Positions 1 through 64,000 of a stretch of 64,000 nucleotides of DNA are shown in pieces; position 1 is the stretch's first letter; each line of letters begins with the position of its first letter. The stretch comes from Burkholderiales bacterium (GTDB taxonomy: Bacteria; Pseudomonadota; Gammaproteobacteria; Burkholderiales; Burkholderiaceae_E). The notes beneath the pieces were generated by a model. That model was not told the origin of the DNA and did no database searches. It saw nothing but the letters and a program-made list of their open reading frames with translations. The translations under genes were made by a program, and so were the position numbers. The stretch spans positions 1 to 64,000 of the forward strand of contig JAPLQE010000055.1 in the NCBI GenBank assembly GCA_026399835.1. Direction: 5' to 3'.

Positions 1-148
1 CTGCTTCGCGCCATGGCGGCGATAGCGGTATGCGGCGAACAACGCCTGTCTGTCGGTCCGAAACTCGCCCGGATGCGCCTGTCTCATCGCCACGTACCCA
101 CCCCATACACGCTCGCTGTGGGCTGAAACGATTAATCAGGGCCGACTA

Positions 149-240
149 CGTGGCGACAACGCCCTTGGAAATATTGAGCGCCCTGGCAATCGCCTCAAGG
201 CGCAATTCGGTGGTATCGCGGCATCTAAGTGCGCCTCGTG
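149..240 (-). pseudogene. possible remnant of an IS21-type transposase (IstA) helix-turn-helix
   Basis: On the minus strand about 30 codons read ...RDTTELRLEAIARALNIS and then KGVVAT before a TAG at 146-148. This resembles the N-terminal DNA-binding helix-turn-helix of IstA proteins of IS21-like elements (R-AIARAL-IS-GVVAKY). No start codon, catalytic domain, IstB partner or terminal repeats are visible, and the local GC is lower than in the rest of the window. If the resemblance is real, this is a decayed fragment only. The call rests on a short similarity recalled from the family, so confidence is low. Confidence 0.3.
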
Positions 241-341
241 GTGGTTGGGGAGCAGCTGGATCGATCCTTGGCCGGTCATCCTCTTTCAACAACTTGCTCG
301 CGACACTTCGACACGCAGCGGCTTATGTAAGTGCCATTCCC

Positions 342-358
342 CTTAAGTCGCTCTTAAG
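342..358 (+). promoter_or_regulatory. PmrA/BasR-type response-regulator box upstream of degP
   Basis: Two perfect CTTAAG hexamers (342-347 and 353-358) are separated by five bases, giving an 11-bp period. If the flanking TC is included, the direct repeat is CTTAAGTC twice. This matches the published PmrA/BasR (and QseB-like) consensus YTTAAK-N5-YTTAAK. It lies 63 bp before the degP start, where an OmpR-family regulator would act. A third, looser element (TTATGTAAGTG) sits about 20 bp upstream. The regulator gene itself is not in the window. Confidence 0.55.
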
Positions 359-421
359 TCTGGCGGGACATCCTGCGTCGCACCGGGGCCGCTTCGGACC
401 CGACACGGACCAGGAGCCGTC

Positions 422-1957
422 ATGACTCGATTCCCGTTCGCGCGCGGCGCGCTCGCCGCATCGCTCGTCGCGGCCTTCGCCGTCGCGGGCGTCCACTACG
501 CCCCCGGCGCGTCGGCCGCGGCGGCCGCCGCCACTCGCCCGACCCCGGCCGCCGTCATCGCCCAGGCCGCTCCGGCCATGCCGGGCGTGCCCGCCGTCCC
601 GTCCGCGCAGCCGGGGCTCGCGCCGTCCGCGCGAGGCAGCGTCGACTTCTCCGACATCGTCGAGCGCTACGGCCCGGCGGTGGTCAATGTCTCGGTCACC
701 GGTCGCGCCCCCCGCAGCGGTCCGGGTGCCGAGCCCGCCCCCGACGATGCACTGCGCGAGTTCCTGCGCCGCTTCGGCCCGCCCGGCGCCCAGCAGGCGC
801 CGCGCGGCGAGGCCCCGACGGTGCGCGGCCTCGGCTCGGGCTTCGTCGTCTCGGCCGACGGGCTGATCCTCACCAACGCGCACGTCGTCGAGGGCGCCGA
901 GGAGATCACCGTGCGGCTGACCGACCGGCGCGAGTTCCGCGCGAAGCTGGTCGGCGCCGATCCGCAGACCGACGTCGCCGTGCTGCGCATCGAGGCGCGC
1001 AACCTGCCGACCGTCAGGCTCGGCGACCCGTCGAGGGTGAGGGTCGGCGAGCCGGTGCTGGCGATCGGCTCGCCGTACGGCTTCGAGAACACCGTGACCG
1101 CCGGCATCGTCAGCGCCAAGTCGCGCAGCCTGCCCGACGACACGTACGTGCCGTTCCTGCAGACCGACGTCGCGGTGAACCCGGGCAACTCCGGCGGCCC
1201 GCTGTTCGATGCGCGCGGCGAGGTGATCGGCATCAACTCGCAGATCTACTCGCGTACCGGCGGCTTCCAGGGCCTGTCCTTCGCGATACCGATCGACGTC
1301 GCCACGCGTGTGCAGGGCCAGCTGGTGGCCACCGGACGCGTCGAGCGGGGCCGCTTCGGGGTGTCGATCCAGGAGCTCGACCAGTCGCTGGCGCGTGCCT
1401 TCGGCATGCAGACGCCGCGCGGTGCGCTGGTGACCGGCGTCGAGCCCGGCAGCCCGGCCGCCGCGGCGGGACTGCTCACCGGCGACGTGATCGTCGCGCT
1501 CGACGGGCGGCCGATCGACCGCTCGGCCGAGCTGCCGGCGCGCGTCGCCGAGATGAAGCCCGGACAGCGGGCCTCGCTCGAGGTGCTGCGCGAACGCGGC
1601 TCGAAGACGCTGCCGATCGTCGTGGGCACCTTCACGCCCGAGAAGGTCGCGGCGGCCGGCGACGCGCAGCCGCCGGGCGCCCCGCAGCCGGCGGCGCGGC
1701 TCGGTCTCGCGGTGCGAGAGCTGCGTGCCGGGGAGGGCGGTCCCGGGCAGCCGGCGGGCCTGCTGGTCGAGGCCTCGGGCGGGCCTGCGGCACAGGCCGG
1801 CATCCGGCCCGGCGACCGGATCCTGTCGGTCAACGGCACGGCGGTGAGCACGGTCGCGCAGCTGCGCGACCGGGTGAGTGCCGCGGGCGACGAGGTCGCG
1901 CTGCTCATCCAGCGCAACGATGCGCGGGTGTTCGTGCCCCTGCGGCTGGCCTCCTGA
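422..1957 (+). CDS. degP: Do/DegP family periplasmic serine endoprotease with two PDZ domains
   Basis: Envelope quality-control protease that degrades or holds misfolded periplasmic proteins. The 511-residue protein begins with a signal peptide (about residues 1-33), followed by an alanine/proline linker and a trypsin-like domain. The catalytic triad is visible: His in TNAHVV (about 153), Asp in TDVAVLRI (about 183) and Ser in NPGNSGGP (about 257). Two PDZ domains follow (about 300-390 and 410-505), the usual DegP/DegQ/MucD plan and length. The ATG at 422 is preceded by a good AGGAG-like site. It is transcribed alone, and a PmrA-type box at 342-358 suggests control by a two-component system that senses envelope stress. 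DegP, DegQ and MucD cannot be told apart from sequence alone. Confidence 0.95.
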   Translation: MTRFPFARGALAASLVAAFAVAGVHYAPGASAAAAAATRPTPAAVIAQAAPAMPGVPAVPSAQPGLAPSARGSVDFSDIVERYGPAVVNVSVTGRAPRSGPGAEPAPDDALREFLRRFGPPGAQQAPRGEAPTVRGLGSGFVVSADGLILTNAHVVEGAEEITVRLTDRREFRAKLVGADPQTDVAVLRIEARNLPTVRLGDPSRVRVGEPVLAIGSPYGFENTVTAGIVSAKSRSLPDDTYVPFLQTDVAVNPGNSGGPLFDARGEVIGINSQIYSRTGGFQGLSFAIPIDVATRVQGQLVATGRVERGRFGVSIQELDQSLARAFGMQTPRGALVTGVEPGSPAAAAGLLTGDVIVALDGRPIDRSAELPARVAEMKPGQRASLEVLRERGSKTLPIVVGTFTPEKVAAAGDAQPPGAPQPAARLGLAVRELRAGEGGPGQPAGLLVEASGGPAAQAGIRPGDRILSVNGTAVSTVAQLRDRVSAAGDEVALLIQRNDARVFVPLRLAS

Positions 1958-2106
1958 TCGGACGCCTGATCGGAGGCCCGAGCGGACCCCGATCGGCCGC
2001 GGCGCCGGCGCCACGCCGCGCCGCGGCCGCGCGCCCGTGCGCGGCCACCTGTCGGAATCCCGGCGACGCGCGCGGGGCGGCCCTCGGCCGCAGGGGCGTC
2101 GGTCCG

Positions 2107-2112
2107 TATAAT
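2107..2112 (+). promoter_or_regulatory. sigma-70 -10 box (TATAAT) for the hydrolase-RNase AM-yciO run
   Basis: A perfect TATAAT lies 24 bases before the ATG at 2137, predicting a leader of about 18 nt. No convincing -35 hexamer is visible. Confidence 0.6.
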
Positions 2113-2136
2113 CAAGGGCTTGGCGCACCCCCGAAC

Positions 2137-3027
2137 ATGACCGAGTCCTACCGACCGCGACATGCCGCGCGCTCGACCTTCGTCGAGGCGCGCGGCCTGC
2201 GGCACCACGTCCGCTGCTGGGGCGACCCGGTGGCCCCGCCGCTCGTCATGGTGCACGGCTGGATGGACGTCTCGGCCTCGTTCCAGTTCGTCGTCGACTG
2301 CCTGGCGCGCGAGCGCCTGGTGCTCGCGCCCGACTGGCGCGGCTTCGGACTGACCGCGGGCCCGGCCGGGGCCGACTGCTACTGGTTCCCCGATTACCTC
2401 GGCGACCTCGACGCCGTGCTCGATGCGCTGCTGCCCGAGTGCGCGGTCGACCTCGTCGGCCACAGCATGGGCGGCAACGTCTCGACGATCTACGCGGGTG
2501 TTCGGCCCGGACGGGTGCGCCGGCTCGTGAATCTCGAGGGCTTCGGCATGCGCGCGACCGACGCGGCGCAGGCGCCCGACCGGCTGCGCGACTGGCTCGA
2601 CGAGCTCGGGACACCGGCGCGGATGCGCGACTACGACTCGCCCGAGGCGGTGGCCGCACGGCTCGTGCAGACCAATCCGCGGCTGCCGAAGGACAAGGCG
2701 CTGTGGCTCGCCGGGCACTGGTCCGCGCGCACCGCTGCGGGCCGCTACGCGCTGCGCGGCGACGCCGCGCACAAGCTCGTCAATCCCTACCTGTACCGCG
2801 TCGACGAGATCGTCGCCACCTGGCGCAGGATCGAAGCGCCGGTGCTGCTGGTGGCCGCGAGCGATCGCAGCGAGTGGCATCGCTTCGTCGAGACCGACGA
2901 GTACCGCGAGCGGCTGCGCGCGATCCCGAAGCTGCAACGCGCGAGCGTCGAGCAGGCGGGCCACATGCTTCACCACGACCAGCCCGACCGGGTCGCGTCG
3001 CTGATCGAGGAGTTCATCGATGCTTGA
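2137..3027 (+). CDS. alpha/beta hydrolase
   Basis: A 296-residue cytoplasmic alpha/beta-hydrolase-fold enzyme. The HGWMD oxyanion segment is near residue 38. The nucleophile elbow is GHSMGG (Ser about 109), and the catalytic histidine is in AGHMLHHDQP near the C-terminus (about 276). No signal peptide is seen. The fold covers esterases, lactonases, epoxide hydrolases and dehalogenases, and the substrate cannot be read from the sequence. Its stop overlaps the start of the RNase AM gene by 8 bp, so it is co-transcribed with RNase AM and yciO from the TATAAT at 2107. Confidence 0.9.
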   Translation: MTESYRPRHAARSTFVEARGLRHHVRCWGDPVAPPLVMVHGWMDVSASFQFVVDCLARERLVLAPDWRGFGLTAGPAGADCYWFPDYLGDLDAVLDALLPECAVDLVGHSMGGNVSTIYAGVRPGRVRRLVNLEGFGMRATDAAQAPDRLRDWLDELGTPARMRDYDSPEAVAARLVQTNPRLPKDKALWLAGHWSARTAAGRYALRGDAAHKLVNPYLYRVDEIVATWRRIEAPVLLVAASDRSEWHRFVETDEYRERLRAIPKLQRASVEQAGHMLHHDQPDRVASLIEEFIDA

Positions 3028-3916
3028 TCGGCTTGCCAGCCTCGCCCGCGGTCCGCACCACATCAACGCGGACCTGCACTGCCACTCGGTCGTCTCCGAC
3101 GGCACGCTGACGCCCGAGGCCATCGTCGAGCGCGCGCACCGCAACGGCGTCGAGATCCTCGCGCTCACCGATCATGACGAGGTCGGCGGGCTCGCTGCCG
3201 CGCAGGACCGTGCCGCCCAGCTCGGGCTGCCGTTCGTGCCCGGCGTCGAGGTCTCGGTCACCTGGGGCGGCGAGACCATCCACGTCGTCGGCCTGCGCAT
3301 CGATTTCCGCGACCCGGGCCTGCTCGCCGGCCTGCTGCGCACCCGCAGCGGGCGCGACGGCCGCGCGCAGGAGATCGCCGACCAGCTCGCCACGGCCGGC
3401 ATCCCCGACGCCTACGAGGGCGCGCTGCGCTACGCGGGCAACCCCGAGCTGATCTCGCGCAGCCACTTCGCGCGCTACATCGTCGAGACCGGCACCTGCG
3501 AGGACGTCGGCGAGGTGTTCCGCCGCTTCCTGGTCGAGGGCAAGCCCGGCTACGTGCCGCACCGCTGGGCCTCGCTCGGCGAGGCCGTCGCCTGGATCCG
3601 CGCGGCCGGCGGCACCGCAGTCATGGCGCATCCGGGCCGCTACCGGCTCTCCGACCTGTGCATGGAGCAGATGCTCGGTGAGTTCCGCGAGGCCGGTGGC
3701 GCGGCGATCGAGGTGGTCAGCGGCAGCCACACCCCCGACCAGTACGCCGAGTGGGCTGCGGTCGCGCAGCGCTACGGGCTCGCCGCCTCGCGCGGCTCCG
3801 ACTTCCACGGTCCCGGCGAGAGCCGGCACGACCTCGGCTCGCTGCCGCCGCTCAACCGGCAGCTGCGGCCGGTCTGGCAGGACTGGCCCGAGGCGCAGGC
3901 GCTGGAACGTCGGTGA
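3020..3916 (+). CDS. rnm: PHP-domain 5'-3' exoribonuclease, RNase AM (YciV/Rnm family)
   Basis: A 298-residue protein of the PHP phosphoesterase superfamily. The metal-binding DLHCHS (about residue 17), LTDHDEVGG (about 50) and GVEVSV motifs are all present. In E. coli the YciV protein (RNase AM) trims the 5' ends of 5S, 16S and 23S rRNA and also acts on 3',5'-bisphosphonucleotides. The order here, upstream of yciO and trpS, is the same neighbourhood that contains yciV in many proteobacteria and supports the call. The ATG overlaps the upstream hydrolase gene, and the stop overlaps the GTG of yciO, so translation is probably coupled along the run. Confidence 0.85.
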   Translation: MLDRLASLARGPHHINADLHCHSVVSDGTLTPEAIVERAHRNGVEILALTDHDEVGGLAAAQDRAAQLGLPFVPGVEVSVTWGGETIHVVGLRIDFRDPGLLAGLLRTRSGRDGRAQEIADQLATAGIPDAYEGALRYAGNPELISRSHFARYIVETGTCEDVGEVFRRFLVEGKPGYVPHRWASLGEAVAWIRAAGGTAVMAHPGRYRLSDLCMEQMLGEFREAGGAAIEVVSGSHTPDQYAEWAAVAQRYGLAASRGSDFHGPGESRHDLGSLPPLNRQLRPVWQDWPEAQALERR

Positions 3917-4539
3917 CCCAGCGCTTCGAGCTCCATCCGACGCATCCGCAGCCCAGGCTGATCCGCCAGGCCGCGACGATCCTGGGCGAGGGCGGCCTGG
4001 TCGTCATGCCCACCGACGCCTGCTACGTGCTCGCCTGCCGCCTCGACGACAAGGAGGCGGTCGAGCGCCTGCGCGCGCTGCGCAACCTCGACGACAAGCA
4101 CCTGCTGACGCTCGTCTGCAGCGACCTCAAGGAGGTCTCGACCTACGCGCAGCTCGACAACCGCCAGTACCGCTTCCTGCGCGACTGGACGCCGGGCGCC
4201 TACACCTTCGTGCTGCCGGCCACCAAGGAGGTGCCGCGGCGCCTGTGGCATCCGTCTCGCAAGACGGTGGGGCTGCGCGTGCCCGACCATCCGGTCGTGC
4301 TGCAGCTGCTCGCCGAGCACGGTGCGCCGGTGCTCGCCACCAGCCTGATCCTGCCCGGCGACGACGAGCCGATCACCGATCCGGACGACGCGATGAAGCG
4401 CCTTGCCAAGCGTGTGGACGTCGTCCTCGACGCCGGCAGCCAGGGCTTCGAGCCGACCACGGTCATCGACATGACCGGCGACGAGCCGGTGGTGGTGCGG
4501 GCCGGGCGCGGGCCGATCGACCGCATGACCGGGACCTGA
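3913..4539 (+). CDS. yciO: YciO-type Sua5/TsaC-domain protein (L-threonylcarbamoyladenylate synthase family)
   Basis: A 208-residue single-domain YrdC/Sua5-fold protein. The N-terminal GGLVVMPTDACYVLAC segment and the PSRKTVGLRVPDHP segment form the nucleotide/threonylcarbamate site of the family. TsaC/Sua5 enzymes make threonylcarbamoyl-AMP for the t6A37 tRNA modification. YciO proteins are paralogues whose in vivo role is less settled. The GTG start (3913) overlaps the stop of the RNase AM gene in a GTGA arrangement. Longer upstream extensions in this frame would lie inside the previous gene. The rnm-yciO-trpS order favours YciO over TsaC. Confidence 0.85.
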   Translation: MTQRFELHPTHPQPRLIRQAATILGEGGLVVMPTDACYVLACRLDDKEAVERLRALRNLDDKHLLTLVCSDLKEVSTYAQLDNRQYRFLRDWTPGAYTFVLPATKEVPRRLWHPSRKTVGLRVPDHPVVLQLLAEHGAPVLATSLILPGDDEPITDPDDAMKRLAKRVDVVLDAGSQGFEPTTVIDMTGDEPVVVRAGRGPIDRMTGT

Positions 4540-4589
4540 GCCGGGCGCGTGCGCCGGGCCCCGCGCCGGGGCCGTCCGGGGGCCGCTGC

Positions 4590-4595
4590 TACAAT
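4590..4595 (+). promoter_or_regulatory. -10 box (TACAAT) of trpS, predicting a nearly leaderless mRNA
   Basis: GCTACAATC ends only 8 bases before the trpS ATG at 4604. A normal discriminator puts the first transcribed base at about 4602, leaving essentially no 5' leader and no room for a ribosome binding site. No -35 box is obvious in the GC-rich upstream DNA. Confidence 0.55.
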
Positions 4596-4603
4596 CGCGC
4601 GCC

Positions 4604-5806
4604 ATGGCAACCGACCGCGTCCTCTCCGGCATGCGCCCCACCGGCGCACTGCACCTCGGCCACTACCACGGCGCGCTCAAGAACTGGGTCAGGCTCCAGG
4701 AGGAGCACGACTGCTTCTTCTTCGTCGCAGACTGGCACGCGCTCACCACCCACTACGACTCGCCCGAGGTCATCGGCAACAACGTCTGGGAGATGGTGAT
4801 CGACTGGCTGGCCGCCGGCATCGATCCGGCCAAGGCGGTGCTCTTCATCCAGTCGCGCCTGCCGCAGCACGCCGAGCTGCATCTCGCGCTGTCGATGTGC
4901 ACCCCGCTCGGCTGGCTCGAGCGCGTGCCGACCTACAAGGATCAGCAGGAGAAGCTGACCGAGAAGGACCTCACGACCTACGGCTTCCTCGGCTACCCGC
5001 TGCTGCAGGCCGCCGACATCCTCATGTACCGCGCCCAGTGGGTGCCGGTCGGCGAGGACCAGGTGCCGCACGTCGAGCTCACCCGCGAGGTCGCCCGCCG
5101 CTTCAACCACCTGTTCGGCCGCGAGGCCGGCTTCGAGGACAAGGCCGCCGCGGCGCTGAAGAAGCTCGGTGGCAAGCGCGGCCAGGCCTACGAGGACTAC
5201 CGGGTGCGCTACCAGCAGAACGGCGAGGCCGCCGCGCTCGAAGGCGCGCGCTCGCTCGTCGCCGGCACGCAGAGCCTGTCGGACGACGACCGCGCGCGGC
5301 TGCTCGGCTGGCTCGAGGGCGGCCGCCGACGGATCCTGGTCGAGCCGCAGGCGCTGCTGACCGAGACCTCGAAGGTGCCGGGCCTGGACGGCGCGAAGAT
5401 GTCGAAGAGCTACGGCAACGCGGTGGCGATGCGCGAGGATCCGGCGTCGGTCACCAAGAAGCTGCGCCAGATGCCGACGGATCCGGCGCGGGTGCGCCGC
5501 ACCGACCCGGGCAACCCGGACAACTGCCCGGTGTGGCAGCTGCACCAGGTGTACTCGAACGCCGAGGTCAAGGCCTGGGCGCGGCAGGGCTGCACCACGG
5601 CCGGCATCGGCTGCCTCGACTGCAAGCAGCCGGTGATCGACGCGATCGTCGCCGAGCAGACGGTGTTCGTCGAGCGCGCCAAGCCCTACGTCGAGGAGCC
5701 GCGCCGCGTGCGCGACATCATGGACGCCGGCTGCGAGCGTGCCCGTGCCGTCGCCGCGGAGACGATGCGCGACGTCAAGGACGCAATGGGGCTCGGGTAC
5801 GTCTGA
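4604..5806 (+). CDS. trpS: tryptophanyl-tRNA synthetase
   Basis: Class I aminoacyl-tRNA synthetase that charges tRNA-Trp. The HIGH-type motif GALHLGHYHG is near residues 13-22, and the KMSKS loop (GAKMSKSYGN) is at about residue 265. At 400 residues it is longer than the roughly 330-residue E. coli enzyme. The extra length is an inserted segment around residues 180-250 before the KMSKS loop, as in many betaproteobacterial TrpS proteins. A short CXXXXXGCXXC-like stretch (GCTTAGIGCLDC) near residue 330 could bind metal, which is an inference. The mRNA may be leaderless. Confidence 0.96.
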   Translation: MATDRVLSGMRPTGALHLGHYHGALKNWVRLQEEHDCFFFVADWHALTTHYDSPEVIGNNVWEMVIDWLAAGIDPAKAVLFIQSRLPQHAELHLALSMCTPLGWLERVPTYKDQQEKLTEKDLTTYGFLGYPLLQAADILMYRAQWVPVGEDQVPHVELTREVARRFNHLFGREAGFEDKAAAALKKLGGKRGQAYEDYRVRYQQNGEAAALEGARSLVAGTQSLSDDDRARLLGWLEGGRRRILVEPQALLTETSKVPGLDGAKMSKSYGNAVAMREDPASVTKKLRQMPTDPARVRRTDPGNPDNCPVWQLHQVYSNAEVKAWARQGCTTAGIGCLDCKQPVIDAIVAEQTVFVERAKPYVEEPRRVRDIMDAGCERARAVAAETMRDVKDAMGLGYV

Positions 5807-5903
5807 GCGCGGTGCGTGCCGTCGGCCGAGGGCCGCACGTCGGGGTAGTCGTATGGGCGCGTGTCGATGACATCTGCCACGGTGCGGCGGACGCCGCCGT
5901 CGC

Positions 5904-8801
5904 TCAGAGGGTGGTCCCTGCCGGGCCCCGCGCTCCAGTGTTGACCAGGTGCATCTGCCGCAGCTGCGGCAGCGAGTCCAGGAAGTCGCGCAGCTGCGCC
6001 AGCGGCAGGGGGTCGCAGATGAACGAGCCCTGCATGCGGTCGCACTCGAAGGTGCGCAGCGCGCGCATCTCGGCCGCGGTCTCGACCCCTTCGGCCATCG
6101 CCTGCAGGCCGAGCTTGCCGGCGAGCGTCGTGATCGCCTGGATGATCGCCGCGTTGCCGCGGTCCTCCGGCAGGCCACGGATGAACGTGCGGTCGATCTT
6201 CAGGCCGTCGACCGGCAGGTTCTTCAGGTACGACAGCGACGCGTAGCCGGTGCCGAAGTTGTCGATGATCACCTTCACGCCGAGCCGGCGCAGCTCGGCG
6301 AGCAGCGCGACCGTCTTGTCGCTGTTGTCGATCAGCGCGTTCTCGGTGAGCTCGAGCCGCAGCAGGCTGGGCGGCACGTTGCGCTCGGTCAGCAGCGCGT
6401 TGAGCTGGGCGAGGAAGCCGTCCTCGGCGAGCTGGCGCGGAGAGATGTTCACCGAGATCGCCACGTCCTCGAACTTGTCGAGGCCGAGCTCGACCCGGTC
6501 GTCGAGCGCGCGCCGGATCGCCCACAGGCCGATCTCGCGCACGAGATTGCTCTGCTCGGCGGCCGGCAGGAACTTCTCGGGCATCAGCAGCCCGCGCACC
6601 GGGTGCCGCCAGCGCATCAGGGCCTCGATGCCGACGATGCGACGCTCGCCGACCGCGAGCACCGGCTGATAGTACAGGTCGACCTCGCCGCGCTGCAGCG
6701 CCAGTGGGAACTCGGCACCGAGCTGCAGCTGGTCGCTGCGCTCGTCGGAGAGGTCCCCGGCGAAGAAGCGGACGTCGTTGCGGCCCTCGGACTTCACGCG
6801 GTACATGGCGCTGTCGGCGCACTTGATCAGCAGATGCGCGTCGCGGCCGTCGTCCGGCGCGACCGCGATACCGATGGAGGCGGACAGGAAGTACGCACGG
6901 TTCATCAGCACGAAGGGCTTCTCGATCGCGGCGAGCACGCGGCGGGCGAGCCGCTCGATCTCGGCGCGGTCCTTCAGGTCGAGCAGCAGCAGGATGAACT
7001 CGTCGCCGCCGATCCGGCCGGCGACGTCGGTCGGGCGGATGGATTCGCGGAAGCGGCGCGCCACCTCGATCAGCACCTGGTCGCCGACCGAGTGGCCGAG
7101 CGTGTCGTTGATGATCTTGTAGCGGTCGAGGTCGACGTACAGCACCGCCGCGGCGCGCTCTTGCTTGAGCGCCTCCTCGAGCTGATGGGTCAGGTAGACG
7201 CGGTTGGGCAGGCCGGTGAGCGCATCGTGCAGCGACGCGTGCATCAGGCGCTTCTCGGCCGACTTGCGCTGCAGGTAGAGCGACATCGTCCGCGACAGGA
7301 TCTCGGCGAGCTGCTGCAGCAGCGCGTCGGCGCGGAACCCGACCGAGCCGAAGCAGAGCAGGGCCGACAGCACGTTGTGCTGCTCGTCCATGATCGGCGC
7401 GATGAACGCGGCGTTCTGCCCGAGCGCCGCGGTCTGGTAACGCTGGGCGAACTCGGGCTCGCTCGAGAGCTCGTGCAGCCAGACCGCCTGACCGGTGGCC
7501 CAGGCGCGCCCCTCCACGCCGTCGGCGCTCATCGGCAGCTGCGCGGGCAGCTCGGCGAGCATGCGGGTGAGCGTCGGCGAGCCCCAGCGCTCGCGCACCG
7601 TGAGCGCGCGCGTGCCTGGGATCTGGACGAGGTGGGCGCCGCCCGACCAGCCCATCAGCCCGCAGAGCGTGATGATCAGCGCGGTGATCACGCGCTCGGG
7701 CTCGGTCTGCTCGCGCATGATCGAGGCCATCTCGCTCTCGAGCTGCAGCAGCAGCTGCTGCTGGCGCTCGCGGGTGACCTCGCGGCCCACGCCCCGGTAG
7801 CCGCGGAAGCGCCCGCCGTCATCGAAGATCGGCCTGCCCGAGAGCGACACCAGGTGCACATGACCCTGCGGGTCGAGCAGCCCGAACTCGAAGCCCTCGA
7901 ACGGCCGGTTCGCCCCGAGGTCCGCGCGATGGTGCTCCCAGTCGGCCTTCGGGAAATCGGTGGTCCTGACTTCCCAGCGGCGCTTGCCGATGCCGGACTT
8001 CACCCAGTCGCCGCCGAGGGCCGCGAACGCACTGTCCGACACGAAGCTCAGCCGGTGCTCGACGTCGGTCTCCCAGACCCAGTCGGCCGAGAGCTGCGTC
8101 AGGTCGCGGAACTTGGCTTCGCTCGCAGCCAGCTGCTGGGCCATCGCGCGCATCGTGGTGATGTCCTGCACGATGCCGGCGAGCCGCACGGTGCGGCCGG
8201 TCTTGTCGGTCTCGGCCCGCGCCACGCTGCGGACCCAGACCTGCTCGCTGCCGTGCTTGGTGTACCGGTACTCGATGCGCACCTCCTGGCCGTGCTTGAT
8301 CGCGCGACGGTGGGCCGACTGCCAGCGGGCCTGGTCGTCCGGATGCACGCAGATGAAGAAGGCCTTCGGGCTGGGGGGCGGCTGCGCCGGGTCGATGCCG
8401 AACACCCGGAAGGTGCCGTCGCTCCAGTAGTAGCGCTCCTCGTCGATGTCGTAGACCCAGGAGCCGAGGACCGCGAGGCTCTCGGCCACGCCGTACTGAC
8501 CATGCAGCTCCGAGAGCCGGCGCACGATGCGGCGCTCCTCGCCGAGCTGCTCGACGACGTTGAGCAGCAGGAACGCGATGACGCCGAGGGACAGCAGCGC
8601 GAGCGGCAGCGCGAAGACCGCGGCGCCGCCGAGGGTCTCCGGGACCGTCTTCGCGGCGACGTGCAGGCCGATCGCGAGGGCGAGCGTCACCCCGACGACC
8701 AGCCAGCCTCGCCGATGCGCGCGCGCCTGTACGTAGAATCTGCTCAGAGCTTCAGGGTTCACCGACCGTCGCCATGCCGCTGGCGTCCGCTCCTTCACCA
8801 C
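5904..8801 (-). CDS. membrane PAS-GAF-GGDEF-EAL cyclic-di-GMP signalling protein
   Basis: A 965-residue sensor that may make or break cyclic di-GMP. Two membrane segments (about 33-50 and 60-85) are followed by two PAS domains (about 115-350), a GAF-like domain (about 365-510), GGDEF and EAL. The cyclase motif GRIGGDEF is intact (about 600), and an RPTD inhibitory site sits five residues before it. In the EAL domain GIEALMRW, NISPRQL, GLKIDRTF and AEGVE are present, but the usual DDFGTG metal motif reads DNFGTG (about 846), so phosphodiesterase activity is uncertain. The start is GTG at 8801, with another GTG 13 codons in as the alternative. It is divergent from, and partly overlaps the promoter of, the downstream methyltransferase gene. 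Confidence 0.9.
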   Translation of the reverse strand: MVKERTPAAWRRSVNPEALSRFYVQARAHRRGWLVVGVTLALAIGLHVAAKTVPETLGGAAVFALPLALLSLGVIAFLLLNVVEQLGEERRIVRRLSELHGQYGVAESLAVLGSWVYDIDEERYYWSDGTFRVFGIDPAQPPPSPKAFFICVHPDDQARWQSAHRRAIKHGQEVRIEYRYTKHGSEQVWVRSVARAETDKTGRTVRLAGIVQDITTMRAMAQQLAASEAKFRDLTQLSADWVWETDVEHRLSFVSDSAFAALGGDWVKSGIGKRRWEVRTTDFPKADWEHHRADLGANRPFEGFEFGLLDPQGHVHLVSLSGRPIFDDGGRFRGYRGVGREVTRERQQQLLLQLESEMASIMREQTEPERVITALIITLCGLMGWSGGAHLVQIPGTRALTVRERWGSPTLTRMLAELPAQLPMSADGVEGRAWATGQAVWLHELSSEPEFAQRYQTAALGQNAAFIAPIMDEQHNVLSALLCFGSVGFRADALLQQLAEILSRTMSLYLQRKSAEKRLMHASLHDALTGLPNRVYLTHQLEEALKQERAAAVLYVDLDRYKIINDTLGHSVGDQVLIEVARRFRESIRPTDVAGRIGGDEFILLLLDLKDRAEIERLARRVLAAIEKPFVLMNRAYFLSASIGIAVAPDDGRDAHLLIKCADSAMYRVKSEGRNDVRFFAGDLSDERSDQLQLGAEFPLALQRGEVDLYYQPVLAVGERRIVGIEALMRWRHPVRGLLMPEKFLPAAEQSNLVREIGLWAIRRALDDRVELGLDKFEDVAISVNISPRQLAEDGFLAQLNALLTERNVPPSLLRLELTENALIDNSDKTVALLAELRRLGVKVIIDNFGTGYASLSYLKNLPVDGLKIDRTFIRGLPEDRGNAAIIQAITTLAGKLGLQAMAEGVETAAEMRALRTFECDRMQGSFICDPLPLAQLRDFLDSLPQLRQMHLVNTGARGPAGTTL
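8734..8739 (+). promoter_or_regulatory. -10 box (TAGAAT) probably serving the methyltransferase gene
   Basis: GTAGAATC matches the -10 type seen before other genes here. It lies inside the 5' end of the minus-strand GGDEF/EAL gene as called. Either the two transcription units overlap at their 5' ends, or the GGDEF/EAL protein starts later than the GTG at 8801. Confidence 0.4.
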
Positions 8802-8857
8802 CCATCACACACCACCCGATGACCATCGCTGCCGTCTCCGAGTGCCATACAGAGCCC

Positions 8858-9409
8858 ATGTCCCGTGCCGGTCCCGGCGTTCCCTCGCGCTGGATCGCGC
8901 GCTGGCTGCCGGCCGTGCGCCCGGGAGGCCGGGTCCTCGACTTCGCCAGCGGCACCGGCCGCCACGCGCGGCTGGCGCGCGAAGCGGGTCACGAGGTGCT
9001 CGCCGTCGACCGTGACACGACCGCTCTGGCTTCGCTGGAGGGTACGGGCATCGAGACCCGATCGGAAGATCTGGAGCATGGACGGTGGTCCTTCGCGGCC
9101 GAGCGGTTCGACGCGATCGTGGTCGCGAACTACCTGTTCAGGCCCCGTCTGGACCTGCTCGCGACGCTGCTGGCCCCGGGCGGGATCTGGCTCTACGAGA
9201 CCTTCGCCGACGGCAATGCCCGCTACGGTCGGCCGTCGAACCCGGCCTTCCTGCTGCGCCAGGGCGAGCTCGCCCGGGCCACCGGGCGTGCCGGCCTGCA
9301 CCTGCTCGCCTTCGAGGACGGCTTCCTGCCCGCGCCGCGGCCGGCGCGCGTGCAGCGGGCGGTGGCGGTTCGGTGGCCGTTCGACCCCGAGAGGGTGCCC
9401 CTCGCCTGA
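8858..9409 (+). CDS. class I SAM-dependent methyltransferase
   Basis: A 183-residue cytoplasmic methyltransferase. The SAM-binding motif I is VLDFASGTGRHARL, followed by an acidic residue at the end of strand 2 (AVDRD), and FDAIVVANYLFRP corresponds to motif IV. The protein is short and has no recognisable substrate domain. An ATG at 8819 would add 13 residues. I prefer 8858 because relatives begin close to the W-x-x-R-W-L-P segment. It sits just before dapA, but dapA has its own -10 box, so the two need not be co-transcribed. The substrate is unknown. Confidence 0.8.
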   Translation: MSRAGPGVPSRWIARWLPAVRPGGRVLDFASGTGRHARLAREAGHEVLAVDRDTTALASLEGTGIETRSEDLEHGRWSFAAERFDAIVVANYLFRPRLDLLATLLAPGGIWLYETFADGNARYGRPSNPAFLLRQGELARATGRAGLHLLAFEDGFLPAPRPARVQRAVAVRWPFDPERVPLA

Positions 9410-9431
9410 CCGTCCGTCGGGCGTGCTGCGA

Positions 9432-9437
9432 TAGAAT
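9432..9437 (+). promoter_or_regulatory. -10 box (TAGAAT) of the dapA operon
   Basis: GATAGAATC lies 27 bases before the dapA ATG, predicting a leader of about 20 nt. The leader has no purine-rich Shine-Dalgarno match; the bases before the ATG are CACCCCCACC. Confidence 0.6.
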
Positions 9438-9464
9438 CGCGCTTTTCCGTCACGCACCCCCACC

Positions 9465-10343
9465 ATGATCACAGGCAGCATCGTCGCCATCGTCACGCCG
9501 ATGCACGAGGACGGCAGCCTCGACCTGCCGCGCTACCGCGCGCTGATCGACTGGCATGTCGCGAGCGGCACCGCCGCCATCGTGGCGGTCGGCACCACCG
9601 GCGAGTCGCCCACGGTCGACGTGGAAGAGCATGCGACGCTGATCCGCGTTGCGGTCGAGCATGCCGCGGGCCGCGTGCCGGTCATCGCCGGCACCGGCGG
9701 CAACTCCACGCGCGAGGCCATCGAGCTGACCCGCCATGCGGCCGAGGTCGGCGCGCAGGCCTCGCTGCAGGTCGTGCCGTACTACAACAAGCCCGGCCAG
9801 GAAGGCCTGTACAGGCACTTCCGCGCGGTCGCCGAAGCAGCCGATCTGCCGGTGATCCTCTACAACGTGCCCGGCCGCACGGTCGCCGATCTCTCGAACG
9901 ACACCATCGTGCGCCTGGCCGAGGTGCCCGGCATCGTCGGCCTGAAGGACGCGACCGGCGACATGCCGCGCGTCTCGGACCTGCTGTCGCGCGTGCCGGC
10001 CTCGTTCGCGCTGTACAGCGGCAACGACGACTCGGCGCTCGCGCTGATGGCGCTCGGCGGCCACGGCGTCATCTCGGTGACTGCCAACGTCGCGCCGCGC
10101 GAGATGGCCCAGCTGTGCGCGGCGGCCCTCTCCGGCGACCTGAAGTCCGCCCGCGCGATCAACAACCGCCTGCTGCCGCTGCACTTCAAGCTCTTCGTCG
10201 AGGCCAACCCCATTCCCCTGAAGTGGGCGATGCAGCGGATGGGCCGTATCGAGGGCGGCATCCGTCTGCCGATGACTCCGCTCGAGCCGCGCCACCATGC
10301 GGTGGTCGAGGCGGCGCTGCGCCAGTCCGGAGTGCTCGCATGA
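9465..10343 (+). CDS. dapA: 4-hydroxy-tetrahydrodipicolinate synthase
   Basis: Condenses pyruvate with aspartate semialdehyde in the first committed step toward diaminopimelate and lysine. The 292-residue TIM-barrel protein has the usual family length. The Schiff-base lysine is in VGLKDATGD (Lys 161), and the catalytic tyrosine is in ILYNVPGRT (Tyr 133). The N-terminal TPM--DGS and VGTTGESPT pyruvate-carboxylate site is intact. The stop overlaps the bamC ATG (ATGA), matching the conserved dapA-bamC (nlpB) pairing of beta- and gammaproteobacteria. LysC for the same pathway is at 47.5 kb. Confidence 0.97.
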
Positions 10344-11521
10344 GCGCGCACCGCATGGGTCTGCCGCGTGTCCCGGTCGCGCTCGCGCTGGTCGCGGCCC
10401 TGCTGGGCGGCTGCTCGATCTCAGACGGCTTCCGGGAGGTCACGAGCATCGAGTACAAGAGCGCCTCGAAGGGGCCGCCGCTCGACATCCCGCCCGACCT
10501 GGTCAAGCCGCGCGGCGACGAGCGCTTCGCGATTCCCGACCGGCCGGCCACCGGCACCACGTTCTCCGACTTCTCGCGAGAGCGGGCCGTCGAGCGCGCC
10601 TCCCCGACGGCGGGCGGCCCGGTGGTGCTGCCGCAGCCGCAGGGCGCGCGCATCGAGCGACAGGGCTCGCAGCGCTGGCTCGTCGTCGACCAGGCGCCCG
10701 AGAAGGTCTGGCCGGTCGTGCGCGACTTCTGGTCCGAGTCGGGCTTCGTGCTGCGCACGGAGTCGCCCGAGACCGGGATCATGGAGACCGACTGGGCCGA
10801 GCGCCGCGCGGCGGTGCCGGACTCTTGGGTGCGCAGCCAGCTCTCGCGCGTGCTGAACAGCCTCTACACCTCCGGCGAGCGCGACAAGTTCCGCACGCGG
10901 CTCGAGTCGAGCGGCAAGGGCACCGAGATCTTCGTCAGCCATCGCGGCATGAGCGAGGAGCTGAGCGGCGCGCTGAAGGAGTCGACCGTCTGGGTGACCC
11001 GCCCGTCCGATCCCGAGCTCGAGGCGGAGTTCCTGCGTCGGCTGATGCTGCGCTTCGGGCCGGTCGGCGGCGCGGCGCAGCAGGCCTCGCTCGGCCCCTC
11101 GTCCGCGGGGGGGCCGGCGCCGGCGCCGGTGCCGGAGCGCGCGCGGATCGTCGACGTCGACGGTCGCCAGGTCGTCGTGCTGACCGAGGGCTTCGACCGC
11201 TCCTGGCGCCAGGTCGGCCTCGCGCTCGACCGCAGCGGCTTCACCGTCGAGGACCGCGACCGTTCCAAGGGCGCGTTCTTCGTGCGCTACGTCGATCCCG
11301 AGCAGGAGGCCAAGGCCCGCGGCGTGATCGACCGGGTCTTCGGCACGGGTCCGAAGAAGGACCTGACCGGCCGCCGCTACCGGATCGTCATCCAGGACCG
11401 CGCGACCGGGGGCGGCTCGCAGGTGTCGGTGTTCGACGAGGAGGGCAAGGTGCCCTCGGTCGACGCCGACAAGCGCAACGTGACCCGCATCGTCGCGATC
11501 CTGCACGAACAGCTCCGCTGA
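10340..11521 (+). CDS. bamC: outer-membrane assembly lipoprotein BamC
   Basis: Accessory lipoprotein of the BAM complex that inserts beta-barrel proteins into the outer membrane. The 393-residue protein has a lipoprotein signal with the lipobox LLGGC (lipidated Cys 25). After it comes the disordered segment that contacts BamD (PPLDIPPDL motif), and then two helix-grip domains (about 105-230 and 270-390). It overlaps dapA by 4 bp, which independently supports the identification, because bamC sits directly after dapA in many proteobacteria. Confidence 0.92.
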
Positions 11522-11525
11522 GACG

Positions 11526-12311
11526 GTGCGATTCGCCAGCCTGGGCAGCGGCAGCGAAGGCAACGGCCTGCTGGTGGAGACCGGGGGCGGCGCGGCCGGG
11601 GGCCGCGCCTGCCGAGTGCTGGTCGACTGCGGCTTCGGGCTGCGCGATGCCGAGCGGCGGCTCGCCCGCCTCGGCTGCGAGCCCGGCACGCTCGATGGCA
11701 TCCTGGTCACCCACGAGCACGGTGATCACGTCGGCGGGGTCTTCCGCCTCGCGCGCCATCATGCGATCCCGGTGTACCTCACCTATGGCACGCTGCGCGC
11801 GAGCCCGCAGGCGACGGGCTGCGAGGCCCTGGTCCGGGTGATCGACTCCCACCGGGCGTTCGAGCTCGGCGGCCTGCGCATCGAACCCTTCCCGGTCCCG
11901 CACGACGCCCGCGAGCCGGTACAGTACGTGCTCGACGACGGCGACGCCCGGCTCGGCGTGCTGACGGACATCGGTCATCCGACCGCACACCTGCCGCTCG
12001 CGCTGTCGCGGCTGACCGCGCTGGTGCTGGAGACGAACCACGATGCCGGGCTGCTCGCCGGCAGCGACTATCCGCTGGCGCTGAAACGCCGCATCTCGGG
12101 ACGCTACGGACATCTCGAGAACACCGAGTCGGCGACGATCCTCGGCGGGCTCGACCGCAGCCGCCTGCGTCGGGTGGTGGCAGCGCACCTGAGCCGGCAG
12201 AACAACCGTCCCGATCTCGCGCAGGCCGCACTCGCGCCGGTGCTGGGCTGGGCCGACGAGCAGGTGCTGGTCGCCGACCAGGACGACGGGCTCGCCTGGA
12301 CCGCGGGTTAG
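11526..12311 (+). CDS. metallo-beta-lactamase-fold hydrolase (WalJ/YycJ-like)
   Basis: A 261-residue cytoplasmic enzyme opening with LGSGSEGN, typical of the YycJ/WalJ group, which includes DNA exonuclease-like and phosphodiesterase-like MBL proteins. The zinc signature THEHGDH is at about residues 61-67, and later ligands appear in VPHDA, LTDIGH and AAHLSRQNN. It starts with GTG four bases after the bamC stop and is third in the dapA-bamC operon. The biochemical activity of the betaproteobacterial members is not known to me. Confidence 0.85.
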   Translation: MRFASLGSGSEGNGLLVETGGGAAGGRACRVLVDCGFGLRDAERRLARLGCEPGTLDGILVTHEHGDHVGGVFRLARHHAIPVYLTYGTLRASPQATGCEALVRVIDSHRAFELGGLRIEPFPVPHDAREPVQYVLDDGDARLGVLTDIGHPTAHLPLALSRLTALVLETNHDAGLLAGSDYPLALKRRISGRYGHLENTESATILGGLDRSRLRRVVAAHLSRQNNRPDLAQAALAPVLGWADEQVLVADQDDGLAWTAG

Positions 12312-12367
12312 CCGGCCAGGTGCCAGGCCGGGCACCGCAGGCCGGATGCGACCGGCCGGAAACGAAC

Positions 12368-12392
12368 GGGCCGGCATGACGCCGGCCCCTTC
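12368..12392. terminator. probable bidirectional transcription terminator between convergent genes
   Basis: GGGCCGGC (12368-12375) and GCCGGCCC (12381-12388) form a perfect 8-bp stem with a 5-base loop. It is followed by a short T-containing tail on the plus strand and GTTCGTTTCC on the minus strand. It lies between the MBL gene and the convergent lipoprotein gene. The tails are weak, so rho-independent function is plausible but not certain. Confidence 0.55.
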
Positions 12393-12464
12393 TGCTTCAC
12401 GCGCTACCCGCTCGCGCGGGGCCGCATCGGACGATCACCGCGAGGCGAGCGCCCGGTCGTGACG

Positions 12465-12902
<438 letters not shown>

Positions 12903-13026
12903 GATGGGTGTCCTAAGGGATCGGGAAGGAGTCTGGTCCGGTGTGGCCCGATGCGGGCCTGCGCGACCGCGATGCGAGGGCTGTGCAGGGCGGACGGATC
13001 GGAGACCGTAGACCGGACAGCCTGCC

Positions 13027-13032
13027 ATTCTA
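13027..13032 (-). promoter_or_regulatory. -10 box (TAGAAT) for the alanine-rich lipoprotein gene
   Basis: On the minus strand TTGCTAGAATG lies about 125 bases upstream of the ATG at 12902, giving a leader of about 118 nt. The same TTGCTAGAATG sequence occurs before the TPR gene at 36090-36095. Nothing else notable is seen in the 12903-13091 gap. Confidence 0.5.
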
Positions 13033-13091
13033 GCAAGCTCGCGCTCGGTGCATGATCGGCACCTGGACGGTGCGTGGCGCGAAGGCCTCGA

Positions 13092-13571
13092 TCAGAGGCC
13101 CAGGGTGTGGGCGGTGAGACAGGGCAAGCTCTCGTCCCACAGCGCGTCGAAGCGGGCCGCGAGCGGCTCGACCGTCGGCGTGTCGGCGAGCGAGAGCCGG
13201 CCGCGGAAGAAGTCGTGATGCGCCCGCCGCATGGCATGGAGCCGGTCGCCGAGCAGCAGCCCCTCGCCGTCGGCGAGCGCGGCCGGAACCTGTCGGCACT
13301 CGATCGCGGCGGCGTGCCTGCGCCGGGTCGCCATGAACCGGGCGGCCCGCCGCTCCAGCCAGTCCGGATCGGCGACCAGTACCCGCAGGCGCGCCATGGG
13401 GTCGGCGAGGAAGGCAGACAGCAGCTCCACGCCGAGCGGCGTGTCGAGCGGCCAGTCCGAGAAGTCCCGGTCGAGGAGCAGCAGCTCGCGGCGCGTCGCG
13501 CTCAGTGCGGCGAGCACCGCTTCGGTGAACTCGCCGCGGCTGCGGAACAGGACGGATGACTCGGGTTGCAT
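13092..13571 (-). CDS. conserved hypothetical protein (DUF7931-like), partner of roxA
   Basis: A 159-residue soluble protein. Visible landmarks are LLLLDRDFSDWPL (about 30-45), a run of Arg/His (RRRHAAAIECRQ) and a C-terminal DxxTVEPLAARFDALW segment. It resembles a domain of unknown function found in betaproteobacteria, sometimes fused to GNAT acetyltransferases. The LxxRDFSDWPL stretch is reminiscent of phospholipase-D-like folds but lacks an HKD motif. The ATG at 13571 lies 4 bp after the roxA stop, so the two genes are co-transcribed. No function is assigned. Confidence 0.7.
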   Translation of the reverse strand: MQPESSVLFRSRGEFTEAVLAALSATRRELLLLDRDFSDWPLDTPLGVELLSAFLADPMARLRVLVADPDWLERRAARFMATRRRHAAAIECRQVPAALADGEGLLLGDRLHAMRRAHHDFFRGRLSLADTPTVEPLAARFDALWDESLPCLTAHTLGL

Positions 13572-13575
13572 CGGC

Positions 13576-14730
13576 TCACGGGGCGGGCGGGGCCGCGGGC
13601 GCCGCGCCGATGCGCAGCCAGCCCGCGTCATGCCAGTCCCTGAGCATAGCGGCGACACCCGGCGCGGCGAAGGCGCGCGGGCACTCGACGGCGGCGAGGA
13701 GCCGCCGGTCGGCGAGTCTGGCGAGCCACCGGCGGGCCGGTGCGGGCACCTCGAAGGCCTCGCCGTTGACGAAGACGGTGCGGCCGCGCCAGGCCATCCG
13801 CGTGCGGCGGTCCAGCCGCAGGCCGTCGCGTGCGGCGGCCCGCTCGAAGCGGGCGGGTGCGAGCGGCTCGGGCGCGTCGAACCAGACCTGAGCCTTGGGC
13901 TCGGTCAGCCAGCGGCCCACGAACCGATCGACCTCGGCCGCGGACGGACGCCAGTCGAGCGCCCACCCGCGCAGCCGCTCGGCGAGGTCCTCGGGCAGCC
14001 GACCGGGCGTGGCGGTCGTCGCCCGCCCCCGATCCGTGAAGCGCGGGTCGTGGCCGCCGGGCTCGTCCGCCGCAGCCGCGAGGAAGGCCGTCAGGAACTC
14101 CTGGCGCGACGGCGCCCGAAAGCCGATCGAGAACGTCATGCATTCGCCCACCGCCGTGCCGTCGTGACCCCAGCCGGGCGGCAGGTAGAGCATGTCGCCG
14201 GGCTCGAGCAGCCACTCCTCGGTCGGCGCGAAGTTCGCCAGCAGCTTGAGCGGCGCATCGGACACCAGGCTCGCATCGCCCGGCGGCGCGATCCGCCAGC
14301 GCCGCGTGCCGCGTGCCTGCAGCAGGAAGACGTCGTACTGGTCGACGTGCGGGCCGACGCCGCCGCCGTCGGTCGCGAAGCTGACCATCAGGTCGTCGAC
14401 GCGCGCATCGGGCACGAAGCGAAAGCGTCCCATCAGCGCGGCGATGGCGTCGTCGTGCAGGTCGACGCCCTGCACGAGCAGCGTCCAGCCGGGCCGCCGG
14501 CGCGGCGGCAGTCGCTCGTGCGGGCCGTGCTCGAGCCGCCAGCGTCCGTCCGATGCGCTCACGGTGCGCGACTCGACGTCGTCGCGGGCCGCCAGCTCGA
14601 ACAGCCGGGCGGGCTCGATCGGCGCGACGAATTCCGGGAAGGCGCCGCGCGCCAGCAGCGGCGCGCGCTGCCAGTGACGGCGCATGAACTGGTCTACACT
14701 CAGTCCACCGATCGAGTCGAGAAGGTCCAT
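13576..14730 (-). CDS. roxA: ribosomal protein uL16 arginine 3-hydroxylase (RoxA/YcfD family)
   Basis: JmjC-type Fe(II)/2-oxoglutarate oxygenase. In E. coli YcfD hydroxylates an arginine of ribosomal protein L16. The cupin core has H-x-D in GPHVDQYDVF (about residue 128) and the distal iron ligand in LPPGWGHDG (about 188). RLRGWALDW and later segments form the dimerisation and winged-helix C-terminal parts. From 14730 it is 384 residues, close to family length. An ATG at 14772 would add 14 residues but overlaps the divergent isomerase gene, so the start giving MDLLDSIGG is preferred. Confidence 0.87.
   Translation of the reverse strand: MDLLDSIGGLSVDQFMRRHWQRAPLLARGAFPEFVAPIEPARLFELAARDDVESRTVSASDGRWRLEHGPHERLPPRRRPGWTLLVQGVDLHDDAIAALMGRFRFVPDARVDDLMVSFATDGGGVGPHVDQYDVFLLQARGTRRWRIAPPGDASLVSDAPLKLLANFAPTEEWLLEPGDMLYLPPGWGHDGTAVGECMTFSIGFRAPSRQEFLTAFLAAAADEPGGHDPRFTDRGRATTATPGRLPEDLAERLRGWALDWRPSAAEVDRFVGRWLTEPKAQVWFDAPEPLAPARFERAAARDGLRLDRRTRMAWRGRTVFVNGEAFEVPAPARRWLARLADRRLLAAVECPRAFAAPGVAAMLRDWHDAGWLRIGAAPAAPPAP
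14695..14700 (+). promoter_or_regulatory. possible -10 box (TACACT) for the SlyD-like gene
   Basis: TCTACACTC lies 44 bases upstream of the ATG at 14744, inside the 5' end of the divergent roxA gene. It is the best candidate in a tight divergent arrangement. No clear -35 box is seen. Confidence 0.3.
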
Positions 14731-14743
14731 CGTGGTCGAGGCC

Positions 14744-15220
14744 ATGCAGATCGCAGAGAACGTGTGGGTCACCGTGCGCTACCGCCTGTACGACTCCCAG
14801 GGCGAGGCCCTCGAGGAGGGCGAACGGGAGTGGACGTACCTGCACGGCGGCTACGGGGCGGTGTTCCCGAAGGTGGAGGCCGCGTTGCTCGGGCAGCGCG
14901 TCGGCTATACGACGACGCTCTACCTCGAGCCCGAGGACACCTTCGGCGACTACGACGCGTCGCTGCTGCGCATTGCGCCGCGCGAGGGCTTTCCGGTGGC
15001 ACTCGAGCCGGGCATGACCTTCGAGAGCGTGCCGGGCGAGGCACCCGACGGCGAACTGTACACCGTCACCGATCTGACCGAGGACGCCGTGGTCCTCGAC
15101 GGCAACCATCCGCTCGCCGGCATGGCGATCCGCTTCGAACTCGAGATCGAGGACCTGCGCGCTGCGACCGACGAGGAGATCTCGGCCGAGCGCGAGCGGG
15201 CCGACGCCGAGGCGGGCTGA
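14744..15220 (+). CDS. FKBP-type peptidyl-prolyl isomerase, SlyD-like
   Basis: A 158-residue cytoplasmic prolyl isomerase and chaperone of the SlyD/SlpA branch. The FKBP core is split by an insert-in-flap domain: VTVRYRLYDSQGE, then EWTYLHGGYGAVFPKVEAAL, then PEDTFGDYD, and the diagnostic VVLDGNHPLAGMAIRF near residue 125. The His/Cys-rich nickel-binding tail of E. coli SlyD is missing. The C-terminus ends in an acidic ERERADAEAG segment. The ATG at 14744 gives the usual MQIAENVWVTVRY N-terminus. Confidence 0.88.
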   Translation: MQIAENVWVTVRYRLYDSQGEALEEGEREWTYLHGGYGAVFPKVEAALLGQRVGYTTTLYLEPEDTFGDYDASLLRIAPREGFPVALEPGMTFESVPGEAPDGELYTVTDLTEDAVVLDGNHPLAGMAIRFELEIEDLRAATDEEISAERERADAEAG

Positions 15221-15250
15221 GCGCCGGCGAGGGGCCCGCGCGCGCCTTCG

Positions 15251-16240
15251 TCAGGGCCGCGGGCCGGGCACCTGCCGGGTGGCGACGTGGAAGCGCTCGG
15301 GCGCCTGCGGGTCGTACGAGATCCGCACCCAGGACGCCGTGAAGGGCCAGCCGAAGCATTCGACCCGGGTCACGTGGGCAAAGGGCTCGCCGCGCGCATC
15401 GCGCAGGGGCTGGTCGACGGTGAAGCGGTGCGAGTCGCCGTGCAGCAGCAGGATCGGGCGCGTGAAGACCTCTGCCGTCTCGCGCAGCACCGCGATCCAG
15501 TCGGCGAATCCGGACGAGGCCTTCGGCTGCCAGTCGGGCTCGGCGTGGAAGGCGATCACCAGCGCATCGGCGCGCTCGCGCAGCGCGAGCCGCAGGGTCT
15601 CGGCGAGCCACTGCCGGTTGCGCACCGTGCGCACGTCGAACTCGGCGCGGGCACCCTCGTAGCCCTTGCGGCCGTTGTTGCTGCCGACGATGTGCGCGGC
15701 GACGAAGCGCACGCGGCCGATCCGCCAGCGCACGTTCTCGGGCTGCCCGCGCTGCCGCTCGAAGGCGAGCGGCTCGCGGGTGGCGTCGCCGCCGAGGCCG
15801 AGCGGCCCCGGGGTCGACCAGAAGCGCGCGCGCAGCGCGGCGAGCCGCTCGATCGGGTCGTGGCGTCCGGACATCCAGCCGTGGCAGTCGGTCCACTCGT
15901 TGTCGCCCGGCAGCAGCACGAGCGGATGCGCGCTGCGTGCGAGCAGCGCCGCACGGCGCTCGTAGAGCGCGTCGCTGCACGGCTCGCGGCTCGACTTGAT
16001 GTCGCCGACGTGCAGCACGAAGCGCAGCGGGTCGGCGTCGGTGGCGGCGAGCATCGCGACGAGGCTGGTCTCGTCGGAGTCGGAGTAAGGAAGGTCGCCG
16101 ATCAGGGCGAACGCGAATCCGCCGCCGGGGGCGTCGGCGGCGGCCTCGCGGTCGGCCGAGCGGCCCGGGCGAGCCCAGGGAAGGGACGCGAGGAGCGCGC
16201 CCGCCGACACGGTCCTCAGCGCGGCGCGGCGTGCGGTCAA
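15251..16240 (-). CDS. exported metallophosphatase-like protein
   Basis: A 329-residue calcineurin-like phosphoesterase with a Tat-type N-terminus (RRAALR followed by a hydrophobic stretch ending near residue 28). Metal-ligand motifs are visible: [32 protein letters not shown] and [11 protein letters not shown]. These suggest a folded enzyme exported to the periplasm with its metals loaded. Its ATG overlaps the mutS stop by 4 bp, so it is read after mutS, an unusual pairing with no obvious functional link. The substrate is unknown. Confidence 0.82.
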
Positions 16241-19014
16241 TGCAGGCCCTCGCCGTCGAGCAGGGCGCGCAGCCGGTAGAGCGCATCGAGCGCCTGCCGG
16301 GGGTTCAGCGCGTCCGGGTCGATCGCGGCGAGCGCTTCGACGGCCCGCATCGCCGGACCGCTGGCGGCAGGGCCGGTACCGCGCACTCCGGGGCCCTCGG
16401 CCTCTTCGTGCCCGGGCAGGGCCTCGTCGTCGTCGTCCGTTCCGGGTCCGCCCGGCTCGATCGCCGGATCGTCGCCGAGCGAGAACAGGTCGAGCTGCTC
16501 GTCGTGGGCGCGGGCCCGCGCCTCGAGCTGCTCGAGCAGCTGGCCGGCCTTGCGCACCACCGGCGCGGGCAGCCCCGCGAGCCGCGCCACCTGCAGGCCG
16601 TAGCTGCGGCTCGCCGGGCCCGGCCGCACCTCGTGCAGGAACACGATGCCCCCGTGGTGCTCGGCGGCTGCCAGGTGCAGGTTGACCGCGGCCGGCGAGG
16701 TCTGCGCGAGCTGCACCAGCTCGAAGTAGTGGGTGGCGAAGAGCGTCATCGCGCGGTTGTGCTGCAGCAGCCGCTCGGCGATTGCATGGGCCAGCGCCAG
16801 TCCGTCGAAGGTCGAGGTGCCGCGGCCGATCTCGTCCATCAGCACCAGCGAATGCGGGCCGGCCGCGGCCAGCACCGTCGCCGCCTCGGTCATCTCGACC
16901 ATGAAGGTCGAGCGCCCGCCGGCGAGGTCGTCCGAGGCGCCGATCCGGGTGAAGATGCGGTCGATCGGCCCGATCTCGCAGTCGGCGGCGGGCACGAAGC
17001 TGCCGGCGTGCGCGAGCAGCGCGATCAGCGCGACCTGCCGCATGTAGGTCGACTTGCCCCCCATGTTCGGACCGGTGACCAGCAGCATCCGGCGCTCGGG
17101 CGAGACCGTGCAGTCGTTCGGCGTGAAGCGCTCGACCATCGCCTCGACCACCGGATGGCGGCCGGCGCGGATCTCGATGCCCGGCACGGGGCGCAGCCGC
17201 GGTCGGACCCAGTTGCCGTCGGCGGCGATCTCGGCGAACGCCGCGAGCACGTCGAGCTCGGCGATCGCCTGCCCGAGCCGCTGCAGCGCCGGCACCGACG
17301 GGGCGAGGGCCCCGAGGAGCACGTCGTAGAGTGCGCGCTCGCGGGCCAGCCCGCGCTCGCGCGCCGACAGCGCCTTGTCCTCGAAGGCCTTGAGCTCCGG
17401 CGTCATGTAGCGCTCGGCGTTCTTCAGCGTCTGGCGTCTGCGGTACTCGGTGGGCACCTTGTCCGACTGGCCGTTGGTGACCTCGATGAAGAAGCCGTGC
17501 ACGCTGTTCTGGCCGACGCGCAGGTTCGCGATGCCGGTGCGGGCGCGCTCGTCGATCTCGAACTTCGCGAGGTAGGCGTCGCAGTGCCGGTCGATGCCGC
17601 GCAGCTCGTCGAGCACCGCGTCGTGGCCGTCACGGATCACGCCGCCGTCGCGCACCATCGCCGCGGGTTCGTCGAGCAGGGTCTCGGCGAGCAGCGCGGC
17701 GAGCGCAGGATCGATCGCGAGCGCCTCGCGGCAGTGGCCGAGCACCGGCGTCGGGGCCGTGCCCCGACCGTCGTCGGGCTCGAGCCGCTCGAGCAGCCGC
17801 TCGATCGGCCCGATCGCGCCGAGCGCGTCGCGCAGCGCCACCAGCTCGCGCGGGCGCACCGAGCCGAGCGCGATCCGCGCGGCCAGCCGCTCGAAGTCGA
17901 CGCAGCGACCGAGCTCCGAGCGCAGGGCGGTACGCGCCTCGGTCAGCAGCGCGATCGCCTGGTGGCGCCGGCCGGTCTCGCGCGCATCGCGCAGCGGCTG
18001 CAGCAGCCATCGGCGCAGCAGCCGGCTGCCGGCGGCCGTCGCGCAGCGGTCCATCCGCGACAGCAGCGTCGGCGCCGTCTCGCCGCGCAGGGTCTCGACG
18101 ATCTCGAGGTTGCGGCGGGCGACCGGGTCGAGCACCACCACCTCGTCGCCGTGGAACACGCGCAGGTGCTGCAGGTGGGTCGGCGCGCGGCCCTGGGTGC
18201 GCGCGACGTAGTCGAGCAGGGCGCCGGCCGCACCGAGCGCCGCCGGCACCGCATCGGCATCGGAGCCCGCGAGCGAGACGACGCCCAGCGTCTCGGCGAG
18301 CCGCAGCCGCGCCCGCGAAGCGTCGAAGTGCCAGGCGGGGCTGACGGCAGCCGGCACGCCGTGCACGCCGCGGCGCAGCGCGTCGAGCGCTGCGCGCGCC
18401 GGCGTCGGCGCGGCCGCGGACACGCTCCCGCGCCCGGGCGCGAAGGCCGGTGCCTCGGGCAGCAGCAGCTCGGCCGGGCGCAGCCGGTCGAGTTCGCCGG
18501 CGAGCTGCGCGGGCGCGATCTCGGCCAGCCAGCACTCGCCGCTGGCGACGATCATCCAGGCGAGCGCGAGCTTCTTTCCGCCATCGGCCGCGTCGATCGC
18601 GAGCAGCGGCCGGTCCTCGCGGTCCGGCAGCAGCGACGCATCGGTCAGCGTGCCCGGCGTGACCACCCGCAGCACCTTGCGCTCGACCGGGCCCTTCGAG
18701 GTCGCCGGGTCGCCGATCTGCTCGCACAGCGCGACCGATTCGCCCTGGCGCACCAGCCGCGCCAGGTACTGCTCGACCGCGTGGAACGGCACGCCCGCCA
18801 TCGGGATCGGCTGGCCGTTGGAGGCCCCCCGCTTGGTCAGCGTGATGCCGAGCAGGCGTGCGGCCCGCTCCGCGTCCTCGAAGAACAGCTCGTAGAAGTC
18901 GCCCATCCGGTAGAAGAGCAGCGCCGAGGGGTGATCGGCCTTGGTCCGGAGGTACTGCTGCATGACCGGCGTGTGGCCGGACAGGTCGACGGGGGGCGGG
19001 GCGTTGGGCGTCAT
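16237..19014 (-). CDS. mutS: DNA mismatch repair protein MutS
   Basis: A 925-residue mismatch recognition ATPase. The mismatch-reading Phe-X-Glu is intact in GDFYELF (Phe 40, Glu 42). The connector, core and clamp follow, then the ABC ATPase with Walker A in [10 protein letters not shown] (about 652) and Walker B in [16 protein letters not shown] (about 725). The C-terminus carries an acidic, low-complexity segment (about 830-880) before the tetramerisation tail. The ATG at 19014 matches the usual N-terminus ahead of HTPVMQQYL. The gap to the next gene (19015-19173) is GC-rich with no firm promoter. Confidence 0.97.
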
Positions 19015-19173
19015 CGGAGTGCGTGGCGGGCCCGCGCGAACCGGGCCGTGGGGCGGGGCGCAGGCGGCCCAAGGCGTGAGACTACCTCAGGCGTGCACGG
19101 CGTCCGGCCGGCCGGCCGCGGCGCATGCCGGGACGCCGCCGGCCGCCGCGTGGGCCGGGACGCTGCCGGCGGT

Positions 19174-20187
19174 TCAGCCCGCGCGGCGCGCCGTGGCCAT
19201 CCGGCAGGCCAGCGCGAACGCGTTGGCCATCGCGCCGGTGTTGGCGATGCCGCGGCCCGCGATGTCGTAGGCGGTGCCGTGCGCAGGCGTCGCGATCGGC
19301 ATCGGCAGACCGCCCGGCACGGTCACGCCGCGCTCGAAGCCCATCAGCTTCATCGCGATCTGGCCCTGGTCGTGGTACATCGTGAGCACGCCGTCGTAGC
19401 CCGCACCGTCCTTGCGCGTGGCGCGCACGAACGTGGTATCCGCGGGGAAGGGCCCGTCGGCGGGGAAGCCGCGCGAGCGCGCGAGCGCCACGCCCGGCTC
19501 GATCACGTCGAGCTCCTCGCGGCCGAACGCGCCGTTGTCCCCGTTGTGCGGATTGAGCCCGCAGACCGCGATGCGCGGCTCGGCGATGCCGCCCTGGCGC
19601 AGGCCCGTGTAGAGCAGCTGCACGCCTTCGGCCACCTTGTCGGCGGTGATGAGCGCGCTGACCTCCTTGAGCGGCACGTGCGAGGTCACCCGCGAGGTCC
19701 ACAGGGTCTCGAGCACGTTGAACTCCACGCAGGGCCCGTGGAAGTCGAGCACCTCGCAGAAGAAGTGCAGCTCGTCCGGATGGCGCATGCCGCCGGCGCG
19801 CAGCGCCGCCTTGTTGAGCGGCGCGAAGCAGATGGCATCGGCCGCGCCGTCGCGGCACAGGTCGAGCGCGACGCGCAGGCCGTCGAGCATCCACGCGCCG
19901 TTCTTCGCGCCGGCCACGCCGCGCTCGAAGCCCTCGGCCTGCGCGCCGGCCCAGTCGACGAACATCGGCGTCTCGAGGGGTGCTGCGCGTGCGGCGCGCG
20001 CGTCGCCCGCGACGAACGCGAACGGCTTGCCGGTCACCGACACCGCGTCGTGCATCACCGCGCGGCTGGTGATCACCAGCAGCTCCGCGGCGCGCGCGCT
20101 CGCCGGATCGGCCAGCAGGCGGGCCGACAGTTCGGGGCCGATGCCGGCCGGGTCGCCGGTGAAGAACGCGATGCGGGGCTTGGACAT
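19174..20187 (-). CDS. PdxA2-type 4-phospho-sugar-acid dehydrogenase family protein
   Basis: A 337-residue NAD-dependent dehydrogenase of the PdxA family. The N-terminus is FFTGDPAGIGPEL. Metal ligands lie in RHPDELHFF (about 145) and YHDQGQIAMK (about 260), and GTAYDIAGRG is near the C-terminus. The YHDQGQIAMKLMGF form fits PdxA2 paralogues rather than the vitamin-B6 enzyme. Characterised PdxA2 enzymes oxidise and decarboxylate 4-phospho-threonate or erythronate made by DUF1537 kinases, but no such kinase is present here. Other PdxA relatives act on aromatic diols. It lies 20 bp behind the GntR gene, and an independent role in pyridoxal synthesis is unlikely. Confidence 0.85.
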   Translation of the reverse strand: MSKPRIAFFTGDPAGIGPELSARLLADPASARAAELLVITSRAVMHDAVSVTGKPFAFVAGDARAARAAPLETPMFVDWAGAQAEGFERGVAGAKNGAWMLDGLRVALDLCRDGAADAICFAPLNKAALRAGGMRHPDELHFFCEVLDFHGPCVEFNVLETLWTSRVTSHVPLKEVSALITADKVAEGVQLLYTGLRQGGIAEPRIAVCGLNPHNGDNGAFGREELDVIEPGVALARSRGFPADGPFPADTTFVRATRKDGAGYDGVLTMYHDQGQIAMKLMGFERGVTVPGGLPMPIATPAHGTAYDIAGRGIANTGAMANAFALACRMATARRAG

Positions 20188-20207
20188 CCGTGGATCCTCG
20201 ATGGGGG

Positions 20208-20909
20208 TCAGACGCCGTCGCCGGGCGCAGGGACGGCCGACGACACGCGCGGCCAGCTGTTGGCCATGTGCAGCTGCAGCCCGGCGGCGAGGCGCTCGCC
20301 GTCGCGCACGGCGAGCGCCGCGACGAAGGCCTCGTGCTCGGCCATCGCGGCCGCCCAGTTCTGCGGGTGGTGGTTGCCGATGTAGCGGATGCGGCGCATG
20401 CGCATGCGCAGCATGCCGTGCAGCATCGACAGCGTCGGGCTGTGGGCGGCGGCGACGATCGCGTCGTGCACCTGCTGGTTCAGCGCGAAGTACTCCGGCC
20501 GCTCGCGCCGCTCGTAGTGCTCGCGCATGCGGCGATGCATCGAGAGGATCGCGGCGATCTCGGCGTCGCTCGCCTGCACGGCGGCGAGCCGGCCGGCCTG
20601 GCCCTCGAGCAGCCCGGTGAGGGCGAGCATGTCCTGCGCGTCGCGCGGCGTCACCACCTTGACCACCGCGCCGCGCCCGGGCAGCAGCTCGACGAGCCCT
20701 TCGCTGGCCAGCACCTTGAGTGCCTCGCGCAGCGGCGTGCGCGAGATGCCGAGCGAGCGGGCGACCTCGAGCTCGGCGATGCGCTCGCCCGCCGCGAGTC
20801 GCCCCTCGACGATCAGGTCGCGCAGCCGGGCGATGACCTCGTCGTGCAGCGAGGGCCGCGCGATCGGCGTCTCCGGAAGCGGTGATTCGGCTTGACGAAG
20901 GGTGGACAT
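20208..20909 (-). CDS. GntR family (FadR/FCD) transcriptional regulator
   Basis: A 233-residue regulator. The winged helix-turn-helix lies at about residues 20-90 (RLRDLIVEGRLAAGERI, then SRTPLREALKVLASEGL). It is followed by an all-helical FCD ligand-binding domain (about 95-220) with the HxxxH-type positions typical of metal-assisted binding of organic acids (NQQVHDAIVAAAH, EHEAFVAAL). It sits between the divergent catabolic genes and upstream of the PdxA2 gene, so it most likely represses both directions until the substrate or a pathway intermediate binds. The ATG at 20909 is preceded by a promoter containing a palindrome. Confidence 0.9.
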   Translation of the reverse strand: MSTLRQAESPLPETPIARPSLHDEVIARLRDLIVEGRLAAGERIAELEVARSLGISRTPLREALKVLASEGLVELLPGRGAVVKVVTPRDAQDMLALTGLLEGQAGRLAAVQASDAEIAAILSMHRRMREHYERRERPEYFALNQQVHDAIVAAAHSPTLSMLHGMLRMRMRRIRYIGNHHPQNWAAAMAEHEAFVAALAVRDGERLAAGLQLHMANSWPRVSSAVPAPGDGV

Positions 20910-20916
20910 TGCACAT

Positions 20917-20945
20917 ACTGTAACTCCATAATTACGGAATACCAA
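20917..20945 (-). promoter_or_regulatory. promoter of the GntR gene with an internal operator palindrome
   Basis: On the minus strand a -35 box TTGGTA (20945-20940) and a -10 box TACAGT (20922-20917) are spaced by exactly 17 bp. The spacer holds the near-perfect palindrome TCCATAATTACGGA (20925-20938, one mismatched pair). A regulator bound there would block RNA polymerase, as expected for autorepression. The divergent genes start 19-26 bp away, so the same site could control them. On the plus strand, CATAAT at 20927-20932 or TACTGT at 20916-20921 with TTGACG at 20892-20897 are possible promoter parts. Confidence 0.55.
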
Positions 20946-20963
20946 GACGGAGACAGTCACGGC

Positions 20964-21869
20964 ATGGTCGAGGGGCTTCCCATCGTCGACGCGCACCAGC
21001 ACTTCTGGGATCCGACGACGAACCGCCACCCGTGGCTCTGCGACGAGCCGCCGATTCCGTTCCGCTATGGCGACTACCGCGCGATCCGCAGGCCCTACCT
21101 GCCCGCCGACTACTTCGCCGATGCGCGCGGCTTCGACGTCGTGGGCACGGTCTATGTCGAGACCGAATGGGATCCGACCGATCCGATCGGCGAGATCCGC
21201 TGGGTCGATGCGCTGCGCCGGCGCACCGGCTTTCCGACAGTGGCGGTCGGCCAGGCCTGGCTCGACCGCGCCGACTGCACCGCCACGCTCGAGGCGCTCG
21301 CGACCTTCGATTTCGTGCGCGGCGTGCGCCACAAGCCACGCGCGAACCCGCGCCCCGGCGAGGCCGCGCCCGGCGGCATGAGCGACCCCGCGTGGCGGGC
21401 CGGTTTCGCACGGCTCGAGCCCCTGGGGCTGCGCTTCGACCTGCAGTCGCCCTGGTGGCACTTCGGCGAGGCCGCACGGCTGGCCGCCGACTTCCCCGGC
21501 ACGCAGCTCATCGTCAACCACTGCGGCATGCCGTCCGACCGCAGCCCCGAGGGCCTCGCCGGATGGCGCGCGGCCTGCGCGGGGCTCGCCGCCTGCCCGA
21601 ACGTCGCGATCAAGCTGTCCGGGATCGGGCAGGCCGGGCTGCCCTGGACCGTCGCGGCCAACCGGCCGGTCGTCGAGACCCTGGTCGAGCTGTTCGGGCC
21701 GGCGCGCTGCATGGTCGGCAGCAACTTCCCGGTCGACTCGCTGTGCGCCGACTATCCGACGATCCTCGGCGGCTTTCGCGCGATCCTCGCCCCGCTCGCG
21801 CCCGCCGAGCAGCGGGCGGTGTTCCACGACACCGCGAACCGGCTCTACGCGATGGGGCTGCCGGCATGA
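20964..21869 (+). CDS. amidohydrolase-2 family metal-dependent hydrolase, probable lactonase
   Basis: A 301-residue TIM-barrel hydrolase of the COG3618 type. The metal motif is DAHQHFWDP (His 11, His 13), followed by HPWL. YVETEWDP and VRGVRHKPR come later, then IVNHCGMP and VGSNFPVDSL with the late catalytic Asp. Known relatives include L-rhamnono- and L-fucono-lactonases and 2-pyrone-4,6-dicarboxylate lactonase, so opening a lactone ring is the likeliest reaction. The ATG at 20964 follows a CGGAGAC ribosome binding site; upstream codons in frame would run through the operator. It is the first gene of the lactonase-dehydrogenase-TRAP run. Confidence 0.82.
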   Translation: MVEGLPIVDAHQHFWDPTTNRHPWLCDEPPIPFRYGDYRAIRRPYLPADYFADARGFDVVGTVYVETEWDPTDPIGEIRWVDALRRRTGFPTVAVGQAWLDRADCTATLEALATFDFVRGVRHKPRANPRPGEAAPGGMSDPAWRAGFARLEPLGLRFDLQSPWWHFGEAARLAADFPGTQLIVNHCGMPSDRSPEGLAGWRAACAGLAACPNVAIKLSGIGQAGLPWTVAANRPVVETLVELFGPARCMVGSNFPVDSLCADYPTILGGFRAILAPLAPAEQRAVFHDTANRLYAMGLPA

Positions 21870-22786
21870 GCGGCGCAGCGCCGAAGCCCACGCTGGGCTA
21901 CGTCGGTGTCGGCCTGATGGGCGGGCCCATGGTCGCGCGGCTCGTCGCGCGCGGCTGGACGGTGCGGGTCTTCGACCTGGTGCCCGAGCGGCTGCACGCC
22001 GCCGTCGCGGCGGGCGCGCAGTCCGCGGCATCGCCCGCCGACGCCGCGCGCGGCGCGGGGCTCGTGCTGCTCAACCTGCCGACGACCGATGCGGTCGAGC
22101 AGGCGGTGTTCGGTCCCGAGGGCGTCGTGTCCGCGATCCAGGCCCCCGCGCGCGTCGTCGACTTCTCGACGGTCGAGGTCGAGCGCGGCCGCGGCTTCGC
22201 CGCGCGCCTGCGCGCCGAGGCCGGCTGCGGCTGGGTCGACGCGCCGGTCTCGGGCGGCCCGCCGGCGAGCGCCGCGGGCACGCTGACCGTGATGGTCGGC
22301 GGCGAGCCCGAGGACGTCGAGGCGGCCTCGGTGCTGTGGCCCGAGGTCGGGGCCCGCGTCACCCACATGGGCCCGCCCGGCGCGGGCCTGGCCGCGAAGA
22401 TGATCAACCAGCTGATCGTCGGCTGCACGCACGCGGTGCTGGCGGAGGCCGCGGTGATGGCGGAGTCCGCCGGCATCGACGCCGCGCGCCTGCCCGAGTG
22501 CCTGGCCGGCGGCCATGCCGACGGCACGCTGCTGCAGCGCCTGTACCCGCGGATGGTCGCGCGCGAGTTCGCGCCCCAGGGCTACGCGCGGCAGCTGCTC
22601 AAGGACCTGGAGCTGGTCAGCGCGTTCGCGGGGGCCCTGAAGTCCCCCGCGCCGATGGCCGGCCAGGCGCTGTCGCTCTACCGGATGCTGATCCGGCTCG
22701 GCCATGCCGAGCTCGATACCTCGGCCGTGATGAAGCTCTACGAGCCCCCGACGGGGCCGCACCCAGACCAGGAGGAGACCCCATGA
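21866..22786 (+). CDS. NAD(P)-dependent 3-hydroxyisobutyrate dehydrogenase-like oxidoreductase
   Basis: A 306-residue beta-hydroxyacid dehydrogenase. The Rossmann motif is GYVGVGLMGGPM (about 11-22), the substrate-binding signature is DAPVSGGPPASAAGTLTVM (about 120), and the catalytic lysine is in AAKMINQL (about 174). The family oxidises 3-hydroxyisobutyrate, tartronate semialdehyde (reverse), L-threonate and similar acids. The ATG overlaps the lactonase stop and its own stop overlaps the DctP start (both ATGA), so the three are translationally coupled. It may act after lactone opening on the hydroxyacid product. Confidence 0.88.
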   Translation: MSGAAPKPTLGYVGVGLMGGPMVARLVARGWTVRVFDLVPERLHAAVAAGAQSAASPADAARGAGLVLLNLPTTDAVEQAVFGPEGVVSAIQAPARVVDFSTVEVERGRGFAARLRAEAGCGWVDAPVSGGPPASAAGTLTVMVGGEPEDVEAASVLWPEVGARVTHMGPPGAGLAAKMINQLIVGCTHAVLAEAAVMAESAGIDAARLPECLAGGHADGTLLQRLYPRMVAREFAPQGYARQLLKDLELVSAFAGALKSPAPMAGQALSLYRMLIRLGHAELDTSAVMKLYEPPTGPHPDQEETP

Positions 22787-23811
22787 CCCGATTCGCCCCG
22801 ACCGCCCACCGCCGGACCGCCGTCCGGCTCGCCGCGCTGTCCGTCCTCGCCGCTGCGCTCGCGCTGGGCGCCGCGCCCGAGGCGTACGCGCAGATCAAGC
22901 TGCGCTACGCGCACGTCGGCGTCGCCAACGCGCCGCAGACGCTGTACGCCGACGAGGTCGCCAAGCTCGTGAAGGAGCGCACCGCCGGCCGCGTCGAGAT
23001 CCAGGTGTTCGCCAACTCGCAGCTCGGCGGCGTCTCCGAGATGGTCGACGGCGTGCGCTCGGGCGCCATCGCGATGGGTCACCACGACTTCGCCTCGCTG
23101 GGCCGCATCGTGCCCACCACCGCGGTCTTCAACACGCCGTTCGTGTACCGCGACGCCGAGCACTCGATGCGCGCGACCGATCCGCGGACCTCGGTGGCGC
23201 TGCAGCTCATCAATGCCGACCTGGTCGCCAAGGGCAACATGCGGATCGTCGGCACCGCCTTCCAGGGCGCGCGCCAGCTGACCTCCAAGGAGAAGGTGCT
23301 GTCGCCCAAGGACATGGCGGGCAAGAAGTACCGCGGCGTGCCGGTCAAGCTCTGGTCGTCGATGATCACCGGCATGGGCGCGACCGCGACGCCGGTCGAG
23401 GTCTCCGAGCTCGCGACCGCGCTGGCCACCGGCCTGGTGGTCGGCCAGGAGAACCCGCTGCCGAACATCTTCAACCTCAAGCTCTACGAGGTGCAGAAGT
23501 TCGTGATGATGACGAACCACATGCAGTCGGTGCTGGCGGTCTTCGTCAACGAGCGCATCTGGCAGGGCATTCCGGCGGCCGACCGGAAGATCGTCGAGGA
23601 CACGATGCAGGAGGTCGGGCAGCGCACCCTGAAGTGGGACCGCGATTCCTCGGCGCAGTACCGCAAGGACCTCGAGGCCAAGGGCATGACCTTCATCGAG
23701 CAGAAGGACGGGCTCGACGTCGAGGCCTTCCGCAAGTCGGTGCTCGCCCAGGTCGCCAAGGACTTCCCGGACTGGACGCCGTACATCGAGCAGATCCGGG
23801 CGGTGAAGTGA
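22783..23811 (+). CDS. dctP: TRAP transporter periplasmic binding protein (DctP family)
   Basis: A 342-residue substrate-binding protein that hands a carboxylated solute to the membrane TRAP permease. The signal peptide is cleaved after about residue 36 (AYAQIKLRYAHV). The conserved arginine that salt-bridges the substrate carboxylate is in FQGARQLTS (about 165), so the ligand is almost certainly an organic or sugar acid. It starts on an ATGA overlap with the dehydrogenase gene and heads the P-Q-M transporter genes in the usual order. The exact ligand cannot be read from the sequence. Confidence 0.92.
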   Translation: MTRFAPTAHRRTAVRLAALSVLAAALALGAAPEAYAQIKLRYAHVGVANAPQTLYADEVAKLVKERTAGRVEIQVFANSQLGGVSEMVDGVRSGAIAMGHHDFASLGRIVPTTAVFNTPFVYRDAEHSMRATDPRTSVALQLINADLVAKGNMRIVGTAFQGARQLTSKEKVLSPKDMAGKKYRGVPVKLWSSMITGMGATATPVEVSELATALATGLVVGQENPLPNIFNLKLYEVQKFVMMTNHMQSVLAVFVNERIWQGIPAADRKIVEDTMQEVGQRTLKWDRDSSAQYRKDLEAKGMTFIEQKDGLDVEAFRKSVLAQVAKDFPDWTPYIEQIRAVK

Positions 23812-23824
23812 GCGGCACGCGCCG

Positions 23825-24328
23825 ATGAAGCTCGCGTCCGCGCTGCTGGCGGCGGTCCGGCGGGCCGTCCGCTGGCTGTCGGTGGCGCTGCTGGTGCTGC
23901 TGATCGTCACCCCGTTCGCGCAAGTGCTGATGCGTGGCGTGTTCGGCGCGCCGATGTCCGGCGCCGAGGAGCTCACCCGCTGGTTCCTGATCTGCCTGTG
24001 CTTCCTCGGCGCGTCGTACGTGAGCGTGGAGGGCGGGCAGGTCCGGATGGAAGAGTTCCAGGCGCTGCTGCCGGATCGGCCGCGCTGGCTGCTGCAGCTG
24101 GTCATCGAGGCCGCGGGCGTCGTGCTGTTCGCGCTGCTCGCGGTGGCCACGCTCGCCTCGATCCGCTCGCAGATCGGCACCACCACCGCGACGCTGGAGA
24201 TGCCGATGTGGCTGTTCATGGGCCCGCTGGCGCTCGGCGGGGCGCTGCTGTCGCTCGAGAGCGCGATCGCGTTCGGCCGCACCTTCGCTCGCGGCCGCCC
24301 CGACGACAAGCAGACCACGCTCACCTGA
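23825..24328 (+). CDS. dctQ: TRAP transporter small permease (DctQ family)
   Basis: A 167-residue membrane protein with four predicted helices (about 15-40, 50-70, 88-110, 125-148). The family landmarks FAQVLMRGVFGAPMSGAEEL and RWFLICLCFLGASY are present. It partners the large permease to form the Na+-coupled elevator transporter. It lies 13 bp after dctP and 14 bp before dctM. Confidence 0.9.
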   Translation: MKLASALLAAVRRAVRWLSVALLVLLIVTPFAQVLMRGVFGAPMSGAEELTRWFLICLCFLGASYVSVEGGQVRMEEFQALLPDRPRWLLQLVIEAAGVVLFALLAVATLASIRSQIGTTTATLEMPMWLFMGPLALGGALLSLESAIAFGRTFARGRPDDKQTTLT

Positions 24329-24342
24329 ACGCACCCTGATCC

Positions 24343-25626
24343 ATGGCCGGCTACCTCGTGATCGCCTCCTTCGTAGGGCTCTTCGTCCTCGGCTTTCCGG
24401 TGGTACTCGCCATCGGCCTGCCGTCGGTCGCCTACCTGCTGTGGAACGACCTGCCGCTGATGATGATCGCGCAGCGCACGGTCTACGCGATGGACTCGTT
24501 CCCGCTGGTCGCGGTGCCGGTGTTCCTGTTCGTCGGCAGCCTGATGAACGCCTCGGGCATCTCGGCGTACATCTACCGGTTCGCCGACACCGCGGTCAGC
24601 CGGCTGCCGGGCGGCCTGGCGCAGGTCAACATCTTCGGCAGCCTGGTGTTCTCGGGCATCTCCGGCTCGGCGCTCGCCGACATCGGCGGCCTCGGGCGCA
24701 TCGAGATCGACGCGATGCGCGCCAAGGGCTTCTCGGTGCCGTTCGCCAGCGCCGTGACCTGCTCGTCGGCGATCATCGGCCCGATCTTCCCGCCCTCGAT
24801 CCCGCTGATCATCTACGGCACGGTGACCGGCGCCTCGGTGCTGCAGCTGCTGCTCGGCGGCATCCTGCCGGGGCTGCTGTGCACCGCCGCGCTGATGGCG
24901 ATGGCGGCCTGGCTCGCGTGGCGTCGCGGCTACCCGCGGGCCGAGCGCTGGCCGACCCGCGGCGAGGTGGTGCGCGACATGCTGCCGGCGATCCCGGCGC
25001 TGCTCGCGCCGGTCATCCTGGTCGTGGGTATGCTCGCCGGCTACTTCACGCCGACCGAGATCGCTTCGGTGACGGTGGTCTACACCATCGCCATCAGCGC
25101 GCTGTTCTACAGCAAGCTTACGGTGAAGGGGCTGCTGGAGGCCGCGTTCGAGACGGTGAAGGCGACCTCCGGGATCCTGCTGATCGTGGCGGTCGCCGCG
25201 CTCTTCGGCTGGATCCTGTCGGTCGAGCAGGTGCCGCAGCAGGTGGCCGGCGCGATGCTCTCGGTGTCGACGGATCCGTTCGTGCTGCTGGCCATCGTCA
25301 ACGTGTTGCTGATCGTGGTGGGCATGTTCCTCGACAGCACCACCGCGATCCTGGTGATCGCGCCGATCATCGCCAAGCCGCTGGTGGCGGCGGGCGTGGA
25401 CCCCGTCCACCTGGGCATGGTGGTGGTGTTCAACCTGATGATCGGCCTGGTGACGCCGCCGATGGGCCTGGCGCTCTACCTGGTGTCGGACATCGCGAAG
25501 GTCTCGATGCGATCGGTGCTGCGCGAGATGCTTCCGTTCTACGTGCCGCTGGTGGGCACGCTGCTGGCGATCACGTACATTCCTGCGCTGACCGTGTGGC
25601 TGCCGAGGCTGATGGTCTCGCCGTAG
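24343..25626 (+). CDS. dctM: TRAP transporter large permease (DctM family)
   Basis: A 427-residue transport subunit with about 12 membrane segments. Typical DctM features are FSGISGSALADIGGLG (about 105), the IGPIFPPSIPLIIYG substrate/ion-binding hairpin (about 148), and MFLDSTTAILVIAPI with GLVTPPMGLALYL in the second repeat. Length and motifs are complete, so the transporter should be functional. It ends the TRAP genes; a VOC-fold gene follows 64 bp later. Confidence 0.95.
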   Translation: MAGYLVIASFVGLFVLGFPVVLAIGLPSVAYLLWNDLPLMMIAQRTVYAMDSFPLVAVPVFLFVGSLMNASGISAYIYRFADTAVSRLPGGLAQVNIFGSLVFSGISGSALADIGGLGRIEIDAMRAKGFSVPFASAVTCSSAIIGPIFPPSIPLIIYGTVTGASVLQLLLGGILPGLLCTAALMAMAAWLAWRRGYPRAERWPTRGEVVRDMLPAIPALLAPVILVVGMLAGYFTPTEIASVTVVYTIAISALFYSKLTVKGLLEAAFETVKATSGILLIVAVAALFGWILSVEQVPQQVAGAMLSVSTDPFVLLAIVNVLLIVVGMFLDSTTAILVIAPIIAKPLVAAGVDPVHLGMVVVFNLMIGLVTPPMGLALYLVSDIAKVSMRSVLREMLPFYVPLVGTLLAITYIPALTVWLPRLMVSP

Positions 25627-25690
25627 CGCCGCTCGGCGTTCCGCATCCCCATCCCGACGCCCGGTGCGTCCGACAGGAGTGATCCCAAGC

Positions 25691-26074
25691 ATGTTCTCGC
25701 ACGTGATGATCGGCACCAACGACCTGGCGAAGTCCCGAGCGTTCTACGACGCGGTCCTGGGCACCCTGGACGTGCCCGCGGGCAACCTCGACCGGTACCG
25801 TGTCTTCTGGCGCACGCCGGCCGGCGTGTTCTCGGTGTCCGAGCCGATCGACGGCAAGCCGGCGACCGTCTGCAACGGCGGCACGATCGGGTTCGCCTGC
25901 AAGTCGCCCGAGCAGGTCGATGCCTGGCATGCTGCCGGCGTCGCCAACCGCGGCACGACCTGCGAGGCCCCGCCGGGCGTGCGCGAGGGCGCGGCCGGCA
26001 AGATGTACCTGGCCTACCTGCGCGACCCGGACGGCAACAAGATCTGCGCGCTGCACCGCATGCCGCGGACCTGA
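25691..26074 (+). CDS. VOC (glyoxalase/dioxygenase-fold) family protein
   Basis: A 127-residue single VOC domain made of two beta-alpha-beta-beta-beta units: SHVMIGTNDLAKSRAFYDAVL, then MYLAYLRDPDGNKICALHR. A possible metal site uses His 4 and the late acidic residue, but the catalytic set is not obvious. I chose the ATG at 25691 because the VOC strand begins there and AGGAG lies 10 bases upstream; a GTG at 25664 is less likely. It follows the TRAP genes on the same strand and may serve the same pathway, or be unrelated. It is convergent with the next gene, with a 14-bp gap. Confidence 0.8.
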   Translation: MFSHVMIGTNDLAKSRAFYDAVLGTLDVPAGNLDRYRVFWRTPAGVFSVSEPIDGKPATVCNGGTIGFACKSPEQVDAWHAAGVANRGTTCEAPPGVREGAAGKMYLAYLRDPDGNKICALHRMPRT

Positions 26075-26088
26075 TCGGACGTCTGCGC

Positions 26089-26994
26089 TCAGGACGCGCG
26101 CGCTGCCCGCCAGGGCAGCGCGGCGCCGTCGACCGCCACGGTCCCCTCGATCGCGCCGTCACGCGCCCGGCCCTCGAAGCCGACCGTCCGCCCGCGCTCG
26201 AGCGGCAGCCGGAAGCTCACCGTCTCGCCGCGCAGCCGCACATCCTCGAGCGGCACCTCGCGTCCGCCCACTGTCGCCATCCCGTCCAGCATCTGCCACT
26301 GCTGGCGCAGCTCGAGCACGATGCGCTGCCGGCTGAGGGCGGCCGGGACCGTGGCCTGCCAGCGACCGCCCACCTGCGCCGGGATGCGATACAGGTAGAC
26401 GGTCGCGCTCGGCTGGCCGGTCGCGCCCTTCTTCTCGGGCTCGTCGAAGCGCTGCCAGGCCTCGGGCAGCCAGCCCGCGATCGGATAGTCGTGGGTCAGC
26501 ACGCGGGTGCCGGGGCGCAGCTCTCGGCGCAGCTTGTCCCGCAGCATGTTCACGGTGTCGGGCAGCAGGTAGATCGTGACCACCGTCGCCTCGGACACGT
26601 CGGTGGCGAACAGGTCCTGGCGCACGAAGCGCGCCCGATCGGCGACGCCCTCGCGCCGGGCGGTCTCGATCGACAGGGCGATCAGCGGCGCCTGGATCTC
26701 GATGCCCAGGCCGCGCGCGCCGCGCAGCTTCGCGGCAGTCAGCACGATGCGGCCGTCGCCCGAGCCCATGTCGACGAGCATGTCGTCGGGACCGACCCCC
26801 GCCATGTCCAGCATCTGCGAGACCACCGTGTCGGGGGAGGGCACGTAGGGTCCGGCCATGACCGGCTGCTTCTCGGGCTGCGGCACGTCCTGCGCGCGCA
26901 GCGCCGGGGCGGCCAGCGAGGCGAGCAGTGCGAGGGGCGGCTGCACGGTGCAGGCGGCGAGCAGGCGGAGCGCGGAGCGTCGATCGGCGGGCAT
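26089..26994 (-). CDS. predicted exported SAM-dependent methyltransferase
   Basis: A 301-residue protein with an N-terminal signal (RRSALRLLAACTVQ to about residue 34, somewhat Tat-like) and then a class I methyltransferase fold. PSPDTVVSQMLDMAGVGPDD precedes motif I VDMGSGDGRIVLTAAKL (about 75), GIEI ends strand 2, and ATVVTIYLLPD is motif IV. This block resembles the FAM173/ANT protein-lysine methyltransferase group. Residues about 200-301 form a beta-rich tail of unknown type. Export is odd because SAM is not known in the periplasm. The signal may be a membrane anchor, or the protein may act before export. The ATG at 26994 has AGGAG upstream. Confidence 0.82.
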   Translation of the reverse strand: MPADRRSALRLLAACTVQPPLALLASLAAPALRAQDVPQPEKQPVMAGPYVPSPDTVVSQMLDMAGVGPDDMLVDMGSGDGRIVLTAAKLRGARGLGIEIQAPLIALSIETARREGVADRARFVRQDLFATDVSEATVVTIYLLPDTVNMLRDKLRRELRPGTRVLTHDYPIAGWLPEAWQRFDEPEKKGATGQPSATVYLYRIPAQVGGRWQATVPAALSRQRIVLELRQQWQMLDGMATVGGREVPLEDVRLRGETVSFRLPLERGRTVGFEGRARDGAIEGTVAVDGAALPWRAARAS

Positions 26995-27149
26995 GCGGGA
27001 CTCCTGTCGTCGGTCGGCGCGCCGCGGCGCGCCCGGGTCCGGCGGCGCGGCGCCGGGGGGCATAGTGTCCCACGGGCAAGGGGGCGGGCCGTTGCCGCGG
27101 CCGTCGCCGCCGTCCCCGCGGCCGCTGTCGCTGTCGCTTAGGATGCGGG

Positions 27150-28151
27150 ATGCCCGTCGATCCGAGCGCATCCGCCGTGCCTGAAGCGCCCGCGTCCGCC
27201 GCAGCCGCGTCCACCGCGGCATCCGCAGCCGCAGCGGCAGCTGCCGCGGCTGCCGCCCGGGCTCGCCTGCTGGCGGTGCTGCTCGGCGTGTGCTGGGGCC
27301 TGAACTGGATCGCGGTGCGCGTCGCGCTGCACGAGATCCGGCCGTGGAGCCTGCGCTGCATCGGCATGGGCCTGGGCACCGTCACGCTCCTCGCCTGGGC
27401 GGCGCTGCGCGGCCGCCCGCTGCGGATCGCGCCCGGCGCGCCGCGCCGCCGTCTGGCGCTCGCGGGCGTGCTCAACGTCGCCGCCTTCGGCGTATTCACC
27501 GCCTTCGCGCAGCTCGCCGGCTCGACCTCGCGGGTGACGATGGTCACCTACACGATGCCGATCTGGTCGGTGCTGTTCGCCCGCATCGCGCTCGGCGAGC
27601 GCCTCGACGGCTGGCGCCTCGCCTCGCTCGCGCTGGCCGCCGCGGGGCTGGCCGTGCTGATCGGGCCGATGGCCGCCGCCGGCGCGACCGCCGGCATGGG
27701 CTGGGCGCTGGCGGCGGCACTCGCCTGGGCCGCGGGCACCGTCTACCTGAAGCATGCGCGGATCGAGGCCGACCCGGTCGCGATCGCGGCCTGGCAGCTC
27801 GCGGCCGGTTTCGTCGCGGTGGCCCTCGGCGCGCTGCTGCTGGAGGGACCGCCTCGCGGCTGGCCCGCGGATGCGCGCACCTGGGCGGCCGTCTCCTACC
27901 ACGTGCTGCTCGGCATGGCGCTGCCCTACCTGCTGTGGTTCGCGATCGTCGAGCGCCTGCCGGCCTCCAGCGCGGCCCTGGGCACGCTGCTGGTGCCGGT
28001 GGTCGCCGTGCTCGGCGCGGTGCTGCTGCTCGGGGAGCGGCCCACACCGGTCGATGCACTCGGTTTCGCCCTCATCCTCGCGGCCGCCGCGGCCGTCCTG
28101 CTGCGCGGCGCGCCCGCGCCCCCCGCCCGCCCCACCGGAGACCCGGCATGA
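27150..28151 (+). CDS. EamA/DMT superfamily permease
   Basis: A 333-residue inner-membrane protein with ten predicted helices forming two EamA repeats (about 40-165 and 180-320). LGVCWGLNWIAVRVAL is the first helix, and LVPVVAVLGAVLLLGERP marks the end of the second repeat. DMT proteins export amino acids, nucleosides or other metabolites; the substrate is unknown. The first 38 residues are an unusual Ala/Ser/Pro-rich tail before helix 1. The stop overlaps the GNAT gene (ATGA), so the acetyltransferase may act on the same compound. Confidence 0.88.
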   Translation: MPVDPSASAVPEAPASAAAASTAASAAAAAAAAAAARARLLAVLLGVCWGLNWIAVRVALHEIRPWSLRCIGMGLGTVTLLAWAALRGRPLRIAPGAPRRRLALAGVLNVAAFGVFTAFAQLAGSTSRVTMVTYTMPIWSVLFARIALGERLDGWRLASLALAAAGLAVLIGPMAAAGATAGMGWALAAALAWAAGTVYLKHARIEADPVAIAAWQLAAGFVAVALGALLLEGPPRGWPADARTWAAVSYHVLLGMALPYLLWFAIVERLPASSAALGTLLVPVVAVLGAVLLLGERPTPVDALGFALILAAAAAVLLRGAPAPPARPTGDPA

Positions 28152-28660
28152 CCGACCCGACGACCCCCACGCCCCCCGCATCGCCCGCATCGCCCGCATC
28201 GCCCGCATCGCCCGCGCTCCCCCTGACGCTGCGCGCGGTGAGCGCCGACGACCACGCGGCCTGGATGCCGCTGTGGCGGGGCTACCAGGCGTTCTATCGC
28301 GTCGACATACCGGACGCGACCACGGCGATCACCTGGGCGCGTTTCCTCGACAAGGCCGAGCCGATGCATGCGGCAATCGCCTGGCAGGGCACGAGGGCGG
28401 TGGGGCTGGTGCACTGGATCATGCACCGCGGCTGCTGGAGCGTCGGCGACTACTGCTACCTGAACGATCTCTATGCGGAGCCGGATGTGCGCGGCGCCGG
28501 CGTGGGACGGGGGCTGATCGAGCACGTCTACGAGTCGGCCCGCCAGGCCGGCTGCTCGCGCGTGTACTGGCTCACGCACGAGAGCAACGAGGTCGCGATG
28601 CGGCTCTACGACCGCATCGCCGACCGCTCGGGCTTCGTCCAGTACCGCAAGGTCCTGTAG
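28148..28660 (+). CDS. GNAT family N-acetyltransferase
   Basis: A 170-residue acetyl-CoA-dependent transferase. The acetyl-CoA loop is VRGAGVGRGLIEHV (about 118), and the C-terminal YWLTHESNEVAMRLYDRI fits the yeast HPA2 / diamine-acetyltransferase-like subgroup. The N-terminus holds four Ala-Ser-Pro repeats (from a 9-bp tandem repeat) ahead of the domain. Coupled translation with the DMT permease suggests a detoxification or export pair (inference). It is convergent with suhB, with a 6-bp gap. Confidence 0.87.
   Translation: MTDPTTPTPPASPASPASPASPALPLTLRAVSADDHAAWMPLWRGYQAFYRVDIPDATTAITWARFLDKAEPMHAAIAWQGTRAVGLVHWIMHRGCWSVGDYCYLNDLYAEPDVRGAGVGRGLIEHVYESARQAGCSRVYWLTHESNEVAMRLYDRIADRSGFVQYRKVL
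28178..28213 (+). repeat. 9-bp tandem repeat (GCATCGCCC x4) in the GNAT gene
   Basis: Four exact in-frame copies encode Ala-Ser-Pro four times near the N-terminus. Copy-number change would alter a linker length but not the reading frame, so this is not a phase switch. Confidence 0.9.
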
Positions 28661-28666
28661 CGGGCC

Positions 28667-29470
28667 TCAGCGCACCTGGGCGAACAGCCCGACCATCTGC
28701 CCGAAGACCTTCGGGGCGCCGGCCAGCACCTGCTCGGAGAAGATGTGATCGCCGTCGCCCTGCAGGTTGCCCACCAGGCCCCCCGCCTCGCTGACCAGCA
28801 GGCTGCCGGCGGCGACGTCCCAGGGCATCAGGCCGATCTCGAAGAACGCGTCGTAGCGGCCGGCCGCCACGTAGGCCAGGTCGAGCGCGGCGGCCCCCGG
28901 GCGGCGCAGGCCGGCGGCCTTCTCGGAGACGGCCTTGAACAGCGCCAGATAGTGGTCGATCTCCTCGACCTTGCGGAACGGGAAGCCGGTGCCGACCAGC
29001 GCCTCCTCGAGCCGCGCGTTCGTCGCGACCCGGATGCGGCGGTCGTTGAGGAAGGCGCCCCGGCCCTTGCTCGCGGTGTAGAGCTCGTCGCGGTTCGGGT
29101 CGTAGACGATGGCCTGCGTGACGACGCCCTTCTGCATCAGCGCGATCGACACGCAGTACTGCGGCAGGCCGTGGATGAAGTTGGTGGTGCCGTCGAGCGG
29201 ATCGATGATCCAGATGTTCTCGGCTTCCTGCGGCGGCACGTCGAGCCGGCCGGGCAGGTGACCGGACTCCTCGCCGAGGAAGGCATGGTCGGGATACGCC
29301 TGCTTGAGCGCGCCGATGATGGTGGCCTCGGAGGCCCGGTCGACTTCGGTGACGAAGTCGTTGCGCTGCTTGCGGGCGACCTTGATGCTGTCGAGATCGA
29401 GGGCGGCGCGGGTGATGATCCGGCCTGCGGCGCGCGCGGCGCGCACCGCGACGTTCAACATTGGATGCAT
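28667..29470 (-). CDS. suhB: inositol-1-monophosphatase / SuhB
   Basis: A 267-residue Mg-dependent phosphatase; in E. coli SuhB also joins the rRNA transcription antitermination complex. Metal motifs are present: FLGEESG (about 66), [16 protein letters not shown] (about 84-99, the IMP signature) and [18 protein letters not shown] (about 215). The [14 protein letters not shown]-terminus is typical of betaproteobacterial SuhB and fixes the ATG at 29470. It is divergent from the symporter-trmJ unit, matching the suhB-trmJ neighbourhood of many proteobacteria. Confidence 0.95.
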
Positions 29471-29498
29471 TGAGCGGGCGCTTTGGGGTAAACCTGCC

Positions 29499-29504
29499 AT
29501 TGTA
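29499..29504 (-). promoter_or_regulatory. -10 box (TACAAT) of suhB
   Basis: On the minus strand CCTACAATGG lies 28 bases before the suhB ATG, giving a leader of about 22 nt. Confidence 0.55.
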
Positions 29505-29559
29505 GGCCACCGGGACGCCTGCGCCGTCCGCGGCCGGGCCGGCAGGCGCCGCGAGGCGT

Positions 29560-29565
29560 CATAAT
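29560..29565 (+). promoter_or_regulatory. -10 box (CATAAT) for the symporter-trmJ-prpF unit
   Basis: GTCATAATCC lies 94 bases before the symporter ATG at 29660, divergent from the suhB promoter 55 bp away. Its predicted leader is about 87 nt and GC-rich. Confidence 0.45.
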
Positions 29566-29659
29566 CCGGGTGTGGCCCGTCTGCCGGGCGCGGTCTTTCC
29601 GGCCGTCCGCATCCCGTCCCCGCCGCGCCCGCCTTTCCGCCCTCCGTCCGCGCCCCGTC

Positions 29660-31096
29660 ATGCTCCTCGTCCTGGTCTTCGCCTACCTGCTGGTCACCAT
29701 CGCCATCGGCCTGTGGGCGGCCCGTCGGGTCAAGAACACCGCCGACTTCGCGATCGCCGGGCGCCACCTGCCGATGGTCATGATCGTGACCACCACCTTC
29801 GCCACCTGGTTCGGCTCGGAGACCGTGCTCGGCATCCCGGCGAAGTTCGTGCAGGGCGGGCTGGGCGCGGTGGTCGAGGACCCGTTCGGCGCGGGCAGCT
29901 GCCTGATCCTGGTGGGCCTGTTCTTCGCGGCGAAGCTCTACCGCATGACGCTGCTCACGATCAGCGACTACTACCGGGCCCGCTACGGCCGCACGGTCGA
30001 GGTGGTCTGCTCGCTGATCATCATCGTCAGCTATCTCGGCTGGGTGTCGGCCCAGGTGACAGCCCTCGGGCTGGTCTTCAACCTGCTGTCGGGCGGCGCG
30101 ATCCCGATCCCGGTCGGGATGGTGATCGGCACGGTGTCGATCCTGGCATACACGCTGTTCGGCGGGATGTGGTCGGTGGCGGTCACCGACTTCATGCAGA
30201 TGATCATCCTGGTGGTCGGTCTGCTGGTGATCGCAGTCTTCGCCAGCGAACTGGCCGGCGGCGCCGGCAAGGTCATCGCGCTCGCGCAGAGCCGCGACAT
30301 GTTCCGCTTCCTGCCCGAGCCCTCGTTCCACGACATCGTCTTCTTCATCGCCGCCGCGATCACGATGATGCTCGGCTCCATCCCGCAGCAGGACGTGTTC
30401 CAGCGGGTGATGTCGGCCAAGGACGTGCGCGCCGCCACGCGCGGCCCGGTGATCGGCGGCGCCTGCTACATCCTGTTCGCCTTCGTGCCGATGTTCCTGG
30501 TGACCAGCGCGCTGCTGATCATGCCCGAGCAGGCCGCGGCGCTGCTCGCCGAGGATCCGCAGAAGGTGCTGCCCACGCTGGTCCTCGAGCACATGCCGTT
30601 CGCGATGCAGGTGCTGTTCTTCGGCGCGCTGCTGTCGGCGCTGAAGTCGACCGCCTCGGCGACGCTGCTGGCGCCCTCGGTGACCTTCGTCGAGAACATC
30701 TGGCGGCAGTTCAAGCCGCGCATGGGCGACCGCGAGGAGCTGCGCGACATGCGGATCGCGGTGCTGGTGTTCTCGGCCTGTGTCTGCAGCTATGCGATCG
30801 CGATGCAGGGCACGCCGATCTACGAGCTGGTGTCGGCGGCCTACCAGGTCACGCTGGTCGGGGCCTTCGTGCCGCTGCTGGCCGGCCTGTACTGGCCGCG
30901 CGCCACCACGCAGGGCGCGATCTTCTCGATCGTCCTCGGTCTGCTCGGCTGGCTGATCTTCATCGCGACGCCCGCCGGCGATGTCTTCCCGTGCCAGCTC
31001 GCCGGCGTGCTCGCCGCGGGCGTGGGCATGCTGGTCGGCTCGCTCGGGCCGCAGGCGCTCGCGAACCACCATGACCGCCGTGTCCTCGCGCACTGA
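29660..31096 (+). CDS. sodium:solute symporter (SSS family)
   Basis: A 478-residue inner-membrane transporter with about 13 helices. Helix 1 is [20 protein letters not shown]. The [21 protein letters not shown]-type segment and [18 protein letters not shown] are hallmarks of the SSS family (proline, pantothenate and monocarboxylate carriers). I chose the ATG at 29660 because it begins the first membrane helix; an extension to 29570 would add a basic, non-conserved leader. Its 3' end overlaps trmJ by 26 bp. The substrate is not assigned. Confidence 0.88.
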
Positions 31097-31898
31097 GCCC
31101 TTCGAGCGGACGGTGCCGCCGACGCTGCATTCGGGCGATCCCGAGCCGCTCGCGCGCATCGCCTTCGTGCTGATCGGCACCAGCCACCCGGGCAACGTCG
31201 GGGCGGCCGCGCGCGCGATGCGCACCATGGGGGTGACCGACCTCAGGCTGGTCGCGCCGCGCTTCGACGACGTGGCCGAGCGGCCCGAGGCGCGCGCGTT
31301 CGCCAGCGGCGCGACCGGGGTGCTCGACGGGGTGCGCCGCTTCGCGACGCTGGCCGAGGCGATCGGCGATGCGGCGCTGGCGGTCGCGGTCAGCGCCGAG
31401 CCGCGCGAGTTCGGCCCGGAGCCCGCACCGCCCGAGGCCTGCGCGGCCGATGCGATGGCGGTGCTCGCCGCCGACCCGGCGCACCGCGTCGCCTTCGTGT
31501 TCGGCGCCGAGCGCACCGGGCTCTCGGTCGACGAGGTCCAGGCCTGCGGCCGCCTCGTGAGCATCCCGGCGAGCCCGAGCTACTCGTCGCTGAATCTGGC
31601 GCAGGCCGTGCAGGTCCTCGCCTACTGCGTGCGGCGTGCCGCCCTGACTGCGGCCGCGCCCGCCGCCCCGGGGCCTGTGCGGCCTGGCCCGCGACTGGCC
31701 GACCACCGCGCCGTCGGCCGTCTGCTGGAGCACGGCGAGCAGGCGCTGGGCGCGATCGGGTTCCTCGATCCGAGCCATCCGAAGAAGCTGGTGCCGCGGC
31801 TGCGCCGGCTGATGCTGCGGGCGCGGCTGCGCCCCGAGGAGGTCGACCTGCTGCGGGGTGTGCTCAAGCTGATGATGGAGCGGAGCCGCCCGCGGTGA
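31071..31898 (+). CDS. trmJ: tRNA (cytidine/uridine-2'-O-)-methyltransferase TrmJ
   Basis: A 275-residue SPOUT enzyme that methylates the ribose at position 32 of tRNAs. The trefoil-knot motifs are intact: [20 protein letters not shown] (about 33-52), [10 protein letters not shown] (about 145) and [17 protein letters not shown] (about 168-184). The C-terminal helical dimerisation extension is present. The ATG at 31071 lies inside the end of the symporter gene. The suhB/trmJ/cysE neighbourhood is conserved and supports the call. Confidence 0.93.
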
Positions 31899-33046
31899 GC
31901 GTGCGCCGCGTCCCGGTCGTCCTGATGCGCGGCGGCGCGAGGCGGGCTGCGTTCTTCCATGCGCACGACCTGCCCGACGCGCCGCGTGTGCGCGACGCGA
32001 TGCTGCTGCGCGCGGTCGGCGGCCCGGACGCCGGCGGCGGGCCGGTCGACGGGCTCGGGGTCGGTCCGGACGGGGTCGCCCGCGTGGTCGTGGTCTCGCG
32101 CTCGCAGCGCCCGGGCTGCGACATCGACTTCCTGTGCGGCACGATCGCGGCCGGTGCGAGCACCATCGACTGGAGCGGGCCCTGCGGGCCGCTGGCCGCT
32201 GCGGTCGGCCCGTTCGCGGTCGCCGAGCGCCTGTTCGCCTGGTCGGAGGGGCCGACCCGCGTGCGCCTGCAGCACGTGCCCGACGGCGCCCGCATCGACG
32301 CCTACGTGCCGGTGAGCGCGGGCGAGGTGATCGAGCACGGCGGCTTCCTCGAGGACGGGGTGCCCTTCGGCTCGGCCGAGGTGCGGCTCGAATGGCTCGA
32401 GCCGACCGACGCGCCGTTCCCGAGCGGACGCGCCCGCGACGTGCTCGAGCTGCCGGGCGGCCTCGCGGTCGACGCGACCCTGACCTCGGTCGGCGAGCCG
32501 ATCGCCTTCGTGCGCGCCGACGCGCTCGGGCTGAGCGGCCGCGAGCAGCCGGCCGAGGTCGAGCGCAACCGCAGGCTGCTCGAGCGCATCGAGGTGCTGC
32601 GCCTGCAGGCGGCGGTCCGCATGGGTCTGGCCGACTCGATCGACGCGGCATCGCGGGCGCGCGGCCCGATACCCGCGGTGTGCTGGATCGCGCGACCGGC
32701 GGCCTACCGGGCCACGTCCGGGACGGACGTGGCCGCCGAGTCGGTCGACGTGCTGGCGCGCTGCATGGCCGGCGGGCGGCTGCAGGCGGTGTCCGGCGGC
32801 ACCGGCTCGCTCGCGATCGCGGTCGCCGCGGCGGTGCCGGGGACGGTGGTGGCCGACGTCGCCCGCACGCTGCCCGGCGTGCCGGTGCGGATCGGGCATC
32901 CCACGGGCACGCTGGCCGCCGGCGCCGACGTCTCGAACCGGCCTGCGGCCGACGGCACGCCGCGCTGGCGCGTCGAGCGCTGCCTGCTGTCGCATGGTGC
33001 GCGCCGCCTGCTCTCGGGCGACCTGCACGTCCCGGACGCCGGCTGA
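31895..33046 (+). CDS. PrpF/AcnD-accessory family isomerase
   Basis: A 383-residue member of the PrpF family, two diaminopimelate-epimerase-like domains. The opening VPVVLMRGGARRAAFFHAHDLP is characteristic. Characterised members isomerise 2-methylaconitate (PrpF), aconitate, or tautomerise 4-oxalomesaconate (GalD/LigU). No prpB/C/AcnD or protocatechuate genes are nearby, so the substrate stays open. A GTG start overlaps the trmJ stop (GTGA). It lies between trmJ and cysE, whose own promoter is at 33096. Confidence 0.85.
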   Translation: MSVRRVPVVLMRGGARRAAFFHAHDLPDAPRVRDAMLLRAVGGPDAGGGPVDGLGVGPDGVARVVVVSRSQRPGCDIDFLCGTIAAGASTIDWSGPCGPLAAAVGPFAVAERLFAWSEGPTRVRLQHVPDGARIDAYVPVSAGEVIEHGGFLEDGVPFGSAEVRLEWLEPTDAPFPSGRARDVLELPGGLAVDATLTSVGEPIAFVRADALGLSGREQPAEVERNRRLLERIEVLRLQAAVRMGLADSIDAASRARGPIPAVCWIARPAAYRATSGTDVAAESVDVLARCMAGGRLQAVSGGTGSLAIAVAAAVPGTVVADVARTLPGVPVRIGHPTGTLAAGADVSNRPAADGTPRWRVERCLLSHGARRLLSGDLHVPDAG

Positions 33047-33095
33047 GCCGCCGCGCCCGCGCGGCGCGCCGCCTGCACGGTCGCCGAGTCGCGGC

Positions 33096-33101
33096 TAGAA
33101 T
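33096..33101 (+). promoter_or_regulatory. -10 box (TAGAAT) of cysE
   Basis: GCTAGAATC lies 27 bases upstream of the cysE ATG at 33129, giving a leader of about 20 nt. A weak CTGCAC at 33073-33078 could act as the -35 box with a 17-bp spacer. Confidence 0.55.
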
Positions 33102-33128
33102 CCGCCTTCAGACCCCGGGGCCGACGCC

Positions 33129-33881
33129 ATGTTCGAGCGGATCAAGGAAGACATCGCCACGGTTCGCGAGCGCGACCCGGCCGCCCGCACCTCGCTCGAG
33201 GTGCTGCTGGCCTACCCGGGCGTGCATGCGCTCGCGATCCACCGGGTCGCCAAGGCGGTGCGGCGGGCGGGGCTCCACACCGGCGCACGGCTGGTGTCGC
33301 ACCTCGGGCGCATGCTGACCGGCATCGAGATCCATCCGGGCGCGCAGATCGGACGCCGCGTCTTCATCGACCATGGCATGGGCGTGGTCATCGGCGAGAC
33401 CGCCGAGGTCGGCGACGACTGCACGATCTACCAGGGCGTGACGCTCGGCGGCACCTCGCTCACCCGGGGTGCCAAGCGCCATCCGACGCTCGAGGCGGGC
33501 GTGGTGATCGGTGCCGGCGCCAAGGTGCTCGGTGGCTTCACCGTCGGCACGCGCGCCCGGGTCGGGTCCAATTCGGTGGTGCTCAAGACCGTGCCGCCGG
33601 GTGCCACCGCGGTGGGCATCCCGGCGCGGATCCTGGGTGACGACGTCGACGCGCGCCGCGAGGCGCAGGCCGAGAAGATGGGCTTCTCCGCCTATGCGGT
33701 CACCCAGGGTGCGGACGATCCGCTGTCGGTCGCGCTGCACCAGCTGATCGACCATGTGGCCGAGCAGGACCGCCGGATCGACCAGCTGACCGCCGCGCTC
33801 GAGCGGCTCGGCGGCGCGCGCCCGCAGGGCTGCGACGGCTCGCCGCTCGACGCGGGCCGCCTGAGCCGGCTGGTGGACTAA
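33129..33881 (+). CDS. cysE: serine O-acetyltransferase
   Basis: Acetylates serine for cysteine synthesis. The 250-residue protein has an N-terminal helical part and a left-handed parallel beta-helix of hexapeptide repeats (about 65-175). [23 protein letters not shown] contains the catalytic His/Asp pair, followed by [11 protein letters not shown]. The C-terminal extension after the helix is longer than in compact CysE proteins. Its last 26 bases are copied as tandem repeats just downstream. The protein ends in ...LVD rather than the usual ...Ile that docks into CysK, so cysteine-synthase complex formation is uncertain. Confidence 0.93.
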
Positions 33882-33957
33882 GCCGCCCGAGCCGGCGAGC
33901 GTACCAAGCCGCCCGAGCCGGCGCGCGTACCAAGCCGCCTGAGCCGGCGGGTGGACC
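33854..33957. repeat. four tandem 26-bp repeats spanning the 3' end of cysE
   Basis: Copies at 33854-33879, 33880-33905, 33906-33931 and 33932-33957 share the core CCGCC(C/T)GAGCCGGC. Copy 1 is coding (the last codons of cysE), and copies 2-4 follow the stop. Copy 4 is closest to copy 1 (CCTGAGCCGG core, GTGGAC end). This looks like local duplication of the gene end rather than a mobile repeat. Confidence 0.9.
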
Positions 33958-33973
33958 AGGCACCCGGCTCAGG
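33938..33973. terminator. hairpin between convergent cysE and lpxH, possible terminator
   Basis: CCTGAGCCGG (33938-33947) in the last 26-bp repeat copy is perfectly complementary to CCGGCTCAGG (33964-33973) at the 3' end of lpxH, giving a 10-bp stem with a 16-base loop. There is no T-tract, so it may act as a 3' stabiliser or rho-linked pause rather than an intrinsic terminator. Confidence 0.45.
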
Positions 33974-34748
33974 CCGGCGGCAGTGCCACCGGCTCGCCGT
34001 CGCGCCACAGCAGCATCGCGCCGCGTGCGGTGTCGCCTTCCTCGTCCCAGTCGGTCAGCACGAGGCGCGTGCGCGCCGCGTCCCCGTCGACCCAGCGGTG
34101 CACCGCAGGCCGGTGCGTGTGGCCGTGCACCAGCAGGCGGGCGCCGGCCTCGCGCATCGCGCCCTCGACCGCCGCGGGGTTGACGTCCATGAGGGCACCG
34201 GGCTTCTCGCGCTTGCCCGCCTCGCTGGTCTCGCGCACGGCCCGCCCGATCGCGAAGCGCTCGGCGAGCGGCCGCGCGAGGAACGCGCGTTGCCAGGCCG
34301 GATCGCGGCAGGTGCTGCGCCACTGCTGGTACACGAGGTCGTCGGTGCAGAGCGCGTCGCCGTGGGCGAGCAGGGCCGGCACGCCGTGCAGCTCGATCGG
34401 GGTCGGGTCGGCCAGCAGCGTCGCGCCGCAGCGCCGCGAGTACGGCGTCACCGAGCCGTCGGGCAGCGGCGCGTCGAGCAGGAAGTCGCGGTTGCCGCGC
34501 ATCAGCCAGACCCGCGCGCCGCCGGCTGCCAGGCCCGACAGCACGCCGGCGAGCGCTTCGGCCAGCGCATCCGCCCCGTCGTCACCGACCCAGAGCTCGA
34601 ACAGGTCGCCGAGCAGCACCACATGCGCCGCGTCCGGTCCGTGCCGGCGCAGCGCGGCCAGGAAGCGCGCCGCGGTGCGGGGCGCCTCCGGCGCGAGGTG
34701 CATGTCCGACGCCAGCAGCACCGGCTCGTCGCGAGGGATCCGCAGCAT
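33969..34748 (-). CDS. lpxH: UDP-2,3-diacylglucosamine diphosphatase
   Basis: Lipid A pathway enzyme that cleaves UDP-2,3-diacylglucosamine to lipid X and UMP at the inner membrane. The 259-residue protein has the full dinuclear metal set of the calcineurin-like fold: LLASDMHL, LLGDLFELWVG, MRGNRDFLL, LLAHGD and LVHGHTHRP. SDMHL replaces the more common SDLHL with the ligands unchanged. It is the last gene of the TPR-cyclophilin-lpxH run, 19 bp after the cyclophilin stop. Confidence 0.93.
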   Translation of the reverse strand: MLRIPRDEPVLLASDMHLAPEAPRTAARFLAALRRHGPDAAHVVLLGDLFELWVGDDGADALAEALAGVLSGLAAGGARVWLMRGNRDFLLDAPLPDGSVTPYSRRCGATLLADPTPIELHGVPALLAHGDALCTDDLVYQQWRSTCRDPAWQRAFLARPLAERFAIGRAVRETSEAGKREKPGALMDVNPAAVEGAMREAGARLLVHGHTHRPAVHRWVDGDAARTRLVLTDWDEEGDTARGAMLLWRDGEPVALPPA

Positions 34749-34767
34749 CGCGACGCTCGCCGGACGC

Positions 34768-35346
34768 TTACTTCGCGCCGACCCGGGTCACCGACTGGAT
34801 CACCACCTGCTCGGCGGGCACGTCGCGGTGCATGCCGGTGGAGGTCGTCTTCACCGCCTTGATCGCGGTGACGGTGTCCATGCCCTGGACCACCTTGCCG
34901 AAGACCGCGTAGCCGTGCCCGTCGGGCTGGGGGTGGTTGAGCATCGCGTTGTCGACGACGTTGATGAAGAACTGCGAGGTGGCCGAGTCGGGCACCGAGG
35001 TGCGGGCCATCGCCAGCCAGCCGGTGTCGTTCTTCAGGCCGTTCTGCGACTCGAGCTTGATCGGGGCGTTGGTCGGCTTCTGCTTCATGTCGGGGGTGAA
35101 GCCGCCGCCCTGGATCATGAAGTTGCCGATGACGCGGTGGAAGATCGTGCCGTCGTAGTGCTTCGAGTCGACGTACTTCAGGAAGTTCTCGACGGTCGCC
35201 GGCGCCTTGGCCGGGTACAGCTCGACGACGATCTCGCCTTTGGATGTCTTGATGAGCACCTGCGGGTTGGCCTGGGCCGAGGCGCCCTCGGGCACCGCCG
35301 AGAGCGAGAGGAGCAGGGCGCCGATCAGCGGGAGGGACTTGTTCAT
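34768..35346 (-). CDS. ppiA: periplasmic cyclophilin-type peptidyl-prolyl isomerase
   Basis: A 192-residue cyclophilin with a signal peptide (about residues 1-24, ending ASAQA), so it acts in the periplasm. The catalytic segment [15 protein letters not shown] (about 70-84) and the [13 protein letters not shown] segment (about 120) are intact. It is the same length as E. coli PpiA. Its ATG overlaps the stop of the TPR gene (ATGA), and lpxH follows, making a three-gene operon. Confidence 0.92.
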
Positions 35347-36083
35347 CGTGGGGTCACCTGAGGTGGGGGGTGCGCACCGGGGCGCGGGTTGCGGGAATCC
35401 GGGGGGACGGCCTGCACGCGGGCGATCAGCTCGCGCGCGAGCGCGAGCTTGCTGCGGGTGGACTGGTTGCGGGCATCCAGCCGTCCGGCCTGCTCGTAGG
35501 CGCGAGCGGCGAGCTGCAGATGGATGTCGCCGAGGTTCTCGTGAGCGAGCGCATAGGTGGGCACGGCGCGCACCGACTGCTCGAGCGCCTGGCGCGCGGC
35601 CTCCCATTCGCCGCGCCCGGCATGGATCACGGCGAGGTTGTTGTAAGGCTCGGGCAGCTCGGGGAAGTCCTCGGTCATGCCGCGGAACATCGTCAGCGCC
35701 TCGTCGGTGCGTCCGCGCTCGGCGAGGATCACGCCGCGCAGGAAGCGCAGCTGCGCGTTGCGCGGGTCGGTCTTGAGCGCCTCGTCGGTGACGCCCAGCG
35801 CCTCGTCGATGCGGCCGGCGCGGTACGCCGCGATCGCCCCGTCGTACGGCGTGGTGAGGGTCGGGCGGAGCGGCTCGGGTGCGCCCATCGGGTTCGAGGT
35901 CCCGGACGGGAGCGTCGGGCCGCTCAGGCCGACCCCCTGCGCCCAGGCGCCCGCCGCCGCGAACGCCAGCACGACGGCCGCCAGCCGCCGTGGGCGGCGC
36001 CCCCGGAGGGCCCGCGGTCGCGCTGCTATACTCGACCGATTCGCCGCGGATGCTGCGAGGGCCACCTGTGGAGCCGGTTTCAT
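35343..36083 (-). CDS. exported TPR-repeat protein
   Basis: A 246-residue protein with a long basic N-region, a hydrophobic segment (about 34-48, ending AGAWAQ) and four or so tetratricopeptide repeats (about 80-225). [21 protein letters not shown] and [21 protein letters not shown] are clear units. A periplasmic scaffold role is likely, and the partner is unknown. The ATG at 36083 lies only 6 bases after a -10 box, predicting a leaderless mRNA. Without that start the signal peptide would have no upstream start codon. Co-transcribed with ppiA and lpxH. Confidence 0.85.
36027..36032 (+). promoter_or_regulatory. -10 box (TATACT) of the cysS-alkA-accA-tilS unit
   Basis: GCTATACTC lies 118 bases before the cysS ATG and inside the 5' coding part of the divergent TPR gene. 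The predicted transcript starts near 36039, so its leader is antisense to the first 45 bases of the TPR gene. Confidence 0.5.
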
Positions 36084-36089
36084 CCGGTC

Positions 36090-36095
36090 ATTCTA
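36090..36095 (-). promoter_or_regulatory. -10 box (TAGAAT) of the TPR-ppiA-lpxH operon
   Basis: On the minus strand TTGCTAGAATG ends six bases before the ATG at 36083, so transcription should begin on or next to the start codon. Confidence 0.55.
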
Positions 36096-36149
36096 GCAAC
36101 CCGGCCCCGGCTCCCCGTCCTCAGACCGGCGCTTCCCCCCGCTGCCCGC

Positions 36150-37547
36150 ATGCTCCGTATCCACAACACGCTGACGCGCCGCAAGGAAGACTTCGCCCCG
36201 CTCGAGCCTGGCCGGGTGCGGATGTACGTCTGCGGCATCACGGTCTACGACTACTGCCACATCGGGCACGCCCGGATGATGCTGGTGTTCGACATGGTGG
36301 CGCGCTGGCTGCGCACCAGCGGCTACGGGCTCACCTACGTCCGCAACATCACCGACATCGACGACAAGATCATCCGTCGTGCGGTGCAGAACGGCGAGAC
36401 CATCGGTGCGCTCACCGGTCGCTTCATCGCGGCGATGCACGAGGACCTCGATGCGCTCGGCGTGCTGCGGCCCGACCACGAGCCGCGCGCCACCGACTTC
36501 GTGCCGCAGATGCTCGACATCATCGGCCTGCTCGAGAAGAAGGGCCTGGCCTACGCGACGCCGGACGGCGACGTCGATTTCGCGGTGCGCCGCTTCGAGG
36601 GCTACGGCAAGCTCTCGGGCAAGTCGCTCGACGAGCTGCGCGCCGGCGAGCGCGTCGCGGTCGGCGACGGCAAGCAGGACCCGCTCGACTTCGTGCTCTG
36701 GAAGGCCGCCAAGCCCGACGAGCCTGCCGAGGCGAAGTGGCCCTCGCCCTGGGGGGCCGGCCGCCCGGGCTGGCACATCGAGTGCTCGGCGATGTCCTCG
36801 GCCCTGCTCGGCAACACCTTCGACATCCACGGCGGCGGCGCAGACCTGCAGTTCCCGCACCACGAGAACGAGATCGCGCAGAGCGAGGGGGCCCACGGCG
36901 GCACCTTCGTGCGCTACTGGATGCACAACGGCTTCGTGCGGGTCGACGACGAGAAGATGTCGAAGTCGCTCGGCAACTTCTTCACGATCCGCGAGGTGCT
37001 CGAGCGCTACGACCCGGAGGTGCTGCGCCTGTTCGTGCTGCGCGCCCACTACCGCAGCCCGCTCAACTACTCCGACGCCCACCTCGACGATGCCCGCGCC
37101 AGCCTGCTCAGGCTGTACACGGCGCTGTCCTCCGGCGCCGGCGGCCCCGCCGGCGAGCCCGACTGGAGCCGGCCCGACGGGGCGCGCTTTCGCGAGGCGA
37201 TGGACGACGACTTCAACACCCCGGTCGCGGTGTCGGTGCTCTTCGAGCTGGCCGGCGAGGTCAATCGCAGCCGCGACCCCGCGGCCGAACGCCAGCTGCG
37301 GGCGCTCGCGGGCGTGCTGGGGCTGCTCGGCGGCGACCGCGACGCGGTGGTCCGCGGCGGGCTGCTCGGGCGCAGCCGCGAGGCCGGCGCGCTCGACGAC
37401 GCCGAGATCGACGCGCGTGTCGCGCAGCGCACCGAGGCCAAGAAGGCGCGCCGCTTCGACGAGGCCGACCGGCTGCGCGCCGAGCTGCTGGCGCTGGGCG
37501 TGGTCCTCGAGGACGGCGCGGGCGGCACCCGGTGGCGGCGCGCCTGA
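36150..37547 (+). CDS. cysS: cysteinyl-tRNA synthetase
   Basis: A 465-residue class I synthetase. The zinc-binding Cys is in [18 protein letters not shown], which also holds the HIGH motif (about 28-41). [10 protein letters not shown] and [12 protein letters not shown] supply the other zinc ligands (about 209-240). The KMSKS loop is [11 protein letters not shown] (about 270). The length is standard for the family. The ATG at 36150 gives the usual [13 protein letters not shown] start. It opens the conserved cysS-alkA-accA-tilS order of Burkholderiales. Confidence 0.97.
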
Positions 37548-37593
37548 CGCCGCCCCCGGCACGCTGCCGCGGGTCGCTCGGACGGGGTGCCCC

Positions 37594-38238
37594 GTGGCCG
37601 TGATCGCGCCGCCGGGCACCCGCCCGCCCTGGTGGGACGACGCCAGCCGGGCGCTGGCCGCGGGCGACCCGGTGATGGCCGGCGTCATCGGCGCCTGGAC
37701 CGGGCGCGGCCACCTCGCTTCGCGCGGCGATCCGTTCACCACGCTCGCCCGCTCGATCGTCGGCCAGCAGATCTCGGTCAAGGCCGCCCAGGCCGTCTGG
37801 CTGCGCTTCGAGAAGGCCGCCAGGACGGTCACGCCGCAGCGTGTCGCACGCATGCGACTCACGACGATGACCGGTGCCGGCCTGTCGACCCGAAAGGCCG
37901 AATACGTCCGCGACCTGGCGGTGCATTTCGTCGGCGGAACCGTCGATCCGATCCATTGGCCGGAGGTCGACGACGAGGCGGTGATCGACGAGCTCGTCCA
38001 GGTCCGCGGCATCGGACGCTGGACAGCCGAGATGTTCCTGATCTTCAATCTGCTCCGGCCCGATGTCTTTCCGCTGGACGACCTCGGGCTCACGAAAGCC
38101 ATCGCGATCCACTACAACGACGGCCGCCCGGTCACCCGAGCCGAGGCGCAGGCGCTGGGTGAGCGCTGGCGCCCCTGGCGTACGCTGGCCACCTGGTACA
38201 TGTGGCGCAGCCTGGACCCCTTGCCGGTCGATTACTGA
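37594..38238 (+). CDS. DNA-3-methyladenine glycosylase II (AlkA-like, HhH-GPD)
   Basis: A 214-residue base-excision enzyme that removes alkylated purines. The helix-hairpin-helix is LVQVRGIGRWTAEMFLIF (about 133-150), followed by the catalytic aspartate in DVFPLDDLGL (about 160). FTTLARSIVGQQISVKAA is the typical N-terminal helix pair. It lacks the N-terminal TBP-like domain of E. coli AlkA. The start is uncertain: GTG at 37594 or GTG at 37600. It lies between cysS and accA. Confidence 0.9.
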   Translation: MAVIAPPGTRPPWWDDASRALAAGDPVMAGVIGAWTGRGHLASRGDPFTTLARSIVGQQISVKAAQAVWLRFEKAARTVTPQRVARMRLTTMTGAGLSTRKAEYVRDLAVHFVGGTVDPIHWPEVDDEAVIDELVQVRGIGRWTAEMFLIFNLLRPDVFPLDDLGLTKAIAIHYNDGRPVTRAEAQALGERWRPWRTLATWYMWRSLDPLPVDY

Positions 38239-38244
38239 GACGAC

Positions 38245-39207
38245 ATGAAGACGACGTTTCTCGAGTTCGAGCAGCCCATCGCGGAGCTGGAAGCCAAGAT
38301 CGACGAGCTGCGCTTCGTTCAGGACGATTCCGCGGTCGACATCGCCGACGAGATCCAGCGGCTGGAGAAGAAGAGCCAGTCGCTCGTCAAGGACACCTAC
38401 GCGAAGCTGACCCCGTGGCAGGTCGCGCAGGTGGCCCGTCATCCGCAGCGGCCCTATACGCTCGACTACATCGCTGCGATGTTCACCGACTTCCACGAGC
38501 TGCACGGCGACCGCAGCTATGCGGACGATCCGTCGATCGTCGGTGGCCCGGCCCGCTTCAACGGCCAGCCGGTGATGGTCATCGGCCACCAGAAGGGCCG
38601 CGACACCAAGGACCGCGGCTACCGCAACTTCGGCATGCCCCGCCCCGAGGGCTACCGCAAGGCGCTGCGCCTGATGCGCACCGCCGAGAAGTTCGGCCTG
38701 CCGGTGATCACCTTCGTCGACACGCCCGGCGCCTTCCCGGGCATCGGCGCCGAGGAGCGCGGCCAGTCGGAGGCGATCGGCCGCAACCTCTATGCGATGG
38801 CCGAACTGCGCGTCCCGATCGTCTCGACCATCATCGGCGAGGGCGGCTCGGGCGGTGCGCTCGCGATCGCGGTCGGCGACTGCGTGCTGATGCTGCAGCA
38901 CGCGATCTACTCGGTGATCTCGCCCGAGGGCTGTGCCTCGATCCTCTGGAAGACCGCCGAGAAGGCCCCCGAGGCGGCCGAGACGCTGGGGGTCACCGCG
39001 CACCGGCTCAAGGCGCTCGGACTGATCGACCGGATCGTCAACGAGCCCCTGGGCGGCGCGCACCGCGATCCGACGCAGATGGCGCAGATGCTCAAGCGGG
39101 CGCTGGGCGAGGCGCTGCGCCAGTTCCAGAACGTGCAGACCGCCGACCTGCTCAAGCAGCGCCGCCAGCGCATCCTCGCGTATGGCAAGGTCAAGGAAAT
39201 CGGTTGA
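38245..39207 (+). CDS. accA: acetyl-CoA carboxylase carboxyltransferase subunit alpha
   Basis: A 320-residue subunit that, with AccD, moves the carboxyl group from biotin to acetyl-CoA in fatty-acid initiation. The N-terminal coiled coil ([17 protein letters not shown]) is followed by a crotonase-fold domain with [18 protein letters not shown] (about 154) and the oxyanion-hole segment [16 protein letters not shown] (about 197). Full family length. The stop is overlapped for 26 bp by tilS. Six bases separate it from alkA. Confidence 0.97.
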
Positions 39208-40588
39208 TGCGCTGATCGGCGCGGCGCTCGCCGCGCCCGAGGGCGGGGACGGCGGCGGGCCCCTGGCGGTCGCCTTCAGCGGCGGCCTCGACTCCACCGT
39301 GCTGCTGCATGCCGCGACGCGCCGTCTGGGCGCCTCGCGCGTGCTCGCGCTGCACGTGCACCACGGGCTGCAGCCGCAGGCCGATGCCTGGGTCGCGCAC
39401 TGCGCGGCGCGGGCTGCGGCGCTCGGCGTGCCGTTCCGCGCGCTGCACGCGGCGGGCGCGCCCGCGCCGGGCGAGAGCATCGAGGGCTGGGCCCGCGGGG
39501 TCCGCTACACGCTGCTGCTGGCCGCGGCGCGCGAGGCGGGTGCCTGCGCGCTCGCCACCGCCCACCATGCCGACGACCAGGCCGAGACGCTGCTGCTCGC
39601 ACTCGGGCGGGGCTGCGGGCTGGACGGCCTGACCGGCATCGCGCCGCGCGACCGGCGCGAGGGCGTGATCCTGCTGCGCCCGCTGCTCGAGCTCGGGCGC
39701 GATGCGCTGCTCGAGCACGCACGCATGCACGGGCTCGATTGGGTCGAGGATCCGAGCAACGTCGATGCGCGGGTGCCGCGCAGCGCGTTGCGCATGCGGG
39801 GGCTGCCCGCGCTCGAAGCGGTGCTGCCGGGCTGGGCACAAGGCGTGCCGGCCGCGGTGCAGGCGCTGCGCGATGCCCGTGCGATCGTCGACGAGCGAGC
39901 CGCGCAGGACCTCGCGTCGGCCGTCGCGTCCGGGGCGTCGACGCTCGCCGCCCTCGACCGGCGCGTGCTCGCGGCGTTGCCCGGTGTGCGCATCGACGCC
40001 GTCCTGCGCGCCTGGCTGGGCGCGCTGGGCGAGCCCGCGCCCTCGCGCGCCAAACTCGCGGAGCTGCGCGCCCAGCTCGTCGGCGGCGACGGTGCCTCGG
40101 CCGAGCAGCGGCACGGCGCGCATCGGCTGCACCGCTACCGGGACCTGCTGTGGGCCGACCGCGGGCTGCCGCCTGCGGCGCAGGAGGGGCTCCGCATGCT
40201 GCGCTGGTCGGGCGAGCCGGCGCTGCCGATCGGGGACGCGGGCAGCCTGTGCTTCGACACGGCGCCCGATGGACTGGATGCGGACTGGCTGCGCGCCCGC
40301 ACGCTGCAGGTCGGACCGGTCGCCTCGTCGGCACGGCTTCGGCCCGATGCCGCCGGGCCGAGGCGCACGATCAAGAACCTGCGTCAGGAGGCCGGCCTGC
40401 CGCCGTCGCTGCGCGCGGCGTTTCCTGGCGTGCTCGTGGACGGCCGGCTGCTGTGGGCGGCGCCGTTCGGCCTCGACCGAGGTCCGGACTGGCCCACGGC
40501 GGCGCGGGGCATCGCGCTGCGCTTCGAGCCGGCAGCCTCGAGCCCTGCGTGCGCCTGGGTGGCGCTCAGCGCCGCCAGCAGCCGTTGA
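39182..40588 (+). CDS. tilS: tRNA(Ile)-lysidine synthetase
   Basis: A 468-residue N-type ATP-pyrophosphatase that converts C34 of the CAU tRNA-Ile to lysidine, an essential decoding step. The PP-loop is [13 protein letters not shown] (about 30), [20 protein letters not shown] is at about 125, and DWVEDPSN at about 190. The C-terminal TilS domains follow ([14 protein letters not shown] near 400). The ATG at 39182 overlaps accA. Its 3' end overlaps the convergent pilE gene by 23 bp. Confidence 0.95.
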
Positions 40589-41057
40589 CGCCGAGCGTGC
40601 CCGTGGCCTCGCGCACGCCGGTGCTGAGGATCCGCATCGTCCCGCACCTGTCGGCCGAGTCGAGCGGCACCGCCTGCACCGTGTAGGACTGCGCGTCGAG
40701 CGCGGAGACCGACACCGTGTAGCGCTGGTTGCCGCCGCCGCTCGGCGACTTCTGCAGTTCGGCGGGGAGGTCCGCTGCCGCGAGGACGGTCGTGCACGGC
40801 GGGTTGGTGGCTGCGTTGATGCGGATGTAGCTGTTGCACTCGGCGTAGCGCCGCTCAAGCCAGGTGGCCGCGGCCTGGAGCGTCAGCTGCGCGTCGGACC
40901 GCGCCGCCCGGCGCGTGTATTCGCTGTAGCTCGGCATCGCGACGGCGGCGAGGATGCCGACCACCGTGACGGCGATCAGCAGCTCGACCAGCGTGATGCC
41001 CAGCTGGTGCGACGGACGAACGCAGGGCGGTGACGCAGGCAGGCGCGCGGTGCTCAT
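40566..41057 (-). CDS. pilE: type IV minor pilin, PilE-like
   Basis: A 163-residue prepilin. The cleavage motif is LGITLVELLIAVTVVGILA: Gly at -1, Glu at +5, and Ile rather than the usual Phe at +1. The mature part is a short alpha/beta domain with a C-terminal cysteine pair (ADRCGTM and VNGCW) forming the D-region loop. I prefer the ATG at 41057 over 41063 because AGGG lies six bases upstream of it. It ends the fimT-pilV-pilW-pilX-pilY1-pilE operon, the order seen in Pseudomonas, and primes or tips the pilus. Confidence 0.88.
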   Translation of the reverse strand: MSTARLPASPPCVRPSHQLGITLVELLIAVTVVGILAAVAMPSYSEYTRRAARSDAQLTLQAAATWLERRYAECNSYIRINAATNPPCTTVLAAADLPAELQKSPSGGGNQRYTVSVSALDAQSYTVQAVPLDSADRCGTMRILSTGVREATGTLGVNGCWRR

Positions 41058-41065
41058 GGACATCC

Positions 41066-44000
41066 CTATCGGAGCTGGTTCCAGGCGGCACGCGGATTCC
41101 AGCCCCGCTGGATCTGGACCTGCGCGAGGCCCCCCGTGCCGCCGTTGATGGTGAGCTGCACCGTGCCGTTGGTCTTTCGGATGGGCGTCGGGGCGGCCAG
41201 TACGCCGTCGAGGCGATACGCCGCGCCCTTGCTCGCGCCGCCGCCGTCGAAGAGCGCCACACCCTGGCCGTTGAAGGGTGACATCGCCATCACCCACGAG
41301 GTGATGTTCGAGGCACAGGGGTCGAGCGCGGTCGTGGGCCGGACGGTCGACACGGTCATCAGCGACAGTTCCGGCATGTAGTTGACCCCCATCGTCACCC
41401 GCTCGCCGGCATTGGAGCTGCCGTCCAGATCGAGGTACCAGCCGGCTCCGGTGATCGGCGAGGCGTTCTGCGACACCGTTCTCAGGGTGGTCGTTTCGGA
41501 CACGATCGTCTGCTGCGTCAGGTTTGACCGGGTCGCGGTCCCGGCGCCGTCGGCGCGGTCCCGGATGCCGTAGATCGACTGCTTGTCGGTCGAGGCCGGA
41601 TCCGCCTGCGTGATCAGCCGCCCGGTGCCGAACAGCAGCACGCGACCGAGCTGCCGGTCGGAGGCGATGCGGACCTTCGCGGTGATCGGCTGGCGCTTGC
41701 TGTCCGGGCCGATCGCGGTGAAGAGCGGCAGGTTGGCGAAGTCCAGCTTCCAGTCGCTCGGCCCGTCGCCCGACAGCTTGAATCGCCACAGGTTGCCGAG
41801 CAGGTCGCCGGCATAGGCATACGACAGGCGCTTGCCCGCGGTGTAGAGCAGAGCCGGCGCGGCCAGGCCGTTGCCGACCGTGGTGGACTGCTCGCCGGTG
41901 GGGATCTTCTTCAGGACGGCGCCGGTCGACGCGTTCAGCACATACAGCATCGCCTTGTTCGACGGATGCCCGTAGCCGTTGCCGAAGGCGACGATCCACT
42001 CGCCGCTCTGGGCGCGGGCGATTACCGGCTCGCCGACCACGTGCCCGAGGTCGTCGTCGTCGGGGAAGTACTCCCAGAGCAGCGCCGGGCTCAGCGGATT
42101 CGTGACGTCCAGTGCGAATAGGCCGCGCGCGCCGGCGCCGGTGCTCGCCACCAGGATGGTGCGCCAGTTGGTGCCGTCATGGATGTCGTGCGTGGCGATC
42201 GGGCCGTCGACGTACCAGGTGTGGCCGGCCAGCGGGTCGGCCCGCTTGCCGATCTTCGCGAACGCGGGCGAAGGCATGTAGGCCCAGCGGTGCGCGCCGG
42301 TGTCGGCATTGAAGGCGTGCAGCATGCCGTCGTTCGAGCCGACGTAGACGGTCGGGTTCTTCGGGCGGCCGGTCGCGGTGTCCTGCTTGTCCTTCACGTA
42401 TTGCGCGTAGACGTTGCCGTCGATCTTCGTCGTGTCCGTCCAGGCCGTGACGCTGTAGCCGTAGTCCCGGCCGCCCTCGAAGAGCGGGGCCGAGCTGACC
42501 AGGTCGCCGAGCAGCCGGTCGCGCCGGCGCAGCTCCAGGTTGGACTTGTCGCCGAGCACCCATTTCACCAGGTCGGCCGCACCGATCGACGTGGTCATCG
42601 TGGCGCTGAGGGTGGTCGCCTGGGCTGCGAGCTCGGTCTGACGCGCCGCGGGCAGGCTGCTCAGCTCGGTCGGCAGCAGCTGCACGAGTCCGCCGGTCGC
42701 CGCCTTTGCGTAGACCTTGTGCGAGCCGATGCCGCCGTTCACCAGCGTGTTGAATGTCGTGTCGGTGGTCCACGTGGTGGTGGACTCGGGCGTGCCGTCC
42801 GCCTGCACCTTGTAGGCCCGCAGCGTGCCGTCCCAGCGCAGGCTGCTGAACGAGGTGTTGAACATCATCGAGTCGCTCTGCACCTGCAACGAGGAGCTGC
42901 TCACCGCGCTGGCACCGTCCTCCCGGGCCGAGATCCGGTTGGTCAGGTCCTCGAAGGCCTTGACCAGGGTCTGGGGAGAGTCGGCTGCGTAGAACGCGCC
43001 GCGGGAGTTGATCGCGCCATGCCAGAGATCGTAGACGTTTCCGGTGGTGTAGCCCGAGCCCGCGAGCGGCCATGTCGCGAGCCCCTGCTTGAACCGCTGG
43101 TAGCCGGTGGCCGGGCTGGTTGCGCCGGCGAAGGTGGAGCCGATCCACTGCACCGGCGTCTTCAGCCAGCTGCTCAGGCCCAGGCCGACGTAGATCGACG
43201 TCATCTTCTGCCAGCTGCCGGGATCGTTGCGCGGGTCCCAGTACTCGGCGAGCGTCGCGCTCAGGCCCGCTTGGTATGGCATGAACGGACGCAGTGTGTT
43301 GGCCAGGGTCGGTTGCAGGTCGGTCGCCCAGTAGTGGAACGACAGGTCCGCGATGGTGTTGGAGTTCGAATCCGTGTACGGCGCCATCGGCACGTACGGC
43401 GTACCGTCCGGAAGCGTGCGCCCGGTGCTGTCGGCGTTGCCGACACTTGCGCTCCCGCCGCCCCAGATGCCGTCGGTCATCATCACGTGGTAACTCGCGC
43501 GGCACGAGGCGTACTCGAGGCCGGTGGACTGGGTCGGATCGTTGGCGTACGGGCTGCCGGCGCCCTGTTTCGTCAGGTAGTCGCCGGCGCGCCGGACCGC
43601 GTCGAGCAGCGGCGTGCCACCGGAGGCGGGCAGCCGCTCGAGCCAGCTCCACATGTCGGTCCGCTTGGCGTCGACGAACGGGCCGATGCGTGCGTCGACG
43701 TCGGAGCGGCTGCTCTGCCAGCCCTTGCAGCTGTTGGTGAAGTTGGTTCCCTTGCAGGAGTTCAGTGCCTGCCAGGCGACCCGGTAGTCCTGCGGCAGCT
43801 TGGAGAACCCGATCATCGCCGCCGACACCGTGGCGAGGTTCCGGGTGCGGTAGAACGAGTACCAGTTCGCGAAGTTCTGGAACTGCCAGTTCGGATCGTC
43901 GGGCCGGGTCGAGTCGACCTGGGGGCGCTTGAACTGGAAGCAAGACATCGACAGCGCGCCCATCGTGGAGAGCGCCGGATCGGCCGGGCAGGTGGCGGTG

Positions 44001-44560
44001 CCGTCGGGCGTGTAGATCCACCAGTACGCCTCGGTCGCTGTCCCGGCGGAGACGCCGGTGCCCGGGCAGGCGCCCGCGGTGGGGCAATGGCTGGCGTAGC
44101 TGCCGCTGGTGTTGCTCGGGTCGTAGGTGTGTTCCGGGCGATACGAGGTCTGCAGGTTCACCAGGCCGCGGCTCGCGTCGAAGCCGTTGCGGCGCGCCGC
44201 GGTGTAGCTGGTCGGATACGGGTTGCCGCTCGCGTCTGGCGGCGCGGGGTAGGTCACCGATGGGTTGTAGTACATCGGGTTGAGGTTCGACTTGAACGCG
44301 ATCGACGCCGCGCCGGGATTGCTGCTGAATGAGTCGGGCGCGTAGGCCCAGGTCATCGATCCGGAGTCGTCGAGCGACAGCAGGATGTTCGGCGCGACGT
44401 TCTGGCCGATGAACCAGGGCACGCTTGGCAGCGTGATCAGCGGTGTGGCGGCCGCGGTCACCGGGGAGGGGGCCAGCACGACCGCGAGGGTGCCCCCCAC
44501 GAGCGCGACGAATCCGGCGAGCAGCCGGCGCATGGAAGAGGCGGCAGGGCGGTGCGTCAT
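41066..44560 (-). CDS. pilY1: type IV pilus tip adhesin/assembly protein PilY1
   Basis: A 1164-residue secreted protein with a signal peptide (about 1-37). The N-terminal von Willebrand A-like region has a MIDAS-type DDSGSM (64-69) and MMTDGIW. The C-terminal PilC/PilY1 beta-propeller (about 600-1000) carries YVGSNDGMLHAF and YAGDLLGNLWRF. The acidic calcium loop that normally precedes YAGDLxGNLWRF is replaced by neutral and basic residues. With the minor pilins it forms the tip complex for pilus assembly, adhesion and surface sensing. ATGA overlap with pilX fixes the start at 44560. Confidence 0.93.
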   Translation of the reverse strand: MTHRPAASSMRRLLAGFVALVGGTLAVVLAPSPVTAAATPLITLPSVPWFIGQNVAPNILLSLDDSGSMTWAYAPDSFSSNPGAASIAFKSNLNPMYYNPSVTYPAPPDASGNPYPTSYTAARRNGFDASRGLVNLQTSYRPEHTYDPSNTSGSYASHCPTAGACPGTGVSAGTATEAYWWIYTPDGTATCPADPALSTMGALSMSCFQFKRPQVDSTRPDDPNWQFQNFANWYSFYRTRNLATVSAAMIGFSKLPQDYRVAWQALNSCKGTNFTNSCKGWQSSRSDVDARIGPFVDAKRTDMWSWLERLPASGGTPLLDAVRRAGDYLTKQGAGSPYANDPTQSTGLEYASCRASYHVMMTDGIWGGGSASVGNADSTGRTLPDGTPYVPMAPYTDSNSNTIADLSFHYWATDLQPTLANTLRPFMPYQAGLSATLAEYWDPRNDPGSWQKMTSIYVGLGLSSWLKTPVQWIGSTFAGATSPATGYQRFKQGLATWPLAGSGYTTGNVYDLWHGAINSRGAFYAADSPQTLVKAFEDLTNRISAREDGASAVSSSSLQVQSDSMMFNTSFSSLRWDGTLRAYKVQADGTPESTTTWTTDTTFNTLVNGGIGSHKVYAKAATGGLVQLLPTELSSLPAARQTELAAQATTLSATMTTSIGAADLVKWVLGDKSNLELRRRDRLLGDLVSSAPLFEGGRDYGYSVTAWTDTTKIDGNVYAQYVKDKQDTATGRPKNPTVYVGSNDGMLHAFNADTGAHRWAYMPSPAFAKIGKRADPLAGHTWYVDGPIATHDIHDGTNWRTILVASTGAGARGLFALDVTNPLSPALLWEYFPDDDDLGHVVGEPVIARAQSGEWIVAFGNGYGHPSNKAMLYVLNASTGAVLKKIPTGEQSTTVGNGLAAPALLYTAGKRLSYAYAGDLLGNLWRFKLSGDGPSDWKLDFANLPLFTAIGPDSKRQPITAKVRIASDRQLGRVLLFGTGRLITQADPASTDKQSIYGIRDRADGAGTATRSNLTQQTIVSETTTLRTVSQNASPITGAGWYLDLDGSSNAGERVTMGVNYMPELSLMTVSTVRPTTALDPCASNITSWVMAMSPFNGQGVALFDGGGASKGAAYRLDGVLAAPTPIRKTNGTVQLTINGGTGGLAQVQIQRGWNPRAAWNQLR

Positions 44561-45141
44561 TTGGGCAGGGTCACCAGAGTGGCCTGGATCAGGACCTCGG
44601 CGGCGGCATCGCCCTTGCCGAAGATCGTGAGACGGCTGTAGTTCAACGGGTAGGTGGTCGGGCCCGAGGGCTCGCCTTCGTCGTCGATCGCCAGGCGCTC
44701 GATCACGTAGCGCGACTTGTCGACGTGGGCGATCGACTGGGGCAGCAGGGTCTCGATCGTGCTGTCGTCGTCGGGCATGCCCCAGGAGCGCCAGAACTTC
44801 AGCGACCCGCTGTCGATCTCGGTCACCGAGCCGCCCGCCGGCAGGCGCCCGCCGTAGTACAGGCCGCCGGACTCCATCGGCTCGCTGGTGCCGGTGGCGA
44901 CCATCTGTCGCAGCCGAGCGATGGACTGCAGCGTCGCGGCTTCCGCCCCCTCGAACGAGGCGCTCCGGTCGCGCATGTTGCCGGCGACCTTGTACTCGAC
45001 GATGGCGCTCTCGAGCGAGCTCGACCCGACGACCATCATCAGCGCGAGCAGCAGCATCGCGACGAGCAGCGCGACGCCGCGCTGACTGGGGCGCGCCGCG
45101 GCGCGCCGGCGTGACGGGAAGGGAGACAGGCGGCGGGTCAT
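44557..45141 (-). CDS. pilX: type IV minor pilin PilX
   Basis: A 194-residue PilX-family protein. The N-terminal helix is RGVALLVAMLLLALMMVVG and lacks Glu at +5, as usual for PilX and its GspK counterpart, consistent with a position at the tip. VEYKVAGNMRDRSASFEGAE is the typical PilX continuation. The ATG at 45141 overlaps the pilW stop; upstream codons in frame belong to pilW in another frame. Confidence 0.88.
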   Translation of the reverse strand: MTRRLSPFPSRRRAAARPSQRGVALLVAMLLLALMMVVGSSSLESAIVEYKVAGNMRDRSASFEGAEAATLQSIARLRQMVATGTSEPMESGGLYYGGRLPAGGSVTEIDSGSLKFWRSWGMPDDDSTIETLLPQSIAHVDKSRYVIERLAIDDEGEPSGPTTYPLNYSRLTIFGKGDAAAEVLIQATLVTLPK

Positions 45142-46289
45142 GGGTCGACGGTCACTCTGGATCGGATCGTGAACGACGATTCGAAGTTGCGGATCACGGG
45201 GACGTCGCGCGCCTGGTTGCCCTGGCTGGGCTGCATCCGCAGCCGGATGTCGACGCGCACCACGCGGCGCCATTCGGTCGAGGCGTCAGCGGGCAGGAAG
45301 TCCACGCCGTCGGTGACCTCGTCGAGCTGGCGGCGGACGGTGAAGGTCGGGTCCGAGTTCACCGCGTGCGCGTTGTCGAGGCCGAGGCCGGTCACCCGCA
45401 GCGAGGTCGCGCCGACGAGCACCTGGCGCTCCGTCTCCCAGACGAGCGTGTTGCTGCTCATGCTCAGGGTCCGCATCATCAGCGCCCGCTGCGCGACGCC
45501 GTCGAGGGTGATGTCGGCGACGTAGTACTGCACGACACGGATCGGATAGAGCGTGCTCGAGGGCCAGTACATGCAGCCCGACCCGACGCGCGATGCGTGG
45601 CCGCAGCGGGCGCCGGTCAGCGGTCGGGCCGAATCGATCTGGACCTCCCCGGCGGCCACCGATGCCGCGCTGACGATCACCGCGCTCTGGCAGTCGGACA
45701 GCAGCCCGAGCCGGTTGGCGGACTGCGGCGTGGCGTCGTTGCGGCTCGGCTCGAAGGTGCCCATCGTGGTGAGGGTCAGCCCGTCGGACGACAGCGGCCC
45801 GTTCAGGCGCGTGGCGCCGTCGAAGCTCGCGTAGCGGACCTCGATCACGTGCGAGTCGGCGACCGCACCGGCCGGCACCGAGATGCCCCAGGTCGTGGTG
45901 CCCGAGTTGCCGAGGAAGGCGCGGATCGAGTTCTGGGCGTCGATCGTGAAGTTGCTCGTCGACGCGGCCAGCGCCGGGTCGACCGGGATCACCGTCGTCT
46001 CCCAGGCCCGCGGGTCGACGTGACGCGTCAGTGCGCTGTTGCAGCCGATGAAGCCGGCCTGCCGGATGTCGCGCCCGAGCTGCTCGAGCGCCACCCGTCC
46101 GTTGCCCTGGACCTGCGCGAGCTCGGTGCCGTAGCGCTGGGAGGCGCGCATCGACAGGAAGGCGAACGTGATCGCGGTCAGAACCACCAGCGACAGCGCG
46201 GTCGCGACCACGATCTCGATGAGCGTCATGCCGCCGGAGACGCTGCGGGCAGCGCGCCGGTTCCGCGGCCGATGGGCATGCCTCGTCAT
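45138..46289 (-). CDS. pilW: type IV minor pilin PilW
   Basis: A 383-residue prepilin with the cleavage site GGMTLIEIVVATALSLVVLT (Gly -1, Glu +5) and a large beta-rich C-terminal domain. The IRQAGFIGCN segment (about 75) is a hallmark of PilW. It belongs to the priming complex with PilV, PilX and FimT. Start and stop overlap pilV and pilX by 4 bp each, so stoichiometry is probably set by coupled translation. Confidence 0.9.
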   Translation of the reverse strand: MTRHAHRPRNRRAARSVSGGMTLIEIVVATALSLVVLTAITFAFLSMRASQRYGTELAQVQGNGRVALEQLGRDIRQAGFIGCNSALTRHVDPRAWETTVIPVDPALAASTSNFTIDAQNSIRAFLGNSGTTTWGISVPAGAVADSHVIEVRYASFDGATRLNGPLSSDGLTLTTMGTFEPSRNDATPQSANRLGLLSDCQSAVIVSAASVAAGEVQIDSARPLTGARCGHASRVGSGCMYWPSSTLYPIRVVQYYVADITLDGVAQRALMMRTLSMSSNTLVWETERQVLVGATSLRVTGLGLDNAHAVNSDPTFTVRRQLDEVTDGVDFLPADASTEWRRVVRVDIRLRMQPSQGNQARDVPVIRNFESSFTIRSRVTVDP

Positions 46290-46759
46290 GGCTGTGCCCT
46301 CAAGCCCTGGACGCGCATGTGGCGCAGCTGTTCGCTGCCCGGGTCGCCCGCGCCCGCCCGCCGGTCGTCCCAGCGGACGACGACGTTGATCTCGTCGAAC
46401 ACGCGCCCGGTGACCGTATCGGTCCGCGGCGTGATGGTGATCTCGCCGTCGCCGGCCGGCAGGCTGCGGCCGAGCTGCGCCTTCCAGGTTGCGAGGTCGC
46501 GCCCCGTCACGTCGGCACCGCTCGGCGTCACGCTGAACGCGACCGTGTAGTTGCCCGTCGGGTTCGCGCGCGCCCGGTCGATCACGTGCTCGGCCAGAAC
46601 GGCGGCCTGAGCCCGCCAGCTGTTGCCGTTGAGGGCCTGCATGCCGCGCGCCTGGGAAAAGAGGATCCCGCCGAGTCCGAGCGACACGACGATCAGCGCG
46701 ACCAGCAGCTCGATGAGCGAGAAGCCGTGGTGGCGATGGGCGATGGCGTGCGGTGGCAT
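46286..46759 (-). CDS. pilV: type IV minor pilin PilV
   Basis: A 157-residue prepilin with the cleavage site HGFSLIELLVALIVVSLGLGG (Gly -1, Phe +1, Glu +5). It has the QARGMQALNGNSWRAQAAVLA continuation typical of PilV, including RARANPTGNY. It lies between fimT and pilW; the ATG at 46759 comes 15 bp after the fimT stop. Confidence 0.9.
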   Translation of the reverse strand: MPPHAIAHRHHGFSLIELLVALIVVSLGLGGILFSQARGMQALNGNSWRAQAAVLAEHVIDRARANPTGNYTVAFSVTPSGADVTGRDLATWKAQLGRSLPAGDGEITITPRTDTVTGRVFDEINVVVRWDDRRAGAGDPGSEQLRHMRVQGLRAQP

Positions 46760-46773
46760 CTCGGGTCGGGCAC

Positions 46774-47298
46774 TCAGTTGATCGGGCCGATGGTGGTCGA
46801 ACCGGTGCGCCCGATGGTGACGGTCCTGGAGCGGCTGTTGACCTCCATCCGCAGCGTCGAGTCCATGGGGGTGCCGTCGAGGGCCAGCGCGACGTTGCGC
46901 CCCTGGGCGTCGAACGCGAGCGCGCCTGGACTGCTCGAAGGAAAGCTGCTGGAAGAGGGCATCGCGAACTGCCGGACGACGGTGTCCGCCACTCCGACCG
47001 CGTTGGACGCATCCGCATCGGCCTCGAAGTGGACGAGCAGACCCGAGGACCAGTCCGTGCCGCTCAGCGGCCGCACGGCGACCACCCCGGCGCGCTTGAT
47101 CGCCTCGGCGCGTGCGAGCCGGATCGCGTTGACGATCTGGGTCGTCCCGGCCTCGAGGCGGCGGGCGGTCACGGCGTCCCGGAAGCTCGGCGCCGCGGCG
47201 GCGACCAGGATGCCGAGCACCGCGAGCACCGACAGCAGCTCGATCAGCGTGAAGCCGGCGCTCGGGCCGCCGGCCGGGGCGGGGCGGAGGTATGTCAT
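46774..47298 (-). CDS. fimT: type IV minor pilin FimT/GspH family
   Basis: A 174-residue prepilin with the cleavage site AGFTLIELLSVLAVLGILVA (Gly -1, Glu +5). The ARRLEAGTTQIVNAIRLARAEAIKR segment and GspH-like domain follow, with an unusual serine-rich stretch (PSSSSFPSSS) near residue 130. FimT-type minor pilins bind DNA or prime pili in characterised species. First gene of the operon; the ATG at 47298 follows a weak purine-rich region, and no clear promoter is seen in the 187 bp to lysC. Confidence 0.88.
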   Translation of the reverse strand: MTYLRPAPAGGPSAGFTLIELLSVLAVLGILVAAAAPSFRDAVTARRLEAGTTQIVNAIRLARAEAIKRAGVVAVRPLSGTDWSSGLLVHFEADADASNAVGVADTVVRQFAMPSSSSFPSSSPGALAFDAQGRNVALALDGTPMDSTLRMEVNSRSRTVTIGRTGSTTIGPIN

Positions 47299-47442
47299 TG
47301 TGCAGATTCTTTCGACCCCGTGCCGATCCCTCAAGGACAGCGGCCCGGCGATCGACCGGCGGACGATGCTCTCGGACGGGCGGCGGGCCCACGCACGCGA
47401 TGGGCTCGGACTTCCTCGGACCGAGGGGTCGGATGGGCCACG

Positions 47443-47448
47443 TATAAT
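47443..47448 (+). promoter_or_regulatory. -10 box (TATAAT) of lysC
   Basis: A perfect TATAAT in CGTATAATTC lies 37 bases before the lysC ATG. The 47299-47485 gap also separates it from the divergent pilin operon. No -35 box stands out. Confidence 0.6.
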
Positions 47449-47485
47449 TCAGGGTTTCGTTCGAAGACTCCCGATCCGCGGCGCC

Positions 47486-48742
47486 ATGGCCCTCATCGTT
47501 CACAAGTACGGCGGCACCTCGATGGGCTCGGTCGAGCGCATCCGGAATGTCGCGCAGCGCGTCGCCAAGTGGCATCGTGCCGGTCACCGCTTGGTCGTCG
47601 TGCCGTCCGCGATGTCCGGCGAGACGAACCGGCTGATCGGTCTGGCGCGCGAGCTGCAGGCGCAGCCCGATCCGCGCGAGCTCGACATGATCGCCTCGAC
47701 CGGCGAGCAGGTCTCGGTCGGATTGCTCGCGATCGCGCTCAAGGCGATCGGCGTCGATGCCGTCAGCTACGCGGGCTGGCAGGTGCCGATCCGCACCGAC
47801 GATGCATTCACCAAGGCCCGGATCGCCTCGATCGACGATGCCCGCGTGCGCGCCGACCTGGAGGCTGGGCGCGTCGTGATCGTCACCGGCTTCCAGGGCG
47901 TGGACCCGGCCGGCCACATCACGACGCTCGGGCGCGGCGGATCGGACACCTCGGCCGTCGCCGTAGCGGCCGCCATGGGCGCCGAGGAGTGCCTCATTTA
48001 CACCGACGTCGACGGCGTCTACACCACCGACCCGCGGATCGTGCCCGAGGCCCGGCGGCTCGCCCGCATCACCTTCGAGGAGATGCTCGAGATGGCGAGC
48101 CTGGGCTCGAAGGTGCTGCAGATCCGCTCGGTCGAGTTCGCGGGCAAGTACAAGGTGCGCACGCGCGTGCTGTCGAGTCTCACCCCGCCCGACATCCCGC
48201 TGGCCGAGGAGATGGCCTCCGGCACGCTGATCACGTTCGAGGAAGCGCAGACGATGGAACAGGCAGTCATTTCCGGCATCGCGTTCGCGCGCGACGAGGC
48301 CAAGATCACCGTGATGAACGTGCCCGACCGTCCGGGCGTCGCCTACCAGATCCTGGGGCCGGTGGCCGAGGCGAACGTCGACGTCGACATGATCATCCAG
48401 AACCAGAGCGTGAACGGGATGACCGACTTCTCGTTCACGGTGTCGCGCGCCGAGTACCAGAAGGCGCTCGACGTCCTGGGCGGCAGCGTCCGGCCGAAGC
48501 TCGGCGCCGGCGACATCGTCGGCGACCCGAAGATCGCGAAGGTCTCGGTGGTGGGCATCGGCATGCGCTCTCACGTCGGCATCGCGAGCCGGATGTTCCG
48601 CACGCTGTCGGAGGAGGGGATCAACATCCAGATGATCTCGACGAGCGAGATCAAGATCTCGGTGGTGATCGAGGACAAGTACCTTGAGCTCGCGGTGCGT
48701 GCGCTGCACAAGGCCTTCGACCTGGAGCAGCCGGTCGGCTGA
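47486..48742 (+). CDS. lysC: aspartate kinase
   Basis: A 418-residue kinase for the first step of the aspartate pathway (lysine, threonine, methionine). The amino-acid-kinase motif VHKYGGTSMGS (residues 5-15) and TLGRGGSDTSAVA (about 150) are intact. Two C-terminal ACT domains (about 265-410) are expected to bind lysine and threonine for feedback control (ITVMNVPDRPGVAYQIL, then VVGIGMRSHVGIASRMF). The internal translation start known for some alpha2beta2 aspartokinases cannot be verified here. It is followed by tRNA-Ser, a conserved arrangement in Burkholderiales. Confidence 0.97.
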   Translation: MALIVHKYGGTSMGSVERIRNVAQRVAKWHRAGHRLVVVPSAMSGETNRLIGLARELQAQPDPRELDMIASTGEQVSVGLLAIALKAIGVDAVSYAGWQVPIRTDDAFTKARIASIDDARVRADLEAGRVVIVTGFQGVDPAGHITTLGRGGSDTSAVAVAAAMGAEECLIYTDVDGVYTTDPRIVPEARRLARITFEEMLEMASLGSKVLQIRSVEFAGKYKVRTRVLSSLTPPDIPLAEEMASGTLITFEEAQTMEQAVISGIAFARDEAKITVMNVPDRPGVAYQILGPVAEANVDVDMIIQNQSVNGMTDFSFTVSRAEYQKALDVLGGSVRPKLGAGDIVGDPKIAKVSVVGIGMRSHVGIASRMFRTLSEEGINIQMISTSEIKISVVIEDKYLELAVRALHKAFDLEQPVG

Positions 48743-48793
48743 GCGCGCCGCCCGACAGGGCCGCCGGGGCCCGTGTTACCATCGTGGCTGAAC

Positions 48794-48884
48794 GGAGACG
48801 TGACCGAGAGGCCGAAGGTGCTCCCCTGCTAAGGGAGTATGTGCCAAAAGCGCATCGAGGGTTCGAATCCCTCCGTCTCCGCCA
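48794..48884 (+). tRNA. tRNA-Ser (anticodon GCT)
   Basis: A complete class II tRNA. The acceptor arms GGAGACG (48794-48800) and CGTCTCC (48874-48880) pair perfectly. The anticodon loop CTGCTAA (48826-48832) carries GCT at 48828-48830, reading AGC/AGU. A long variable arm (TATGTGCC-AAAA-GCGCAT) and the T-loop GGTTCGAATCC are present. The CCA end is encoded (48882-48884). A weak TACCAT -10 candidate lies at 48777-48782. Confidence 0.97.
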
Positions 48885-48892
48885 ACGAAGAG

Positions 48893-48914
48893 GCCGCCGC
48901 AAGGCGGCTTTTTT
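48893..48914 (+). terminator. rho-independent terminator after tRNA-Ser
   Basis: GCCGCC (48893-48898), loop GCAA, GGCGGC (48903-48908), then six T residues (48909-48914). This is the clearest intrinsic terminator of the window. Confidence 0.92.
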
Positions 48915-49012
48915 GTGGGCGCCGCCGCGAGCGCCGATATGCTTGTGGCCGTCGCCGCGAGCGCCGGCGTGCGCTCAGCCTGTACAGTTGAACTCTCGAC
49001 GAGGAGGACACC

Positions 49013-49165
49013 ATGCCCAAGGGCGAACAGCGCAGCAACAAGATGACGAAGAAGCCGAAGAAAGACAGCGCGCCCCTCAAGGAGGTGTCTGCCGTCTCGT
49101 CGCGGCCGACGCCGCCGACGACGCTCGTGATGCCCAAGGGCAAGCTGAAGAACAAGCCGGCCTGA
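49013..49165 (+). CDS. small basic conserved protein (50 aa)
   Basis: Encodes 50 residues starting MPKGEQRSNKMTKKPKKD and ending MPKGKLKNKPA, so the MPKG motif occurs at both ends. It has lysine-rich flanks around a Ser/Pro/Thr-rich middle. A strong ribosome binding site (GAGGAGG, 6 bases before the ATG) and a possible TACAGT -10 box at 48983-48988 support a real gene. Similar tiny lysine-rich proteins of unknown function occur in Burkholderiales; RNA or DNA binding is a guess from charge. It precedes the macroglobulin gene by 85 bp. Confidence 0.7.
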   Translation: MPKGEQRSNKMTKKPKKDSAPLKEVSAVSSRPTPPTTLVMPKGKLKNKPA

Positions 49166-49250
49166 GCGGAGCGGGCCGCGTGCCGGCCCGATCCATGAAC
49201 GCCCGCGCGCCGACGGGCCGACCCCACGACCGAACGGACCGCCGACGTCC

Positions 49251-52200
49251 ATGACCTCGCGCCTGCCCCGCAAGCCCGTCCTGGCGGTGCTCGCCGTGGC
49301 GGTCGTCGTCCTCGCCTCGGTCGCCGCGGTGCTCGCCTGGCGGGCCTCGGCGCCTGGCGGTGGGCCCGCCGAGACCGCAGCGCCCGGCACCGCCGCCGCG
49401 TTCGATCTCGCCGACTGCAGGCCGCGGCTGTTCGACGGTTCGCCCGCGGTCGCGGTGATGTTCACGCGTCCGCTCCGGCGCTCGCAGGACTGGGCGAAGC
49501 TCGTCCAGGCCACCGAGGGCGAAGACGCCGCGGGCGCGACGCCGGTGCCCTCGCGCTGGGTGCTCGGCGACAACCCGCGCGTGCTGTACCTGCCCAACGC
49601 GACGCCCGAGCGCACCTACCGCGTGCGCATCGACGCGGGCCTGGCCGCCGCTGACGGCGCGACGCTGCCGGTCGCGCAGGCCTGCTCGGTCAAGAGCGAG
49701 GCGATGCCCGAGGCCTTCCACTTCGCCAGCCGCGGCGTGGTGCTGCCCGCCGGCCAGAACGGCGGCCTGCCGGTGGTGACGGTCAACGTGCCCGAGGTCG
49801 ACGTGCAGTTCCTGCGCGTGCGGCCGGACGCCTGGGCGGCCTTCCTGCAGCAGGTCGGTGGCCGGCGCGAGCGCGGGGCCGACGGGGCGGGCGACGCCGA
49901 GGATCCGAACGGCGAGCCCTACGGCGACTCGCGGCTCAAGGGCCGGGTGGGGGTGGACGCGCTCGAGCAGCTGCGCGCCAGCGCCGACCTGGTCCATGCG
50001 GGCCGCTTCGCGACCGACCCGCGGCCGAACCGGCGCACGGTCAGCTTCCTGCAGGTCGAGAAGATCGACGCACTCAAGGAGCCGGGGCTGTACGTCGCGG
50101 TGATGAACCCGCCGGGACGCTTCGCCTACGACTACCAGGTCACGCACTTCCACGTCACCGACATCGGGCTGCATGCGCGGCGCCGCAGCGCGCAGACCGA
50201 CGTGTTCGCGACCTCGCTGAAGACCGGGACCGCGCTGCGCGATGTCGAGGTCTCGGCGATCGACGCGACCGGCAAGCCGCTCGCGCAGGCCCGCACCGAT
50301 GCTCAGGGACGGGCCGCCTTTGCCGGGGGGCTGGAGAAGGCGCGTGCGATCGTCGCGCGCCAGGGCCGGCAGCTGTCGCTGCTCGGCCTGCGCGATCCGG
50401 CGCTCGACCTGTCCGAGTACGACGTCGGCGGGCATCCGTCTCGCGGGCAGAAGCTGTTCGTCTGGGCCGGCCGCGACCTGTACCGCCCCGGCGAGACCTT
50501 CGTCGCCTCGGTGCTCGCGCGCGATGCGGACGGACGGCTGCCGCCGGCGCCGAGCGCCGGGTCCGGCCCAGCCGCCGCCCCCGCTGCTTCCCCCGCCGCT
50601 GCCCCCGTGTCCCCGCCGCTGACGCTGACCGTGAAGCGCCCCGACGGCGACGTCGCCCAGACGCGGCTGGTGCGGGCCCATGCGAGCGGTGCCGGCTACT
50701 ACCAGCAGCCGATCGTGCTGCCGTCGGATGCGCCCACCGGGCGCTGGCTGCTCGAGGCCCGGACCGATCCGGGCTCGAAGCAGCCGATCGCGCAGTGGCC
50801 GTTCCAGGTCGAGGAGTTCCTGCCCGAGCGGATGAAGCTCGAACTCGCCGCGCCCGCGGCGGCTCTCGCCGGGGACGCCCCGCTGGCGGTCGCGGTCCGG
50901 GGCGACTACCTGTACGGTGCGCCCGCCGCCGGCAACCGCCTGCTCGGCAGCGTGTTCACGGAGCGCGATCGCAACCCGCTGCCGCAGGCCTGGCCTGGGT
51001 TCGTGTTCGGCGACGCCGACGACGACGCCGCCCGCAAGCGGGCCGAGCTCGAGGAGGCGACCCTCGACGACGCGGGAAGGGCGCAGGTGAGCGTGCCCGT
51101 CGACGTCGCGGAGCGCCGCTCGCCGATGAAGGTGCGCGCGAGCTTCAGCCTGCTCGAATCGGGCGGCCGTCCGGTGGTGCGCTCGATCGAGCGCACCTGG
51201 TGGCCGGCGCCGGTGCTGCTCGGCGTGCGCCCGCTGTTCGAGCGCGACGTCGCGCGCGAGGGCAGCGCCGCCGGATTCGAGGTGGTGCGCACCGATGCCA
51301 CGGGCGCGTTCGTGCCCGCCCGGGACATCCAGGTGCGGCTGGTGCGCGAGGAGCGCCGCTGGTATTGGCGCTACGACGAAGGGCGCGGCTGGAACGGTGG
51401 CTACCTCGTCGAGGAAGAGCTCGCCGAGGCGCGCACGCTCGCGCTCGCCGCCCGCACGACGCTGTCGCTGCCGGTCGGCTGGGGGCGCTATCGGCTCGAG
51501 CTGCACGACCCGGCGACCGGGCAGACGCTGCGTCACCGCTTCTACGCGGGCTGGGGTGCGCAGGACGCGGACGACGTCGGCAACCGGCCCGACCGCGTGC
51601 AGCTCAGGCTCGAGGGCGCCCCCTACGCCGCCGGCGCGGTCGCCAAGCTCATGGTGGTGCCGCCTCATGACGGCGAGGCGCTGGTGACCGTCGAGGGCGA
51701 CCGGGTGCTGTTCGCCCGGCGCGTGCCCGTGCGCGCCTCGGGCACGGCGATCGAGATCCCCGTCGATCCCTCCTGGAGCCGGCACGACCTGTATGTCGGC
51801 GTCGTCGCGTTCCGGCCGGGCAGCGAGGGGGACCGGGTGACGCCGGCCCGCGCGATCGGTCTCGTGCATCTGCCGCTGTCCCGCGATGCGCGTCGCCTGA
51901 AGCTCGAGCTCACCGCGCCCGCGAAGGTCACGCCCGAGCAGAGCGTGCCGGTCAGGCTGCGCCTGTCCGACGCCGCCGGGCGCCCGCCCGCCGCCGGCAC
52001 CGCGATCGTCACCGTGTCTGCGGTCGACGTCGGCATCCTGGGCATCACGCGCTATGCGCCGCCCGATCCGGCCGACTTCTTCTTCGGCAAGCACCGCTAC
52101 GAGGCCGACCTGCTCGACCTGTACGGCAAGCTGATCGAGAAGATGGACGGGTCCGTCGCCCGGCAGCGCTTCGGTGGCGACGCGGGCGTGCGCGACACGC

Positions 52201-54374
52201 AGAGCCTGCCGCGCCGCGTGCGGCTGGTCGACCTGTTCACCGGCCCGGTGGTGGTGGACGCCCGCGGCGAGGCCACGGTGCCGCTGGCGCTGCCGGACTT
52301 CAACGGGACGCTGCGGCTGATGGCGGTGGCGGCGACCGCCGACGCCTACGCGAGCGCGCAGGCCGAGATGACGGTGGCTGCCCCGCTGGTGGCCGAGCTC
52401 TCGATGCCGCGCTTCGTGTCGCCCGGCGACAGCGCCGCGATCGCGCTCGACCTGACCAACCTGTCGGGCGCGCCGCAGACCGTGTCGGTCAAGGTCGAGG
52501 CCGGGCCGCCGCTCAAGCTCGTCGGTGCACCGGGTCCGGTGAAGCTCGCCGACGGGCAGCGCACCGTGCTGCGCTACACCGCCGAGCCGACCGAGGCGGA
52601 CGGTCTCGCCCCGATCCGCGTCACCGTGACCGCAGGCGCGATCCGGATCGTGCGCGAGGCGGCGCTGCAGGTGCAGCCGGCCACGCCGGCGGTGCGCCAG
52701 GTGAGGCGGCTGCGGCTCGAGCCCGGCGCGCAGGCGAAGCTCGATCCGGGCCTCGCCGACGGCCTGTGGCCGGGCACCGTCACCGTCGGCATGTCGCTGT
52801 CGGCCACGCCGCCCATCGACGTCCGCGAGGCCGTGCGCGGGCTGCTGTCCTATCCGTACGGCTGCCTGGAGCAGACCACCAGCGCGGCCTATCCGCTGGT
52901 GTTCGTCGACGAGGCGGGGGCCGCGGCGGTCGGCATCAAGCCGCTGTCGCGCGAGGAGCGCGAGGCCCGGCTCGTTCAGGCCTTCGGCCGGTTGTCGGGC
53001 ATGCAGCAGCCGCAGGGCGGCTTCGGCCTCTGGAGCGCGGGCGGGCCCTACGAGGGCTGGCTGAGCGCCTATGTGACAGGGTTCCTGCAGGATGCGCGCG
53101 ACGCCGGCTTCCCGGTGCCCGCGCGCCTGCAGCAGCGCGCCGCCGACGCGCTGCTCGAGCGGCTGCAGCGTGCGCCTGCGCAGCAGCGCCCGGCACCGCG
53201 CGAGGCCGGGCGCGACGCGCAGGGCCGCCCCGATCCGCGCGAGCTCGACACGATGCGCGAGGCCCACCAGCGCTTCGCTGACGCCGCCTTCGCCGGCTAC
53301 GTGCTGGCCCGCGAGCAGCGCGCGCCGCTCGCCACGCTGCGCACCCTGCACGACGGTGCGCGCTCGGTGGCGCGCTCGCCGCTGCCGCTGGTCCATCTGG
53401 GGCTGGCGCTGCGCCTGATGGGTGACGAGGCACGCGCGCAGGTCGCGCTCGACGAGGCGATGTCGCGCCCGTACGGGCTCGGCACGGCGGATGTGGCCGA
53501 CGGATGGGGCAACGAGTGGCTGGGCGACTACGGCTCACCGGTGCGCGACCTGGCGATGGCGTATGCGCTGATGCTGCGGCATCAGGCGGCCCACCCGCGG
53601 CGCGAGGCCCTGCTGGATGCGCTGGCCCGCAGCAGCGACCGGCGCCGCTACCTGTCCACCCAGGAGCGGCTCGCGCTCTTCATGGCGGCCCGTGCGGCTG
53701 GCGGCAGCGGGGCGCCGTGGAGCGTGACGCTGCAGGCCGCGGACGCCACGCAGACCCTGAGTGCCAGCCGTGGCGAGCAGCGCAGCTGGGATGCGGCGAC
53801 GCTGCGCCGCGGCATCACGGTGACCAACACCTCGGCCGAGCCGCTGTTCGTGGAGGTGGCGGTGGCCGGCCATCCGGTCAAGGCGCCTGTCTCGGGCGAT
53901 GATGCGATCGCCGTCGAGCGCGCCTGGTTCGCGGCCGACGGCAGCCCGCTGCCGGCGGGGCGCCCGCTTCGAACGGGCGAGCTGCTGGTGGTGCGGCTGC
54001 GGGTGAAGGCGAAGCAGCGCATCCGTGACGGGCTGGTGGTCGACCGGATCCCGGCCAGCCTCGAGGTCGAGAACCGCAACCTGATGCAGGGGCCGGGTGC
54101 GGGCGAGTTCAAGGTCGATGGCGTGAACGTGGCCGAGGCGATGGCCGACGGCCGCATCCGGCACGTCGAGTTCCGGGACGACCGGTTCGTCGCCGCCGTC
54201 GAGCTCGACGGCTCGCGCCAGCAGCTCTTCTACACGGTGCGCGTCGTCACGCCGGGCCGCTACGTGGTGCCCGCGTCCTTCGCGGAGGACATGTACCGGC
54301 CCGAGCTGCGCGGCGTCGGGCGTGCGGAGCCGGACCTGGTCGTCGTCGACCCGCGCGCGCCCGCGGCGCGCTGA
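49251..54374 (+). CDS. bacterial alpha-2-macroglobulin (YfhM-like protease trap)
   Basis: A 1707-residue periplasmic protein that traps proteases through a reactive thioester. The thioester motif GCLEQTTS is intact (Cys 1205 to Gln 1208). MG domains occupy roughly 200-1000, including an FVASVLARD-type segment near 420, and a TED/CUB and receptor-like C-terminus follow. The N-terminus is an uncleaved-looking membrane anchor (about 9-29) with no lipobox, unlike the lipidated E. coli YfhM. A proline/alanine-rich linker lies near 430-455. The next gene is pbpC, the classical partner thought to repair peptidoglycan after attack. Confidence 0.93.
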   Translation: MTSRLPRKPVLAVLAVAVVVLASVAAVLAWRASAPGGGPAETAAPGTAAAFDLADCRPRLFDGSPAVAVMFTRPLRRSQDWAKLVQATEGEDAAGATPVPSRWVLGDNPRVLYLPNATPERTYRVRIDAGLAAADGATLPVAQACSVKSEAMPEAFHFASRGVVLPAGQNGGLPVVTVNVPEVDVQFLRVRPDAWAAFLQQVGGRRERGADGAGDAEDPNGEPYGDSRLKGRVGVDALEQLRASADLVHAGRFATDPRPNRRTVSFLQVEKIDALKEPGLYVAVMNPPGRFAYDYQVTHFHVTDIGLHARRRSAQTDVFATSLKTGTALRDVEVSAIDATGKPLAQARTDAQGRAAFAGGLEKARAIVARQGRQLSLLGLRDPALDLSEYDVGGHPSRGQKLFVWAGRDLYRPGETFVASVLARDADGRLPPAPSAGSGPAAAPAASPAAAPVSPPLTLTVKRPDGDVAQTRLVRAHASGAGYYQQPIVLPSDAPTGRWLLEARTDPGSKQPIAQWPFQVEEFLPERMKLELAAPAAALAGDAPLAVAVRGDYLYGAPAAGNRLLGSVFTERDRNPLPQAWPGFVFGDADDDAARKRAELEEATLDDAGRAQVSVPVDVAERRSPMKVRASFSLLESGGRPVVRSIERTWWPAPVLLGVRPLFERDVAREGSAAGFEVVRTDATGAFVPARDIQVRLVREERRWYWRYDEGRGWNGGYLVEEELAEARTLALAARTTLSLPVGWGRYRLELHDPATGQTLRHRFYAGWGAQDADDVGNRPDRVQLRLEGAPYAAGAVAKLMVVPPHDGEALVTVEGDRVLFARRVPVRASGTAIEIPVDPSWSRHDLYVGVVAFRPGSEGDRVTPARAIGLVHLPLSRDARRLKLELTAPAKVTPEQSVPVRLRLSDAAGRPPAAGTAIVTVSAVDVGILGITRYAPPDPADFFFGKHRYEADLLDLYGKLIEKMDGSVARQRFGGDAGVRDTQSLPRRVRLVDLFTGPVVVDARGEATVPLALPDFNGTLRLMAVAATADAYASAQAEMTVAAPLVAELSMPRFVSPGDSAAIALDLTNLSGAPQTVSVKVEAGPPLKLVGAPGPVKLADGQRTVLRYTAEPTEADGLAPIRVTVTAGAIRIVREAALQVQPATPAVRQVRRLRLEPGAQAKLDPGLADGLWPGTVTVGMSLSATPPIDVREAVRGLLSYPYGCLEQTTSAAYPLVFVDEAGAAAVGIKPLSREEREARLVQAFGRLSGMQQPQGGFGLWSAGGPYEGWLSAYVTGFLQDARDAGFPVPARLQQRAADALLERLQRAPAQQRPAPREAGRDAQGRPDPRELDTMREAHQRFADAAFAGYVLAREQRAPLATLRTLHDGARSVARSPLPLVHLGLALRLMGDEARAQVALDEAMSRPYGLGTADVADGWGNEWLGDYGSPVRDLAMAYALMLRHQAAHPRREALLDALARSSDRRRYLSTQERLALFMAARAAGGSGAPWSVTLQAADATQTLSASRGEQRSWDAATLRRGITVTNTSAEPLFVEVAVAGHPVKAPVSGDDAIAVERAWFAADGSPLPAGRPLRTGELLVVRLRVKAKQRIRDGLVVDRIPASLEVENRNLMQGPGAGEFKVDGVNVAEAMADGRIRHVEFRDDRFVAAVELDGSRQQLFYTVRVVTPGRYVVPASFAEDMYRPELRGVGRAEPDLVVVDPRAPAAR

Positions 54375-54385
54375 GTCGCCCGCCC

Positions 54386-56788
54386 GTGGTGACCCCGCCG
54401 CTCCCGTCACCACGACCGCGTCCGACCCCGCGCCTTCGGCGCGCCGGCCTGGTGCTGGCCGGGCTCGCGTTCGGGGTGCTCGGCATCCTGGCGCTCGACC
54501 GCGCGTTCCCGCTGCCCGCGGCGGCCCGCACGCCCGGCGGCGCGCCCGGCACGGTGATGGTGGTGGCGGCCGACGGCACGCCGCTGCGCGGCTGGGCGGG
54601 CTCTGACGGCGCGCTGCGGCAGCCGGTGGCGCTCGACGCGGTGTCGCCGCTGTACCTGCAGGCGCTGCTGCAGGTGGAGGACCGCTGGTTCATGCAGCAT
54701 CCGGGCGTGAACCCGCTCGCGATGCTGCGGGCCACAGCGCAGTGGCTGCGGGCCGGGCGCGTGGTCTCGGGCGGCTCCACGCTGACGATGCAGGTCGCCC
54801 GCATCCTCGACCCGCCCGCGGGCTCCTCGCGCACGCTCGGCGCCAAGCTGCGGCAGATCGCCCGCGCGCTGCAGCTCGAGGCGCATCTCGACAAGCGCGA
54901 GATCCTCGCGCTGTACCTGAACCATGCGCCGATGGGCGGGCAGGTCGAGGGTGTGGAGGCGGCCGCGCGCGGCTACCTCGGCAAGTCCGCGCGCGAGTTG
55001 AGCCATGCCGAGGCGGCGCTGCTGGTGGCGCTGCCTCAGATGCCGTCCCGTCTGCGCCCCGACCGGGCCCCCGCGGCCGCGCGACAGGCGCGCGACCGGG
55101 TGCTCGAGCGGATGCGCGTGCGCGGCGTGTGGACGGCGGCCGAGGTGGCCGACGCGAAGCTCGAGGCGGTGTTCGCGCCGCCGCTTCGGGCCCGCTGGCT
55201 GGCGCCGCTGGCTGCCGAGCGGGTGCGTGCCGCCGATGCGGCGCTGCGCCCCGGTGCCGCCGCGCGCGAGGGCCGCGTGCTGAGCACGACGATCGACGCC
55301 GGCGTGCAGGCGCAGCTCGAGCGGATGCTCCAGGACCGGCTGGCGATGCTGCCCCCGCAGGTCTCGGTCGCCGCCCTGGTCGTCGACAACCGCACGCTCG
55401 CGGTACTCGGCTACGCCGGCTCGGCCGACTTCACCGACGAGGCGCGGGCCGCGCACGTCGACATGGTCCGCGCACAGCGCTCGCCCGGCTCCACGCTCAA
55501 GCCCTTCCTCTACGCGATGGCGCTGGACGACGGGCTGGTGCACTCCGAGAGCCTGCTGATCGATGCGCCGCAGCGCTTCGGGGACTACGCGCCGGGCAAC
55601 TTCCAGGCCGCCTTCGCCGGAGCGGTCAGTGTCAGCGAAGCACTGCAGCGCTCGCTGAACGTGCCCGCGGTCGACCTGCTCGAGCGTGTCGGCCCGGCGC
55701 GCTTCGCCGCCCGCCTGCGCGAGGGCGGGCTGCGCCTGCACATGCCGGGCGGCGCCGAGCCCAACCTGAGCCTGGTGCTCGGCGGCGCGGGCACCACGCT
55801 CGAGGCGCTCGTCGGCGCCTACACGGCGCTCGCGCGCGGCGGCGTCGCGGGCCGCCCGCGGCTGCTGCCGCAGGCGCCGCTGGTGGAATCGCGCCTGATG
55901 AGCGCCGGCGCCGCCTTCGTGGTCCGCGAGATTCTCGAGAGCGGCGGGCGCCCGGACGCGCCGTTTCGCGAGACCTCGCGCCGGATCGCCTGGAAGACCG
56001 GCACGAGCTTCGGCTTTCGGGACGCCTGGGCGGTCGGCGTCACCGACCGTCACACCGTCGGCATTTGGGTCGGCCGCCCCGACGGCACGCCGAACCCCGG
56101 CCACTTCGGGGCGAACACCGCCGCGCCGATCGTCCACGACCTGATCGCCGCCCTCGGGCCCAGCGCGACGCAGCCGCGGACCGTACCGGTCGGCGTCGCC
56201 TCGACCGAGATCTGCTGGCCGCTGGGCGGGTCGGCCGCCGCCACGCCGCCGGCGCACTGCCGCGTGCGTCGCACCGCCTGGACGCTCGACGGCACCACCC
56301 CGCCGACCCTTCCCGATCGCGTGCGCCCCGGTGGCCTGATCGAGACCGCGTGGGTCGATCCGCGCACCGGCGAGCGCCTGCATGCCGGGTGCCTGCAGGG
56401 CGGGCGGACAGCGCCGCGGGGCGAGCCGCTGGCCCGCTGGCCGGCGCTGCTCGAGCCCTGGATCGACGGTCGCTGGCGCGCCGAGCTCGAGACGCGCCCG
56501 TGGGCCGCGGCCTGCGCGCAAGGGGATCCGCGGCGCGCGCTGCGGGTGTCCGGCATCGAGCCCGGCAGCATCGCGCGGGCCGCCCCCGGGCGCAGCGAGG
56601 TGGTGCTCCAGCTGCGTGCGGTCGGCTCGCAGGAGGGCCTCACCTGGCTGCTCGACGGCACCTGGGTGGGCGACACGCCGCCGCGCGCGCCGACGCTGCG
56701 CCTGGTGCTGCGCGCGGCGGGCGACCACGCCCTCACCGTGCTCGATGCGCAGGGCCGCTGGGAGCGCGTCGCGTTCAGCGTGCGCTGA
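54386..56788 (+). CDS. pbpC: penicillin-binding protein 1C
   Basis: An 800-residue bifunctional peptidoglycan synthase. After a membrane anchor (about 18-40) comes a GT51 glycosyltransferase (VEDRWFMQHPGVNPLAMLRA near 95, GGSTLTMQVAR near 130). The transpeptidase has SxxK as STLK (Ser 369), SLN in LQRSLNVPA (about 423) and KTG in AWKTGTSFGF (about 537). The C-terminus is the BiPBP_C immunoglobulin-like domain typical of PBP1C. The start is GTG (54386 or 54389), 11 bp after the macroglobulin gene, so the two form an operon. It ends 6 bp from the convergent oxygenase gene. Confidence 0.95.
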   Translation: MVTPPLPSPRPRPTPRLRRAGLVLAGLAFGVLGILALDRAFPLPAAARTPGGAPGTVMVVAADGTPLRGWAGSDGALRQPVALDAVSPLYLQALLQVEDRWFMQHPGVNPLAMLRATAQWLRAGRVVSGGSTLTMQVARILDPPAGSSRTLGAKLRQIARALQLEAHLDKREILALYLNHAPMGGQVEGVEAAARGYLGKSARELSHAEAALLVALPQMPSRLRPDRAPAAARQARDRVLERMRVRGVWTAAEVADAKLEAVFAPPLRARWLAPLAAERVRAADAALRPGAAAREGRVLSTTIDAGVQAQLERMLQDRLAMLPPQVSVAALVVDNRTLAVLGYAGSADFTDEARAAHVDMVRAQRSPGSTLKPFLYAMALDDGLVHSESLLIDAPQRFGDYAPGNFQAAFAGAVSVSEALQRSLNVPAVDLLERVGPARFAARLREGGLRLHMPGGAEPNLSLVLGGAGTTLEALVGAYTALARGGVAGRPRLLPQAPLVESRLMSAGAAFVVREILESGGRPDAPFRETSRRIAWKTGTSFGFRDAWAVGVTDRHTVGIWVGRPDGTPNPGHFGANTAAPIVHDLIAALGPSATQPRTVPVGVASTEICWPLGGSAAATPPAHCRVRRTAWTLDGTTPPTLPDRVRPGGLIETAWVDPRTGERLHAGCLQGGRTAPRGEPLARWPALLEPWIDGRWRAELETRPWAAACAQGDPRRALRVSGIEPGSIARAAPGRSEVVLQLRAVGSQEGLTWLLDGTWVGDTPPRAPTLRLVLRAAGDHALTVLDAQGRWERVAFSVR

Positions 56789-56794
56789 GCGGGC

Positions 56795-57853
56795 TCACCA
56801 GTTCGAGATCGATGCGTTCGCGTACGCGTAGCGGTTCGGCACGTCCAGGTTCGAGTACGAGAAGGACACGCTGACCTCGAGCGCGGTCACCTCGTGCCAC
56901 CAGGCCAGGGGCAGGAACACCGTGTCGCCCGGGCCTGCGACCACCTCCAGGACCGGCACGCCCTCGGCGTCCGGATAGCGCGCGTAGTCGGGAGCCGACA
57001 GGTCGATCGGGCTGTAGTACTCGAAGTGGTTGTACAGGCGGGGCGTGTGCAGCGGCGACACGAAGCGCCAGCGCTTGCTGCCGACGATCTGCGTGTGGAA
57101 CAGCATCAGCGTGTCGTGGTGCAGCGGCGTGACCGTGCCCGCCGGCCCGAGCCAGAACGAGGCCGCGTCACCGAGCCGCGAGCGATCGCACAGCGCCGGC
57201 AGCGTACCGATGTCCTCGAGCAGCGGCGCGAATCCGGGCTGCCGGAGGATCTCGTTGTTGGCGGTCAGGTAGCTGTCGTTCGAGGGGCCGCCGTGCAGCA
57301 CCCGGTCGATGAACGCCGCCAGGCCGACCGTGCGCCGGTGGGCGAGCTTGTTGCGTTCGTACTGGCGGTCGGCATGGCGTTCGGCCTGGACCTCGACCTC
57401 GAGGTGTCCGAAGCGCCGGGCCAGTGCGTCGGGCTGCCAGCGCTGCATCGCGGGCCAGTCGTCGGCGACGCCCTCCAGCACCACCGGTCGGCAGCCGCGG
57501 ACGTAGCGCTCGACGAAGGCCTCGCGCGACGGCTCGCGGATGCGCTCGACCGTGGTATAGGCGGGGTCGAGCTCCCAGAGGCGCTGCAGGTTGCCCGCCA
57601 CCGAGGCCAGCTTGGCGTGCAGCTGCTGGTGGCGACGCGCCGCGACGAAGATCGGGTCCGCCTCGACCGCGCCGATCGCCATCCTGCAGGCTTCGGCGGG
57701 CAGTCCGGTCGCGGCCATGGTCTGCACCATCGATTCCGGGGAGCAGTTGCGCAGCCGCTGCTCGGCGATCCACTGCAGCCAGTCGGCGTCGGTGCCGCGG
57801 CGCGGGCTCGCGGGCTCGGACCGGGCGGCAGAGTCGTTCGGCGGTCGGTCCAT
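56795..57853 (-). CDS. cupin-like JmjC-family Fe(II)/2-oxoglutarate oxygenase
   Basis: A 352-residue Cupin_8 protein. The helical N-terminal third (about 20-95, with ESMVQTMAATGLPAEACRM) precedes the cupin barrel. The iron site is His/Asp in TPLHHDTLMLF (about 245) and the distal His in LAWWHEVTAL (about 319). SKRWRFVSP resembles the 2-oxoglutarate-side segment. The family hydroxylates proteins or small molecules; the substrate is unknown. The C-terminus ends in an aromatic/Asn-rich tail (NRYAYANASISNW). This is the second oxygenase of this superfamily in the window after roxA. Confidence 0.85.
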   Translation of the reverse strand: MDRPPNDSAARSEPASPRRGTDADWLQWIAEQRLRNCSPESMVQTMAATGLPAEACRMAIGAVEADPIFVAARRHQQLHAKLASVAGNLQRLWELDPAYTTVERIREPSREAFVERYVRGCRPVVLEGVADDWPAMQRWQPDALARRFGHLEVEVQAERHADRQYERNKLAHRRTVGLAAFIDRVLHGGPSNDSYLTANNEILRQPGFAPLLEDIGTLPALCDRSRLGDAASFWLGPAGTVTPLHHDTLMLFHTQIVGSKRWRFVSPLHTPRLYNHFEYYSPIDLSAPDYARYPDAEGVPVLEVVAGPGDTVFLPLAWWHEVTALEVSVSFSYSNLDVPNRYAYANASISNW

Positions 57854-57998
57854 CGCGCAGGGTCGGGGTCGGAGTGGATGCCGGGCCCGTCAGTGTCCCA
57901 GCAGGGCGGGGGCCGCTTCAAGTCGCGGCCGACCGGCGGGCCGCGGGGCGTGCGGGCGAAACCGGGCGAAGTGCGGCGACACCGGCGGTGCGGGCGGC

Positions 57999-58004
57999 TA
58001 GACT
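57999..58004 (+). promoter_or_regulatory. -10 box (TAGACT) for the DUF1080 lipoprotein gene
   Basis: GGCTAGACTCG resembles the GCTA-N-AAT boxes elsewhere in the window, 65 bases before the ATG at 58070. Three CGCCCGA heptamers follow at about 58018-58038. The rest of the 57854-58069 gap shows nothing notable. Confidence 0.4.
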
Positions 58005-58069
58005 CGATGCGGTCGTCTCGCCCGACGCCCGACGCCCGACCCGAACGACAACGACGAGGAGACTCCCCG

Positions 58070-58672
58070 ATGAACCGAACCCTGTTGCACGCAGCTGCCG
58101 CGAGCGCGCTCGCGCTCGGCCTGGGCGGCTGCGCCGCCTTCGGCGGCGACGCCGGCTGGACCACGCTCGTCGACGGGGCGCGCGGCCTCGAGAACTTCGA
58201 CCGAGTCGGCCCCGAGGCCGACTGGGCCGCGGTCGACGGTGCGATCCAGGCCACCCGCGGCGGCAAGGACCCGTCGTACCTCGTGTCGCGCCAGAGCTAC
58301 CGGGACTTCGAGATGCGCGTGGAGTTCTGGGCGAGCGACGACGCCAACAGCGGCGTGTTCATGCGCTGCCGGGATCCGAAGGCGATCGGCGACGAGACCT
58401 GCTACGAGGCGAACGTGTTCGACCAGCGCCCCGATCAGACGCATGCCACCGGCGCGATCGTCAAGGTCGCGGCGGTCGCCCAGCCCGCGCCGCGAGCCGG
58501 CGGCAAGTGGAACACCTTCGAGCTCAAGGCGCAGGGCACGCGTCTGGTGGTCGTGCTGAACGGCCAGAAGACGGTCGACGTGAACGATCCGAAGCTCGAT
58601 GCCGGGCCCTTCGCGCTGCAGTGGGGCCGCGGGACGGTGAAGTTCCGCAAGGTCCAGATCCGGCCGCTGTGA
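58070..58672 (+). CDS. DUF1080 (3-keto-disaccharide hydrolase-like) lipoprotein
   Basis: A 200-residue lipoprotein (lipobox LGGC, Cys 21) with one concanavalin-like DUF1080 domain. The signatures are WTTLVDGARGLENFDRVG, FEMRVEFWASDDANSGVFMRC (about 80-100), CYEANVFDQ and WNTFELKAQG. DUF1080 domains bind or cleave sugars, and some act on 3-keto-glucosides; this small version has no second catalytic domain. Located in the periplasm or on the outer membrane. AGGAG occurs before the ATG. It is monocistronic as far as visible. Confidence 0.88.
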   Translation: MNRTLLHAAAASALALGLGGCAAFGGDAGWTTLVDGARGLENFDRVGPEADWAAVDGAIQATRGGKDPSYLVSRQSYRDFEMRVEFWASDDANSGVFMRCRDPKAIGDETCYEANVFDQRPDQTHATGAIVKVAAVAQPAPRAGGKWNTFELKAQGTRLVVVLNGQKTVDVNDPKLDAGPFALQWGRGTVKFRKVQIRPL

Positions 58673-58738
58673 CACGGGCGCATCGCCGCCACGCCCGCGC
58701 GGGGCGTGCCGGCGGTGCCCGATCGGAGCGAATCCACG

Positions 58739-58981
58739 GTGTATCGCGTGTTCTGGATCGAGTCTGAGGTGGCCCGCAGCGAAGCGTTCCCACCGGACGC
58801 GCTCGCAGCCGCGCTCGCCTTCGCCGAGGCGCTGCGTGCCCGCCGTCGGATGGGCGACACCCTATCGTTCGTGACGATCGCCTCCGAGGACCCCGGACAG
58901 GTCGGCGAGTCGGGCACCGCCGACCCGCGAGCCGACTACGACTGGGTCAAGCGTCGGCCGCCGCCCAGGCGCCGCGGCTGA
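58739..58981 (+). CDS. small conserved hypothetical protein
   Basis: An 80-residue soluble protein beginning VYRVFWIESEVARSEAFPP. It has a helical middle (ALAAALAFAEALRARRR) and a conserved-looking end, VGESGTADPRADYDWVKRR. Short proteins with the same (V/I)xFW...VGESGxxDPxxDYxWxKRR pattern are common in betaproteobacteria and have no known role. The GTG at 58739 has GGAG ten bases upstream; an in-frame GTG at 58706 would add a poor leader. Confidence 0.65.
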   Translation: MYRVFWIESEVARSEAFPPDALAAALAFAEALRARRRMGDTLSFVTIASEDPGQVGESGTADPRADYDWVKRRPPPRRRG

Positions 58982-59076
58982 CCCGTGTGGGTGAGCCGGG
59001 CCGTGGCGATCCGCCGGACGGCCGCTGCCGTCGGCACGGACGGCGGCGCTAAGGGGGCGCAAGCGTAAGGGCATCG

Positions 59077-59121
59077 GTGTCGGCACGACACAGTCCGGTC
59101 GACACTACGGGTGTCAGACAC
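59077..59121 (+). promoter_or_regulatory. cluster of GTGTC/GACAC inverted repeats upstream of the RND operon
   Basis: GTGTCGGCACGACAC (59077-59091) is a perfect 6-3-6 palindrome. GACAC-TACGG-GTGTC (59101-59115) and GTGTC-A-GACAC (59111-59121) overlap just downstream. Three inverted repeats of the same half-site within 45 bp look like operators for one dimeric regulator. They precede the small hypothetical gene and the efflux genes. Confidence 0.5.
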
Positions 59122-59146
59122 TCAGATCCGTCCCGGCCTCGAGCCC

Positions 59147-59638
59147 ATGACCGCCTCCTCCCGACTCGCCGCCGCACTGCTCGGCCCCGCACGCTTCCTG
59201 GTGTGGGGCTTGATGGTCGCGCTCGTGCTGCTGGCGGCGGGGACGCCGGGGCGGGATGTGATGTCGAGCGCGGTGGCGATCGACCCGACGGAGTTCCTGG
59301 CCTACGGCACGTCCGATGACCCGGCCCCGTCCGCGGACCTCCACGCCTCGGAGATGCGCACGCAGCATGCAGTGACGGTCGCCGAGATCGTCGCCGGCAG
59401 CGTCGAGGGCGGGCGGGTCGTCGCCGGCTGCCGCGAACGGTCCCCCTGGGCCGGCTCCGGCATCGACGCCGTCGTCTGCGACATGCCGGCGTCCCTAGCC
59501 GACCTGTCCGAACACGAACCCTCGGCGGCCGGCCGTTCCCTGGCCGACCTCGCCTGGGTTCGGATCGGCCGCGCCCATGCGCCGCCCGATCCTGCCGGCC
59601 GAACGCCGGCCCCGGCCCTGCGCCCTCCGTCCGCCTGA
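59147..59638 (+). CDS. hypothetical protein with one membrane segment
   Basis: A predicted 163-residue product with a hydrophobic N-terminal segment (ARFLVWGLMVALVLLAAG, about 15-33). It could be a signal anchor. The rest is an unfamiliar region rich in Ala, Ser, Asp and Pro with two cysteines (VAGCRER, VVCDMPA). No family is recognised. A GTG start at 59111 would sit inside the palindrome cluster, so the ATG at 59147 is preferred. Its place before the efflux genes recalls the small periplasmic proteins of metal-resistance operons, but it lacks their His-rich motifs. It may not be a real gene. Confidence 0.4.
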   Translation: MTASSRLAAALLGPARFLVWGLMVALVLLAAGTPGRDVMSSAVAIDPTEFLAYGTSDDPAPSADLHASEMRTQHAVTVAEIVAGSVEGGRVVAGCRERSPWAGSGIDAVVCDMPASLADLSEHEPSAAGRSLADLAWVRIGRAHAPPDPAGRTPAPALRPPSA

Positions 59639-59773
59639 GCCCGAGCCGCGCGCGGATCGCCCGCGCGCCGTCGAGACCTCCCCGCCTGCCGCCGTGACCG
59701 CCACGGCGGCGTGCTCAGGAAGTCCCCTGCGGCCACTGTGTGCCGCGCGTTCCGTTCCGAGACCGCTCCTCCG

Positions 59774-61114
59774 ATGACCCGACCGCGTTCCCGCGCGGCG
59801 ACCCTGCTGGCCTGTGCGGCCGGCCTGTCGCTCGCCGCCGTCCTCCCGCCTCCGGCGTTCGCCCAGGCGGGGCCGCCGCCACCCGCGGCGGCCCCGTCTG
59901 CCTCGACGACATTCTCGTCGGCGTCCGGGGCGGCTCCGGCATCGATCGTCCCGGCGGTCTTCACGCTCGAGCGCCTGATCGAGATCGCGCGCACCCAGGG
60001 GCCGGCCTTCGCCGCCGTCCGCGCGCGCATCGTCGGCGCCGAGGCCGGGCTGCTGACGGCCGGCACTCGCCCGAACCCCGAGTTCGACCTGCAGGCCGGT
60101 CGGCAGTCCGCCTCGGGCGGCTCGGTGCCAGGTGCGACCGGCGGCTTCGGCGTGCTCCAGCCGATCGACCGTGCCTCCCTGCGCGAGGCGCGCCTCGGCG
60201 TCGCGACCACCTTCATCGAGGGCGCGCGCGCCGAGGCATCGGTGTTCGAACGCGACCGGGTCGCCGATCTGACGCTGCGCTACCTGGACGTGCTGCGCCT
60301 TCAGTCCGCCGCGCGCCTGGCCGAAGAAGACCTGTCGATCGCCGAGCAGATCCGCAGCCGCGTGCAGGTCCGTGTCGGCACCGGCGAGGCTCCGCGGTTC
60401 GAGCTGATCCGCGCCGATGCCGAGCGCCTGAACGCGCAGCGCGCGGTGCAGGCTTCCGCCGCGCGCATCGACGTCGCCCGCGCCGAGCTGCGCCGGCTGG
60501 TCGGCGCAACGCTGCCGGCCGACTTCGCGGTCGTCGGCAGCATCGAGGACGCGGTGCCCATGCCGCCGACGCTGGAGTCGCTGCGGACCTCGCTGCGCGC
60601 GCGCCACCCCGAGCTCGCCGCCGCGCGCGCGGCGGTGCGCAACGCCGAGGCGCGGCTCGCGCTGGAGCGCGAGCGGGCGCGGCCGACCTTCGCGGTGCGT
60701 GCCGGCGTCGAGCGCGTGCCCGAGGTGACCGATGCCCGGATCGGGCTGGTGGTGCAGGTGCCGATCTTCGACCGGCGTCAGGGCCCGATCGCCGAGGCCA
60801 CGGCCGACGCCGAGCGCAGCCGGCTCGAGCTCGCCGACCGCGAACTGCAGCTCGGCCAGGCGCTGGAAGTCGCCTGGCAGCGCTACCGCATCGCGCTCGG
60901 CCAGGTCGCCGCCTACGAGTCGGGGCTGCTGCGCGAGGCCCAGGCCGCGCTGCGGGTCGCGGAGGCCGCGTACCGCTTCGGCGAGCGCGGGATCCTCGAC
61001 TACCTCGATGCACAACGCACGTTCCGGACGATCCGCAACGAACTCAACGCCACCCGATACGACCTGCGCGCCGCGCTCGTCGAGCTCGAGCGCCTGCGGG
61101 CCGAAAGCGAGTGA
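59774..61114 (+). CDS. TolC-family outer-membrane efflux protein (CusC/CzcC type)
   Basis: A 446-residue outer-membrane channel of a tripartite efflux pump. The signal peptide is about 1-30 (ending AFAQA), followed by a Pro/Ala/Ser-rich spacer. Two TolC repeats form the coiled-coil barrel (about 65-245 and 265-440). FGERGILDYLDAQRTFR near the C-terminus is characteristic of metal-efflux members. The ATG at 59774 starts the signal peptide. Its stop overlaps the adaptor start (TGATG), so the three pump genes are coupled. Confidence 0.9.
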   Translation: MTRPRSRAATLLACAAGLSLAAVLPPPAFAQAGPPPPAAAPSASTTFSSASGAAPASIVPAVFTLERLIEIARTQGPAFAAVRARIVGAEAGLLTAGTRPNPEFDLQAGRQSASGGSVPGATGGFGVLQPIDRASLREARLGVATTFIEGARAEASVFERDRVADLTLRYLDVLRLQSAARLAEEDLSIAEQIRSRVQVRVGTGEAPRFELIRADAERLNAQRAVQASAARIDVARAELRRLVGATLPADFAVVGSIEDAVPMPPTLESLRTSLRARHPELAAARAAVRNAEARLALERERARPTFAVRAGVERVPEVTDARIGLVVQVPIFDRRQGPIAEATADAERSRLELADRELQLGQALEVAWQRYRIALGQVAAYESGLLREAQAALRVAEAAYRFGERGILDYLDAQRTFRTIRNELNATRYDLRAALVELERLRAESE

Positions 61115-62355
61115 TGACCATGACCGCCACGACTCTCCTCACGTTCCTCCGCGTCCCGTCCCGTCCGGGCGGCGCTCCTGCGCCTGCCCGGCAGGCCGTC
61201 CTGCTGGCGGGCCTGCTGCTCGCCGCCGCGCTCGCCGGCTGCGGCGACAAGCCGGCCGCGCAGGCCAGCGCCGCCGCCGCGGCCGCCAAGGCAGCTGCGC
61301 CGCCCGCCGATCCCAACCTGGTCGCGGCGCCCAAGGCGCTCGCCGATCGCCTCGAGGTGCAGCGCGTCGTGCGCCGCCCGGTGAGCGAGCCGCTGTCGGT
61401 CGTCGGGCGCATCGACTTCGACGAGCAGTCGGTCGCGCGAATCGGCGCGAGCGTCACCGGTCGCATCACCGACCTGGCCGGCGCGCTCGGGCAGACGGTG
61501 CGCGCGGGGCAGGTGCTCGCGCAGCTGCACAGCACCGAGCTCGGCGGCGCGCAGCTCGCCTACCTGAAGTCCAACGCGCAGCAGGATCTGGCCACCAAGG
61601 CGGTCGAGCGTGCCCGGCTGCTGCTGGCCGCCGACGTGATCGGCTCCGCCGAGCTGCAGCGCCGCGAGAACGAGCTGCAGGTCGCGGTCGTCGAGCGCCG
61701 CGCGGCGGCCGACCAGCTCCGCGTGATGGGCATGAAGCCCGATGCGATCGAGCAGACGATCCGTACCGGCTCCATCACCTCGACCTCCTCGGTGGTCAGC
61801 ACCGTCAACGGCGTGATCGTCGAGCGCAAGGTCAACAAGGGCCAGGTGGTGCAGCCCGCCGACTCGCTGTTCGTCGTCGCCGACCTCTCGCGGGTCTGGG
61901 TGATCGCCCAGGTGCCCGAGTCGGAGATCGGGCGGGTGCGTCCTGGGCAGGCGGTGACCGTCGAGGTGACCAGCCAGCCCGAGCCGCTGCGCGGTCGCGT
62001 CGCCTGGGTCGCCGACACGGTGAACCCCGAGACCCGCACGGTCACCGTGCGCACCGAGGTCGACAACGCGAACCGCACGCTCAAGCCCGCGATGCTCGCC
62101 AACGTGAGCATCGAGCCGGCGGCGGTCGAGCGACTCGTCGTGCCGGCCGCGGCGGTGATCCGCGAGAACAACCTCGACCACGTCTTCGTGCGCACCGCCG
62201 ACGGGCGCTTCCGCCTCACCCGCGTCACGCTCGCCGACGAGACCGGCGGCCTGCGCATCGTCGAGTCCGGCCTCAAGGGCGGCGAGGAGATCGTCGCCGA
62301 GGGCGGCTTCCACCTGAACAACGAGCGCAAGCGCGCCGAGCTGGAGGGGTCGTGA
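61114..62355 (+). CDS. RND efflux periplasmic adaptor lipoprotein (CusB/CzcB type)
   Basis: A 413-residue membrane-fusion protein that links the RND pump to the outer-membrane channel. The lipobox is LAGC (Cys 43), which anchors it to the inner membrane. An alanine-rich spacer is followed by the barrel-sandwich/lipoyl, hairpin and beta-barrel domains. GRITDLAGALGQTVRAGQVLAQL is the lipoyl half-motif, and VIVERKVNKGQVV the second. No His- or Met-rich metal-capture motif is seen at the N-terminus, so it gives no clue to the metal. Confidence 0.92.
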   Translation: MTMTATTLLTFLRVPSRPGGAPAPARQAVLLAGLLLAAALAGCGDKPAAQASAAAAAAKAAAPPADPNLVAAPKALADRLEVQRVVRRPVSEPLSVVGRIDFDEQSVARIGASVTGRITDLAGALGQTVRAGQVLAQLHSTELGGAQLAYLKSNAQQDLATKAVERARLLLAADVIGSAELQRRENELQVAVVERRAAADQLRVMGMKPDAIEQTIRTGSITSTSSVVSTVNGVIVERKVNKGQVVQPADSLFVVADLSRVWVIAQVPESEIGRVRPGQAVTVEVTSQPEPLRGRVAWVADTVNPETRTVTVRTEVDNANRTLKPAMLANVSIEPAAVERLVVPAAAVIRENNLDHVFVRTADGRFRLTRVTLADETGGLRIVESGLKGGEEIVAEGGFHLNNERKRAELEGS

Positions 62356-64000
62356 TCGAGGCCCTCGTCCGCGGGGCGCTCGCGCAGCGCCTGATCGTCG
62401 TCGTCCTCTCGGTCGTCTTCCTCGCCTTCGGGCTGGACGCCGCGCGCAAGCTCTCGCTCGACGCCTTCCCCGACGTCACCAACGTCCAGGTGCAGATCGC
62501 CACCGAGGCGCCCGGGCGCTCGCCGGAGGAGGTCGAGCGCTTCGCCACCGTGCCGATCGAGATCGGCATGACCGGCCTGCCCGGGCTGGTGGAGCTGCGC
62601 TCGCTCAATCGCGCCGGCCTGTCGCTGATCACGCTGGTCTTCACAGAGCAGACCGACGTGTTCTTCGCGCGGCAGCTGGTGATGGAGCGGCTGCTCGAGA
62701 TCACGCCGCGCCTGCCGCAGGGCATCGTGCCGGTGCTGGGTCCGGTCTCGACCGGTCTGGGCGAGGTCTACCAGTACACGCTCGAGCGCCCCGACGACGG
62801 CGACCGCGAGCTGACGGTCGAGGAGCTCACCGAGCGCCGCACCGTGCAGGACTGGGTGCTGCGTCCGCTGCTGCGCTCGATCCCCGGAGTGGCCGAGATC
62901 AACTCGCAGGGCGGCTACGAGAAGCAGTACCAGGTGCTCGTCTCGCCCGAGAAGCTGCGCTACTACGGCATCACGATCCAGCAGGTCTTCCAGGCGCTGG
63001 CCAGCAACAACGCGAACTCCGGCGGCGGCGTGCTGCCGCGCTTCGCCGAGCAGTACCTGATCCGCGGCATCGGCCTGGTGCAGGACGTCGGCGACATCGA
63101 GAGCATCGTGCTGCGCGAGTTCCAGGGCACGCCGGTGTTCATCCGCGACGTCGCCGAGGTCCGCCTGGGCACCGCGGTGCGGGTCGGCTCGGTCATCAAG
63201 AACGGCGTGACCGAGTCGGTCGGCGGCGTCGTGATGATGATCCGCGCGGGCAACGCGAAGGAGGTGGTCGCCCGCATCAAGGAACGTGTCGAGGAGATCA
63301 ACACCAAGAACATGCTGCCCGCCGGCCTGAAGGTCGTGCCGTACTACGACCGGTCCGAGCTCGTCGACTCCGCGCTCGCCACCGTCGTCAAGGTGCTGCT
63401 CGAGGGCGTGGTGCTGGTGGTGGTCGTGCTGCTGCTGTTTCTCGGCGACATCCGCTCCTCGCTGGTGGTGGTCGCCACGCTGGTGCTCACGCCGCTGCTG
63501 ACCTTCCTCGCGATGAACCAGATCGGGCTGTCCGCCAACCTGATGTCGCTCGGTGGTCTGGCGATCGCCATCGGGCTGATGGTCGACGGCTCGGTGGTGG
63601 TGGTGGAGAACGCGTTCGCGCACCTGGCCCGCAGGGCGGGGTCGGGCGAGTCGCGGATCCGGATCATCTTCGATGCGGTGAAGGAGGTGGCCACGCCGGT
63701 GATCTTCGGCGTGGGCGTGATCATCCTGGTGTTCCTGCCGCTGATGACGCTGACCGGTATGGAGGGCAAGATGTTCGCGCCCCTGGCGTTCACCATCGCC
63801 ATCGCGCTCGCCATCTCGCTGGTGCTGTCGCTGACGCTCACGCCGGTGCTGTCCTCGTACCTGCTGAAGGTCAAGCCGCCCAAGCCGCCCAAGGCGGCTA
63901 AGGGCGCCGTCGCAGGCACCGGCTCCGTGCCGCCGGCCGACGTTCACGGTGACGGACATGGCGCCGCGCACGACGAGGAGGCCCACGACACCTGGCTGAT
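62352..64000 (+). CDS. heavy-metal-type RND efflux pump (CusA/CzcA family), 3' end beyond window
   Basis: Inner-membrane proton-driven exporter. The visible 549 codons cover TM1 (about 10-30), the first porter domain (DAFPDVTNVQVQIATEAPGRS) and TM2-TM6. The signature in TM4 is GGLAIAIGLMVDGSVVVVEN (about 400-420), a mixture: the GGxAIAIG start resembles CusA (Cu/Ag), and the VDGxVVxVEN end resembles CzcA (Zn/Co/Cd). After TM6 comes a Lys/Pro linker and a His/Asp/Glu-rich loop (63938-63990, VHGDGHGAAHDEEAHD). GTG start overlapping the adaptor stop. The gene runs off the window. Confidence 0.93.
   Translation, partial: MIEALVRGALAQRLIVVVLSVVFLAFGLDAARKLSLDAFPDVTNVQVQIATEAPGRSPEEVERFATVPIEIGMTGLPGLVELRSLNRAGLSLITLVFTEQTDVFFARQLVMERLLEITPRLPQGIVPVLGPVSTGLGEVYQYTLERPDDGDRELTVEELTERRTVQDWVLRPLLRSIPGVAEINSQGGYEKQYQVLVSPEKLRYYGITIQQVFQALASNNANSGGGVLPRFAEQYLIRGIGLVQDVGDIESIVLREFQGTPVFIRDVAEVRLGTAVRVGSVIKNGVTESVGGVVMMIRAGNAKEVVARIKERVEEINTKNMLPAGLKVVPYYDRSELVDSALATVVKVLLEGVVLVVVVLLLFLGDIRSSLVVVATLVLTPLLTFLAMNQIGLSANLMSLGGLAIAIGLMVDGSVVVVENAFAHLARRAGSGESRIRIIFDAVKEVATPVIFGVGVIILVFLPLMTLTGMEGKMFAPLAFTIAIALAISLVLSLTLTPVLSSYLLKVKPPKPPKAAKGAVAGTGSVPPADVHGDGHGAAHDEEAHDTWL

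Follow-up and report, generated by a model that had tools for sequence, protein, structure and literature searches.

The eight-gene cluster described here lies in a window of 64,000 nucleotides, the whole stretch of Burkholderiales DNA that was analysed. We put the chances at about even that it forms a self-contained, GntR-regulated unit for the uptake and degradation of an unphosphorylated carboxylated sugar lactone or acid, built on an enzyme pair related to that of the L-ascorbate pathway. It resembles an uncharacterised offshoot of the known vitamin-C breakdown more than wholly new chemistry. The genes lie where a preliminary description of this DNA had placed them, with GntR and PdxA on the minus strand and the rest on the plus strand, and coordinates, overlaps and Pfam matches agree (Table 1). 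Its observation that the cluster lacks a DUF1537 kinase also holds, since Pfam searches of the eight reading frames showed neither a kinase nor an aldolase.

Table 1. Features of the cluster, with positions in the window.
Feature	Position	Strand	Evidence
PdxA-family metal/NAD enzyme, variant subfamily, clade II	19174..20187	-	PF04166, tree, predicted fold
GntR/FCD regulator	20208..20909	-	PF00392 + PF07729
Proposed GntR operator CCATAATTACGGAATACC, GntR/amidohydrolase spacer	20926..20943	+	word common to spacers
AH2, Amidohydrolase_2 (COG3618-like), putative lactonase	20964..21869	+	PF04909 154 bits (cut-off 26.4)
HIBADH-family (3-hydroxyisobutyrate/tartronate-semialdehyde-type) dehydrogenase	21866..22786	+	PF03446 + PF14833
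DctP, TRAP solute-binding protein	22783..23811	+	PF03480 211 bits (23.4); TIGR00787 176.9 vs 175.05
DctQ, TRAP small permease	23825..24328	+	PF04290 84 bits (28.3); Pfam only
DctM, TRAP large permease	24343..25626	+	PF06808 349 bits (23.8); TIGR00786 388 vs 268
VOC/glyoxalase-fold protein, membership uncertain	25691..26074	+	PF00903 35.5 bits (20.6)

With refined starts, the AH2 and HIBADH genes overlap by 4 bases, as do the HIBADH gene and dctP. The TRAP transporter is complete, DctP, DctQ and DctM lying together with their family scores reached (for DctQ by Pfam only). The solved relatives of DctP are TRAP binding proteins with mostly generic names, some of them binding sialic acid, and we dropped them as a guide to the substrate because the ligand cannot be read from them. 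The cluster is also found in three of the 11 other genomes of the genus (G045, G046 and G050), a recurrence which argues that it is more than a chance arrangement; the contigs of all three terminate within the cluster or just past PdxA. In G046 and G050 mutS adjoins PdxA, as it does in the window, and in G045, where the contig stops just past PdxA, the genes outside the VOC end match those of the window. The VOC gene adjoins DctM in the one genus relative whose contig extends there (L048, 79%), and no VOC relative was found at 1e-8 in the 80 variant-PdxA loci considered below. Beyond these genomes, the AH2-HIBADH-DctPQM run has PdxA at or near its end, adjoining it or one gene away, in L065, L068, L070 and L071, and AH2 and HIBADH relatives occur together in the Alphaproteobacteria (60% and 52% identity in L260, 53% and 47% in L267, 52% and 38% in L265). 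The cluster had been called an island; its composition gives no backing for this (71.5% G+C, where the sliding mean is 72.7% and its s.d. 1.5), and we reject a genomic island on that measure.

The sequence of the window PdxA places it in a divergent subfamily of the PdxA family and not among the threonate-type enzymes; clustering with these was named in the preliminary description as counting against its reading. It scores 278 bits against PF04166 (gathering cut-off 27) and falls under every one of the seven matched NCBIfam PdxA-type equivalog cut-offs, including TIGR00557 (252.6 against 290.35) and the threonate-type NF002891 (179.9 against 583). The nearest solved folds to its predicted structure (pLDDT 90.7) are those of PdxA, with a TM score of 0.86 (query length) to 1ps6, and then TphB. 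A second PdxA in the same genome, at C8, scores 388 against the TIGR00557 cut-off of 290, and PLP biosynthesis by the window protein was rejected on that ground. The metal-binding histidines of E. coli PdxA, which we take to be H166, H211 and H266, are retained as H170, H214 and H272, and likewise in all 80 relatives that we compared; these are the best 80 of at least 573, many of them near-alike Pseudomonas proteins. At the substrate and phosphate positions, presumably H136, T137, K274, N283 and R292 in E. coli (UniProt P19624; which of them contacts phosphate is likewise presumed), the alignment gives E139, L140, K280, T289 and I298, so that one of the five is retained. The lysine is kept in 80/80 relatives, and in the same 80, those linked to the dehydratase LyxD included, H136 is replaced by E, N283 by T and R292 by I, V or L. 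The solved proteins 2hi1 and 6e85, named as PdxA2 type, retain GHTE and RTSADHG, whereas GHTE and RTSVDHG are absent from the TphB chains 4aty and 8zj3, whose substrate is unphosphorylated. Because H136, N283 and R292 are replaced throughout the 80 and the same motifs are lost in TphB, the substrate of the window PdxA is likely to be unphosphorylated, as had been suggested. TphB is itself a known case of a PdxA-fold enzyme acting on an unphosphorylated acid, a dehydrogenase/decarboxylase by title, but it has only 24-26% identity to the window PdxA and other replacement residues, and the window cluster has no dioxygenase.

In a quick-mode tree (SH-aLRT support only, long-branch warnings, copies and misjoined frames left out) the window PdxA falls in clade II, a group of 31 rows with a support of 97, while LyxD-linked PdxA proteins occupy 35 rows of clade I and two of a third group, none of them with the window PdxA. 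The window genus departs from the rest of its own clade at the motif positions (DELHFF, VTVPGG). Across the 80 loci, which are counted as loci and not as independent events, variant PdxA and AH2 travel together: an AH2 relative is on the examined stretch in 39 and is the next called gene in 26. These context counts come from a custom gene caller, which missed a PdxA seen by tblastn in L123; tblastn also gave 39/80 for AH2. Among the clade II rows the figure is 9/31, some of the contigs being short. A LyxD-like enolase-superfamily dehydratase is present in 37/80 loci, in 23 of them with AH2. LYXD, FUCD and OTNK are context labels assigned within this analysis; one LYXD-labelled protein scores 241 bits as L-rhamnonate dehydratase (cut-off 393), and one FUCD-labelled protein matches a solved L-fuconate dehydratase at 580 bits.

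The AH2 protein matches the L-fucono-lactonase equivalog NF052480 weakly (76.4 against a cut-off of 400), and its nearest folds are 4dlf, 6uvz and 2-pyrone-4,6-dicarboxylate hydrolases. Its HxH pair (H10, H12) is invariant in 24/24 sequences, as is N253 at the strand-8 Asp position; since Asn253 stands where 4dlf has Asp, AH2 may catalyse another reaction. The HIBADH dehydrogenase reaches none of the cut-offs for PRK11559, HIBADH, TIGR01505 or L-threonate dehydrogenase, scoring 152 against 350 for the LtnD equivalog NF043037.

Ten loci outside the genus have a relative of the GntR protein, at 49-70% identity, that faces PdxA or AH2. The proposed operator, CCATAATTACGGAATACC, is the best word common to 14 GntR-divergent spacers and the sole site in its own genome with two or fewer mismatches to the pattern. 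A like spacer motif accompanies a GntR of the same type both in GntR-AH2 loci (the window, L047, L048, L049, L065 and L071) and in GntR-PdxA loci (L074, L077, L079, L081, L084, L113, L120 and L124), although the weight matrix was trained on the sites that it then recovered and the recovery is not independent proof. The minimal form of the loci with this proposed operator in common is GntR-PdxA-TctC receptor.

L-ascorbate catabolism in Cupriavidus necator H16 reportedly combines a lactonase of the amidohydrolase superfamily with a decarboxylase of the PdxA family, and the latter is said to convert 2-carboxy-L-lyxonate to L-lyxonate in a redox-neutral reaction. The preliminary description had held that no lactonase pathway combines these enzymes; the reported pathway has just such a pair, and that claim is not supported. 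The likeness extends to the unphosphorylated acid and to the LyxD-linked relatives, which show the same variant-PdxA signature. A stretch in Sphingomonas (L263) carries cytochrome b561, SMP-30/gluconolactonase, a YncE propeller, PdxA, an 'L-rhamnonate dehydratase' and AraD1, and one in Variovorax (L259) carries PdxA, the dehydratase and b561, which we take to be the gene set of that pathway; AH2 is absent from both examined stretches. The window cluster differs: its eight genes include no LyxD, KGSADH, AraD1, b561, gluconolactonase or YncE and have HIBADH and TRAP instead, and its clade II PdxA is separate from the LyxD-linked proteins. No LyxD orthologue was found in the cluster or its own genome, the best match having about 32-35% identity (C73, two pieces, one frame). 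HIBADH has, to our knowledge, no place in the L-ascorbate pathway, and we know of no pathway that has a HIBADH-type dehydrogenase and TRAP without LyxD; a literature search limited to open-licence papers found no description of the AH2-HIBADH-PdxA combination. The other PdxA clade, the failure to find LyxD, the added HIBADH and TRAP genes and a proposed GntR operator common to GntR-PdxA-TctC loci point to a separate branch, and the clade II placement and the LyxD search led us to reject the plain L-ascorbate pathway as the main reading.

In the route that we propose, the TRAP carrier would bring in an acid or lactone, AH2 would open the lactone ring and PdxA, with a divalent metal and NAD+, would oxidise the hydroxyl beta to the carboxylate with loss of CO2, presumably in that order. 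The PdxA step may be redox-neutral, as for 2-carboxy-L-lyxonate, or may yield net NADH. The HIBADH-type dehydrogenase would then oxidise or reduce the product, which would pass to pathways encoded elsewhere, and no kinase would be required. Several findings tell against this reading: the clade II placement of the PdxA, the failure to find LyxD, a HIBADH gene with no known place in the L-ascorbate pathway, the low AH2 count among clade II rows (9/31), the departures of the window genus at the motif positions, the retained K274 and the Asn253 of AH2. Candidate substrates are the 2-carboxy-L-pentonolactones, which form non-enzymatically from diketogulonate in plant tissue; two papers place 2-carboxy-L-lyxono/xylonolactone in plant material (PMC11066805, PMC5398285).

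An unlikely alternative is that AH2 makes an unphosphorylated C4 acid (threonate or erythronate) from its lactone and that clade II PdxA oxidises this acid at C3; OtnK and OtnC, encoded elsewhere, would carry the resulting 3-oxo-tetronate to DHAP. Routes for D-threonate, L-threonate and D-erythronate reportedly employ DUF1537 kinases, PdxA2, LtnD, OtnC and OtnI; an enzyme of the PdxA fold and a dehydrogenase of the HIBADH family are common to them and the window cluster, but the cluster has no kinase, most of the presumed substrate/phosphate residues are missing from its PdxA and its HIBADH is under the LtnD cut-off. Some clade II PdxA genes do adjoin the tetronate genes, lying directly before OtnK, OtnC and OtnI in L082 (kinase at 637.7 bits, NF043035 cut-off 350) and L085 and within about 5 kb of all three in L127, but three of the six OtnK-bearing loci (L136, L138 and L139) belong to clade I. 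The window's own genome encodes two kinases of the DUF1537 family, of which one is clearly a 3-oxo-tetronate kinase (OtnK, 593.8 bits, over its cut-off); DenD (429.5 bits) is also over its cut-off, and an OtnC-like gene lies at C18. These genes have likely partners of their own, however, in DenD and in a gene at C72 that resembles LtnD (309 bits over the part matched, cut-off 350). The preliminary description had raised the possibility of a DUF1537 gene elsewhere under the same operator: the genes exist, but no operator copy was found in the genome at either of them or at DenD or OtnC, a search that a degenerate site could escape. OtnK is over its cut-off in 25/30 genomes of mixed PdxA clades. 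In the family it is common (43/74 genomes) and occurs in 15/18 genomes with variant PdxA against 28/56 without (Fisher p 0.014; with the G036 fragment counted, 16/19 against 27/55, p 0.008), presence of the variant PdxA being taken as at least 47% identity, a line set after the scan results were known. In the genus it occurs in 4/4 cluster carriers against 1/8 others (p 0.010; with the G052 fragment as a carrier, 4/5 against 1/7, p 0.07). All of these p-values ignore kinship, and the association is positive but weak. No OtnK match was found in four clade II carriers (L116, L067, L069 and L066; G481, G484-G486), a fifth (L072, G478) has one under the cut-off only, and this explanation leaves HIBADH unaccounted for.

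It is decidedly unlikely that AH2 and HIBADH alone form the pathway, from lactone to hydroxyacid to keto acid with RraA or PdxA finishing, and that PdxA has a separate job via the regulator. The run occurs without PdxA on a 16 kb stretch in L177, the examined stretch of L267 carries RraA but not PdxA, and the Limnohabitans-type loci are PdxA-TctC receptor units, mostly with GntR, no HIBADH match above 41% being found in six such genomes; against this, PdxA and GntR point the same way beside AH2 in the window, and PdxA keeps its place by the run in L065, L068, L070 and L071. That the cluster belongs to the L-ascorbate branch itself, converting 2-carboxy-L-lyxonolactone to L-lyxonate while non-orthologous enzymes from other parts of the genome take the later steps, seems to us about as unlikely: the families and pairing of AH2 and PdxA fit, and the genome encodes several enolase-superfamily relatives at 23-35%, but the PdxA clade, the LyxD search, the absence of b561, gluconolactonase and YncE from the eight genes and a dedicated HIBADH gene overlapping AH2 tell against it. 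Classical, threonate-type PdxA2 chemistry, in which a DUF1537 kinase in trans would supply a 4-phospho acid for oxidative decarboxylation, is very improbable and was rejected, for all that two such genes exist and K274 is retained, on the replaced residues, which 2hi1 and 6e85 keep, on kinase scores of 117.6 and 63.8 against a D-threonate kinase cut-off of 450, and on the operator search.

Returning to the uptake and degradation unit, we would extend it, at a little short of even confidence, to clade II as a whole. Its members would make up a catalytic subfamily within PdxA that is so far uncharacterised, acting with NAD as a decarboxylase/dehydrogenase on a free hydroxy acid, perhaps without net redox change. 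Such a PdxA can be the sole enzyme of its GntR regulon, which would then consist of GntR, one operator, PdxA and a tricarboxylate-type receptor. In the window genus a lactonase, a HIBADH-type dehydrogenase and a TRAP carrier would have been added to it, giving a route for a natural carboxylated lactone, probably of plant origin, that is consumed by no described pathway. Variant PdxA genes carry the annotation of PdxA, the vitamin B6 enzyme, yet all of the best 80 of at least 573 relatives carry altered active-site residues. If our reading is right, the variant PdxA proteins serve to break down free sugar-type acids, in at least two branches that differ in tree position, context and regulator, and the window would offer a small unit of one regulator, one operator, three enzymes and one carrier for identifying the acid or lactone that is eaten.

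The eight-gene cluster has the content and order given in the preliminary description. On the minus strand, a PdxA-family gene lies next to one for a GntR/FCD regulator, and divergent from these two runs a plus-strand series: an amidohydrolase (AH2, a putative lactonase), a 3-hydroxyisobutyrate-type dehydrogenase (HIBADH), the TRAP carrier genes for DctP, DctQ and DctM, and a VOC gene; four-base overlaps join AH2 to the dehydrogenase and the dehydrogenase to DctP, and mutS is located past PdxA. Of the 11 further genomes examined from the genus, G045, G046 and G050 have the cluster too, on contigs that terminate within it or just beyond PdxA; mutS adjoins PdxA in G046 and G050, and G045 has the same neighbours past the VOC gene as the window. 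A fourth genome, G052, has a fragment of the variant PdxA only.

Positions of the features discussed (contig C58)
Feature	Strand	Position	Remark
Eight-gene cluster		19174-26074	
Proposed operator site		20928	
AH2 gene	plus	20964-21869	Asn253 counted from base 20967
Two adjacent proteins		49251-56788	1707 residues, then 778 residues; by eye the pair resembles alpha-2-macroglobulin and penicillin-binding protein 1C

By its sequence, the window PdxA is assigned to a variant subfamily. It is 28-35% identical to the solved PdxA and PdxA2 proteins among its top fold matches. In an alignment of 80 loci, the best 80 of 573 relatives, the three metal histidines and K274 are retained in every case (residues in E. 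coli PdxA numbering), T137 survives in just two, H136 is always replaced by E, N283 by T and D296 by A, and R292 has become I (67 loci), V (12) or L (1). The standard motifs are intact in D-threonate 4-phosphate dehydrogenase/PdxA2 (6e85, 2hi1), unlike in the variant, whereas TphB, which acts on an unphosphorylated substrate, has lost the same motifs but with different replacement letters. A second PdxA in the same genome, on contig C8 (TIGR00557, 388 bits), is likely to be the housekeeping enzyme; PdxA matches occur in 71 of 74 genomes of the family, most of them sharing 30-43% of residues with the window PdxA.

The earlier proposal of a kinase-free island for an unrecognised acid or lactone, or with a new PdxA2 reaction, was half right: the pathway seems to need no kinase, but PdxA chemistry of this type, and its partnership with a lactonase, are reportedly already known from L-ascorbate catabolism (Stack et al. 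2020). There, an amidohydrolase is said to open 2-carboxy-L-lyxonolactone and a PdxA-family enzyme to decarboxylate the free acid with catalytic NAD+. The gene set reported for that pathway matches, AH2 aside, the neighbours of PdxA in Sphingomonas parapaucimobilis (L263: cytochrome b561, symporter, porin, SMP-30/gluconolactonase, YncE propeller, PdxA, 'L-rhamnonate dehydratase', AraD1) and Variovorax PBL-E5 (L259: PdxA, dehydratase, DHDPS-type gene, b561); AH2 is absent from both stretches. On the stretches examined for the best 80 of the 573 relatives, 39 loci have an AH2 relative and 37 a LyxD-like dehydratase (23 with both); an L-fuconate-dehydratase-like protein is present in five and a DUF1537 kinase in six, and 21 loci have none of the four. 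PMC10444878 gives Stack et al. as the reason for testing ascorbate on a SAR202 strain.

The window's cluster looks like a separate branch. In a PdxA tree of 94 rows, 91 of them variant, clade I holds 49 rows (35 LyxD-linked) and clade II, which includes the window PdxA, 31 (SH-aLRT 97); eleven variant rows lie in neither, two of them LyxD-linked (L137 and L140), and the L263 and L259 proteins are closest to this third group (71-72% to L140). Clade II unites the window PdxA with those of other HIBADH-TRAP clusters, of GntR-PdxA-receptor loci and of some loci with OtnK, OtnC and OtnI neighbours; for nine of the 31 rows the stretch examined contains an AH2 relative. In the AH2 tree the window protein falls in a 12-row group (98) with HIBADH-TRAP clusters and the AH2s of three fuconate-dehydratase loci, the LyxD-linked AH2s being apart; a search of the window's own genome gave no LyxD orthologue. 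The HIBADH orthologue is rare in the order, occurring in eight of 399 sampled genomes including the window's (E 1e-68 or better, five candidates scored per genome). The AH2-HIBADH pair is also present in Mesorhizobium (L260) and Microvirga (L267) and, more weakly, in Roseinatronobacter (L265). L267, on a Microvirga ossetica plasmid, has GntR, HIBADH, AH2 and an RraA-like aldolase/decarboxylase, with PdxA absent from the stretch shown. In L179 and L182 the HIBADH orthologue sits beside a second AH2, an arabinonate-dehydratase-like IlvD, a canonical GHTE-type PdxA and a galactarate-dehydratase-like protein; in L179 AH2 and a GarL-like aldolase accompany it too.

Separately, in L073, L076, L109, L111 and L135 a clade I PdxA lies near an L-fuconate-dehydratase-type enolase (580 bits against 2hne in L073), and four of these five have an AH2 relative; as a guess, the fuconate-dehydratase loci may form a branch that handles a different carboxylated aldonate, for example one from isoascorbate.

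The AH2 model (pLDDT 93.5) has as its closest solved folds 4dlf, 6uvz and 2-pyrone-4,6-dicarboxylate hydrolases. At the position of the strand-8 Asp of COG3618 lactonases, kept in 4dlf, all 24 aligned AH2 sequences have Asn (Asn253 in the window), as does 6uvz; AH2 may therefore differ from those lactonases in its hydrolytic mechanism, or in its reaction (lactone isomerisation?). From family and fold, the TRAP carrier would take up the substrate and AH2 would open its ring. Its residues and the ascorbate parallel suggest that PdxA, dependent on metal and NAD, would then oxidise and decarboxylate the free hydroxy acid, and family membership points to a redox step by the HIBADH-type enzyme.

In a serious rival reading, clade II PdxA would produce 3-oxo-tetronate for OtnK. 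PdxA stands beside OtnK, OtnC and OtnI in L082 and L085, adjoining OtnK itself, and all lie within about 5 kb in L127; OtnK also occurs in 15 of 18 genomes of the family with a variant PdxA against 28 of 56 without one and, in the genus, in 4/4 cluster carriers against 1/8 others, or 4/5 against 1/7 if G052's fragment is counted, a positive association but uncorrected for kinship. Four clade II carriers, however, have no OtnK match at all. As described before, the cluster itself contains no kinase; the genome has two DUF1537 genes, on C68 and C26. The first is a 3-oxo-tetronate kinase (593.8 bits, cut-off 350) adjoining a D-erythronate dehydrogenase (429.5, cut-off 325); with an LtnD-like dehydrogenase on C72 and an OtnC-like gene on C18, near which no other genes of that route were called, the genome may thus have an ordinary C4-acid route with dehydrogenases of its own. 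The second (L006) is a weak OiaK match (240.9 bits, cut-off 700) adjoining a RuBisCO-like protein whose best model is OiaX (392.3, cut-off 700); this pair, well under both cut-offs, is a possible apionate-type variant.

Sites resembling GTAATTACnnnTTAC are common to 14 spacers between GntR and its divergent neighbour, picked for the presence of a GntR relative. They differ from the best word at 0-3 of 16 positions, except for five in L049; the fit is poorer (5-8 mismatches) in six spacers that lack a GntR of this type. Among the loci examined, hits of at least 20 bits to a matrix built from these same spacers are confined to them and their copies. In its own genome the window site is unique at up to two mismatches; at three there are five sites against three in a control, which is near-equal, and the pattern overlooks degenerate sites, the operator of G046 itself among them. 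The preliminary description had asked whether the same operator controls DUF1537 kinases elsewhere: the matrix search gave no site of at least 9 bits near either kinase (12 kb and 16 kb covered) or near OtnC (20 kb). Minimal GntR-PdxA-TctC-receptor loci (L077, L079, L084, L124 and similar) have this same spacer motif and are possibly a one-enzyme regulon.

What looks new is the branch: a GntR regulator with its proposed operator, HIBADH and TRAP as partner genes, and perhaps the substrate; no description of it was recognised in the literature searched. According to PMC11066805, PMC5398285 and PMC6225978, carboxylated pentonolactones arise non-enzymatically from diketogulonate in plant tissue, and we would guess that an importer lacking the earlier ascorbate enzymes therefore makes sense.
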